Shown here piece by piece: positions 1-48,944 of a stretch of 48,944 nt of DNA. How positions within the stretch are numbered: position 1 is the first letter of the stretch; every line of letters starts with the position of its first letter. The notes beneath the pieces are model-generated. The model worked only from the letters and a program-made list of their open reading frames with translations, was not told the DNA's origin and searched no databases. Source of the DNA: Candidatus Nomurabacteria bacterium (GTDB lineage: Bacteria > Patescibacteriota > Minisyncoccia > Phycocordibacterales > SBAW01); NCBI GenBank assembly GCA_943356415.1, contig CALREW010000004.1:1-48944 (forward strand), in the 5' to 3' direction. Made by a program: the position numbers and the translations under genes.

Positions 1-90
1 TAGAAGCCGCCAAAATCCGAAACGGAAGCCCGCGCGGATTCCTCCCCAGGCCCCTCCTCCGCGCGGACAAAATCCAAAAAACAAATTAGT

Positions 91-141
91 CTCGGTTTTG
101 CGAAAATCCAATCCCCAGAAAATAGTTTTCGCAAAACCGAG
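91..141. repeat. Perfect 16-bp inverted repeat (CTCGGTTTTGCGAAAA / TTTTCGCAAAACCGAG), 19-nt loop
   Basis: Arms 91-106 and 126-141 are exact reverse complements. Confidence 0.9.
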
Positions 142-150
142 TCCGCATTG

Positions 151-309
151 AAGCCCCGCCACACTGCCCGAATACTTGGAGGGCAGAACCCCAAAAAGAA
201 AAATGTCCTTTCCATTTTAGAAAAAATCCACCCCCGCGAAAAATCAGAAAAGCAAGGAACATTTTTTCTTTTTGGGGTTGCCGAGTGAAGCGAGGCGGTG
301 GCGGGGCTT
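151..309. repeat. Nested inverted-repeat structure in non-coding DNA
   Basis: Outer arms AAGCCCCGCCAC (151-162)/GTGGCGGGGCTT (298-309); inner hairpin CTGCCC (164-169)/GGGCAG (181-186); long imperfect stem 187-210 with 254-279. Confidence 0.85.
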
Positions 310-486
310 TCGTGGAGCGTACGATTTAGTTTCGCTTCACCACGCGCTCCGCGCGTGCCACATTACCGATTTTGGAAATAGGTTCGGACTTGGTACAATA
401 GACACACCACAAACAAATGAGTCCGATGCAATGCATCGGGCGATTTTGTTTGTACCCAGGAGAGGACTTGAAGGGGAGGCGCGAAA

Positions 487-509
487 AAGCCGGCGACGCG
501 CGCCGGCTT
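487..509 (-). terminator. Intrinsic terminator after the CDF transporter gene
   Basis: AAGCCGGC/GCCGGCTT hairpin followed on the minus strand by a T-run. Confidence 0.6.
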
Positions 510-523
510 CAGCCCACCTCGCG

Positions 524-1222
524 CTACGTGCGAGGTGGAAGTTTTGGCAGACCATGATCATGTCCGCAATGATTGTGGTCGTGATGGCCCATGCGGGCGA
601 GGATGACGACCACAATCGAACTTGCGAACGCAACGACGGCTGTTGCATAGGCGAAGTAGCGGTCGGCGTTGTTCTCTAAGCCCACGAGCATCAGTACTCC
701 GGTGAGAAGCACGAAGGCACTCGTCACCACGTCGAGGAAAACATGGATGGCCTCGACGACGGCGAACTTGTCGAGCGCCGCTTGGTGTTGAATTGCAGCC
801 CAGATACTCACCGCGAGGTGTCGGAAGTCCCACTTACCGTGAGCAGTCTTCAGACGCCATAGGGCAACGCTGGTCGCAATGGCGCCGAGGCCGATCATGG
901 CGAGGGCTTCACGCGGATGTACGTCACTGCCGCCGACTCGCCACAGGATGAGTGCGCCGGCGGCAGCGAGACATGTCGCCTGCAAATACGCAGACCACGT
1001 AGCCCAGCGCTCCGTACGGTCGTGCGCGATGTAGGCGAAGATGGCTGCCAAAGCACTCTGCCCGCCGTCGCCGAAGAGATGCAGAGCATCGGCTTCCGCC
1101 GAGAGGCTCGTGAGCAGCAGTGCAGTCACGTACTCGATTACGCTGAAACCAAACGCGAGGGTGGCTGACGCGCGCAATCGCTTCCAGGTCGGCGGGGGAA
1201 CCGCCGTCGCAGTGAGCTTCAT
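524..1222 (-). CDS. Cation diffusion facilitator (CDF) family transporter, compact, His-rich C-terminus
   Basis: HxxxD motifs (HLFGD, HVFLD), multiple TM segments, C-terminal GHHDHNHCGHDHG; AAGGAGA Shine-Dalgarno before the ATG at 1222. Confidence 0.75.
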   Translation of the reverse strand: MKLTATAVPPPTWKRLRASATLAFGFSVIEYVTALLLTSLSAEADALHLFGDGGQSALAAIFAYIAHDRTERWATWSAYLQATCLAAAGALILWRVGGSDVHPREALAMIGLGAIATSVALWRLKTAHGKWDFRHLAVSIWAAIQHQAALDKFAVVEAIHVFLDVVTSAFVLLTGVLMLVGLENNADRYFAYATAVVAFASSIVVVILARMGHHDHNHCGHDHGLPKLPPRT

Positions 1223-1302
1223 ATGGGGTCTCCTTCCGCTTCTTGTGGTACTGCCGCATGGCGGTGATGTCAATGCGCTTGACCTCCTAATAGGTGTTAC
1301 AA

Positions 1303-1326
1303 AGGCTTGTGGATATCCACAAGCCT
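1303..1326. repeat. 24-bp perfect palindrome AGGCTTGTGGATATCCACAAGCCT
   Basis: Read directly from sequence, between divergent genes. Confidence 0.9.
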
Positions 1327-1355
1327 CCTAAGAGACTTGGCAGTACAATTTTCTT

Positions 1356-1847
1356 ATGGGAGTATCTGTCAGTTGTAAAAACTGCCAAAAACAGTTTTTA
1401 GTTAAGAATTTTTTCATCAAGATTGGAGCTGGTAAATATTGCTCATCTAAATGTCACCACGAATCTAAGAGAACTGGAACTTGGCTAAAGTGTGAAGGGT
1501 GTAAGAAGGATATCTACAGAACACCTAAATATTTAGAGGCATCAAAGAGTAAGAAGTATTTTTGTAGCAAATCTTGTCAAACTGTTTGGAGAAACAAGGA
1601 ATACAGCGGTGCACGACATGCTCACTGGAAGCATGGTATGGCTTCGTATCGCAACATCATGAAGCGTGCGGGCAGAGAGGCACGCTGCGCTTTATGTAAA
1701 GTTACAGATGAACGTGTGATAATCGTTCATCACAAAGATAAGAACAGATTGAATAATTCCATAGATAACCTGGTCTGGTTGTGCAGAAATTGTCACTACG
1801 TGGTTCATAATTATGCGGATGGACTGACAAGACAGTTCATCATATAG
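1356..1847 (+). CDS. HNH endonuclease with N-terminal Cys-rich zinc-finger-like motifs
   Basis: CxxC pairs; C-terminal HHKDKNRLNNSIDNLVWLCRNCHYVVH HNH signature. Confidence 0.85.
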   Translation: MGVSVSCKNCQKQFLVKNFFIKIGAGKYCSSKCHHESKRTGTWLKCEGCKKDIYRTPKYLEASKSKKYFCSKSCQTVWRNKEYSGARHAHWKHGMASYRNIMKRAGREARCALCKVTDERVIIVHHKDKNRLNNSIDNLVWLCRNCHYVVHNYADGLTRQFII

Positions 1848-1860
1848 TTTGCGAGTTCAT

Positions 1861-1937
1861 GGTGGCCGTAGCTCAGCTGGTAGAGCTCCAGATTGTGGAT
1901 CTGGCTGTCACGGGTTCGAGCCCCGTCGGTCACCCCA
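1861..1937 (+). tRNA. tRNA-His (GTG)
   Basis: Cloverleaf with anticodon GTG, TTCGAGC T-loop, G-1:C73 pair typical of tRNA-His, encoded CCA. Confidence 0.95.
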
Positions 1938-1941
1938 GGAT

Positions 1942-2427
1942 ATGGGTATGAAGTTTCCTCAATTTTTTAAACTGGCCATCTCGATTGCTGTCTGTGAGCT
2001 GGTAGGTATTGTCGGGTCTATTGTTACCACACCTTCAATTTCCGGCTGGTATACAACGCTGACGGTGCCTGCCTTCAACCCGCCTAACTGGATATTCGGA
2101 CCGGTCTGGACGACCCTCTATCTGCTTATGGGTACGGCAGTATTCTTGATTTGGAACAAAGGTTTTGATCGCAGCGATGTCAAAAAGGCGTTCGCGGTAT
2201 TTATGCTCCAGCTTGTTCTCAACATGTCATGGTCGATCGTATTTTTTGGTTTACAAAATCCGGCGTGGGCGTTTGTAACTATTGTGGCCATGTGGCTCTC
2301 CATCGTTTGGACGATGATCCTTTTTAATAAAATATCAAAATCGGCAATGTGGCTCCTCGTGCCGTATGTCCTCTGGGTAAGTTTTGCTTCGTATCTTAAC
2401 TATTCAATCTGGACATTAAATTCATGA
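1942..2427 (+). CDS. TspO/MBR family tryptophan-rich sensory protein
   Basis: WYTTLTVPAFNPPNWIFGPVWTTLYLLMG motif; start placed after the tRNA rather than at 1849. Confidence 0.85.
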   Translation: MGMKFPQFFKLAISIAVCELVGIVGSIVTTPSISGWYTTLTVPAFNPPNWIFGPVWTTLYLLMGTAVFLIWNKGFDRSDVKKAFAVFMLQLVLNMSWSIVFFGLQNPAWAFVTIVAMWLSIVWTMILFNKISKSAMWLLVPYVLWVSFASYLNYSIWTLNS

Positions 2428-2939
2428 GGGCAAAGGTTGTTACGGTCAATGACCGAATGCAAAAGAACTATATCTATACGTGTGTTAAGCCTGTAGGTAA
2501 AAACTTTGATCCACAGTTCAAGCCGGATCTCACACCTCGTCAAATGCTTGGGCTCGGCGTATTTGGTGGGGTATATCTGCGCGATTGCGTAAAAGAATTC
2601 CCGGCGAGCTGGTTCGCCAAAGCGAAGATGCAGAAGCACAGTGTGTACAAATCGGATCCGGAGCTTAATTTTTTCAAGGTCAACGCAAGCCAGCCGCTCT
2701 CAGTTTGGAAAAATAAAGGATGGATTCATAAGGACGATCCTCGAGGATGGTTCCAGTGGTACTGCAGATACTACATGGGTCGACGTTGCGCTGATGATGA
2801 ACGACAAATCAAACGCTGGAAGGCAATTAGCAGACACATCTACCAACTCACATACAACTGCAGGTCACGGGACTTCCTATGTCGCCCCACCCAGAGGCAA
2901 GCCCTCCTCCATTGGGCTTACGATAGTAGAAAGATGTAG
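2424..2939 (+). CDS. Hypothetical protein
   Basis: 171-aa ORF overlapping the TspO stop by 4 nt. Confidence 0.6.
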   Translation: MRAKVVTVNDRMQKNYIYTCVKPVGKNFDPQFKPDLTPRQMLGLGVFGGVYLRDCVKEFPASWFAKAKMQKHSVYKSDPELNFFKVNASQPLSVWKNKGWIHKDDPRGWFQWYCRYYMGRRCADDERQIKRWKAISRHIYQLTYNCRSRDFLCRPTQRQALLHWAYDSRKM

Positions 2940-2954
2940 GATTTTCTTTTGTGG

Positions 2955-3713
2955 TCAGAGGGCAATGATGGAGGAGTTTTGTTCTGAACCCTTTTTTACT
3001 TTGAAGAAAAGAGTCTGGAATAGCCGCCCAGTCTCAATGCTATTTCCGAATCCTGGGCCGCCCACATGGGGCATTGATCCGCGCACCAATATCAACCGAT
3101 TGTAGATATTGGCGAAGTCGTCGACCAGTTCCCATCTTTCGGCGCTCGACATCCATTCAAGATTATTTCCATGCCTATTTCTGAAGAGTTTGAGACCTGA
3201 ATCGCGAGGCGCATTTTTGTTGAGGTAGACGATACCTGCCCAACCGTCATCTCCGACCGTATTCCATTCATCCCGCATGTGGTTATGGACGCCAGTGCCG
3301 AGTGGTTGGGCATGAGTTTTCACGGTAAAAGAACAATTCCACCTGCAGCTAGTTGCGCCCGGTAGCAAATTGTTAAACGTTCCTGGCTTGCTTGGATCAA
3401 TCAGATCAGGACGAGGCGCCACGATGCTGCCGTCTTCGTTTTCAGGGAAATCTTTTTTCCAGTGTTCTTGGTCAATCTCTTCGCCGGTAATTGACTCAAG
3501 CTTTTTAATAAATTCACGGGACGATTTGAATGGACAAACCGCCGCTTTTTTAAAACGAGTGGTGTACCAATCGGCCCCTACCATGTGCTCGGGCGCACTC
3601 GAACCTCTCGTATGGAGTGCGTAGGGGTTATAAAAAGGTTGAGCACGCGCATATGCGGCAATTGCATCTGGGTCTTGGTAGAAATCGTTTACAACGATGA
3701 TATCGCGCCTCAT
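2955..3713 (-). CDS. DUF6445/2OG-Fe(II) oxygenase-like protein
   Basis: HNHMRDEWNTVGDDGWAGIVYLNKNAP...GRLFQTLFF pattern; start at MRRDIIVV. Confidence 0.6.
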   Translation of the reverse strand: MRRDIIVVNDFYQDPDAIAAYARAQPFYNPYALHTRGSSAPEHMVGADWYTTRFKKAAVCPFKSSREFIKKLESITGEEIDQEHWKKDFPENEDGSIVAPRPDLIDPSKPGTFNNLLPGATSCRWNCSFTVKTHAQPLGTGVHNHMRDEWNTVGDDGWAGIVYLNKNAPRDSGLKLFRNRHGNNLEWMSSAERWELVDDFANIYNRLILVRGSMPHVGGPGFGNSIETGRLFQTLFFKVKKGSEQNSSIIAL

Positions 3714-3839
3714 GTTTTTAAATACTAGTATGTGGTGACAAAATTGGTAAGGAAGGGATTGCACCGCGGTGCCTCTAAAACTTCACCCACAGCCTGGACC
3801 TTGCGCTGTAGCAGGGGGCAGCCTGATACTTAGTGCCAT

Positions 3840-4217
3840 ATGGAAATCACCGCATTTATAGCGCAGTTCATGGGTTATTTTTTAGTAATAGTGGGAGGTG
3901 CGATGTTATTGAAGCGTGCGACGGTTGATGCGGCTATCCGCAATGCCTCAAAAAATCGTGGCACCATGTTTCTGCTGGGCCTCTCAGAGATAGCTGGAGG
4001 TATCCTCCTCGTTCTGGCACATCCAGCGTGGGATAGCCTGCTTGATAAAGCGATATCGCTCCTCTCCTGGTTCATCCTTCTTGAGGGTGTGTTTTACGTT
4101 ATCGCCAAGGAGAAACAAATTATGAAAATAATTCGTTTCTTTCATAACGAAAGCATCTATTACAGCATTTCGCTTGCGTTTGTTGTCGTTGGGGCAGCGA
4201 TGCTCATCGGCGCATAG
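3840..4217 (+). CDS. Small integral membrane protein
   Basis: 125-aa ORF with several hydrophobic segments. Confidence 0.6.
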   Translation: MEITAFIAQFMGYFLVIVGGAMLLKRATVDAAIRNASKNRGTMFLLGLSEIAGGILLVLAHPAWDSLLDKAISLLSWFILLEGVFYVIAKEKQIMKIIRFFHNESIYYSISLAFVVVGAAMLIGA

Positions 4218-4232
4218 CGCGCTTCCTTGTTA

Positions 4233-5213
4233 ATGGCACGACTTTTTATTGCGCCAGCGCTTGTAACAGTCGTTGCACTTTTCGCTGTTCTTGTGTTGGG
4301 CGGGTTTGAGGCGCTTATTCTAGCTTCGATACTCTCGGTCCTTGAAGTTACGTTGTCTTTTGATAACGCAATTGTTAATGCAAAGGTGTTGCACCGCATG
4401 GATGAGAGGTGGCAAGCGCGCTTCCTTACTTGGGGGATTCTTATTGCGGTTGTCGGAACACGTCTCGTCCTCCCCATTCTTATTGTGTCAGCGGGGGTAT
4501 GGATGTCTCCATGGGCTGTGGCCCAACTTGCGGTGCTTAACCCAGAAGGGTATGCCCATCTTCTTGAAAGTGCGCACTACGGGATAGCTTCTTTTGGAGC
4601 CGCCTTCCTTATGATGGTTTCGCTTAAATATTTCATCGATGAACATAAAGATGTCCACTGGATACGAGTTCTTGAGAAGCGCCTCGCAAAATGGGGACAC
4701 ATTGATTCACTCGAGATAGCTGTCGCGTTGATAGCCATTTTTGCGGCATCTCTTTTTGTGGAAACCGCTGGCAGCGTGGTGTTGGGGGCTGGTGTTGTGG
4801 GTGTCGTTCTCTTTATTGCGATGGAGGGAATTGTAGGTTCGTTTCAAATCCCCGGCGCCACTGCAGTTTCTGGGGCAACTCTTTTTCTCTATCTCAACGT
4901 GCTTGACTCCGCGTTTTCACTTGATGGCGTCGTTGGTGCCTTTGCGCTGACTACGGATCTTCTCATTATTGTTGTTGGACTTGGCATTGGTGCCTACTTT
5001 GTACGAACACTCACCATCTATTTAGTGCGGGTGAGAGCCCTTGAAGAACTTCGATATCTTGAGCACGGTGCTCACTGGGCAATATTAGGACTTTCCCTCT
5101 GCATGCTCTTTTCTTTGGTCGTGCGGGTTCCGGAGGTTGTCACAGGAGGCATTGGCCTGCTCTTTATCGCGCTTTCATATATATCGTCGCGACAGGAAGC
5201 AAAACGGAGGTAG
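4233..5213 (+). CDS. DUF475/TerC-like integral membrane protein
   Basis: Multi-TM protein with SVLEVTLSFDNAIVNAKVL and LDSAFSLDGVVGAF motifs. Confidence 0.75.
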   Translation: MARLFIAPALVTVVALFAVLVLGGFEALILASILSVLEVTLSFDNAIVNAKVLHRMDERWQARFLTWGILIAVVGTRLVLPILIVSAGVWMSPWAVAQLAVLNPEGYAHLLESAHYGIASFGAAFLMMVSLKYFIDEHKDVHWIRVLEKRLAKWGHIDSLEIAVALIAIFAASLFVETAGSVVLGAGVVGVVLFIAMEGIVGSFQIPGATAVSGATLFLYLNVLDSAFSLDGVVGAFALTTDLLIIVVGLGIGAYFVRTLTIYLVRVRALEELRYLEHGAHWAILGLSLCMLFSLVVRVPEVVTGGIGLLFIALSYISSRQEAKRR

Positions 5214-5300
5214 GGACTACAACACATATACAGGGGTCACGTCGAGGAATCTTTGGCGTTGGTATAGAGGGCGTACTTACTAGCCAATAGCTATACCAAT

Positions 5301-5801
5301 ATGAAATCCATAGTACATAAAGTTGCCGCAGCCCTTGTTGCTGGAGGCATGCTTATCCCGTCGCTTGCGTTTGCAAACGAAGGATTTGCAGTTTCGGCCA
5401 ACGCATCAACGACTGCAACGCAGCGTAGTTGTATGCAAACGGCTACGTCAATTAAGGCTGACGCAAACATCGCGTCACTTGACGCACTCTTCGCATCGAT
5501 TCGCACGGCGTTCGTGGTTCGCAAAAATACCACCATCGCTGCGTGGGGTAATGCCGATGGTTCTGCTCGCGTGACTGCACTTGTATCTGCGAATACCGCG
5601 TTCGCTTCTTCGGTAAAGGATGCATGGAAGTCGTTCCGCACGAGTCGCACCAACGCTGAGGCAACGTATAAGGCATCAGCAAAAGCCTGCGGCATAGAGA
5701 AAGCTGCAAAGGAATCCAAGAAGGATGACAAGGGCAATGAAGGGAAGCACGCTGGGTTCGAGGGCAAGTTCCACCTCAATCTAGGTCTCTTCCGCCACTA
5801 A
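5301..5801 (+). CDS. Hypothetical secreted protein
   Basis: N-terminal signal peptide (AALVAGGMLIPSLAFA), Ala/Lys-rich body. Confidence 0.6.
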   Translation: MKSIVHKVAAALVAGGMLIPSLAFANEGFAVSANASTTATQRSCMQTATSIKADANIASLDALFASIRTAFVVRKNTTIAAWGNADGSARVTALVSANTAFASSVKDAWKSFRTSRTNAEATYKASAKACGIEKAAKESKKDDKGNEGKHAGFEGKFHLNLGLFRH

Positions 5802-5827
5802 TCTTCCTTACGATTCTTGGCAACGTT

Positions 5828-5858
5828 CACCGCGCCCCCCAAAAGGGGCGCGCGGTGC
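5828..5858 (+). terminator. GC-rich hairpin, probable terminator
   Basis: CACCGCGC-CCCC / GGGG-C-GCGCGGTG stem with AAAA-containing loop; no strong T-run. Confidence 0.4.
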
Positions 5859-5878
5859 GTTTGAGGTACAATGGCCTC

Positions 5879-6346
5879 ATGTCAGAGAAGAAGCGTGCGA
5901 GTGAACCGCTCGCACTTGCCGTAACCAGATGGGTTGGTTCATCGCCGTCGCTCGTCTTTCACTCCGCCCTTTTTGTCGGAAGTTTTTGTGCCGCCTACTT
6001 AGACTTTGTCCCATTTGAAAGGATGTTGCTTATAGTGACCACCATCGTATCTCTTGAAGCAATTTATCTATCCATTTTTATACAAATGAGCCTCAATATC
6101 GCGAACCAAACGATTGAAGCAGTCGAAGAAGATCTCGATGAGATACAAGAAGATATCGATGAGATACAAGAAGACGTCGATGAAATTCAAAAGGACGTCG
6201 ACGAGATACAAAAAGATGTCGATGGAATAGAGGAAAGTGAGGAAGAAGACGAAGCACATAAGCGAGCACAGAAAGATGCGCTTATAAGTATTGAAAAGGG
6301 TCTCGCGCAGCTGCTTGCAGACGTCGAACGCCTTAAGTCAAAATAG
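5879..6346 (+). CDS. DUF1003-like membrane protein with C-terminal heptad-repeat coiled coil
   Basis: SLEAIYLSIFIQMSLN motif; DEIQEDI/V repeats. Confidence 0.6.
   Translation: MSEKKRASEPLALAVTRWVGSSPSLVFHSALFVGSFCAAYLDFVPFERMLLIVTTIVSLEAIYLSIFIQMSLNIANQTIEAVEEDLDEIQEDIDEIQEDVDEIQKDVDEIQKDVDGIEESEEEDEAHKRAQKDALISIEKGLAQLLADVERLKSK
6131..6235 (+). repeat. Five tandem 21-bp imperfect repeats inside the coding sequence
   Basis: gatctcgatgagatacaagaa-type unit repeated in frame. Confidence 0.85.
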
Positions 6347-6389
6347 GAGCATGAACATACCGTATATCCCAGATGACAAAGAGGAGATT

Positions 6390-6824
6390 ATGAAAAAAGA
6401 TGTGAAAAGTTTTTTTACTAAGTTTCGCGAGTTTGCAGTAAAAGGCAATGCGATCGATCTAGCAGTTGGTATTGTCATTGGTACCGCGTTTGGCAAAATT
6501 GTTTCCTCGCTTGTTACAGATCTGATCATGCCGACGGTTAGTCTTATGACTGGTGGTGTGAATTTCAACACCCTCGCCATCTCCATCAAGCGCCCACTTT
6601 CTGCGGTGGGGACAGCTCCTATCAACATAACCTACGGTGTTTTTCTCCAGACACTCTTTGATTTTCTTATCATTTCGGCGGTACTTTTTCTTGTCATTCA
6701 AGCGATGCACACCGCTAAAAAACGTTTTGAAAAAGAACAGGCGGTGGCGCCTCCAGCAGAGAAGCCTGCTGACATCCGTCTCCTCGAGGAAATACGCGAT
6801 TTGTTAAAGGAGAGAAAAGTGTAG
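6390..6824 (+). CDS. mscL: Large-conductance mechanosensitive channel
   Basis: FREFAVKGNAIDLAVGIVIGTAFGKIVSSLVTDLIMP motif; GAGGAG before the ATG. Confidence 0.93.
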   Translation: MKKDVKSFFTKFREFAVKGNAIDLAVGIVIGTAFGKIVSSLVTDLIMPTVSLMTGGVNFNTLAISIKRPLSAVGTAPINITYGVFLQTLFDFLIISAVLFLVIQAMHTAKKRFEKEQAVAPPAEKPADIRLLEEIRDLLKERKV

Positions 6825-6832
6825 CGGGCCGG

Positions 6833-6861
6833 TTGACAGTCTTTTTACGTAGGAGTATTTT
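6833..6861 (+). promoter_or_regulatory. Promoter TTGACA-17-TATTTT
   Basis: Consensus -35 at 6833-6838, 17-nt spacer, -10 at 6856-6861. Confidence 0.75.
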
Positions 6862-6867
6862 CCTTTT

Positions 6868-7060
6868 GTGCGGATGTCGGTACGAGGGCGGACCCTCTCT
6901 CTCTTGGCCAAGAAGTTGATGCCAGAGCTGCGCAACGTCATGCCGCGTGAGCGCGCAAGACCGAACGTATCTCGATCGACTAACACTAGTGTCGAGGGCG
7001 GTTCAACCCTAACACCGGCATCCGCCGCGCGGTCCCGCTTCGGCGGGCCGTTCTATTTTT
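6868..7060 (+). ncRNA. Candidate structured ncRNA of about 190 nt, class unknown
   Basis: Promoter just upstream; 12-bp closing stem 6870-6881/7014-7025; terminator 7030-7060. Confidence 0.6.
7030..7060 (+). terminator. Intrinsic terminator (CGGTCCCGC TTCG GCGGGCCG + T-rich tail)
   Basis: 8-bp stem with one bulge, TTCG loop. Confidence 0.8.
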
Positions 7061-7089
7061 AGAAAAGAGGTGCGTGATATAGTGTGCCC

Positions 7090-7785
7090 ATGGATACGCA
7101 CAAACCAACCCTTTCTACCCCTGCAGCAGTTCTTCTTGCCGGCGTTATCATTGCAGGCGCCATTGTTTATGCATTTGGCTTTGCCCCGAACACAAAAGGA
7201 ACCACTGATACCGCAAAAACCCCTGAGACAAAACCGATTCCCGCAGTAACGGAGAGTGATTACCGTCTCGGTGCCGCACAGCCGAAACTCATTCTTGTTG
7301 AATATTCAGACCTCGAGTGTCCATTTTGCGGCCAATTTCATCCAGCCATAAAGCAGGTAGCTGAAGAACTGAGCGGAGAAGTTCAGTGGGTGTACCGCCA
7401 CTTCCCGTTGACCCAGATACACCAAAACGCACTGCCGGCAGCACTTGCTGCTGAATGTGTTGGTCAAATGAAGGGAAACGCTGCATTCTGGACGTATATC
7501 AATGGAGTGTTTGCGCAGCAAAAATTGATAGGGAAGCCATTGATTGAATCACTTGCGGGAGTGCAGGGTATTAGTGCGACTGATCTTGAAGCGTGCATGG
7601 CCAAAGACGAGACGCTTGCGATTGTACAGAAACAATTTAACGACGCGGTTGCAGCCGGCGGGCAAGGTACGCCGTTCACCATTATTCTCGACTCGAAAGG
7701 CAAACAGGTAGCAACTCTCCCGGGCAGTATGGCGTACGCACAACTTAAGGCTCAAGTAGAAGCACTTCTCGCAAAAGCACGCTAG
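7090..7785 (+). CDS. Membrane-anchored DsbA-like thiol oxidoreductase
   Basis: N-terminal TM, EYSDLECPFCGQFHP CxxC motif, GTPF cis-Pro motif. Confidence 0.88.
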   Translation: MDTHKPTLSTPAAVLLAGVIIAGAIVYAFGFAPNTKGTTDTAKTPETKPIPAVTESDYRLGAAQPKLILVEYSDLECPFCGQFHPAIKQVAEELSGEVQWVYRHFPLTQIHQNALPAALAAECVGQMKGNAAFWTYINGVFAQQKLIGKPLIESLAGVQGISATDLEACMAKDETLAIVQKQFNDAVAAGGQGTPFTIILDSKGKQVATLPGSMAYAQLKAQVEALLAKAR

Positions 7786-7868
7786 AGCGTCACAGGCGCA
7801 GACTACGAGCGTTGGTGTGGTGAAGCCTCTTTAGATTGGCTCAATTTATACACATAGTTTCATACAAT

Positions 7869-8690
7869 ATGAACGCATTGTTTGAAGGAGAAAATGGTCT
7901 TTGGATGCGACGCGCGGGGTTAGCAGTTCTTGTTTTACTCGCCGTATTTCTTTTGGTAAAAGTGTTCGCGGATCTCAAGGGACTTCGCTACATTGGAACG
8001 GGTATTCCAGCGATGAATACCATCACTGTTGAAGGTGATGGAGAAGCCGTTGCGGTGCCAGATATCGCAACGTTTACTTTTTCTGTAGTTGAGACAGCAA
8101 AGACTGTTTCTGAGGCACAAGACAGCGCGACCAAAAAGATGGAAGCAGCCGTTGCGTATCTTAAGGAGCAAAAGATAGACGACAAAGATATTAAGACCGT
8201 TGATTACAGCGTTAATCCTCAGTACGAATGGCAAAATACTGTTTGTCCTGCGATGGTTGGCGCGTATTGCCCACAAGGGAAGTCAGTACTCACGGGTTAT
8301 CAAGTACGCCAGACAATTGAAGTGAAGGTGCGTGATACCAAACAGGCCGGGACACTTCTCTCTGGAGTGGGGGATAAGGGTGCAAGTGAACTCTCAGGCC
8401 TAAGCTTTAGTCTCGACGATAAAGATAAGGTTGCAGACGAAGCTCGAAACGAAGCAATCGAGAAAGCAAAGGCCAAGGCCGAAGCACTCGCCGATGGTCT
8501 CGATGTCACCCTCGTTCGCATTGTGAACTTCAGCGATAACAGTGGCGGATACTATCCTCCGATGGCATACGACTCGTATGGCCGTGGTGGCGCGCTGATG
8601 AGCGAGGCAAAAGTTGCCGCTCCGGTGCCAACGCCTGAGGGACAGAACAAATACACCTCGCACGTCACTATTACGTACGAAATACGCTAA
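7869..8690 (+). CDS. SIMPL (DUF541) domain protein
   Basis: ITVEGDGEAVAVPDIATFTFSV...YQVRQTIEVKVRD. Confidence 0.85.
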   Translation: MNALFEGENGLWMRRAGLAVLVLLAVFLLVKVFADLKGLRYIGTGIPAMNTITVEGDGEAVAVPDIATFTFSVVETAKTVSEAQDSATKKMEAAVAYLKEQKIDDKDIKTVDYSVNPQYEWQNTVCPAMVGAYCPQGKSVLTGYQVRQTIEVKVRDTKQAGTLLSGVGDKGASELSGLSFSLDDKDKVADEARNEAIEKAKAKAEALADGLDVTLVRIVNFSDNSGGYYPPMAYDSYGRGGALMSEAKVAAPVPTPEGQNKYTSHVTITYEIR

Positions 8691-8714
8691 TTTCTCGAAG
8701 TTTATAAGGCAGGA

Positions 8715-8740
8715 ACCCCGCTTCGGCGGGGTCTTGCTTT
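8715..8740 (+). terminator. Intrinsic terminator
   Basis: ACCCCGC TTCG GCGGGGT followed by CTTGCTTTTT. Confidence 0.8.
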
Positions 8741-8825
8741 TTATAATATTTGTAGTATAATTAGGAGTGGATATGCATGTGCTGTCCCGCCCCGAAAGGG
8801 CGTGATTTCAAATGTGGAGACACAG

Positions 8826-9449
8826 ATGTCCCCTAAGGACACAAACGGCCGCGGCAGGAAGCTCTCGAATAAGGAGCGAATCATCCGCGATATCGGCCCG
8901 GACGCTTCCCGCGACGTGAGAATCGCCGCGTGGAAGGAGTACATGGGACACGCCGCCAGCGGCGCCCATGAGTGTGAGTGGGAGGGTTTCATGCGTGACT
9001 TCCTTTCCGAGGACGGCATGCGGGGCTTGAACATCGACGGGCTCCTGATGCGGCGTTTCCTGCAGAAGTGCAGCGATGACCGCATCAAGGGTCTGGTATC
9101 GAGGCGCGTGATGGAGTTCTACTCCGGCGCGTTGCTCATGATCAAGACCGGTGACGTCAAGAAGGACGAGGAGAGAGCTATCGACGTTGCGCTCGTGGTT
9201 TGCATCGCCGCTGGGCATTGCTACACCAGCGGCGACGTCGAGCTCAAGCTCGACGCCAAGATGCGACTGGACGTTGAAGTTGCGTCCTGGCAGCGTCGCT
9301 TCTGGAAGGACGGCACCATCCCGGCGGTCATTGTCGAGGAGATCGGGAAGGCTTTCCCCTGCGTCTGGGACGAGCCTGCATCGGTCGAAGTTCCGGCTGA
9401 GCCGGACATGACCAACGTCGTGACACTTCCTCAATCAAAGAGCGCTTAG
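8826..9449 (+). CDS. Hypothetical protein with atypical composition
   Basis: 208-aa ORF with C/G-rich third positions; no family recognised. Confidence 0.6.
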   Translation: MSPKDTNGRGRKLSNKERIIRDIGPDASRDVRIAAWKEYMGHAASGAHECEWEGFMRDFLSEDGMRGLNIDGLLMRRFLQKCSDDRIKGLVSRRVMEFYSGALLMIKTGDVKKDEERAIDVALVVCIAAGHCYTSGDVELKLDAKMRLDVEVASWQRRFWKDGTIPAVIVEEIGKAFPCVWDEPASVEVPAEPDMTNVVTLPQSKSA

Positions 9450-9471
9450 AGGACACGCGCTCACGTTCGAA

Positions 9472-9508
9472 CGGCGGCGCCTGTCAAAGGGTGCCGCCGA
9501 TTCGTTTT
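9472..9508 (+). terminator. Intrinsic terminator
   Basis: CGGCGGCGCC (9472-9481)/GGTGCCGCCG (9490-9499) then TTCGTTTTT. Confidence 0.8.
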
Positions 9509-9526
9509 TAGGGGGCTGCCATCGCC

Positions 9527-9555
9527 TTGACCAAGCACTTTGAGCAGGGTAGTAT
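9527..9555 (+). promoter_or_regulatory. Promoter TTGACC-17-TAGTAT for secE-nusG-rplK
   Basis: -35 at 9527-9532, -10 at 9550-9555. Confidence 0.7.
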
Positions 9556-9570
9556 CTAGAGCGAAAGCAC

Positions 9571-9589
9571 GCCCGAAGGGGCTGTTTTT
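9571..9589 (+). terminator. Terminator/attenuator-like hairpin in the secE leader
   Basis: GCCC GAAG GGGC followed by TGTTTTTT, between promoter and secE. Confidence 0.5.
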
Positions 9590-9605
9590 TAATACAAAAC
9601 AACGT

Positions 9606-9782
9606 ATGTGGTTTATCACGTATCTCAAAGAAGTGCGGGGCGAACTCGCTCATATCTCGTGGCCAACGCCGCGCCAAGCGTTCGTCTATACCGGTCTTAT
9701 CGTTATCATTACGCTTTTTATTGCGGCCTATGCAGGTGCGCTCGACTTTGTGTTTGAAGCGGTGCTGAAGATGATCATCTAA
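9606..9782 (+). CDS. secE: Protein translocase subunit SecE
   Basis: Single-TM YLKEVRGELAHISWPTPRQAF motif; upstream of nusG. Confidence 0.93.
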   Translation: MWFITYLKEVRGELAHISWPTPRQAFVYTGLIVIITLFIAAYAGALDFVFEAVLKMII

Positions 9783-9809
9783 CTTGTAGGCGGTACGCCT
9801 AAAACTACT

Positions 9810-10355
9810 ATGGCAAAACAAGACGCAAGCGTCGGACGAAACTGGTACGCGATACATACCTATGCAGGGTATGAGAATGCGGTCGTGCGCAACTTGAAGC
9901 AGCGCATTGATTCTCTTGGCATGCAGAACAAGATTTTTCAGGTGCTCGTGCCGGTAGAAAAGAAAATAAAAATAAAAGGCGGACGTCGCGTTGAAGAGGA
10001 AGAGAAAGTCTACCCGGGCTACGTGCTCGTCGACATGATCGTGGACGACCAGTCGTGGTACGTGGTGCGCAACACACCTCGTGTTACTGGCTTCGTTGGT
10101 TCAGGTGTTAATCCGGTTCCACTTGAGACTGCAGAAATCGAGTCGATGCTCAAGCGTATGGCTACCGACACGGTTAAACACACCATCGACTTCCAGGCGG
10201 GCGATGCGGTTATCGTCAAAGAAGGACCGTTTAAGGAAGTTGAGGGCAAGATCGGCGAAATAGACGAGGAACGCGGCACGGTAAAGGTTCTCGTGTCGAT
10301 GTTCGGCCGCGAAGTGCCCGTCGAACTCGATCCCTCGCAAATTCAACGCATATAA
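9810..10355 (+). CDS. nusG: Transcription termination/antitermination protein NusG
   Basis: WYAIHTYAGYENAV..., KVYPGYVLVDM, KOW motif. Confidence 0.97.
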   Translation: MAKQDASVGRNWYAIHTYAGYENAVVRNLKQRIDSLGMQNKIFQVLVPVEKKIKIKGGRRVEEEEKVYPGYVLVDMIVDDQSWYVVRNTPRVTGFVGSGVNPVPLETAEIESMLKRMATDTVKHTIDFQAGDAVIVKEGPFKEVEGKIGEIDEERGTVKVLVSMFGREVPVELDPSQIQRI

Positions 10356-10373
10356 GGTAGATTGCTGACGCAT

Positions 10374-10796
10374 ATGGCAAAGAAAATAGTAAAGAAACTA
10401 AAGCTCCAAATCCCAGCAGGGAAGGCTACGCCTGCGCCTCCGGTAGGCCCCGCACTTGGTCAGGCTGGTATCAACATTGGCGAATTCGTCAATAAGTTTA
10501 ACGAAGCGACGCGCCCAATGATGGGGGACATCACCCCGGTTGAGATTTTCGTCTACGAAGATCGCACATACGACTTCTTCCTCAAAACCCCCCCAGCTTC
10601 TGCCTTGCTCCTTAAAGCGCTTGGCAAAGAGTCCGGTTCTGGTAAGCCCAATACTTCAAAGATCGGCACCGTCACTAAAGCTCAGGTTCGTGAGATCGCT
10701 GAAAAGAAAATGGTAGATCTCTCCGCAAAGGACATTGAGGGCGCGATGAAAATTATCGAAGGTTCTGCTCGAAGTATGGGCATCGACGTCAAATAG
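10374..10796 (+). CDS. rplK: 50S ribosomal protein L11
   Basis: [35 protein letters not shown]. Confidence 0.98.
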
Positions 10797-10813
10797 TCTA
10801 AAAAATTCAGTTC

Positions 10814-10853
10814 AACAAAAATGTTAGAGGCCCGGGCCTCTAACATTTTTGTT
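10814..10853. terminator. Bidirectional terminator, perfect 40-bp palindrome
   Basis: AACAAAAATGTTAGAGGCCC|GGGCCTCTAACATTTTTGTT between convergent rplK and folA. Confidence 0.9.
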
Positions 10854-10864
10854 TAGAGACGAAA

Positions 10865-11368
10865 CTAAGGGCGTTCGAGGTCGAGCCAAGTATATTTGAG
10901 ACCCTCAGGTGTTACGCGTTCTTCGCGGAATGTTTCTCTAGTAAATTCGGATTCAAAAGAAGGAAAGAAAACATCCCCGCTTTCTTCTGCGTCTACGCGC
11001 GTAAGATACAACCTGTCTGCATAGGGCAGTGCTTGTCGGTAGATTTCACCTCCACCGATTATAAATATGTCTGTCTGGTCGACCTCTTTGGCTTTAGTAA
11101 GTGCCGCCTCGAGTGAATGAACTACCATTGTCCCCTCCTTTTTCCAGTCGGCATCTCGAGTTACGACAATGTTCGTGCGTCCAGGGAGAGGACGACCGAT
11201 AGATTCAAAGGTCTTCCGACCCATAATTATTGGGTGCCCGGTAGTTAGAGCCTTAAAGCGCCTGAGGTCGTCAGATATGCGCCAGAGAAGATCGTTGCCT
11301 CGTCCAATGACGTGTTGTCCTCTGGCGTCTCGCCCTATGGAAACAATAATGCTGACTCTGGGACTCAT
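10865..11368 (-). CDS. folA: Dihydrofolate reductase
   Basis: GHPIIMGRKTFESIGRPLPGRTNIVVTRD...IFIIGGGEIY. Confidence 0.96.
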   Translation of the reverse strand: MSPRVSIIVSIGRDARGQHVIGRGNDLLWRISDDLRRFKALTTGHPIIMGRKTFESIGRPLPGRTNIVVTRDADWKKEGTMVVHSLEAALTKAKEVDQTDIFIIGGGEIYRQALPYADRLYLTRVDAEESGDVFFPSFESEFTRETFREERVTPEGLKYTWLDLERP

Positions 11369-11451
11369 GGGGGAGACTATACCACCACACCACGCTTAGG
11401 CGCCTTCGTCGCTACTGGCAGCTCGTAAGCGGGAAGCTATACTTGTGTGCG

Positions 11452-12144
11452 ATGCAATACGAGGTTGAGATAAAGACCCTGCTTGGGTCCAAGGAAAATG
11501 CTGACGGCCTGCTTTCGCGCATGCGCGAGTTAGACCCATCCATGGAACTTCGATCGCGCAACAGCCAACTCAATCATTATTTTGTTGGTGGGAATCTTGC
11601 GCGGCTCGCCGAGGCGGTGTCCGATATTATTTCACCGGAAGCAACGGTACAACTTAAAGATCTTGCTACTCGAGCAAAAGATTTTTCAGTGCGCACGCGA
11701 CAAAAAGACCTGCCTGCCGGACAGGTGGGTGAAGAAGTTATTTTAGTCGCCAAGGTTTCTGTGGGCGATGATACGAGTGCAAATGGCGTTTCGCGTATTG
11801 AGTTTGAAGAGACGGTGCCGGTAACACTAGCGGAGCTCGACCAACGCTTGCTTGATGCAGGTTTTGAGTACCAGGCGAAATGGTCTCGTGAGCGGGAAGA
11901 GTACGCCTGCATGGGAGTAGCGGTCTGTTTGGATCGAAATGCCGGCTACGGGTATTTGGCAGAGTTTGAGAGAGTCGTGGAGGACGCTTCAGCCGTTGAA
12001 AATGCTCGAACCCAGCTTGTTGATCTTATGGAGCAACTCGCCGTGTCAGAGTTGCCGCAGGATAGACTTGAACGCATGTTTGCCCATTACAACCAGAATT
12101 GGTCTGACTACTATGGAACCGATAAGATATTCATAATTGAATAA
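11452..12144 (+). CDS. CYTH domain protein
   Basis: N-terminal YEVEIKTLL and internal ...VSRIEFEE... motifs. Confidence 0.75.
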   Translation: MQYEVEIKTLLGSKENADGLLSRMRELDPSMELRSRNSQLNHYFVGGNLARLAEAVSDIISPEATVQLKDLATRAKDFSVRTRQKDLPAGQVGEEVILVAKVSVGDDTSANGVSRIEFEETVPVTLAELDQRLLDAGFEYQAKWSREREEYACMGVAVCLDRNAGYGYLAEFERVVEDASAVENARTQLVDLMEQLAVSELPQDRLERMFAHYNQNWSDYYGTDKIFIIE

Positions 12145-12146
12145 CC

Positions 12147-12716
12147 ATGTTTCTCTCTGACATTGATATCAAAAAAGCAGTAAAGACTGGGGACATTATC
12201 CTGAAGCCTTTTGCCCCATCTCGTTTGCAGCCGGCAAGTTACGATATATTGCTCGGCAATAAGTTCGTTATGAATGACGAGCATGCAACAAATTTCGTTG
12301 ACCCGGCAAAGAAGATTTACGCCAAGACCCGCGAAGTGACGGTGGGCGATGGCAAAGAATTTATTCTCCACCCGGGCATGTCGGTCCTCGGCGTTTCCAA
12401 AGAATATTTTGGTTCACGCATGTACCTTATCCAGGTGGGAGGGAAGTCTTCGCTTGCACGCGTTGGTCTTATGATTCACAACACGGCGGGCATCATAAAT
12501 CCAGGCCATTTTCTCAATATTACGTTTGAAATAACCAATCAAAGCAATGTTCCTATCGTGCTTCGCCCGGGTATGGAAATAGCCCAAATAACATTCTCCA
12601 TGCTATCCTCGCCGCCGTCGCAGACGTACGAGGTGGCCGGCCGTTATGCCAAAGACAACTGGCAGCATTTTGTCCCCAAAAAAGGCGCTAAAAAGGCTTC
12701 CAAAAAGAAGCGTTAG
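12147..12716 (+). CDS. dcd: dCTP deaminase
   Basis: QPASYDILLG...GKSSLARVGLMIHNTAGIINPGHFLNITFEI. Confidence 0.9.
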   Translation: MFLSDIDIKKAVKTGDIILKPFAPSRLQPASYDILLGNKFVMNDEHATNFVDPAKKIYAKTREVTVGDGKEFILHPGMSVLGVSKEYFGSRMYLIQVGGKSSLARVGLMIHNTAGIINPGHFLNITFEITNQSNVPIVLRPGMEIAQITFSMLSSPPSQTYEVAGRYAKDNWQHFVPKKGAKKASKKKR

Positions 12717-12722
12717 AGGCGG

Positions 12723-12793
12723 TATACTGCTCATATGATCTAGCGACCGAGAATCCACCTTCTTACTTACCTAAGCTTCCGCTATGGATTCTC
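12723..12793 (+). promoter_or_regulatory. thyA promoter and leader with ATG-ATC-TAG mini-ORF and start-codon hairpin
   Basis: TATACT 12723-12728; ATGATCTAG 12735-12743; GAGAATCCA 12749-12757/TGGATTCTC 12785-12793. Confidence 0.5.
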
Positions 12794-13770
12794 ACGCTTC
12801 CAAACATCCCGAATATCAGTATCTCGACCTTATGCGCGACTTAGTCGAGCACGGGTCTCTCCAAGTTGATAAGGGCACCGGTGTAAAAACGTACAGCAAA
12901 TTTGGTCATCAGATTCGCTTTGATATCGAACGCGATGGTTTTCCGCTCCTCACGACGAAGCGTGTCTATTGGAGCGGCGTCCTCCACGAGCTCTATTGGT
13001 TTATGTCGGGCCAGAGCAATATCAAATATCTTGTCGACAATAATGTTCATATCTGGGACGACTATCCCTTTAAGATCTATAACGAGAAAGTAAAGGCGGG
13101 CAGTGTGCCGACGATGACCAAAGACGAGTTCGTAGCAAAAATCGCAAGTGACGAACTATTCGCTAAGGAGCACGGTGAGTTGCCACATATCTACGGCGAG
13201 ATGTGGCGTCGTTGGCAGGCAAAAGATGGACGCGCTGTTGACCAACTACAGTGGACGATTGACGAACTTACCAAAGATCCCGATGCGCACAATACGCTAG
13301 TGACCTCTTGGAACCCTGAGTATCTCTACAGCATGGCAAAGCCAGGAGAGGGCGCTCGTTTTCCAATCTGTCACAACATGTATCAGTTCAACATCAAGGA
13401 CGGGCGTCTGTGTCTGCATCTGTATCAACGTTCCGCCGACATTTTCCTTGGCGTCCCGTTTAATATCGGTTCTTACGCACTTCTATGTGTGGTGATGGCA
13501 AAAATACTTGGCGTACGCGCAGGCGAGTTCATCCACACGTTTGGCGACGTGCACATCTACGAGAACCATATTGAAGCAGCGAAAGAACAACTCTCGCGTG
13601 AGCCGAAGCCGTTTCCGACAATCAAACTTGGCGACTTCAATTCGCTTGAAACATTCAAACCGGCACACGTTGAGCTTGTCGGATACGAACCTCACGCGAG
13701 CATTAAGGCTGAGCTCACCGTTGCGGGAGGCTATAACGAAGCAATGCACGGAAAAAAGACAACTAACTAA
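12784..13770 (+). CDS. thyA: Thymidylate synthase (ThyA type)
   Basis: Catalytic FPICHNMYQF, LHLYQRSADIFLGVPFNIGSYALL. Confidence 0.95.
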   Translation: MDSHASKHPEYQYLDLMRDLVEHGSLQVDKGTGVKTYSKFGHQIRFDIERDGFPLLTTKRVYWSGVLHELYWFMSGQSNIKYLVDNNVHIWDDYPFKIYNEKVKAGSVPTMTKDEFVAKIASDELFAKEHGELPHIYGEMWRRWQAKDGRAVDQLQWTIDELTKDPDAHNTLVTSWNPEYLYSMAKPGEGARFPICHNMYQFNIKDGRLCLHLYQRSADIFLGVPFNIGSYALLCVVMAKILGVRAGEFIHTFGDVHIYENHIEAAKEQLSREPKPFPTIKLGDFNSLETFKPAHVELVGYEPHASIKAELTVAGGYNEAMHGKKTTN

Positions 13771-13776
13771 ACCACT

Positions 13777-15045
13777 ATGAACGAATACTCATTTATCGAA
13801 AGGCAAGACAAGGACGTATACGAGACCCTTGTCGGTGAAGAGCAGCGTGAGCGCGAAGGCCTTGAGCTCATTCCGTCTGAGAATTACGTTTCAAAAGCGG
13901 TACGTGAAGCGCAGGGCTCCATCTTCACAAATAAATATTCGGAAGGGTATCCAGGTAAGCGCTACTACGGAGGACAGGAATTTACCGACAAAGTAGAAAC
14001 AATCGCGATTGAGCGCGCCAAACAACTGTTCGGTGCGAAATTTGCAAACGTGCAGCCGCCTGCAGGAGCACCGGCAAATATTGCCATGTACTTTGCTCTC
14101 CTTGAACCAGGGGACACGGTGCTTGGTATGGATCTCTCGCATGGCGGGCACTTAACGCACGGACATCCGGTAACGGCTATCACTAAAGTCTTTCGTTTCG
14201 TTCGTTACAAGATGAAGAACGCTGATACGGGCGAAATCGATTACGACGAGATGCTCCGTGTCGCAAAAGAAGAGAAGCCCAAGATTGTGCTTGCTGGCTA
14301 CTCCGCGTACAGTCGCGAGCTCGACTATAAGAAGTTTGTTGATATAGGTCGCGAAGTTGGCGCACTTGTCGTTATGGACATTGCACACATCGCCGGACTT
14401 ATTGCGGGGGGTGCAGTGAAGAATCCTTTCGATTATGGATTCGACGTGATGACGTCAACGACCCACAAGACACTCCGCGGTCCTCGTGGCGGACTTATTC
14501 TCACACGCGAGAGCGAGGAGCTGGCTAAAAAAGTAGACAAGGCAGTCTTCCCAGGTCTTCAGGGAGGTCCATTGATGCATGCGGTTGCCGCGAAGGCGGT
14601 TGCATTTGGGGAAGCGCAACAGCCTGCGTTTAAGGCGTATGCAGCGCAGATTCTAAAGAACGCTAAGGCGATGGAAGCCGTATTCGCGCGCGAAGGGGTG
14701 CGCATGCTCGGTGGAGGTACCGACAATCACCTCATATTGGCTGATGTATTTTCCTCGCTTTCAATTTCAGGAAAAGAAGCAGAGATACTTCTTGATAGGG
14801 TGGGTATTACGCTTAACAAAAATGTTATCGCAGACGATACGCGTTCCCCGTTTGATCCCTCCGGTATCCGTTTCGGAACACCAGCTATAACGACTCGAAA
14901 GTTTGTAGAAACAGATTGCGCGCGTATTGCGGAACTCATGATAGAAGCTATGCGCAATAAGGAAGATCAGGCGAAACTCTCCGCGATACGCGAGGAAGTG
15001 CGTGCCACCGCACTGCGGCTTCCTATTCCAGACGCGTTCGTTTAA
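13777..15045 (+). CDS. glyA: Serine hydroxymethyltransferase
   Basis: LELIPSENYVSKAV...GYPGKRYYGGQEF...VMTSTTHKTLRGPRGG. Confidence 0.97.
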   Translation: MNEYSFIERQDKDVYETLVGEEQREREGLELIPSENYVSKAVREAQGSIFTNKYSEGYPGKRYYGGQEFTDKVETIAIERAKQLFGAKFANVQPPAGAPANIAMYFALLEPGDTVLGMDLSHGGHLTHGHPVTAITKVFRFVRYKMKNADTGEIDYDEMLRVAKEEKPKIVLAGYSAYSRELDYKKFVDIGREVGALVVMDIAHIAGLIAGGAVKNPFDYGFDVMTSTTHKTLRGPRGGLILTRESEELAKKVDKAVFPGLQGGPLMHAVAAKAVAFGEAQQPAFKAYAAQILKNAKAMEAVFAREGVRMLGGGTDNHLILADVFSSLSISGKEAEILLDRVGITLNKNVIADDTRSPFDPSGIRFGTPAITTRKFVETDCARIAELMIEAMRNKEDQAKLSAIREEVRATALRLPIPDAFV

Positions 15046-15076
15046 GAGGGGAGCTCCAGACGTATACTTAGTAGGT

Positions 15077-16171
15077 ATGCGCCTTGTCCCAACACACATC
15101 AAAGTACGCGCCTTTGTAGATCACCATCAGAAACATATTCCGGCGGTGGCGCTACTTCTTGGTGCCATCTGGGACTTCTTTACCTTGGGGCGTCCCGATA
15201 CACTTTTTGCGAATGCGAGCATCATCTCGTATTTGCTTGTTGCTGGTGGATGCGTTTTAGTCCTCAACGCTCGCAGCGAGCGAGACAAGGAACCGCTGTG
15301 GCTTGTTGCACTTTTGCAGTTCTGTTTTGGAAATCTTGCAAGTGGACTTTTCTTTCTCTACAGCCAGAGCGCAACAGTGGTTGGCAGCTGGCTTTTCCTC
15401 CTTATTCTTGCGTCGTTCGTTTTTGCCAACGAGTTTGCCCGCAAGCGCTACCTTCGCCTGCGCTCACAATTGGTCGCGTACCACGTCCTACTCACTGCGT
15501 ACCTCGGTCTTGTCGTCCCTATTCTTGTAGGAGCCATAGGAGGACTCATTTTTCTACTTTCTTGCGGCGTCGCTCTCTCTGCGATGGCGCTCTATATCGG
15601 TGCCCTCTACGCCGTTGCGCCGAAGCGCGTGCAAAACGATTGGCGAGGAACGATGGCAGGACTCTCTATCGTTACTGCAATTTTCATCATTCTCTACTAT
15701 CTAAACCTCATCCCTCCCGTCCCGCTTTCTCTTAAGGAAATACGAGTGTATCACTCGGTAACGCGCGCACCGGCAGATAAAGCGCCTGCGATTTATGAAG
15801 CAAAAGGGGAGGGGGCCTCTCCTTGGTATAGTTTGAAACACTATTTCAGCGCCCCCGTTGTTCATCTTAGGACGGGAGAATCCGCCTATTGCTACAGTGC
15901 CGTGTTTGCGCCAGACGATTTATCGACACCTATCTATCATCGGTATTCCTATTACGACGAGAAGAAAGGTGCATGGGTAGATGGGGATGCTATCGCTTTT
16001 CCTATACGAGGGGGGCGTTCAGAGGGGTATCGTGGTTACACGATCGGTTCAGTTGTGCCAGGAACGTGGCGCTGCTCGGTTGAGACGGAAGGTGGAGCGC
16101 TTATTGGAAGAGCAACATTCACTGTGGTCCAGAGTTCAACAACGCCGCCGCTTATGACAGAATACCGATAA
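15077..16171 (+). CDS. Polytopic membrane protein with C-terminal DUF2914-like domain
   Basis: N-terminal multi-TM region; C-terminal YYDEKKGAWVDGDAIAFPIRGGRSEGYRGYTIG...GTWRCSVET. Confidence 0.7.
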   Translation: MRLVPTHIKVRAFVDHHQKHIPAVALLLGAIWDFFTLGRPDTLFANASIISYLLVAGGCVLVLNARSERDKEPLWLVALLQFCFGNLASGLFFLYSQSATVVGSWLFLLILASFVFANEFARKRYLRLRSQLVAYHVLLTAYLGLVVPILVGAIGGLIFLLSCGVALSAMALYIGALYAVAPKRVQNDWRGTMAGLSIVTAIFIILYYLNLIPPVPLSLKEIRVYHSVTRAPADKAPAIYEAKGEGASPWYSLKHYFSAPVVHLRTGESAYCYSAVFAPDDLSTPIYHRYSYYDEKKGAWVDGDAIAFPIRGGRSEGYRGYTIGSVVPGTWRCSVETEGGALIGRATFTVVQSSTTPPLMTEYR

Positions 16172-16788
16172 TGCAGCGCGGAAAATTTATTGTTATCGAA
16201 GGGGGAGAGGGTGCCGGTAAGGACGCTAACATCGAGCTCCTAAAACGTGATTTATCTGCGGATATTGTTTGGGTAAAAGATCCTGGCAGCACGGTATTGA
16301 GCGGCCAGCTGCGCGAAATTACGCAGCACGGTGAGAATCTCTCCAAGGAAGCTGAGCTTTTCCTTTTTCTCGCATCACGCGCCCAACTCACTCACGAAGT
16401 AATTGCTCCGGCACTTACAGCAGGCACGCATGTTATTTCAAATCGTTTTGATCCTTCTACTATGGCGTATCAGGTGTATGGAAGAGAGCGTATGGAAATG
16501 GAAGATACACTGAGTGCGATGTCAGAGATAGCACGCGGTGACGCGGTGCCAGATCTCGTTATATTTCTCGACGTGCCTCCTGAGGAGGGATTGCGTCGTG
16601 CTGCGGCGCGAAAAGAGAGAACGACGCGTTTTGAAGCCGAAGAGCTAGCATTTCATGAGCGTGTGCGCGCCGGGTACCTTGCTCATTTGGATGACTACGC
16701 ACGAGGGGTGCGTATTGATGCCAACCGTCCACTTGAGGAAGTGTACGCGGACGTTAAAGCCGCCGTCGAAGAACTACTCGCGGTATAG
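16171..16788 (+). CDS. tmk: Thymidylate kinase
   Basis: FIVIEGGEGAGKDANIELL P-loop, NRFDPSTMAYQ. Confidence 0.9.
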   Translation: MQRGKFIVIEGGEGAGKDANIELLKRDLSADIVWVKDPGSTVLSGQLREITQHGENLSKEAELFLFLASRAQLTHEVIAPALTAGTHVISNRFDPSTMAYQVYGRERMEMEDTLSAMSEIARGDAVPDLVIFLDVPPEEGLRRAAARKERTTRFEAEELAFHERVRAGYLAHLDDYARGVRIDANRPLEEVYADVKAAVEELLAV

Positions 16789-16806
16789 CATTCGCTCTAC
16801 CGTTTC

Positions 16807-16911
16807 GTATACCCCGTTAGAAAACTGGATTAAGCCTTAGAATTGCAAAATAGTCAGTGCCTGTCTAAGGTGTTTCCTGAGGTAATTACTGGATTTTCTA
16901 ACGGGGTATAC
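16807..16911. repeat. 105-bp element with perfect 18-bp terminal inverted repeats
   Basis: GTATACCCCGTTAGAAAA (16807-16824) / TTTTCTAACGGGGTATAC (16894-16911); internal CCTTAG/CTAAGG pair. Confidence 0.85.
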
Positions 16912-16918
16912 TGACCAA

Positions 16919-18598
16919 ATGTTTAAGGCCGAACTGCATAGGACCCTTGAAGAAATAGTCGCTGAGCTTGGCTCAACGGCTTCCTTTGCCGTCGACTACC
17001 CGCCGAAGGATGCCGCAGGCTTTGCTGACTATGCGACTAGCGCAGCACTCGCTGCTGCGAAGGATCTAGGTAAAAAACCTTTGGAAGTAGCTGAAGCTAT
17101 TGTTACGAAATTGGACGAACGCGCACTTCCGTTTATATCAGAAGTATCAGTTGCAGGTCCGGGGTTTATCAATATTACGCTTGCACCAGAAGTCTTTACT
17201 GAAACCATCGCTCGAGCACTTTCCGATGGAGGTGATTGGGGGAAGAATGTTACCCGTGAGGGAAGTCGCATTATTGTTGAGTACTCGCAGCCCAATCCAT
17301 TCAAGCCGTTTCATATCGGACATTTGATGTCGACGACGATAGGAGAATCACTCTCACGACTTATCGAATATTCCGGTGCCACAATTTCTCGCTTTAACTA
17401 CCATGGCGACATCGGGCCGCATGTGGCAAAGGCATTGTGGGGTCTTAAGAAGCACAACCTCTCGGCTTCTAACATCGATGATATAGGTCGTGCCTATGTG
17501 CTTGGCAATACTGCGTATGAGGACGACCCCGCCTTAAAAGGGGAGATAGATGCAATCAACAAGCGCCTGTATACAGGTGATGCTGAGCTTGCACCGCTAT
17601 ATGAGGAAGGTCGTGCGGTATCGTTGGCGCGCTTTGCTGAAATATACGAGTTGTTGGGATCAACGTTTGATCACGTTGTTTTTGAGAGTGAGACAGGCCC
17701 AATCGGTGCGGAAATTGTGAAAGAGGCCATGGCAAAAGGTATTTTTGAAGAGAGCGATGGTGCCACGGTCTTCCGCGGTGAAAAGTACGGTCTACACACT
17801 CGTGTATTTATTACATCGCATGGAACGCCGACCTATGAGGCAAAAGAAATAGGCTTCGCCAAGCGCAAGCACGAACTTTTTCCGTTCGATCAAAATATTA
17901 CTGATGTGGCGGTTGAGCAGGATGAGTATTTTAAGGTTGTTGCAAAAGCGATAGACGAACTCTGGCCAAAATATCGTGGTTCCTACGGGCACGTGACCCA
18001 CGGCATGATGCAGCTTTCTGGAGGAAAGATGTCCTCACGTAAAGGCAATGTCATCACAGGTGAGTCGTTGATCGAAGACGTCATGGAAGCAGCCCGAGAA
18101 CGCATGAAGGAAAGTGACGTTGAAAATCCGCAGAACATTGCGAAAGCAGTTGCGGTTGCGGGTATCAAATACGCAATACTTAAACAGCATCTCGGCAAGA
18201 ACATCGTTTTTGATCCAGAGAAATCACTTTCTCTTGAAGGAGATTCTGGACCATATCTGCAGTATGCCTATGTGCGCACTGCGTCCATCCTCCGCAAAGC
18301 GAAAGAGGCGGGTGTTGCCTCAGATGCGCATGGTCAGCACGGCACTCCAACGAGCCTTGAGCGACTGCTCAGTCGTTTTCCGGAAATAGTTGAGCGCGCA
18401 GCGCAGGAGCTTGAACCGCATCACGTCGCGCAGTACCTCACCACGCTCTCAAGTGAGTTCAACAGCTGGTACGCCTCGACGAAAGTCCTCGATGGTACCA
18501 GCGCAGCCTCGTACAAACTGGCTATCGTAGAGGCGGTGGGGCAGACTCTTAAAAACGGTTTGTGGTTGTTGGGTATCGAATCTCCTCAAGAGATGTAA
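16919..18598 (+). CDS. argS: Arginyl-tRNA synthetase
   Basis: VEYSQPNPFKPFHIGHLMSTTIGESLSRL; C-terminal DALR-type region. Confidence 0.97.
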   Translation: MFKAELHRTLEEIVAELGSTASFAVDYPPKDAAGFADYATSAALAAAKDLGKKPLEVAEAIVTKLDERALPFISEVSVAGPGFINITLAPEVFTETIARALSDGGDWGKNVTREGSRIIVEYSQPNPFKPFHIGHLMSTTIGESLSRLIEYSGATISRFNYHGDIGPHVAKALWGLKKHNLSASNIDDIGRAYVLGNTAYEDDPALKGEIDAINKRLYTGDAELAPLYEEGRAVSLARFAEIYELLGSTFDHVVFESETGPIGAEIVKEAMAKGIFEESDGATVFRGEKYGLHTRVFITSHGTPTYEAKEIGFAKRKHELFPFDQNITDVAVEQDEYFKVVAKAIDELWPKYRGSYGHVTHGMMQLSGGKMSSRKGNVITGESLIEDVMEAARERMKESDVENPQNIAKAVAVAGIKYAILKQHLGKNIVFDPEKSLSLEGDSGPYLQYAYVRTASILRKAKEAGVASDAHGQHGTPTSLERLLSRFPEIVERAAQELEPHHVAQYLTTLSSEFNSWYASTKVLDGTSAASYKLAIVEAVGQTLKNGLWLLGIESPQEM

Positions 18599-18640
18599 TC
18601 TGCAAGGCGCGAGGAGAGTGTTTTTGCTATAGTCATCCGT

Positions 18641-21600
18641 ATGTCTGAAATAGAGAAGGGGACTGATATTCCCCAGGTCGTTCCGGTTCCCGAGAAGTCT
18701 GATATAGCCAAGCGCGAAGAGGATATCCTTGCGTTTTGGGACGCTGAGCGCATTTTTGAGAAGTCTGTAGAGAAAGACGCTCCTCGCGGCGAGTTTACCT
18801 TTTATGATGGGCCCCCTTTTGCTACGGGTCTTCCTCACCACGGCCACGTTCTACCTGGCACTATAAAAGATGCCATTCCGCGCTATCGAACGATGCGCGG
18901 GTATCGCGTGCGCCGCATGTGGGGCTGGGACTGTCACGGATTGCCACTTGAGAACATCATTGAGCAGGAGCAGGGGATTAGGAATAAACGCGAGATAGAA
19001 GAGCGAGGCATCAATAATTTCGTCGAAGCAGCACGCGCCGCAGTACTCCGGTACGCAGACGATTGGCGCCGCATCATCCCACGCATGGGGCGCTGGGTTG
19101 ATATGGAGAACGACTATAAGACGATGGATACTACCTATACCGAATCGGTGTGGTGGTCCTTCAAGACGCTTTTTGAAAAAGGGTTAGTCTACGAAGGGTA
19201 TAAATCGATGCACTTGTGTCCTCGTTGTGGCACGACGCTCGCAAACTTTGAAGTAGCGCAGGGCTATAAAGATATAGAAGATATTTCGGTGTACGTGAAG
19301 TTGCCGCTTGAAGGTGAAGCGAACACGTCACTTCTTGTGTGGACAACGACACCATGGACGCTGCCTGGCAACACCGCCGCGGCAGTCCACAACGATATTG
19401 TGTACGTCAAAGTAGAACACCAAGGAGAATATCTTATTCTCGCGAAAGAGAAGTTGGATGTGATACCTGGTGAGGCCAACATCATTGCTGAATTCTCAGG
19501 CAAGGAACTGGTTGGAAAAAAGTATGAACCACCGTTTTCCTACTTTAAAGGAAAGAGTGATCTCAAAGGAAAAAGTAAAGGTTGGCGCATCTACCATGCG
19601 CCGTATGTAACAACAGACAACGGTACTGGTGCGGTACACCTCGCGCCTGCGTTTGGCGATGTCGACCTCGACCTCGCACAGAAAGAAGGGTTTCCTGTGG
19701 TTCACCACGTAACGCAGGATGGCCTTTTTACTCCAGACGTTACAGACTTTGCGGGCCTTTTAGTTAAGAAAAAAGGAGCACATCAAGATACTGACAAAAG
19801 AATAGTTGAAGCGCTGACTCATAGCGGAAAACTCTTTAAGCAAGAGACTATCGTACATAGCTACCCACACTGCTGGCGCTGTGACACGCCGCTTTTGGTG
19901 TACGCAGCATCTTCGTGGTTTGTAAAAGTTTCAAAAATAAAAGCGCAGCTTATTGCCGCCAATAAGACTATCGGGTGGGTACCAAAACATGTTGGAGAGG
20001 GACGTTTCCACAACTTGCTTGAGACAGCGCCAGATTGGGCAATATCACGAGCACGTTACTGGGGAGCACCACTCCCGATGTGGCGCAACGAAAAGACAGG
20101 AGAGTTACAGACGCTCGGTTCTATCGACGAATTGCTCACGCATGTAAAGCGTTCAGGTAACCGATATTTTGTTATGCGCCATGGCCAAGCGCGAAGCAAT
20201 GTTGAAGGGTTCCTCGACTCTGGCGCTGTGACGACCAACGGGTTAACCGACAAGGGAAGAGAGCAGGCAGCGTCTTCGGCTGAGGATTTGATTGGAAAAG
20301 GTATTGACCTTGTTGTTGTTTCTCCGGTGCTGCGCGCACAAGAGACGGCAGATATTGTATGCAGACGTCTTGGTCTGTCACCGAATGTACGCATGACGGA
20401 TGAGCGGTTACGCGAAGACGGCTTCGGTACGTTTGAAGGCAAGTCCATTACAGAATGGACCAACCGATTCCCGGACGGCAAACTCGACTTTTTTGATTCG
20501 TCACATGGTGGAGAATCCTACGCTGACGTGCGTCAGCGTGTGGGGGCGTTTCTCTTTGAACTTGAACGTCGTTACACCGGCAAAACAATCCTCCTTGTCA
20601 CACACGACACTCCAGGGTGGCTTCTTGATGGCATTGCACGACGCAAGAGTGTGGAAACGCTTTCTCCTGAATCTGGAACGCTGTTTCTTAAAAACGCAGA
20701 GGTGCGTGAAATTCCATTCGTGCCGTACCCACACAACGCCAAGTACGATCTTGACCTCCATCGCCCATACATCGATGAGATAACGTGGGGCGATGCAGTC
20801 TCTGGTATATGGCGACGTGTCCCAGATGTTTTTGACTGTTGGTATGAGTCAGGGGCGATGCCGTTTGCAAGTAATCACTACCCGTTTGAAGGTAAAGAAC
20901 GTTTTAACCCCAAGCGAATGTTTGGCTTGGGGAGTCGAGGATATCCGGCAGACTTCATCGCTGAGTCTATTGACCAGACGCGTGGATGGTTTTATTCGAC
21001 GCTTGTCCTTGGTGTCGCGCTGTTCGGAAAGACTGCCTATCGCCACGTCATAACCAACGGGCTTGTGTTGGCTGCAGACGGTAAGAAGATGAGCAAAAAG
21101 CTCAAAAACTATACTGATGTAACGCTTATCGCTGACCGGTACGGTGCTGATGCGTTGCGATATTACTTGCTCTCGTCGTCGCTTATTCGCGGGGAAGATC
21201 TTAACTTCATTGATCGAAGTGTTGATGAGATAGCAAAGAAGCTCATTATGCGTCTCGATAACGTGCGTAGTTTTTATGCACTTTACGATGACAAAACAGT
21301 AGCTTCACCGCATAGCGAGGCTCTCCTTGATCGATGGATACTTTCTCGCCTCAATGAACTCATTGCCCAGTCGACCGCAGGCTATGAAGCGTATGAGCTT
21401 GATGTTGCAACGCGGCCGATTGCTGACTTTATCGACGATCTTTCGACGTGGTATCTGCGACGCAGTCGAGATCGTTTCAAAGGTGATAGCGCCGATGATG
21501 CAAAAGCCGCACGAGCAACGCTTCGCTTCGTTCTTACGGAGCTCTCAAAAGTGATGGCGCCGATTATGCCGTTTTATTCTGAATACTTGTATCGGGCTGT

Positions 21601-22159
21601 TTCCCCCGAAGGAGCGCCAATAAGCGTGCATCTCACTGAATGGCCGGAAGGAGGTTCTTCCGACGGTGAATTACTATCGAACATGAAGACGGTGCGCGAA
21701 GTCGTATCGCTTGGTCTTGAAGCTCGAGCGAGCGCTAATATCAAAGTACGTCAGCCGCTGGCGTCACTTACGGTGTGCGGGAAGGAAACACTTGATGATG
21801 GGTATGTTGCGCTTGTTCGAGATGAAATAAATGTGAAGGAAATCCGCTTCCTCTCCGAAGGAGAAGGAGTTGAGCTCGACGTGGTTATTACACCAGCTTT
21901 GCGTAAAGAGGGCATGCGTCGCGATGTCGCACGGCTGATACAAGCATTTAGGAAAGAACAGAATCTCACGGTCTCTGATCGTCCAAAACTTACGCTCAGA
22001 ACTAATGCGGAAGGAAGGACGTTCGTGGAGTCTATAAAAACAGAGTTGTGTTCAGATACCGGTCTGGCGCAGCTTGTTGTTGCTGAATCTGCTGAAGGAG
22101 CAGCAAATGCAAAAGATCTCCCATTTCCAATTGAACTTTCCCTAGAGCCTAACGTTTAG
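18641..22159 (+). CDS. ileS: Isoleucyl-tRNA synthetase with internal histidine-phosphatase (RHG) domain
   Basis: IleRS motifs GLPHHGHVLPGTIKD, WGWDCHGLPLE, DGKKMSKKLKNY; insert FVMRHGQARSN...SPVLRAQETA...LREDGFGTFEG...VTHDTP in one frame. Confidence 0.95.
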   Translation: MSEIEKGTDIPQVVPVPEKSDIAKREEDILAFWDAERIFEKSVEKDAPRGEFTFYDGPPFATGLPHHGHVLPGTIKDAIPRYRTMRGYRVRRMWGWDCHGLPLENIIEQEQGIRNKREIEERGINNFVEAARAAVLRYADDWRRIIPRMGRWVDMENDYKTMDTTYTESVWWSFKTLFEKGLVYEGYKSMHLCPRCGTTLANFEVAQGYKDIEDISVYVKLPLEGEANTSLLVWTTTPWTLPGNTAAAVHNDIVYVKVEHQGEYLILAKEKLDVIPGEANIIAEFSGKELVGKKYEPPFSYFKGKSDLKGKSKGWRIYHAPYVTTDNGTGAVHLAPAFGDVDLDLAQKEGFPVVHHVTQDGLFTPDVTDFAGLLVKKKGAHQDTDKRIVEALTHSGKLFKQETIVHSYPHCWRCDTPLLVYAASSWFVKVSKIKAQLIAANKTIGWVPKHVGEGRFHNLLETAPDWAISRARYWGAPLPMWRNEKTGELQTLGSIDELLTHVKRSGNRYFVMRHGQARSNVEGFLDSGAVTTNGLTDKGREQAASSAEDLIGKGIDLVVVSPVLRAQETADIVCRRLGLSPNVRMTDERLREDGFGTFEGKSITEWTNRFPDGKLDFFDSSHGGESYADVRQRVGAFLFELERRYTGKTILLVTHDTPGWLLDGIARRKSVETLSPESGTLFLKNAEVREIPFVPYPHNAKYDLDLHRPYIDEITWGDAVSGIWRRVPDVFDCWYESGAMPFASNHYPFEGKERFNPKRMFGLGSRGYPADFIAESIDQTRGWFYSTLVLGVALFGKTAYRHVITNGLVLAADGKKMSKKLKNYTDVTLIADRYGADALRYYLLSSSLIRGEDLNFIDRSVDEIAKKLIMRLDNVRSFYALYDDKTVASPHSEALLDRWILSRLNELIAQSTAGYEAYELDVATRPIADFIDDLSTWYLRRSRDRFKGDSADDAKAARATLRFVLTELSKVMAPIMPFYSEYLYRAVSPEGAPISVHLTEWPEGGSSDGELLSNMKTVREVVSLGLEARASANIKVRQPLASLTVCGKETLDDGYVALVRDEINVKEIRFLSEGEGVELDVVITPALRKEGMRRDVARLIQAFRKEQNLTVSDRPKLTLRTNAEGRTFVESIKTELCSDTGLAQLVVAESAEGAANAKDLPFPIELSLEPNV

Positions 22160-22177
22160 TGGGTACTCACGTATTTT

Positions 22178-22756
22178 ATGGCTGAACGGGTGTATACAAC
22201 ACCGGGCATCGTGTTGAGGAAATACGAGGTTGGAGAGGCGAGCGTATCGGTCCTTGTTCTTACTAAAGAACATGGGTTGGTGCGTTTGCGTGCACAAAGT
22301 GCGCGCAGGGGTACGGGCAAACTTCGCTACGGACTTGAACCTATGACGCTCGGCACGTATTCGTTTGTGCGCGGCATGCAATCTCAACGACTGGTGGGAG
22401 TCGAAGTGAATGAAATGCTTCTCTCTCCGAAACACGGAGCGGCTCGTCAAGCAGCAGGGCAGATAAGCAGACTTCTTATACGGTTGATGCCGGGCGAAGC
22501 ATTTGACGACAGCATTTTTGCGCTTGTTGAAGGCGGATTGCGGTATTTGTGTGCACTCGAGGCTACGGAGGTTTCTGAAGCTGAATGTGCGATTGTGCTC
22601 GCCCTTCTTTCTCGTCTCGGATATCTCTCCGAAAATCCAACCTTTCTTAGTTTTGCCGACGAACCGCTTTCCCCAGAAAATCTTTCGCGTATGAAAAGTC
22701 TACGCAGCGAGGCGGTACGCACCATAAACCACGCACTCGGACTAAGCGGTCTGTAG
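22178..22756 (+). CDS. recO: DNA repair protein RecO
   Basis: TTPGIVLRKYEVGEASVSVLVLTKEHGLVRLRAQSARR. Confidence 0.8.
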   Translation: MAERVYTTPGIVLRKYEVGEASVSVLVLTKEHGLVRLRAQSARRGTGKLRYGLEPMTLGTYSFVRGMQSQRLVGVEVNEMLLSPKHGAARQAAGQISRLLIRLMPGEAFDDSIFALVEGGLRYLCALEATEVSEAECAIVLALLSRLGYLSENPTFLSFADEPLSPENLSRMKSLRSEAVRTINHALGLSGL

Positions 22757-22798
22757 CACACGGTTTCCGGTCGGAAGCGAATGATATACTGACCTCAT

Positions 22799-24721
22799 AT
22801 GGCAGACGATCGTGACGCTGTGGAGCGCATGCAGGACACGCTCTATTCGCGCACTGCAAAAACCGGCATACGCCCTCGCACTCCACTTCCGGGTGTTGGT
22901 GTAGAGAAGCCGCAAGGCTGGAAGCACGATGAACCGGACGCAGCTTCTGCGGCGTATGTGCCAAGAGAGCCAAAAAGACCTTTTCCGCTCATGTCGCTTT
23001 TTCTTGGGGCAATCGCCTTTTTCGTCATAGCTGCGGGCATTGCGGCGTATACCTTTATTTATGGGGGAAATACGGTCTCGACGAGCAATATTGAAGTTTC
23101 CATCCTCGGACCATCACTGCTTGATGGAGGAAAGGATGCGGAGTTTGAGGTGAGCGTATACAACCGAAACGCCGCGCCGTTACAGCTTGCAGACTTGGTT
23201 ATTGAATATCCGGAAGGAACGCGCAGCTCAAAAGACTTAACCGCAGCTCTCCCAAGTGAGCGCATATCATTTGGGACCATTGAGTCAGGTGCTCGGATGA
23301 AGCAGACGGTGCACGCGGTTCTCTTTGGAGAGCAAGGGTCCAAGAAGCGCATACTCGCAACGCTCGAGTATCGCGTTGCGGGCAGTAACGCTATTTTCGT
23401 AAAAGAAGCAGAGCTCAATGTCATTCTTGGAGCGTCCCCGGTATCTATTAGTATTGATGGCCCTGACGAAGCGGTGTCCGGTCAAGAAGTGAAATTTGTC
23501 GTTTCCGTTCGTTCAAATGCACAAACACCCATTAAGAGTGTGGCGCTTGAAGCACAGTACCCGTTTGGATTTTCAATAACAGGCTCTGACCCCGAGACGT
23601 CGGTTGGCGAAAATATCTGGCAGCTTGGCGACTTGGAACCGGGGAAAGAAAAGAAAGTAACCATTACCGGGCTTATCGACGGCCAAGATAACGAGGAGCG
23701 GGTATTCCGTTTCCTTGCAGGAACTGAAGAGGATAAAACTGCTGCGCGCATCGCTGTTCCATACCTTACCGTGCCAAAGCCTCTGACGCTGAAGAGACCG
23801 TTTGTGGGAGGAACACTCACCATCAATGGAGATCAAGGGAAAACGGTTGTCGTTGAATCAGGCGGCACGGTACGCGGACAGATCGCATGGAAGAATAATC
23901 TCGATACTGAGGTGCAAGATTTAGTTATCGAAGCGAAGTTTTCTGGACAGGCCCTCGATAAAGGTTCTGTTATTGCTTCGCGTGGATTCTATCGTTCGCT
24001 TGATTCGACTATTGTTTGGAGCAAGGACGATGACGCAACCCTGGCTCGCGTTGCTCCTGGTGAAAGTGGTACGGTAGATTTTTCTTTCACGGCGCGCGGT
24101 TCGTCAGGCACTTCTGTTATCACCAACCCAGAGATGCAGATATCGGTATCGGTCTCTGGTAAGCGCACGAGCGCAGAGAACGTCTCAGATACCATTTCAT
24201 CTGCATTTAGCAAGACGATACGAGTGGGTTCAGCGCTTGTTGTTGGTACGCGAACCCGACATTCTTCTGGACCGATCCAAAATACGGGGCCCATGCCGCC
24301 TAAGGCAGAACAAGAAACCACCTACACCGTTACGTGGAGTGTGAAGAATCCTTCAAATACCATCTCAAACACCAAAGCATCGGCAACACTCCCAAGTTAT
24401 GTGCGGTATATCGGGGCTTCTACTCCAAGCAATGAGGGAGTCTCCTATGACGATCGTAGTCGAACGGTTACTTGGAATCTTGGCGATGTGAAAGCCGGAG
24501 TTGGTTTTGCGGCCGCAGCGCGCGAAGTGTCATTTAAAGTGGGGCTCACGCCGAGCACCTCGCAGGTAGGGAGCACCCCAGCGCTCACCGGCCGGGTTGT
24601 CCTCTCAGGGAACGATCGCTTCACTGGCTCTTCCGTTTCGGCTGAAGGCAACCCAGTTACGACCATGATTGCAGGAGGGGAAAACGGCTATTCCGACGGG
24701 ATGGATAGGGTGTCACAATAG
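22799..24721 (+). CDS. Membrane-anchored protein with large extracellular beta-rich region
   Basis: Cytoplasmic N-terminus, one TM, then repeated Ig/DUF11-like beta-strand segments. Confidence 0.6.
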   Translation: MADDRDAVERMQDTLYSRTAKTGIRPRTPLPGVGVEKPQGWKHDEPDAASAAYVPREPKRPFPLMSLFLGAIAFFVIAAGIAAYTFIYGGNTVSTSNIEVSILGPSLLDGGKDAEFEVSVYNRNAAPLQLADLVIEYPEGTRSSKDLTAALPSERISFGTIESGARMKQTVHAVLFGEQGSKKRILATLEYRVAGSNAIFVKEAELNVILGASPVSISIDGPDEAVSGQEVKFVVSVRSNAQTPIKSVALEAQYPFGFSITGSDPETSVGENIWQLGDLEPGKEKKVTITGLIDGQDNEERVFRFLAGTEEDKTAARIAVPYLTVPKPLTLKRPFVGGTLTINGDQGKTVVVESGGTVRGQIAWKNNLDTEVQDLVIEAKFSGQALDKGSVIASRGFYRSLDSTIVWSKDDDATLARVAPGESGTVDFSFTARGSSGTSVITNPEMQISVSVSGKRTSAENVSDTISSAFSKTIRVGSALVVGTRTRHSSGPIQNTGPMPPKAEQETTYTVTWSVKNPSNTISNTKASATLPSYVRYIGASTPSNEGVSYDDRSRTVTWNLGDVKAGVGFAAAAREVSFKVGLTPSTSQVGSTPALTGRVVLSGNDRFTGSSVSAEGNPVTTMIAGGENGYSDGMDRVSQ

Positions 24722-24735
24722 AAGGGTACTAGCGC

Positions 24736-26268
24736 ATGCCACCATTTCAAGTAAATAACGTGCCGACATCCCCAGCACCTGTGACATCTCCTCCTGTGCG
24801 TAGGGGGAAGAAGGTCGTGCTTATTTGTATTCTCTTTGTTCTGCTTGCTGCACTGATTGCAGGGGGGTTTTTTGCTGTACGGAAAGGGTACGGTTTAACA
24901 TTGTATGAATCAGTGAGGTCTTTCTTTGGGAAAAAAGCGGTAGAAAAGAGCATCATCGATTTCATAAAAGAAGATTATATGCAATCGGTGGTGTTGGTTG
25001 CGTGTGTTGATAAAACTGGTACTGAAACTGGGCATGGGTCAGGGCTTTATTCAGTTGACCAGGCAGGTAACCCTATTGTTGAGACAAATTCTCACGTGGT
25101 CCTGGCTCCAGACGGGGAATTTTACGGATGCAACGTTTATTTTCCTCGATTGCCATCTGGTGAGTTCTACAGCGCGGCATATTTCTCGGATAGCGTGCAA
25201 ATGTATTACAACCGCCAGAGCAATATTGAAGGGTCGCTTATAGAAGGTCTTGATTACGCAGTCTTAACTCTGAAATCAGCGTATAAGACTGCCAATGGCG
25301 TGTCTTATCCTTTTCCGCCCGTAGCGCGCAGCGCGTACGATACTGAGATTGAAGTATGTAAAGAGCTGAAGGAGATTCAGCTTACCGACCCTCTTTTGAT
25401 GCTCGGCTATCCTGGGAATTTGGCCAATAAGTCAATTACTGTGACAAACGGTATTGTCAGTGGCATCGCTGACGACGGCAAGATTAAAGTTTCTGCTATT
25501 ACAAATCCGGGTGTTTCTGGGGGCATTGTTATATCTCCGGTAACAGGTTGTTTGATGGGGATCCCAACGGAAGTCTTTAGGGGCTTTGGTGGAGGTGTGG
25601 GGTACATCATCTCTGCGTACTACAAAGATGCATTTATTGCTGGTTTGACCGGGGAAGGTACGTACGGCACAAGGAAAGGTTCTGAGCGGATGGTGCCATA
25701 TACGGCACCGAGCGGCACAGTGTTTGTCCGCCCAGAATTTTGGTCAAGCGAGCCAATACCCCAGCAGTCGATCATCATAAATGAAAATAGCCGCATCGGA
25801 CTTCTGCCTGGGTTTACTATGGAAGTTCTCGACGACGGCAAAAATGTACGCATAACGAACCCTGGTGGCGTAAAGTTCAGTGCTCCACGTGAAGATATCT
25901 TCGATGAATCATTTGCAAACTTTAGATTCTTGGAAGGGCCGCTTCCTGGTGGAAGTGTGCGAGGTTCCTTCGATGCTGTGTTACAAGGTATCGATTTCCT
26001 TTACGGAGGCACTCAAGAAGTAACCAAGCCGCTCGCGTTCTCATCAACGAAAGACGGATATCCGCTAGCCTCTTTTTCCTACCGGGTTGCCTACTCTTCA
26101 GGAACGGTAACCTTTTTCAAACACTTGATGATATTTGCCCATGGCCGGCTGTATCAATTCATAGCAAGCGTGTCTCTTAACCCAGATGTACAGAAGGATT
26201 TTGATAAAGACTACAAACCCATTCTCGACAAGCTTGAGCAAGTAGCAGACTCCATCGAGATACGATAA
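24736..26268 (+). CDS. Membrane-anchored trypsin-like serine protease
   Basis: N-terminal TM; candidate triad NSHVV, DYAVL, NPGVSGG. Confidence 0.75.
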   Translation: MPPFQVNNVPTSPAPVTSPPVRRGKKVVLICILFVLLAALIAGGFFAVRKGYGLTLYESVRSFFGKKAVEKSIIDFIKEDYMQSVVLVACVDKTGTETGHGSGLYSVDQAGNPIVETNSHVVLAPDGEFYGCNVYFPRLPSGEFYSAAYFSDSVQMYYNRQSNIEGSLIEGLDYAVLTLKSAYKTANGVSYPFPPVARSAYDTEIEVCKELKEIQLTDPLLMLGYPGNLANKSITVTNGIVSGIADDGKIKVSAITNPGVSGGIVISPVTGCLMGIPTEVFRGFGGGVGYIISAYYKDAFIAGLTGEGTYGTRKGSERMVPYTAPSGTVFVRPEFWSSEPIPQQSIIINENSRIGLLPGFTMEVLDDGKNVRITNPGGVKFSAPREDIFDESFANFRFLEGPLPGGSVRGSFDAVLQGIDFLYGGTQEVTKPLAFSSTKDGYPLASFSYRVAYSSGTVTFFKHLMIFAHGRLYQFIASVSLNPDVQKDFDKDYKPILDKLEQVADSIEIR

Positions 26269-26277
26269 GGTTTCCCT

Positions 26278-27600
26278 ATGGAATCTCTCGACGCACTCGT
26301 TTCCCTCGCTAAACGCCGAGGTTTTATCTACCAAGGTTCCGAAATTTACGGAGGCCTTGCTGGTACCTGGGATTATGGACCGCTGGGCGTTGCTCTCAAA
26401 AAGAATATAGAGAATCTCTGGTGGAAGCGGTTTGTGTCTGACCGCGAAGATATGTACGGCATGGACGCTGCTATTTTGATGCATCCAAAGGTATGGGAGT
26501 CCTCTGGGCATGTTTCAGGTTTTTCTGACCCGCTCGTTGAGTGCGAGAAGTGCAAGCGCCGTTTTCGAGCAGATCATATTGAAGATACGGAGAAATGTCC
26601 TGAGTGTGGAGGTCGCCTCGGAGAGGCTCGCCAATTCAACATGATGTTCAAAACGTCCGTAGGGGCAATGGAAGACTCCGCGTCAACAGTGTATCTACGT
26701 CCCGAAACTGCAGGCGGTATGTTTGTTAACTTTAAAAATGTTATCGACTCGTTCCATCCGAAACTTCCCTTTGGTCTCGCGCAAATCGGTAAGGCATTTC
26801 GCAATGAGATAACGCCGCGGGATTTTATCTTTCGTGTCCGCGAACTTGAGCAAATGGAAATAGAGTATTTTGTCCGACCCGAGTCTTGGAAGGAACACTT
26901 CGATTTCTTCTTAAAGGAACAACATGATTTTCTTGCAGACGTGGGTCTCTCGAAAGAGAAACTTCATATCGTCGACGTTCCAGAAGCGGATCGTGCTCAC
27001 TATTCGAAACATTCGGTTGATACGGAGTTTGATTTTCCATTTGGGCAGAAAGAGTTGCTCGGGTTGGCCTATCGCACGGACTTTGACCTCAAGAGTCATT
27101 CAGAAGGTTCGGGCACGGAGCTCTCGTATTTTGATGAGGAGACGAAAGAGCGTTTTGTTCCGCATGTTATTGAGCCAACGTTTGGTCTCGGCCGTCTCAT
27201 GCTTGCGGTCCTCTCAGATGCGTATTGCGAGGATGAGCTTGGGGGAGAGAAGCGCGTCTATCTCGCTTTTAAACCTGCGGTTGCGCCGGTGAAAGTGGCA
27301 GTGTTTCCACTCCTTAAAAACAAGCCAGAACTTGTTGCGAAAGCTCGCGAAGTCTACGGAGCTCTTAAAAAGGAATTTGGCGCTGTCGTATTTGACGACA
27401 ACGGTAATATCGGCAAACGCTATCGCCGTCAAGATGAAATAGGCACACCGTGGTGCGTAACCATCGACTTTGATACGCTCGGTGAAGGGGGCGACGCTGT
27501 TTTAAATACGGTGACGGTGCGTGACCGAGATACGGGGGAGCAGAAACGTGTTGCCATCAATGAACTCGCTGCAATGTTTAAAGTCGCACTTTCAGCATGA
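26278..27600 (+). CDS. glyS: Glycyl-tRNA synthetase (alpha2 type)
   Basis: RRGFIYQGSEIYGGLAGTWDYGPLGVALKKN; RPETAGGMFVNFKNV. Confidence 0.96.
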   Translation: MESLDALVSLAKRRGFIYQGSEIYGGLAGTWDYGPLGVALKKNIENLWWKRFVSDREDMYGMDAAILMHPKVWESSGHVSGFSDPLVECEKCKRRFRADHIEDTEKCPECGGRLGEARQFNMMFKTSVGAMEDSASTVYLRPETAGGMFVNFKNVIDSFHPKLPFGLAQIGKAFRNEITPRDFIFRVRELEQMEIEYFVRPESWKEHFDFFLKEQHDFLADVGLSKEKLHIVDVPEADRAHYSKHSVDTEFDFPFGQKELLGLAYRTDFDLKSHSEGSGTELSYFDEETKERFVPHVIEPTFGLGRLMLAVLSDAYCEDELGGEKRVYLAFKPAVAPVKVAVFPLLKNKPELVAKAREVYGALKKEFGAVVFDDNGNIGKRYRRQDEIGTPWCVTIDFDTLGEGGDAVLNTVTVRDRDTGEQKRVAINELAAMFKVALSA

Positions 27601-28658
27601 AGGAAAACAAACACATCTCAATAAATATCGCGCCTGGAAGTATTATCACCGCCCTTCTATTTATTTTAGGGCTGGGGCTCCTTTTTTACTTGCGTGATCT
27701 GGTTCTCATTGTTCTTACTGCCATTGTTTTTGCTTCTGCCATTGAGCCGGGAGTCCACTTCTTCATGAAGCACAAGATTAACCGGCTCCTCTCAGTTCTC
27801 TTGGTGTATCTCCTCACGGTCTTTTTTATCGGGACGATAGGATTTATTTTCATCCCACCGGTTCTTGACGATGCGGCAACATTTCTCACGAACCTACCTA
27901 CAACGCTGCAAACCATAGAATTCTCAAGCGGCTTCTCGAGTGGCGTCCCAGGTGCCATCGTCAATGACTTCTCGCCAATGCAGTTTGCCAATGCAATACG
28001 TTCGTCGTTCGCGTCTTTTACGGGCGGTCTATTTTCGACGCTCTCAGCCTTTTTTGGAGGTATTATTAGCCTCGGTCTTATCATTGTTTTCTCTTTCTAC
28101 TTCGCAGTGCAAGAGACGGGCATTGATGACTTTTTGCGTCTCGTTGTGCCGGTGAGACACCAAGACTACGCGCTCTCCCTCTGGAAGCGTTCTCAAGAAA
28201 AAATAGGGAAGTGGATGCAGGGACAGCTTCTTTTGGCAGTGCTTGTTGGAGTGCTTCTCTACCTCGGCCTCGTTATCTTAGGTGTCCCGTATGCACTTCT
28301 CCTGGCGGTCCTTGCCGCACTCTTCGAACTTATTCCTGTCTTCGGACAGTTTTTGGCTGCCGTGCCTGCAATTGCAGTCTCGTTTGCTGACGGTGGAGCT
28401 ACCGCGGCGCTCCTTGTTGTGGGGCTCTACGTCATTGTTCAGCAATTTGAGAGTAATCTCATCTATCCTTTGGTGGTCAAAAAAGTAGTTGGCGTGCCGC
28501 CAATACTGGTTATCCTCGCGCTTCTTATCGGCGGGGCGCTTGCTGGGTTCCTGGGGATATTACTTTCTGTGCCAATTGCCGCGGCGCTTCAAGAGTTCAT
28601 AAACGACGTTCAAAAAAGCAAAGAGCGTGAGCTCGCCCGTTTAAGGAGCGATGAGTAA
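27597..28658 (+). CDS. AI-2E family transporter
   Basis: Polytopic; FELIPVFGQFLAAVPAIAVSF and LIYPLVVKKVVGVPPILVILALLIGGALAGFLGILLSVPIAAAL. Confidence 0.92.
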   Translation: MKENKHISINIAPGSIITALLFILGLGLLFYLRDLVLIVLTAIVFASAIEPGVHFFMKHKINRLLSVLLVYLLTVFFIGTIGFIFIPPVLDDAATFLTNLPTTLQTIEFSSGFSSGVPGAIVNDFSPMQFANAIRSSFASFTGGLFSTLSAFFGGIISLGLIIVFSFYFAVQETGIDDFLRLVVPVRHQDYALSLWKRSQEKIGKWMQGQLLLAVLVGVLLYLGLVILGVPYALLLAVLAALFELIPVFGQFLAAVPAIAVSFADGGATAALLVVGLYVIVQQFESNLIYPLVVKKVVGVPPILVILALLIGGALAGFLGILLSVPIAAALQEFINDVQKSKERELARLRSDE

Positions 28659-30081
28659 GTTCTATCTCACAACGACCCTGCCGTATGTAAACTCGGATCC
28701 GCATATCGGGTTCGCTCTCGAACTTGTAAGTGCTGACGCTGTTGCACGCTTTCGTCGACTTATGGGCGATGAGGTCTTTTTCTCGACGGGTACCGATGAA
28801 CATGGACAGAAGATCTTGGAGACGGCCGAGCGTGCCGGCGAGGAGGTGCAGGCATACGTCGACCGCTACGCCGCAGAGTTCAAAAAGTTGCAGAAAGCGC
28901 TTGATGTAAGCAACGATAGATTTATACGCACTACCGACCCGCAGCACATGGCAGCTGCGCAGGAGATGTGGCGCCGGTGCGAAAAGGCAGGGGATATATA
29001 CAAGAAGTCTTACAAAGGCCTCTATTGTGTGGGGTGTGAGATGTTTAAGTCAGAAAAGGATGTAAACGAAGCGGGACGCTGTACGCTACACCCAAATGCT
29101 GAGTTGGTAACGCTCGAAGAAGAAAATTATTTCTTCCGTCTCAGTGCGTACCAAGATCGGCTTATTGAATACCTCTCTCGCGAGAACTCGATATTGCCCG
29201 CATGGCGCCGTGAAGAAGCACTCAATTTTGTGAAAGGAGGACTTGAAGATTTCAGCATTTCTCGCGAAAAAGCGCGTCTCTCGTGGGGTATCCCGGTGCC
29301 AGGAGATGAGACTCAGGTTATGTATGTGTGGTTTGACGCCCTCACCAACTACATATCAACGCTCGGTTGGCCTGAGGACGGTGAAAGTAATTTTAAGAAT
29401 TTCTGGGCAGAGGGTGAGGTGGTGCAGATGGCAGGCAAAGATCAAGTACGTTTCCAATCTCTGATGTGGCAGGCAATGCTTATGTCTGCGCAGGTGAAGA
29501 ATACGGATACGGTGGTCTACCACGGCTTCATTACTTCGGGAGGACAGAAAATGAGCAAGAGTTTGGGTAATGTCATCAACCCACTCGATTTGGTGAATGA
29601 GTATGGAACGGATGCAGTTCGGTATTTCTTACTCCGCCACGTACACCCGTTTGAGGATAGTGACGTGACAGCGGAACGCATTAAAGAGTCATACAACGCA
29701 CACCTCGCCAACGGTCTCGGTAATGTCGTCTCTCGTGTTATGACCATGGCACAAACTCATCTTGATGAACCGGTCATGCTGGAAACGAATACCATCCCCG
29801 AGGACTTTAAGCAGGCGATGAAGGAATTCCGCGTTAATGATGCGTGTGATGTTGTCTGGCAGTGGGTAGCACGGCTCGATCAGCGGATTGCTGAAGAGAA
29901 GCCTTTTGCGCTTGTAAAGGAAGATCCGCAGAAGGCTAAGGCACTTATTTCTGAACTTGCGCGTGAGGTTTACACCATTGGGCGCATGCTCAACCCGTTA
30001 ATGCCGAAAACGAGTGCGGCAATTAAAGAAGCGGTCAAAGCAAACAAAAAGCCGGAGAATCTGTTTCCTCGCAAAGAGTAG
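28651..30081 (+). CDS. metG: Methionyl-tRNA synthetase
   Basis: TTTLPYVNSDPHIGFALELVSADAVARF, GTDEHGQKI, GQKMSKSLGNVI. Confidence 0.96.
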   Translation: MSKFYLTTTLPYVNSDPHIGFALELVSADAVARFRRLMGDEVFFSTGTDEHGQKILETAERAGEEVQAYVDRYAAEFKKLQKALDVSNDRFIRTTDPQHMAAAQEMWRRCEKAGDIYKKSYKGLYCVGCEMFKSEKDVNEAGRCTLHPNAELVTLEEENYFFRLSAYQDRLIEYLSRENSILPAWRREEALNFVKGGLEDFSISREKARLSWGIPVPGDETQVMYVWFDALTNYISTLGWPEDGESNFKNFWAEGEVVQMAGKDQVRFQSLMWQAMLMSAQVKNTDTVVYHGFITSGGQKMSKSLGNVINPLDLVNEYGTDAVRYFLLRHVHPFEDSDVTAERIKESYNAHLANGLGNVVSRVMTMAQTHLDEPVMLETNTIPEDFKQAMKEFRVNDACDVVWQWVARLDQRIAEEKPFALVKEDPQKAKALISELAREVYTIGRMLNPLMPKTSAAIKEAVKANKKPENLFPRKE

Positions 30082-30082
30082 T

Positions 30083-30883
30083 ATGGTTGTTCGCTACTTC
30101 GACGCGCATAGCCACGTTCATTTTTCGCAATTCACTGACGATATTAGTGAGGTGCTCACGCGCATGCGTGAAGCAGGCGTCTCGACAATCACGGTGGGAT
30201 GCGACCACGTTACTTCACACGCTGCACGGGATTTTGCGCACGCATACGGCCTTTATGCAACGGCGGGACTTCATCCATCGGATAATCGCGCTGAACCGCT
30301 TGATGAAGAGGGGATACGAGAGCTTTTGAAAGACGAACGCGTTGTTGCGGTGGGGGAATGTGGACTGGATTACTCTAGACTTGGAGAGAATCCAGATGAA
30401 GAGAAAGAAAGACAGAAAGATGTTTTTCGTCGGCAAGTAGCCTTGGCGGTTGAAGCTGACAAGCCTGTGATGATCCACTGCCGTGCATCAGGAAAGGACG
30501 CTGAACAGAACACTGACGCGCACGAAGACTGTCTCGCGATACTAAAAGAGTTTCCTGGCGTCCGGCCAATTCTCCACTTCTTCACTGGCTCGCCAGAAAT
30601 CGCTGCCAAATATTCAGCGCTCGACGCCTACTTCTCATTCTCTGGTGTTGTGACCTTTGCCCCGATGTATAACGCCACAATCTTGGCGGTGCCCATTAAT
30701 CGCATACTTACCGAGACCGATGCGCCGTATGCGTCACCTGCGCCCTATCGCGGGAAGCGCAACGAACCTGCCTATATTGTCGAAACTCTCAACTACATAG
30801 CCGATACCCGAGGTCTGCCTGAGGAGGAAATGAGGGAGCGGGTACTTAAAAATGTCCAAGAAGCGTTTGGCATTTCTCTATAA
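30083..30883 (+). CDS. tatD: TatD family hydrolase
   Basis: DAHSHVHF, GLHPSD, GECGLDYSR, MIHCRAS, TETDAPY. Confidence 0.93.
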   Translation: MVVRYFDAHSHVHFSQFTDDISEVLTRMREAGVSTITVGCDHVTSHAARDFAHAYGLYATAGLHPSDNRAEPLDEEGIRELLKDERVVAVGECGLDYSRLGENPDEEKERQKDVFRRQVALAVEADKPVMIHCRASGKDAEQNTDAHEDCLAILKEFPGVRPILHFFTGSPEIAAKYSALDAYFSFSGVVTFAPMYNATILAVPINRILTETDAPYASPAPYRGKRNEPAYIVETLNYIADTRGLPEEEMRERVLKNVQEAFGISL

Positions 30884-30928
30884 GGTACGGTTGTAAGCCT
30901 GCGTCTGGCCTGGTATAGTGCGGCGCGT

Positions 30929-31459
30929 ATGAGTAATACAGAAGTCCAGGAGGCAAGCGACCTTCGAGTGTACGAGGTGGGATTCCACCTTCTCCCGAAG
31001 ATCGCCGAGGCAGAAATGCCTGCCGAGGTAGAGAAGATCAAAGCGATTCTCTCAACCCACGGTGCTTCGGTCATCGCAGAGGAAACTCCGCGGATGACCC
31101 AGCTGTCCTACCCGATGTCCCGCGCAGAGGCGGGAAAGAGGGATCGCTATAACCAAGCGTGGTTCGGCTGGGTCAAGTTCGAACTAGATCCGACACAGGT
31201 AAAATCTGTGGAGGAGGAGATCAGCCGAATGGTCACGATCTTGAGAATGATTATTATTTCGACGGTTCGAGAATCGACCCGTAGCAGCAAGTTGTTTGTC
31301 TCCGAGCGCCCTATGGGTGAGGCGATAAAGAAGCCTGAGATGCATAAGGGAGAGGGTAAAAAGCTTTCTGACGCTGAGATAGACACTGCGGTAGATGAGT
31401 TGGTTGCCGGCACAGAAGAGCCTGCCGCCGCTGTGGCCGAGACTGAGGTAGCAGCCTAA
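30929..31459 (+). CDS. rpsF: 30S ribosomal protein S6
   Basis: YEVGFHLLPKIAEAEM...; followed by ssb and rpsR. Confidence 0.9.
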   Translation: MSNTEVQEASDLRVYEVGFHLLPKIAEAEMPAEVEKIKAILSTHGASVIAEETPRMTQLSYPMSRAEAGKRDRYNQAWFGWVKFELDPTQVKSVEEEISRMVTILRMIIISTVRESTRSSKLFVSERPMGEAIKKPEMHKGEGKKLSDAEIDTAVDELVAGTEEPAAAVAETEVAA

Positions 31460-31473
31460 GCTATACTTATCGC

Positions 31474-31923
31474 ATGAATCTCAACAAGGTATTCCTGTTC
31501 GGAAACCTTACACGCGACCCGGAGCTTAAATCGCTTCCGTCGGGCATCCAAGTTGCAAGCTTCGCACTTGCAACCAACCGCCGCACAAAGCGCGACGGGC
31601 GCTGGGAAGACCAAGCAGAGTTCCATAACATCGTTACCTTCGGAAAGACGGCGGAACTTGTCTCGCAATATCTCAAGAAGGGGAGCTCGCTTCTTGTTGA
31701 AGGTCGCATCCAGACTCGCTCATGGGAGAAGGATGGCCACAAGAATTACCGTACTGAAATAATTGCTGAGCGTGTCCAGTTTGGACCTCGCCGCGACGGT
31801 GGGGGAGGTGGAGCGCCTCGTGACACTGAAAGTGCCGCTTCATCTACAACGAGCAAGCCTGCCAAAGAAGACTCGATCGAATATCCTGACGAAGACATTA
31901 ATCCTGAAGATATACCGTTCTAA
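31474..31923 (+). CDS. ssb: Single-stranded DNA-binding protein
   Basis: MNLNKVFLFGNLTRDPELKSLPSG...; acidic tail ending DIPF. Confidence 0.97.
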   Translation: MNLNKVFLFGNLTRDPELKSLPSGIQVASFALATNRRTKRDGRWEDQAEFHNIVTFGKTAELVSQYLKKGSSLLVEGRIQTRSWEKDGHKNYRTEIIAERVQFGPRRDGGGGGAPRDTESAASSTTSKPAKEDSIEYPDEDINPEDIPF

Positions 31924-31932
31924 CTAACCACC

Positions 31933-32133
31933 ATGCAAGCTGATTTTTTCTCCAACCACAATATTAAGCACATCGACTACAAGGACACTGAAGTCCTGAA
32001 GCGATTCCTCACCCCGCACGGCCGTCTTATGGCACGTAAGCGCACGAACCTCACAGCCGCGCATCAGCGTGCGTTGGCGACTGCTGTGAAGCGAGCGCGT
32101 TATATGGGGCTGTTGCCTTATTTAGTTCGATAA
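31933..32133 (+). CDS. rpsR: 30S ribosomal protein S18
   Basis: HIDYKDTEVLKRFLTPHGRLMARKRTNLTAAHQRALATAVKRARYMGLLPY. Confidence 0.97.
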   Translation: MQADFFSNHNIKHIDYKDTEVLKRFLTPHGRLMARKRTNLTAAHQRALATAVKRARYMGLLPYLVR

Positions 32134-32163
32134 ACAAAACCGCCCCTAGGGGCGGTTTTGTTT
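32132..32163. terminator. Bidirectional terminator, perfect 32-bp palindrome
   Basis: AAACAAAACCGCCCCTAGGGGCGGTTTTGTTT. Confidence 0.9.
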
Positions 32164-32617
32164 AATTGGCACTGGCAGCAATATTCAGGAACTGAGTTAG
32201 GAGATGAGATTTTACTTTCGGTAAGGCACTCCGGTTGAACCACGCAGCCTCTTCTATTTCTAGACTGCTAGGGTGGATGTCTGAAGAAGTAGCGTTCGCG
32301 CTAAATACCCAGACCGTGTTTCTCTTGTACTCGCCGTCTCAATAGATGCTCCCGTGTTTCTTGAGGTTGATGATCTCTATACCCATCTCTTCTCGCACCT
32401 CGCGGATTATTGCTTCTTCAAGCGATTCTCCGCGTTTTACATCACCACCAGGTAGAGTCCACAGTTTTTTGCCATACGAAGTTTTAATGAGAGCAACTTT
32501 CTCTGCATTTCGGACGACACACTTCACGCCGACGGACTTCGGACGAAAAACAAACCAATAGATGAGGATGAACGGAGAGTAGAAAAAGAAAAGGAGCTTA
32601 AATAAACCCTTCTTCAT
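32162..32617 (-). pseudogene. Nudix hydrolase interrupted by one in-frame TGA (32339-32341)
   Basis: Nudix box GGDVKRGESLEEAIIREVREEMGIEI before the stop; same frame continues DGEYKRNTVWVFSANATSSDIHPSSLEIEEAAWFNRSALPKVKSHLLTQFLNIAASAN to TAA. Confidence 0.75.
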
Positions 32618-33193
32618 TTACGCTTTATCGACGCGTTCGACGTAGGAGCCCATCTCAGTGTTGATGCGCAGCACATCACCCTCGTTTATGAACATGGGGA
32701 CCATGAGCGTTGCACCTGTCTCAAGGGTGATCTGCTTGGTACCACCTTGTACGGTATTTCCCTTCACTGCAGGGGCGGCCTCCGTAACTTTAAGTTCAAC
32801 TTTTATTGGAACCTTTACACCGATGATATTTTCATCGAACACAAGTGCTTCAAGTTCATCGTTCGCTTTCACAAAACGCATTGGCTCACCGAGCATAGCC
32901 TCATCGAGTTTGAATCGCGCCGCTGGATTGTTAGTCTCACAAAACCAGTATTCGCCGCGGTTTTTGTAGAGGAATTTCACTGACTTTGTAGAGAGATCAG
33001 CTTCTTCAACTTTTTCCGATACGTGGAATGCCTGTTCAGTTACTTTGCCGGTTATGAGATGGCGCAGCTTCGTCTGATTAACGGGCTTGCGCTGTTGTTT
33101 GCGAAAGACGTGACTGTCGAGCACTTCGTACGGCTCGCCATTGAGGAGGATGACTTTCCGGAGTGTTATTTCGTTGTATTCAAGCATTGCCAT
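32618..33193 (-). CDS. efp: Elongation factor P (non-canonical loop)
   Basis: VNQTKLRHLITGKV, GLRVNTE-like C-terminus (DVLRINTEMGSYVERV). Confidence 0.92.
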   Translation of the reverse strand: MAMLEYNEITLRKVILLNGEPYEVLDSHVFRKQQRKPVNQTKLRHLITGKVTEQAFHVSEKVEEADLSTKSVKFLYKNRGEYWFCETNNPAARFKLDEAMLGEPMRFVKANDELEALVFDENIIGVKVPIKVELKVTEAAPAVKGNTVQGGTKQITLETGATLMVPMFINEGDVLRINTEMGSYVERVDKA

Positions 33194-33338
33194 ATAGAGA
33201 AAGGGTGTCGGGTATCGCTAGGGTATAGCAGAACAAAACAAAAAGGCGAGAACGCCTTGATACAGGCCATTCTACTTATTTGACGTGTTCTGTCTAGAAA
33301 CCACTGCGCAGTCTGACTCGTTGTATAAGGTGTACCTC

Positions 33339-33950
33339 ATGAGTATAGTCAGGACAATGGAGTACTTAGGAAGCGATGAGACTACGACACCAGAGCGCTC
33401 TGATGAGGAGCTTTTGGCACTCTCGCTAACGCAGCCAGCGGTTTTCGCTGAGCTTGTTGTACGTTACGAGGCCGCATTCTTGCGCAAAGCTGAGCGCATA
33501 TTAGGGGAGCGCGAGGCAGCGGAGGACGTTGTCCAAGAAGCATTCACCAAAATATATCTCTACGCCAATCGCTTCAAAAAACAAGAAGGGGCATCTTTCT
33601 CGTCGTGGGCGTATCGCATTGTTATTAATACGGCACTAACGAGTTACCAAAAGCGGAAGCGACATCGTGGCGCAACGATGGAACTTGATCCAGATGTCTA
33701 CGAAATGTTGCCTGACACCACTGACGAAGCAGGGCAGCGAGAACTGCGAGACGAGATAGCATCTGTCCTGGTTCGTATGCCGGAGCCACTTGCACGAGCG
33801 CTCACAACTTATTTCATCGAGGATAAACCACACAGTGATGCGGCAGAAGGAATAGGACTCTCTCAAGGGGCAGTCAAAACGCGTGTTCACCGAGCAAAGA
33901 AGGAGTTTAAGCGTGTCTACGAGAGCCTGCACCCCGATTCACAAGCCTGA
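33339..33950 (+). CDS. ECF-type RNA polymerase sigma factor
   Basis: Region 2 AEDVVQEAFTKIYLYANRFK...FSSWAYRIVINTALTSYQKRKR; region 4 IGLSQGAVKTRVHRAKKEF. Confidence 0.92.
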   Translation: MSIVRTMEYLGSDETTTPERSDEELLALSLTQPAVFAELVVRYEAAFLRKAERILGEREAAEDVVQEAFTKIYLYANRFKKQEGASFSSWAYRIVINTALTSYQKRKRHRGATMELDPDVYEMLPDTTDEAGQRELRDEIASVLVRMPEPLARALTTYFIEDKPHSDAAEGIGLSQGAVKTRVHRAKKEFKRVYESLHPDSQA

Positions 33951-33985
33951 AACTTTATCAGTACCAACTAAAGTACTATTGATAT

Positions 33986-34288
33986 ATGAGTCGTATACAG
34001 CAGCAAGTTATGGCATCCGTGCTTGTTATCTACTTTGCCCGCAAGGCAGTTCGACCGCGCGCTCTTAAACTGTACGCACTTATTGCCGCAGGAGTTTCTA
34101 TTGGAGCGTTGGTGTCAGTGCCGCACGTACTCGCGAATCTGATGGCTGTGGGGTTGAGCGGTTTGGGCGCGTTTGTATATGCGGCCGTCGTAAACACGAC
34201 ACCTACGGTACAAATATCGACTATTATTGCCGTCGTTGTAGCAGGATTACTCGTCCGCGACGTCTCCACCGCCCGAGCCCTTTCCTGA
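33986..34288 (+). CDS. Small membrane protein
   Basis: 100-aa ORF with three hydrophobic stretches; 3' end overlaps recA. Confidence 0.45.
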
Positions 34289-35317
34289 GGCTACGGCTCC
34301 CTCAGCAAGCGCCTTACGAATGGCTTTCAATATCTCTCCGCTTGTCTTTTTGTTCTCTCGTAAGTACGTTCGAGTCGCATCATAGCCACGACCAAGTTTT
34401 TCCTCACCGAAAGAATAGGAAGCTCCTGCTTTGTTAACGATGCCAAACTTCTCGCCGAGTGCGAGGAGCTCGCCTTCGCGGCTGATGCCTTCGTTGTACA
34501 TAAGGTCAAACTCAGTCGCTCGAAACGGGGCTGCAACTTTGTTTTTTACGACCTTAACGCGCACGCGCCCACCCATAACTTCGTCGCCTTTCTTTATCTG
34601 CGCAATACGGCGTATATCGAGACGCACTGACGTGTAGAACTTGAGTGCTTTGCCGCCTGGCGTTGTTTCTGGGTTGCCGAACATGACTCCAATCTGCATG
34701 CGTATCTGGTTGATGAAGATAACGATCGTCTTTGAGCGCGCGACGATGGCGGTCAACTTGCGAAGCGCTTGCGACATAAGGCGTGCTTGTTTTCCAACGT
34801 GCGACTGACCCATGTCACCTTCAATCTCGTCGCGCGGCGTGAGTGCAGCAACGGAGTCGATAACGATGACGTCGATTTTTCCTGAACGCACGAGGCTTTC
34901 AACAATCTCAAGCGCTTGCTCCCCGGTGTCTGGTTGTGAGAGTAGAAGTTCACTCGTCTTTACGCCAATGCGTTTTGCATATTCCGGATCAAGCGCGTGT
35001 TCGGCATCAATGAATGCGCAGATACCGCCCGCTTTTTGCGCTTCTGCAATAACGTGGAGAGTGAGCGTTGTCTTTCCTGAGGATTCCGGGCCGAAGACTT
35101 CAATGATGCGACCGCGAGGGAGTCCGCCGATACCGAGTGCCCAATCAAGGCCGATTGATCCTGAAGAAATAGCGCCGATATCAACTTTCGGCTGATCGCC
35201 GAGTTTCATGATGGCTTCGTCGCCGAATTTTGTTTTTATATCGCGGATGGCAGCATCAATGGACGTGCCTCCCATCGTTTTTTCTGGTTTCTCTACTTTT
35301 TTTCCAAATTTTGCCAT
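34247..35317 (-). CDS. recA: Recombinase RecA
   Basis: [60 protein letters not shown]. Confidence 0.99.
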
Positions 35318-35325
35318 GGAGGTAG

Positions 35326-35670
35326 TTACTTAACGATAAAAGGAACGGACACCGTCCGCTCGCGCCCGAACCGGTCTGACGCCCGTACTTCAAGAACAGT
35401 ATACCCTTTGGGAGGGGTATAGACCCACGAAATACTGCCATTCTCGTCAACGTAGGCTTGGGCACCATTTATATAGAGGTAGGAGAGGTTTTCAGCGTGC
35501 CCAGAGACCCGCACTGAGGGGCCTTCTACTGTTTCGCCCTCTGCAGGGCGGTCTATGCGAACCACCGGCCCTTCAAGATATCGGCGCGCCTCAAAGATTC
35601 CGTAGGCCAAAAGGAGAACGAGCGCGCAGAGGATGACGAGGCGCTTTAGGCTTGGGCGGGAGTCGCTCAT
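35326..35670 (-). CDS. Membrane-anchored protein with one Ig-like/glucodextranase-like domain
   Basis: N-terminal [33 protein letters not shown]. Confidence 0.55.
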
Positions 35671-35678
35671 AAAACTCT

Positions 35679-37886
35679 TTAGGCGTCCTCAGTTGTTCGC
35701 CCAGTGCCGGAGCCAATAACTTCACGAGGCTTACTGCCATCTGCGGGGCCAATAATGCCGCGTTCTTCGAGCACATCCATAAGACGCGCTGCACGTGCGT
35801 ACCCAACACGCAGCTTACGCTGTATGTAAGAGGTCGACGCTTTGCCAGCCTCGATCACTACAGTGCGTGCCTGCTCGTAGAGTTCGTCATCGATGTCATC
35901 GTCATCATTGAGCGATCCTTCAAGCATGGGGCCCCCTGGACTGCTGTCATTTGAAACATTGGTTCCACCAGCAAGATCAACAGTCGGCAATTCTGCCGCG
36001 TTATTCTTTGCGATATAGTCGACTACTTTTTTTACTTCTGACTCAGTGATGTAGGCACTCTGAAGGCGCACCGGCTTTCCCATATCAGCAGAAAGGTACA
36101 ACATGTCGCCAGCACCAAGGAGTGTTTCCGCGCCACCTTGGTCGAGAATGGTGCGACTATCTATCTGGCTTGCGACTTGCAACGCAAGACGTGCTGGAAT
36201 ATTTGCTTTGATGAGACCGGTGATGACGTTTACCGACGGGCGTTGTGTTGAGAGGACCAAGTGAATACCGACGGCGCGGCTCATCTGTGCAAGGCGCACT
36301 ATCGCAGCTTCAAGCTCGCGTGGGTACGTCTGCATGATGTCTGCAAGTTCGTCGATAATGATGACGATATACGGCATGGCCTCCGGGAGCTGTTCATCTT
36401 CAGCTCGTCCGCCACTTTTGCGTAGTTTCTCAAGCGCGGGGCCAAGAATATTTTCATGATAGGAGCCAATGTCACGCACCGCCTCTGTTTCAAGGATGTC
36501 GTAGCGACGGTCCATTTCTTTGGCCGCCCAACGCAAGGCCATAATGGACTTCTTTGCATCGGTTATGACGGGGGAGAGAAGGTGAGGAATTTTATTATAG
36601 AGCGTTAGTTCCACTCGCTTTGGGTCGATCATTAGGAATCGCAAGGTTTGTGGACCGTTTCGATACAAGAGCGAATTGATGAGCGTATGGATAGTGACTG
36701 ATTTTCCTGAACCGGTGGCACCCGCAATAAGCAGGTGAGGCATTTTGGCTATGTTGCCAAAGTGAGACAGCCCTCCGATGTCTCGACCGAGAGCAACGAG
36801 GAGTGACTTGCTCGAATTCTGGAACTCGTCTGATGAGAAAAGTGAGGCAAGACCGACTGTCGTTTTTGCCGTGTTTGGAACTTCGATACCGACCAACGAT
36901 TTACCTGGAATGGGAGCTTCGATGCGGATGCCGCCTTTTGCTGCGAGCGCAAGCGCAAGGTTTTGCTGGAGTGCGACAATTTTACTGAGTCGAACACCTT
37001 CTGCTGGTTTTATCGCATAGCGCGTTACTGAAGGACCGATTGATATTTCATCGAGTTCAACAACGATGCCAAAGTTCTGCAAGGTGCGTTTGATAAGGTT
37101 TGCGTTTGCCTTGATATCGCCAACACCCGGCTTACCTTTATCTTTTTCAAGAAGAGAGAGGGGAGGGGCGTTGTACTCCTCGAGCGTTACGCGAGGTCGG
37201 GGAGCTTCAGGAACTTCAACTTCAGGAATGGGCAGGGGAGCAGTTTTTGCTGCAACGGCGGGAGTTCGCTCTGGCTGCTCATCGCCCTCTTCATCGGAGT
37301 CTGCGTTGAGGCCCGCTGCAGCTGCGTTCACGGCAGTATCAACATCGGAATCCACCTCCCCTTTCTTTTTTCCAAACGGCAACTCGGGCATTTTTGGAAG
37401 CGACACAAGGAAGCTTGGAACGCCGGCTTCAAAGGCGACAACGAACGAAACGAGCATCACCGCGGCCATAAGCAAGCCGCCGCCCCACACATCAAAAAGT
37501 GTCACGACCGGTTCTTCAATCAGACGCCCAAGAGCGCCCCCTTCAGCACTCACTAGCTGAACAAAGCCAAGTGCAGCGACAAAGAAAAGAATTCCGCAGA
37601 CACTCTTAAGGATTGGGAAAGGAGATTCACGGTCGCGCACTAAAACAAAAGCCAATAAAAAAGAGAGGAGGGGTAAAAGGAAATAACCCACCCCAAGGAG
37701 GTATGAGAGTCCACCAAAAATACGGGTACCGGCGACGCCCGCAGCGTCTACCGCAGAGAGTGCCAAGATTGCTCCAACGAGAAAAAGAGCGATTGCAAGG
37801 AGAGCGCGGCGCGTTTCGCTTGGGATACTTGAAAAGGGATTACCACCTCCACGAGTATCGTTTTTGCTTCCTTTTTTACGCGCCAT
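35679..37886 (-). CDS. ftsK: DNA translocase FtsK/SpoIIIE
   Basis: N-terminal TM segments; HLLIAGATGSGKSVTIHTLINSLLY; C-terminal gamma domain. Confidence 0.97.
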   Translation of the reverse strand: MARKKGSKNDTRGGGNPFSSIPSETRRALLAIALFLVGAILALSAVDAAGVAGTRIFGGLSYLLGVGYFLLPLLSFLLAFVLVRDRESPFPILKSVCGILFFVAALGFVQLVSAEGGALGRLIEEPVVTLFDVWGGGLLMAAVMLVSFVVAFEAGVPSFLVSLPKMPELPFGKKKGEVDSDVDTAVNAAAAGLNADSDEEGDEQPERTPAVAAKTAPLPIPEVEVPEAPRPRVTLEEYNAPPLSLLEKDKGKPGVGDIKANANLIKRTLQNFGIVVELDEISIGPSVTRYAIKPAEGVRLSKIVALQQNLALALAAKGGIRIEAPIPGKSLVGIEVPNTAKTTVGLASLFSSDEFQNSSKSLLVALGRDIGGLSHFGNIAKMPHLLIAGATGSGKSVTIHTLINSLLYRNGPQTLRFLMIDPKRVELTLYNKIPHLLSPVITDAKKSIMALRWAAKEMDRRYDILETEAVRDIGSYHENILGPALEKLRKSGGRAEDEQLPEAMPYIVIIIDELADIMQTYPRELEAAIVRLAQMSRAVGIHLVLSTQRPSVNVITGLIKANIPARLALQVASQIDSRTILDQGGAETLLGAGDMLYLSADMGKPVRLQSAYITESEVKKVVDYIAKNNAAELPTVDLAGGTNVSNDSSPGGPMLEGSLNDDDDIDDELYEQARTVVIEAGKASTSYIQRKLRVGYARAARLMDVLEERGIIGPADGSKPREVIGSGTGRTTEDA

Positions 37887-38016
37887 TGCGTTTGCATAAT
37901 ACCACTTTAGGAACGTTTTCCGGTGCTCGCTTGTCGTTTATAGCAAGTCATAAGAATTGAAAACCGCCTAAATGAACAGCGAAAACGCAGGGTCATCATT
38001 AGCCCACAGACTTGCA

Positions 38017-38145
38017 TAAAGGGACATGTTGCAAAGGGACATTGAGCGGTATACTCGTTAGGACAAATGGCATAAAGGACACAATGTGTTGTAAAGGTCA
38101 ATTAAAGGACAGTATATAGGTCACTCACTAATCGTCTAAAAGACA
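38017..38145 (+). promoter_or_regulatory. Array of at least eight TAAAGGACA-like motifs upstream of an HTH gene
   Basis: 38017 TAAAGGGACA, 38032 CAAAGGGACA, 38058 TTAGGACA, 38073 TAAAGGACA, 38092 TAAAGGTCA, 38103 TAAAGGACA, 38115 TATAGGTCA, 38137 TAAAAGACA. Confidence 0.7.
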
Positions 38146-38930
38146 TGAGCGAGCGCAACGAACGGAGAGCCGACATACGCGCTATATTCAAGGGCCAAAC
38201 TGACAGAGCGTATCTTTTTGGCAAGCTCGAAAAACTCGCACACGCGGTGATGCTCCTTACATCGCGCAGTGACCGTGACGCTTTTTCTTTGATTGAACGA
38301 CTTGAACTTTCTGTCCTTGATTCTGTCCGTGAAGCAGCGGCGCTTGCGGTTCATGCAGACCACTCACCGCTTTCATCAATTTTGCTTGAGTTGGTTTCAC
38401 TCCTCCGACTCGGGGCAACGGCAGGTCTTATTTCAGAATCGAACGCACAAGTGCTTGTTGATGAGTATTTGAAAATACTCTCTCGGCTTGCGGCGCCTTC
38501 GGTACAAGGTATCGTTTTATCGCAAGATGAACTTCTCGCAGAACCAATGGCAGGAGGACCTGACGCGCTAACGCCAGAGCGCCCACTTTTGCCGAGCTCG
38601 ATTGACGATCTTTTCGCTGCGGAAGACCCGGCGGTCGTTAAAGGACATATAGGACGGAAACGTGCTTTGAGTCGTCCGAGTAGACCTACCTCGTATCGGA
38701 CAAGTCCTGCGCCAGAACGCGCCAAGCAAGGCTCGGGGAAAGTGTCTAATAGGTCACAGCAGATACTTGCTATCGTTAAAGCAAAGGGGGTGGTCTCTAT
38801 AGGTGACGTTTCAGCTGTTGTTACAGACTGTAGCGAGAAGACCATCCAACGGGAGCTGCTCTCCCTAGTAGAAAAAGGTGTCCTAAAGAAGGAAGGGGAG
38901 CGTCGTTGGAGCACCTATCGCTTGGCGTAA
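38145..38930 (+). CDS. Putative transcriptional regulator with C-terminal DeoR-like HTH
   Basis: RSQQILAIVKAKGVVSIGDVSAVVTDCSEKTIQRELLSLVEKGVLKKEG. Confidence 0.7.
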   Translation: MSERNERRADIRAIFKGQTDRAYLFGKLEKLAHAVMLLTSRSDRDAFSLIERLELSVLDSVREAAALAVHADHSPLSSILLELVSLLRLGATAGLISESNAQVLVDEYLKILSRLAAPSVQGIVLSQDELLAEPMAGGPDALTPERPLLPSSIDDLFAAEDPAVVKGHIGRKRALSRPSRPTSYRTSPAPERAKQGSGKVSNRSQQILAIVKAKGVVSIGDVSAVVTDCSEKTIQRELLSLVEKGVLKKEGERRWSTYRLA

Positions 38931-39053
38931 TTGTCCCTTTTTAGCCTCTGGGACAGGCGGCTTGTCGGTTGACTTACGACCCCCAGGGACGTATTCTGCT
39001 TCCGAATGGATAGAACAGGGAAAAGGCCTAATTTACGGGCTTTTTCTGACATG

Positions 39054-39062
39054 TTATCCACA
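39054..39062 (+). other. Consensus DnaA-box sequence TTATCCACA
   Basis: Exact 9-mer just upstream of a promoter; single perfect copy noted. Confidence 0.35.
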
Positions 39063-39070
39063 CAGTTTTT

Positions 39071-39099
39071 TTGCAGCACCGCTTATAGGGCCGTACACT
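39071..39099 (+). promoter_or_regulatory. Promoter TTGCAG-17-TACACT for the surface protein gene
   Basis: -35 39071-39076, -10 39094-39099. Confidence 0.55.
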
Positions 39100-39105
39100 A
39101 GCCAG

Positions 39106-39505
39106 AGGTACAGGAGAACCTGTCAGGGCATTTCTGCGCGAATTTTCTTCAAGATTATTCACTCAGAATGAGTGGGCACTTACAGCTTTGCGGAGAAACT
39201 GTGCGCACGTTGAAAACTAGATAGCGTCTAAAAAAACCTCACGAAATTAATACGTGAGGAATACGTGCGTTTTCACTACCGAATCACTTTGTCCCGAAAC
39301 GACCGCTTATCTGAAACACAAAGATTCCCAACCTTACTACCGACCCGTGCCACTCATTTAAAAAGGTGGTGCGGCGGGTAGATGTTAAACGCTGTCCGCA
39401 CACAATAAGGTGTGTTGGCATCAAACAGAGGATGCGCTAACTGAGGTCGAAGCAGGAAGCACAACATCCTTAGGTAGCGCTTAGCATTAGCAGTAACTAG
39501 TAACC
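39106..39505 (+). promoter_or_regulatory. ~400-nt structured 5' leader of the surface protein gene
   Basis: Hairpins: ACAGG/CCTGT; CCTCACG 39237-39243/CGTGAGG 39253-39259; GTGCGG 39369-39374/CCGCAC 39396-39401; GCATC 39418-39422/GATGC 39431-39435; GCGCTA 39434-39439/TAGCGC 39475-39480. Confidence 0.5.
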
Positions 39506-42500
39506 ATGAGTATTACGAACATTGCATCTAACACGTCTGCTCGCGTAGCGGCAGGAGTGCTTGGCATCGCGATGGCACTTTCGCTCAGCTTTGGCGCAGT
39601 CGTTGCACCAGCTTCAGCACAAGATGCCGCCACGATGGCAGCTCTTCAAGCCCAGATCGCAGCCCTCACCGCGCAGCTCGCTGCGCTCTCAGGCGGATCT
39701 TCAGCGGGCGCTGGCGTTTGTCCGTACACCTGGACCCGCAACCTTCAAGTAGGTGCGACCGGTGCTGACGTGATGAAGCTCCAGCAGTTCCTCAATTCCG
39801 CAAGTGACACGATGGTCGCAGCAACGGGCGCAGGTTCGAAGGGTTCGGAAACGAGCACCTTCGGTCCGGCAACTAAGGCAGCGGTCATGAAGTACCAGAC
39901 CAAGAACGCCATCGCTCCGGTGGCAGGATTCGTCGGTGCACTCACTCGCGCTTCTCTTAATTCCAAGTGCCAGACCGCAACCCCAGGCCCTACTCCTAAC
40001 CCGACTCCGTCGGCAGGAACTGGTCTTACGGTTTCGGCAGCTGCACAGCCGGCTAACGGCCTTGCAGTTCCGAGCGCCTCGCGCGTTCCGTTCACCAAGT
40101 TCACGCTCACCGCTGGTAACGATGGTGATGTCACGGTTAACTCCGTGGTTGTCGCTCGCACCGGTGTCATGAACAAGGTCGTATTCAACGGCGTAACTCT
40201 TCTCGATGAGAACGGTTCCGTCATTGGTACGGACAAGGTGCTCAACTCTAACGACCAGGCAACTATCGGTACGACTATGGTCATACCGCGTGGTACCACC
40301 AAGACCTTCACGGTCGCTGGTAACATGGCCGACATCTCCACCATGGGTTCCCATGCTGGCGAAGTAGGCGGTCTCTCGGTTGTTGCAGTTAACACTACTG
40401 CTACCGTCACCGGCTCTATGCCGATCGTCGGTGCAACCCACACGGTTAACGGCACGTTGGTAATCGGTACTGCCGATACGACCATCTCGTCGTTTGACCC
40501 GAACGGTGATCAGACCAAGGAAATTGGTACGACTGGTCAGCGCTTCGCAGGTGTCCGCATCACTGCTGGCTCCTCTGAAGACATCCGCATCCGCTCGATA
40601 CGCTGGTACCAGACCGGCTCGGCAGGTGCATCTGACCTTGCAAACCTCAAGACTGTTGTCGACGGCACTGAGTACTCCGTCTCTGTTTCGGCAGATGGCA
40701 AGTACTTCCAGTCTGACTTCGGCTCAGGCATTATGGTTGCAAAGGGCTTCTCGTCTGAGATCTACATCAAGGGCGACATAATCGGCACTGGAGCATCCAG
40801 CCGCACGGTTATCTTCAACCTCGATAAGACGACTGACCTCTACGTAACTGGTGAGAAGTATGGTTACGGCATCAGCCCGACCACTTCGGCTTCGACGGCT
40901 TCGGCTGGCGCAGGCACCCAGTTCACCTCAGCTGCAGGCACCACGAACCCGTGGTTCAGCGGCTCGGTGTTCACCATCTCGGCTGGCTCGGTGACTTCGG
41001 TCTCCAAGGCTAACGAGGTTCCTGCTCAGAACATCGCGGTCAACGTCCAGAATCAGGTGCTCGGTGGTTTCACCACTGACATCAAGGGCGAGCCGCTTAC
41101 GGTTCAGTCCATGGTCTTCGAGTTCGCAACGACTTCTACGGTTTCTGGCTCTTCGTTCGGTAGCTACCTGTTGACTAGCGTCTCGCTCGTCAACCAGAAC
41201 GGCTCCGTCGTTGCTGGCCCAGTCGATGCGGTTGACGGTACTTCTGGCGACAACAAGCAGAAGGTAACCTTCACTGACTCGATCACCATCCCGGTTGGCA
41301 AGCAGACCTACACCCTCAAGGGTAAGGTCAACTCGTCAACGGTAAACGGTACTGTCTTCACTGCTTCGACCACTCCTCAAGCGTGGACGAACGTGAAGGG
41401 TGAAACTACGGGCAACTCGGTTACCCTCACCAACGGTGCATTCACGATGAATGCAATGACGGTTAAGGGTGCCGCTCTTGCGATCACGGTTGCATCGACT
41501 CCGTCGGCACAATCGATCGTCGCAGGTGCCCAAGCCTTCACCTTCGCTAAGTACCAACTCGATGCAACGCAATCTGGTGAGGATGTACGCTTTAGCTCCA
41601 TCCCGCTCCAGCTTACGCACAGCGCAGGTGCCACTCAGCTCACGAACTGCAAACTCTACGATGGCTCAACGGCCCTCAACACGGGTAGCAACAACGTGAA
41701 CCCGTCTGGTACTTCGCCGGCATCGAACACGTTCACCCTCGACAACTCCCTCACGGTTCCGAAAGGAACAGTGAAGACTCTTGATCTTAAGTGCGACGTC
41801 TCCGGTTCTGCTTCGGGCACCTTTGCCTGGGGTATCGCAGCATCGCCTTCGATCACGGTCACTGGTGTTAACTCGAACGTCGACGTAACCGAGACGGTCA
41901 CTGCCTCGGCTGGTCAGACCATGACGATCGCCTCTGGCGCTCTCGCGGTTAGCCTCCACACGTCGAGTCCGTCTTACAGTGCCGTTGCAGCAAACTCGAC
42001 TGACGTAACGGTCGCGGCATACAAGTTCCGCCCGACCAACGAAGATGTCACGCTTCGCCGCATCGGCCTTAAGCTCACCAACACAGCGTCCTCGTCCTCG
42101 TCTGACCTCGTCCGTGTCACCCTCTGGGTTGGCGCAACGCAGATCGGCGCGGCGACCTTCACCGGCGCAAGCAACAACGCTACTTCCACCAATGCTTCTG
42201 GTACTGGTGAAATGAGCTACGTGCTTCCGAAGGACACTGACACTGTCGTCACGGTCAAGGCTGATCTCGCAGCTATCGGCACTAACCAGCCGGCAACTTC
42301 GGGTCACCTCATCGCGATTGACATCGACACGAACGGTACGAACACACAAGGCGCAGGTGTAGGCTCGGGTGCCACCATCACGGCAACCGGCTCAACTGCA
42401 GTCGCAGGTGTACGTATGTTCAAGTCGGTTCCGACCTTCACGTACAGCACGGCAGGTGGTGCCGCCAACAACGGCGTCAACGACCTCCTCGTGTTGAATG

Positions 42501-43006
42501 TGTCGTCTGATGCGAAGGGTGATACGCAGCTTCATAAGCTCGCTTTCACCATCGCAACGACAACCGCTACTCTCTCGGCTCCGACCTTCGTCGGTCCGAA
42601 CGGTAACGTCTCGTCGACAACCAACGCGGTCATCAACGCCGCAGGTACTGCGATCACGGTGTTCTTCGACTCTACGTCGAATACCCAGGACCGCTCTATC
42701 TCGGCTGGAACAACCAAGACCTACACCCTCCGTGCAACGTTGAGCCTCACGGGCTCCAACACGACGGGCTCGGTCTCCACGTCACTCAAGGCTGACACCA
42801 GCTTCCCATCGCTTGCAGCGTCTACCTTCATGGATAAGACCTCAACGATTGAAGCTGCCTCTGCCAACCTCATCTGGTCGCCGAACTCGACCTCTACGGC
42901 GATTGCGACCACGACGAATGACTGGACCAATGGTTATGGTCTCGCTGGCTGCTTCACGAACTCTGGTCTCGGCAACGATTGTACGGCTCGCGTTATCGCC
43001 AAGTAA
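39506..43006 (+). CDS. Large secreted surface protein (S-layer candidate) with peptidoglycan-binding domain
   Basis: Signal peptide; NLQVGATGADVMKLQQFLNS...TFGPATKAAVMKYQ PGBD-like; long beta-rich Ser/Thr-rich body; strongly biased codons. Confidence 0.8.
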   Translation: MSITNIASNTSARVAAGVLGIAMALSLSFGAVVAPASAQDAATMAALQAQIAALTAQLAALSGGSSAGAGVCPYTWTRNLQVGATGADVMKLQQFLNSASDTMVAATGAGSKGSETSTFGPATKAAVMKYQTKNAIAPVAGFVGALTRASLNSKCQTATPGPTPNPTPSAGTGLTVSAAAQPANGLAVPSASRVPFTKFTLTAGNDGDVTVNSVVVARTGVMNKVVFNGVTLLDENGSVIGTDKVLNSNDQATIGTTMVIPRGTTKTFTVAGNMADISTMGSHAGEVGGLSVVAVNTTATVTGSMPIVGATHTVNGTLVIGTADTTISSFDPNGDQTKEIGTTGQRFAGVRITAGSSEDIRIRSIRWYQTGSAGASDLANLKTVVDGTEYSVSVSADGKYFQSDFGSGIMVAKGFSSEIYIKGDIIGTGASSRTVIFNLDKTTDLYVTGEKYGYGISPTTSASTASAGAGTQFTSAAGTTNPWFSGSVFTISAGSVTSVSKANEVPAQNIAVNVQNQVLGGFTTDIKGEPLTVQSMVFEFATTSTVSGSSFGSYLLTSVSLVNQNGSVVAGPVDAVDGTSGDNKQKVTFTDSITIPVGKQTYTLKGKVNSSTVNGTVFTASTTPQAWTNVKGETTGNSVTLTNGAFTMNAMTVKGAALAITVASTPSAQSIVAGAQAFTFAKYQLDATQSGEDVRFSSIPLQLTHSAGATQLTNCKLYDGSTALNTGSNNVNPSGTSPASNTFTLDNSLTVPKGTVKTLDLKCDVSGSASGTFAWGIAASPSITVTGVNSNVDVTETVTASAGQTMTIASGALAVSLHTSSPSYSAVAANSTDVTVAAYKFRPTNEDVTLRRIGLKLTNTASSSSSDLVRVTLWVGATQIGAATFTGASNNATSTNASGTGEMSYVLPKDTDTVVTVKADLAAIGTNQPATSGHLIAIDIDTNGTNTQGAGVGSGATITATGSTAVAGVRMFKSVPTFTYSTAGGAANNGVNDLLVLNVSSDAKGDTQLHKLAFTIATTTATLSAPTFVGPNGNVSSTTNAVINAAGTAITVFFDSTSNTQDRSISAGTTKTYTLRATLSLTGSNTTGSVSTSLKADTSFPSLAASTFMDKTSTIEAASANLIWSPNSTSTAIATTTNDWTNGYGLAGCFTNSGLGNDCTARVIAK

Positions 43007-43045
43007 TATTGGCCACGACGCCTAGTCGAACGGTTTAACCGCGCA

Positions 43046-43078
43046 AAGCCCCTTCTCACTTTTAGTGGGAAGGGGCTT
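43046..43078 (+). terminator. Strong intrinsic terminator
   Basis: AAGCCCCTTCTCACT TTT AGTGGGAAGGGGCTT + T-run. Confidence 0.92.
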
Positions 43079-43159
43079 TTGCGTTTCCTGGAGTCACACA
43101 TTAAATAAAAAACCGTTATGGTATAGTCACGTTGTCTATAGGTAAGCCCTCAATCACTC

Positions 43160-43936
43160 ATGTCTTCTGGAAAGAAAAAAGTTATAGCGCTCACACTCGC
43201 TGCCGCCCTTATCCTTATTGGAGGAGGAGCATACTACTTACTCGGCAAGAAGGAGCCGGGTACTTCTTCGGTAGAAGTTACTGAGGTAAATGGGTTGCCC
43301 GAAGGAGCAAGTGTGGAAGTGGTGGACAGCGTAAATGAAAAGCTCTTTAACGAAACACCGCGCCCGGCACTTGAGCGACCGCTTCCGCAAGGAACTATTC
43401 CTTCAGACGTCTACGCCCTTATGGTGAAGCATCGCGCAGAAGCGGTAGCCATGCTTAAAGAAAACCCTGCTCTTATGACACAGTGGATTGGGCTTGGTGC
43501 AGCGCACAAACAAGTGGGCGACTACGAAGGAGCGCGCATTTATCTGACGTATGTTGTTACGGTTAATCCAAACAACCTTGCAGCTATTCTTAATCTCGGG
43601 AATCTCTACGCCTACTATCTTAAGAATCAAGTAAACGCTGAAACATATTTCGGCAAGGCAATCGCAGTTGACCCAAGCTACGTGCCGGCGTATTTGGAGC
43701 TCTATCAAGCCCAGAAAGGGCAAGGTAAAACTGACGCTGCGGTCGTGACGTTGCAACGAGGCATTGCAAAAAATCCTGCGGACACTGATTTGCCAGTTGC
43801 CTTGGCGCACCATTATCGTGACGCACACGATATTCCAAAGGCAAAGGAAGCATATGCCGTTGCCATAGCAGCTGCTACGAAAGCGGGGAATACATCTCTT
43901 GCTGCGTCGCTTACTTCTGAAAAGGAGGCACTATAA
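43160..43936 (+). CDS. Membrane-anchored TPR repeat protein
   Basis: N-terminal TM; TPR-like repeats. Confidence 0.75.
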   Translation: MSSGKKKVIALTLAAALILIGGGAYYLLGKKEPGTSSVEVTEVNGLPEGASVEVVDSVNEKLFNETPRPALERPLPQGTIPSDVYALMVKHRAEAVAMLKENPALMTQWIGLGAAHKQVGDYEGARIYLTYVVTVNPNNLAAILNLGNLYAYYLKNQVNAETYFGKAIAVDPSYVPAYLELYQAQKGQGKTDAAVVTLQRGIAKNPADTDLPVALAHHYRDAHDIPKAKEAYAVAIAAATKAGNTSLAASLTSEKEAL

Positions 43937-43941
43937 GAAAA

Positions 43942-44103
43942 ATGAAGCGTGTATTTACTAAAACCTTCTTCCGCTTCCTCGTCGCATTCTTGGTTATGAT
44001 AGCCATTTCCTGCTCCCTTCTTATTGTTACCGCAGCAGCTAAGGGGAAGGGGGCAACCGCCGCTGCTATAACCGCATTTATGGAGTCGTTACGTTCACAG
44101 TGA
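43942..44103 (+). CDS. Small single-TM protein (53 aa), absent from the supplied ORF track
   Basis: MKRVFTKTFFRFLVAFLVMIAISCSLLIVTAAAKGKGATAAAITAFMESLRSQ*; 5 nt after the TPR gene stop. Confidence 0.5.
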   Translation: MKRVFTKTFFRFLVAFLVMIAISCSLLIVTAAAKGKGATAAAITAFMESLRSQ

Positions 44104-44110
44104 GACATTC

Positions 44111-44139
44111 TTGACCGGTCTTTTTCTATAGCGTACAGT
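44111..44139 (+). promoter_or_regulatory. rplJL promoter TTGACC-17-TACAGT
   Basis: -35 44111-44116, -10 44134-44139. Confidence 0.75.
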
Positions 44140-44145
44140 CTCTCT

Positions 44146-44275
44146 GTGTCTCGGAGACCCATCGGTCCTCACCAAGAGGATAAGCGAAAGCGCCGGGGGT
44201 AGAGGTCGAAAACCGCTCGTGTAAAGGAGCGGTCTCTCCGGGCCGAAAGGCCTTATTTTTGTTCTCACATTAGAT
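44146..44275 (+). promoter_or_regulatory. rplJ (L10) leader with attenuator-like hairpin
   Basis: ACCGCTC 44212-44218/GAGCGGT 44227-44233; GGCC GAAA GGCC 44241-44252 + TTATTTTT; position matches known L10 leaders. Confidence 0.55.
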
Positions 44276-44764
44276 ATGGCAATCACCAAACAGAAGAAAA
44301 GCGAAATTCTTGCGAAAGTGACGTCGGCCATCGACAGCGCAAAGTCGGTCGTGTTTGTTAACTTCCACAACCTCACGGTCGCGGAGGAACGCGAACTACG
44401 CTCGAAACTTCGCGCAGAAGGTGTTGGCTACACGGTCGCCAAGAAGACGCTCATTCGCAAAGCGCTCGAAGGCAAAGGTATCGAAGGCACGTTTCCGGAG
44501 CTTCCGGGCGAAATAGCCATCGCGTACAGCACCGAAGAAATTGCCCCAGCGCGTGAAGTGGCAGCGTTTGCAAAGACTCACGAAGGTCATCTCGCACTTG
44601 CGGGAGGCATTTTCGGAGGCGTGTTCATGGACAAAGCACAGATAGCGGTTGTTGCAGCCATTCCGGGCATGCAGACCCTCCGCGCACAGTTCGTACAGCT
44701 TATTAACAGCCCGCTTCAGCGCTTCGCCGTTGTTCTCAACGCCAAGGCTGAAAAGGCGGCGTAA
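44276..44764 (+). CDS. rplJ: 50S ribosomal protein L10
   Basis: SVVFVNFHNLTVAEERELRSKLRAEGVGYTVAKKTLIRKAL. Confidence 0.96.
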   Translation: MAITKQKKSEILAKVTSAIDSAKSVVFVNFHNLTVAEERELRSKLRAEGVGYTVAKKTLIRKALEGKGIEGTFPELPGEIAIAYSTEEIAPAREVAAFAKTHEGHLALAGGIFGGVFMDKAQIAVVAAIPGMQTLRAQFVQLINSPLQRFAVVLNAKAEKAA

Positions 44765-44776
44765 TACCAAATACCT

Positions 44777-45196
44777 ATGGCAGATGAAACGACGGTTGAG
44801 ACTCCAGTAGTCGAGACCAAAGAAGTACCGAGCAAGTTCAAAGATCTCGTTGCGTCGGTTGAGAAAATGACCGTGCTCGAGCTCCATGAACTCGTGAAAG
44901 CGCTCGAAGCGCATTGGGGTGTATCCGCCGCGGCCGTGGCCGTTGCAGGACCGGCGGCAGCCGGTGCAGCTGCAGGCGAAGAGAAGTCCACCTTTACGGT
45001 GCACCTCGCTGACGCAGGCGCACAGAAAATCCAGGTTATCAAAGCCGTTAAGGAAGCCCTTGCTTTGGGTCTTAAGGAAGCAAAGGACCTCGTTGACGCA
45101 GCCCCGTCCGTCCTCAAAGAGGGCGTGAAGAAAGAAGAGGCTGAAGAGCTGAAGGCAAAGATCGAAGCAGCAGGTGGAAAGGTAGAGCTTAAATAA
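44777..45196 (+). CDS. rplL: 50S ribosomal protein L7/L12
   Basis: C-terminal [56 protein letters not shown]. Confidence 0.98.
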
Positions 45197-45214
45197 GCCC
45201 ATACTAGCCGGCTC

Positions 45215-45247
45215 GCAAAAGGCACCGCAAAGCGCGGTGCCTTTTGC
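45215..45247 (+). terminator. Intrinsic terminator
   Basis: GCAAAAGGCACCGC aaagc GCGGTGCCTTTTGC. Confidence 0.92.
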
Positions 45248-45286
45248 ATTTGTGTCCTACCCACGCTCAGGTACAATGACGCGCGT

Positions 45287-45871
45287 ATGGAGGACACACT
45301 CGGGAAGCTGCTTGGTTCGCCTGCACGTGTGAAACTCCTGAGACTATTTCTATTTAATCCGAAAGAAATTATCCCACTGAGCATCGCCTCGGGGCGTTCG
45401 CAGGTCTCCGTTGCAGTGACGCGTCGCGAGCTACCGTTTTATGAACGTCTCGGATTACTCAAACTTCGCAGAGCACGTGGCTCTAAAGAACGCGCGTGGG
45501 TTCTCAATGAGGACTTCGTGTACCTTGCCGCACTTCAACATTTGCTACTCAACTTACCGGTTCGCGGGCAAGACATTGTAAAGCGACTGCGTAACGCAGG
45601 TACTATTAAACTAGTGATACTCTCAGGTTTATTTGTCGATGAGTACGACGGACGGGTGGACCTTCTTATTGTGGGAGACAAGGTGATCGAAACGAAAATT
45701 CGCACCGTTATACGGGCACTTGAGGCGGAGATAGGCAAGGAATTGCGCTACGTCGCACTTACTACCGAAGAATTTTTGTACCGACTGGGCATCTACGACA
45801 AATTGGTGCGCGATGTTATCGATTACCCCCACACGGTTGCCCTCGACCGCCTCAACGTCGAGCTGAAGTAG
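45287..45871 (+). CDS. Winged-HTH protein with possible nucleotidyltransferase-like C-terminus
   Basis: LLGSPARVKLLRLFLFNPKEIIPLSIASGRSQVSVAVTRRELPFYERLGLLKLRR; LFVDEYDGRVDLLIVGDKV. Confidence 0.65.
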   Translation: MEDTLGKLLGSPARVKLLRLFLFNPKEIIPLSIASGRSQVSVAVTRRELPFYERLGLLKLRRARGSKERAWVLNEDFVYLAALQHLLLNLPVRGQDIVKRLRNAGTIKLVILSGLFVDEYDGRVDLLIVGDKVIETKIRTVIRALEAEIGKELRYVALTTEEFLYRLGIYDKLVRDVIDYPHTVALDRLNVELK

Positions 45872-46081
45872 GGCCTAACCACTAGCGTATAGCCAATAGA
45901 GAGCCCTGGGTTCCCTAAACCCTAGTCACTAGTGGCCAAACCCTAGCTCAGAGGCTATCCACAGTGGGGAAGCAGGGTTTGCCCCCTATTGATACAATTA
46001 AGGGGGGCAGGTCGTCCTACCCATTTACAAACACTTATTTTAATTACGGGCGGCGCTTAACTAGGCGTCCCCAGCTCAGCA

Positions 46082-46765
46082 ATGATCGTACAGACATGGC
46101 TCCAGGTCCTGCAGCAGTCCTTCCAGGACTTGGTGACGGGTATCATCGTTTTCATCCCGAACTTCGTGTTCTCGGTCCTTATTTTTGTCCTCGGTTGGGT
46201 CGTGGGTTCCATTGTTGGGCGCGTCATCGCACAGGTGATACGTGCTGCGCATGTTGACCAGGCACTGAAAGGTGCAAGCGTTGACGAAGTACTCGAGCGC
46301 GCGGGCTTCAAGCTCGACTCGGGTAAATTTGTCGGTGGTTTGGTCAAATGGTTCATTATCGTGTTGTTCTTGGTTGCCTCGCTTGAGATCCTCGGTCTCA
46401 CGCAAGTAACACTCTTCCTCCAGCAGGTAGTTCTTCTTTACTTGCCGCAGGTTATTGTTGCAGCGCTCATCTTGCTCGTTGCAGCGGTTGTTGCTGATGT
46501 CGCAAGTCGCCTTATCACCGGTGGCGCACAGGCTGCAGGTGTAACGTCGGCACGCCTCGCCGGCACGATGGCTCGCTGGGCGATCTGGATCTTTGCGGTA
46601 CTTGCAGCGCTTGGCCAACTCGGTGTTGCGACTCCGTTTGTTCAGACCCTTTTCACAGGTGTCGTTGTGGCACTCTCACTTGCATTCGGTCTCTCCTTTG
46701 GCCTCGGTGGCCAGGATGCAGCGAGTCGCTTCATCGATCGCGTTCGCGACGAAATCAAGCACTAA
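46082..46765 (+). CDS. Mechanosensitive ion channel-like (TM_helix/CmpX-type) membrane protein
   Basis: Repeated TM helices; ALSLAFGLSFGLGGQDAASRFIDRVRDEIKH. Confidence 0.75.
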   Translation: MIVQTWLQVLQQSFQDLVTGIIVFIPNFVFSVLIFVLGWVVGSIVGRVIAQVIRAAHVDQALKGASVDEVLERAGFKLDSGKFVGGLVKWFIIVLFLVASLEILGLTQVTLFLQQVVLLYLPQVIVAALILLVAAVVADVASRLITGGAQAAGVTSARLAGTMARWAIWIFAVLAALGQLGVATPFVQTLFTGVVVALSLAFGLSFGLGGQDAASRFIDRVRDEIKH

Positions 46766-46784
46766 ATCCTCTCTGGTTTGTGCC

Positions 46785-46816
46785 CAAAACGACGGCCCCT
46801 TCGGGTCGTCGTTTTG
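46785..46816 (+). terminator. Intrinsic terminator
   Basis: CAAAACGACG...CGTCGTTTTG stem. Confidence 0.88.
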
Positions 46817-46843
46817 CGTTTCGCCCTGTGTTTAGCCAATTGT

Positions 46844-46872
46844 TTGACAGCCTATATCCCCCCGCGTATACT
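46844..46872 (+). promoter_or_regulatory. Consensus promoter TTGACA-17-TATACT for the 23S rRNA
   Basis: -35 46844-46849, -10 46867-46872. Confidence 0.9.
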
Positions 46873-46945
46873 GCCTTTCGTGAGTATTACCTCTAGAAAC
46901 CTCCTTGCGCGGACGCGATAGGCATCTTTATTGATGCTCGGCGCG

Positions 46946-46967
46946 CCGCTCGAAAGAGCGGTTTTTT
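46946..46967 (+). terminator. Terminator-like hairpin 1 in the 23S leader
   Basis: CCGCTC GAAA GAGCGG TTTTTT. Confidence 0.75.
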
Positions 46968-47017
46968 AGTTGGAAGAAATACCCGCCGCCTCTTTGTAAA
47001 TTGGATTCCATCATGCA

Positions 47018-47038
47018 ACCACTTCGGGTGGTCTTTTT
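47018..47038 (+). terminator. Terminator-like hairpin 2 in the 23S leader
   Basis: ACCAC TTCGG GTGGT CTTTTT. Confidence 0.55.
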
Positions 47039-47146
47039 GTGGCTGTAGAGATGGGCAGGTAACTCTGAAAAATAAATCAGAGTCTCAACTTCGTAAGAAG
47101 TTGAAAACAACAAGAACACAACAGATCAGTGCGGTTCTCGAGCTCT

Positions 47147-48944
<1,798 letters not shown>

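Follow-up and report, generated by a model that had tools for sequence, protein, structure and literature searches.

A histidine phosphatase domain inserted in the isoleucyl-tRNA synthetase of Patescibacteria, occurring either fused or as a neighbouring gene

In the window analysed here, a 48,944-nt stretch that is an entire contig of an 803-kb Candidatus Nomurabacteria genome with an estimated completeness of 97.5%, the isoleucyl-tRNA synthetase (IleRS) was found to hold a whole branch-1 histidine phosphatase (RHG) domain within its polypeptide. We consider it probable (roughly 0.6) that this protein is a bifunctional enzyme, in which an IleRS core carries an inserted, catalytically competent phosphomonoesterase that is co-expressed with the synthetase, is often tethered to it and acts in connection with charging.

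The gene occupies 18641..22159 on the + strand (1172 aa) as a single open frame without interruption, just as the earlier note on this DNA had read it. The NCBIfam model TIGR00392 (ileS) matched both flanks of the insert with 857.8 bits, against an equivalog cut-off of 621.4. Part 1 of the synthetase (aa 1-506; 18641..20158, +) contains the HIGH-type motif PHHGH (aa 65-69; 18833-18847), the editing-domain motifs TTTPWTLPGN (aa 235-244) and HLAPAFGDVD (aa 333-342) and CxxC motifs at aa 193 and 411, and ends in ...RARYWGAPLPMW...GSIDELL; part 2 (aa 705-1172; 20753..22156, +) comprises DLHRPYID, CWYESG, KMSKK (aa 816-820; 21086-21100) and the anticodon-binding domain. The motifs looked for in an IleRS, namely the HIGH-type motif, KMSKK and both CP1 editing motifs, are all present. 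Judged by its sequence, the ORF is a single intact type-2-like IleRS, and because it keeps these motifs and is the sole strong IleRS match in a nearly complete genome, the fused protein presumably performs all isoleucine charging there. Directly upstream lies argS (16919..18598, +) and directly downstream a recO-like gene (22178..22756, +; named from its sequence), an arrangement (argS-ileS-recO) that many relatives share. Elsewhere in the window, a DUF11 repeat protein (640 aa) and a trypsin-like protease (510 aa), the latter apparently membrane-anchored, follow recO at 22799-26268, and a 1166-aa ORF at 39506-43006 has a short peptidoglycan-binding match (aa 85-151), its remainder being without a Pfam match.

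The RHG domain, delimited through Pfam, AlphaFold2 and Foldseek, spans aa 507-691 (20159..20713, +) and is placed in the loop between RYWG and DLHRPYID/CWYESG. PF00300 (His_Phos_1) covers aa 510-658 with an E-value of 1.1e-30 and 107.1 bits against a gathering score of 21.7. The catalytic residues that had been picked out from the letters were all numbered correctly: R513-H514-G515 (20177..20185, +), of which H514 is the predicted phosphorylated histidine; R565 (20333..20335, +), the predicted second phosphate-binding arginine; E592 (20414..20416, +), the predicted general acid; and H655 (20603..20605, +), the predicted second active-site histidine. A linker with the pattern F-x-P-x-P-H-N (PFVPYPHNAKYDL; 20714..20752, +) leads back to the synthetase, and its residues P697, H698 and N699 are well kept (52/53, 45/53 and 47/53, respectively). 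Stand-alone RHG relatives stop right at the linker start, and the domain edge was therefore set at about aa 691. Insert-less IleRSs read ...RYWGxPxPxW...GSxxEL, then a few to about 20 aa, then DLHRPYID...(D/C)W(F/V)(D/E)SG, and in the window the phosphatase and linker together (aa 507-704) stand in place of the short stretch from GSIDELL... to DLHRPYID, at a site that we take to be the connective-peptide (CP2-like) region of class I synthetases. From RYWG to W(F/Y)(D/E)SG, 55-76 aa were counted in 51 insert-less IleRSs, compared with 230-283 aa in most inserted ones, which bears out the earlier statement that this segment is ordinarily short. The insert-less set came from 52 loci, mostly of other phyla, in which a full match was absent, and the 51 that were measurable had no RHG domain at the loop.

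Structure prediction with AlphaFold2 gave a confident phosphatase domain for the insert alone (pLDDT 91.8, pTM 0.90), and an IleRS plus phosphatase domain, both confident, for the whole protein (pLDDT 89.4, pTM 0.83). The best solved-structure matches of the insert model in Foldseek were histidine phosphatases (TM 0.72-0.77), including Rv2419c, the H. thermophilus phosphoserine phosphatase and PhoE, and those of the whole protein were P. megaterium IleRS2 and the yeast and T. thermophilus IleRSs. The Pfam match, the domain model and the Foldseek matches rule out a normal IleRS insertion without a phosphatase fold and, with TIGR00392 on both sides, uphold the claim of a histidine phosphatase inside IleRS. 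None of the NCBIfam phosphatase equivalogs reached its cut-off with the window protein (score against cut-off: CobC, 64.2 and 162.9; GpmB, 33.8 and 261; PspA, 46.2 and 350; SixA, 31.8 and 74.5).

Retention of the catalytic residues, likewise asserted beforehand for the one protein, extends to its relatives. Of 107 single-copy IleRS inserts, 106 have the complete R-H-R-E-H set (R513, H514, R565 and H655 each 107/107, E592 106/107; G515 99/107), as do all seven first tandem copies (7/7), and the six columns in which the domain is best conserved are these five residues and S561. Overall, the insert is less conserved and faster-evolving than the synthetase core, with mean identities to the window protein of 40% and 54%, respectively, across 48 relatives. 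Seven relatives have even lost the cap region (aa 595-619, about 25 residues over the active site) and keep every catalytic residue. Among RHG domains of ValRS, E592 is lost in three of eight copies, one of which has also lost H655 (E to D or S, H to S), and the stand-alone gene next to ileS in a Nealsonbacteria genome (L184) has lost E592 or H655 as well; catalysis is thus not maintained everywhere.

A survey of homologues at the insertion site matched the insert profile in 233 of 246 relatives (E <= 1e-30), nearly all belonging to one order. Across the phylum (Patescibacteria/CPR; loci named Taylorbacteria, Nomurabacteria, Zambryskibacteria, Wolfebacteria and similar), an RHG domain inside an ORF of 840 aa or more was found in at least about 65 of 380 genomes; every such ORF that could be classified was an IleRS or ValRS, with ValRS accounting for about a dozen genomes among the matches listed. 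The single gene noted earlier thus represents a trait of IleRS and ValRS that is labile and extends across the phylum. Insert-less genomes without a nearby RHG gene occur even within the same order (G031, G056 and G306), so that the inserted domain is dispensable or replaceable. Outside the phylum, the contig scan yielded, among the matches listed, only one apparent RHG-bearing IleRS, on an 8.5-kb contig of a 'Spirochaetia' bin (L117; QYPD01000003.1); it groups with a Wolfebacteria insert (aLRT 93) and, given this grouping and the short contig, was taken as a probable mis-binning.

Five genomes whose IleRS lacks the insert have a stand-alone RHG gene between argS and ileS: in Staskawiczbacteria (L137), in Nealsonbacteria (L184; about 650 bp before ileS), and in L226 (genome G323), L297 (G404) and L298 (G387; about 0.9 kb before ileS). 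Four further loci (L301-L304) have argS-ileS-recO or a similar order and no RHG gene there. Four of the five adjacent genes share a clade of the domain tree (support 98/93) with three IleRS inserts and an unlinked gene (G226). Since this supported clade is nested among the IleRS inserts, one and the same domain is carried either fused to IleRS or as its neighbour. Given several hundred genes in each genome, it is very improbable that chance filled this one intergenic slot five times, although fewer than five events may underlie the five cases, because the L184 and L226 genomes are sisters on the core tree. On the IleRS core tree the insert state is forced to change at least 12 times, and the AU test spoke weakly against a single origin of all inserts that excludes the free-standing RHGs (p = 0.03). 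For the ValRS copies, the same test on a first tree did not reject a single clade (p = 0.83); a later tree scattered the ValRS copies, with at least two changes forced.

We infer from these patterns that the domain would be an active phosphomonoesterase working by the phosphohistidine route and functionally tied to IleRS. In this mechanism, an editing-competent, ordinary IleRS core would carry an independently folded phosphomonoesterase in a tolerant CP2-like surface loop, which would follow the standard RHG cycle: H514 would accept the phosphoryl group, R513, R565 and H655 would hold the phosphate, E592 would protonate the leaving group, and water would release H514. Co-expressed with the synthetase and often tethered to it, the phosphatase would dephosphorylate a small molecule or macromolecule tied to charging or its regulation; that partnership is the most likely reading because the same domain occurs inside IleRS or as a gene between argS and ileS. 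RHG enzymes transfer the terminal phosphoryl group from phosphomonoesters, a group that aminoacyl-AMP and ApnA do not have, and these two are therefore unlikely substrates. AMP is chemically possible, yet its hydrolysis would waste purine where biosynthesis is scant. The seven cap-less relatives keep every catalytic residue, which favours an open site; for this reason, the preferred candidate is a macromolecule bearing a phosphate (protein or tRNA) or a phosphomonoester that is only loosely recognised, ahead of a nucleotide polyphosphate. Of the earlier proposal of an undescribed bifunctional enzyme, bifunctionality is very probable, given a phosphatase domain with its catalytic residues inside the IleRS body. 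The substrates suggested there drew no support from the results: aminoacyl-AMP and ApnA are unlikely, whereas a 3' phosphate or a protein phosphate is conceivable. The open-access literature that we searched held no description of an internal histidine phosphatase in IleRS, although one may exist elsewhere and the architecture may show in domain databases.

The domain also varies in number and host. Two RHG domains per IleRS are a common arrangement in one family (f102) and also appear in a Peregrinibacteria genome (L140). A 1572-aa IleRS (L096:667-5382) has three: a pair in the loop and a further copy after KMSKS, the latter position being occupied in L099 and L290 too. In ValRS the RHG domain sits in the corresponding loop, as a tandem in L100, and the RHG of the L286 ValRS groups with Peregrinibacteria IleRS inserts. 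Other enzyme domains are inserted in IleRS or ValRS as well: NUDIX and Ser_hydrolase (PF06821) in L107:1-4272, HAD and Ser_hydrolase in L101:327-4157, Ser_hydrolase in L288:195-4037, and GNAT in L099:1638-5990. Taken together, the inserted hydrolases suggest that the IleRS and ValRS of these bacteria serve as carriers of enzyme domains. RHG was further observed fused to an MFS-type transporter (L285:1185-3056; 624 aa) and to a VTT-domain membrane protein (L110:1867-3177; 437 aa); the domain hence fuses widely, and linkage need not imply a shared pathway.

This breadth feeds the chief rival reading, to which we assign a real but minority chance: the IleRS and ValRS loops may be permissive sites for mobile small enzyme domains in streamlined genomes, with an active phosphatase that serves unrelated metabolism. 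Such hosting without coupling would accommodate the unrelated NUDIX, Ser_hydrolase, HAD and GNAT inserts in the same synthetases, the MFS and VTT fusions, the lability of the insert on the core tree, and the three further stand-alone RHG proteins in the window's genome. It does not readily account for a stand-alone form that adjoins ileS in five genomes, which is non-random, for the confinement of classified long RHG-bearing ORFs to IleRS and ValRS among the synthetases, or for near-universal retention in one order.

Considerably less probable is a structural role, in which the RHG fold would be a spacer, dimerisation or tRNA-contacting module and its phosphatase chemistry incidental or lost. 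The degenerate ValRS copies and the cap deletions would fit such a role, but the catalytic residues of the IleRS inserts are almost invariant against a fast-evolving background, and the stand-alone neighbours would work without a covalent link. An artefact, whether an assembly chimera near positions 20150 or 20745, a frameshift or an intein-like element, is hardly conceivable: the window ORF is a single open frame, the same junctions recur in more than 200 independent genomes, the 233 of 246 matching relatives were independently assembled, and the Pfam scan of the whole ORF detected no intein-type (Hint) domain. A bifunctional enzyme with its phosphatase coupled to charging is the reading that we consider most probable.

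Few enzymes are as strongly conserved as the synthetases, and a whole second enzyme inserted beside the editing domain is unusual, the more so as its active site is kept across an order and the insertion recurs across a phylum. The hosts are a large assemblage of very small bacteria, most of them not in culture, and the alternation between fused and adjacent forms ties an uncharacterised phosphatase to translation in these hard-to-culture organisms, with a defined protein on offer for a one-residue test (H514A). More tentatively, and against the odds as we see them, the IleRS of Patescibacteria (in some lineages the ValRS) may have repeatedly gained a fused or neighbouring phosphatase that performs an undescribed step tied to branched-chain aminoacylation. 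If so, dephosphorylation of a synthetase regulatory site, a tRNA end or a charging inhibitor would constitute a new layer of translation control or repair.

Compared with known systems, the window protein shares its core fold, HIGH/KMSKS motifs and editing domain with IleRS2 (P. megaterium 8c8v, yeast 8wnd and T. thermophilus 1ile), whereas no phosphatase domain is described in these top Foldseek matches and IleRSs lacking the insert have a short loop at the equivalent place. The insert has the fold and catalytic residues in common with the branch-1 phosphatases Rv2419c (a glucosyl-3-phosphoglycerate phosphatase), H. thermophilus phosphoserine phosphatase, PhoE and CobC, which, unlike the insert, are free-standing; identity is 21-27% in the top matches. 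Among phosphatase-type models, the window protein scored highest with the RNase H / acid phosphatase fusion (NF005567, PRK07238), at 95.1 bits where the cut-off is 326. This fusion likewise joins an RHG domain to a nucleic-acid enzyme, but its partner differs from IleRS and it is presumably an end-to-end fusion, as opposed to the mid-domain insertion in the window. Enzymes appended to synthetases are already known. One case, ileS_w_GNAT (NCBIfam NF040702), is an IleRS with an extra enzyme domain, as in the window, but the domain is an acetyltransferase; the window protein had no GNAT match in Pfam and scored 311.3 bits against the NF040702 cut-off of 1999. What is new here is the stand-alone RHG gene between argS and ileS, the RHG domain in ValRS, and the two to three RHG copies and other inserted domains. 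The Mycoplasma penetrans MetRS, shown to be bifunctional and absent in this form from other well-characterised mycoplasmas (PMC7694997), resembles the window protein in that a metabolic enzyme is appended to a bacterial synthetase; there it is an N-terminal aminotransferase domain, whereas here it is an internal, phylum-wide phosphatase.
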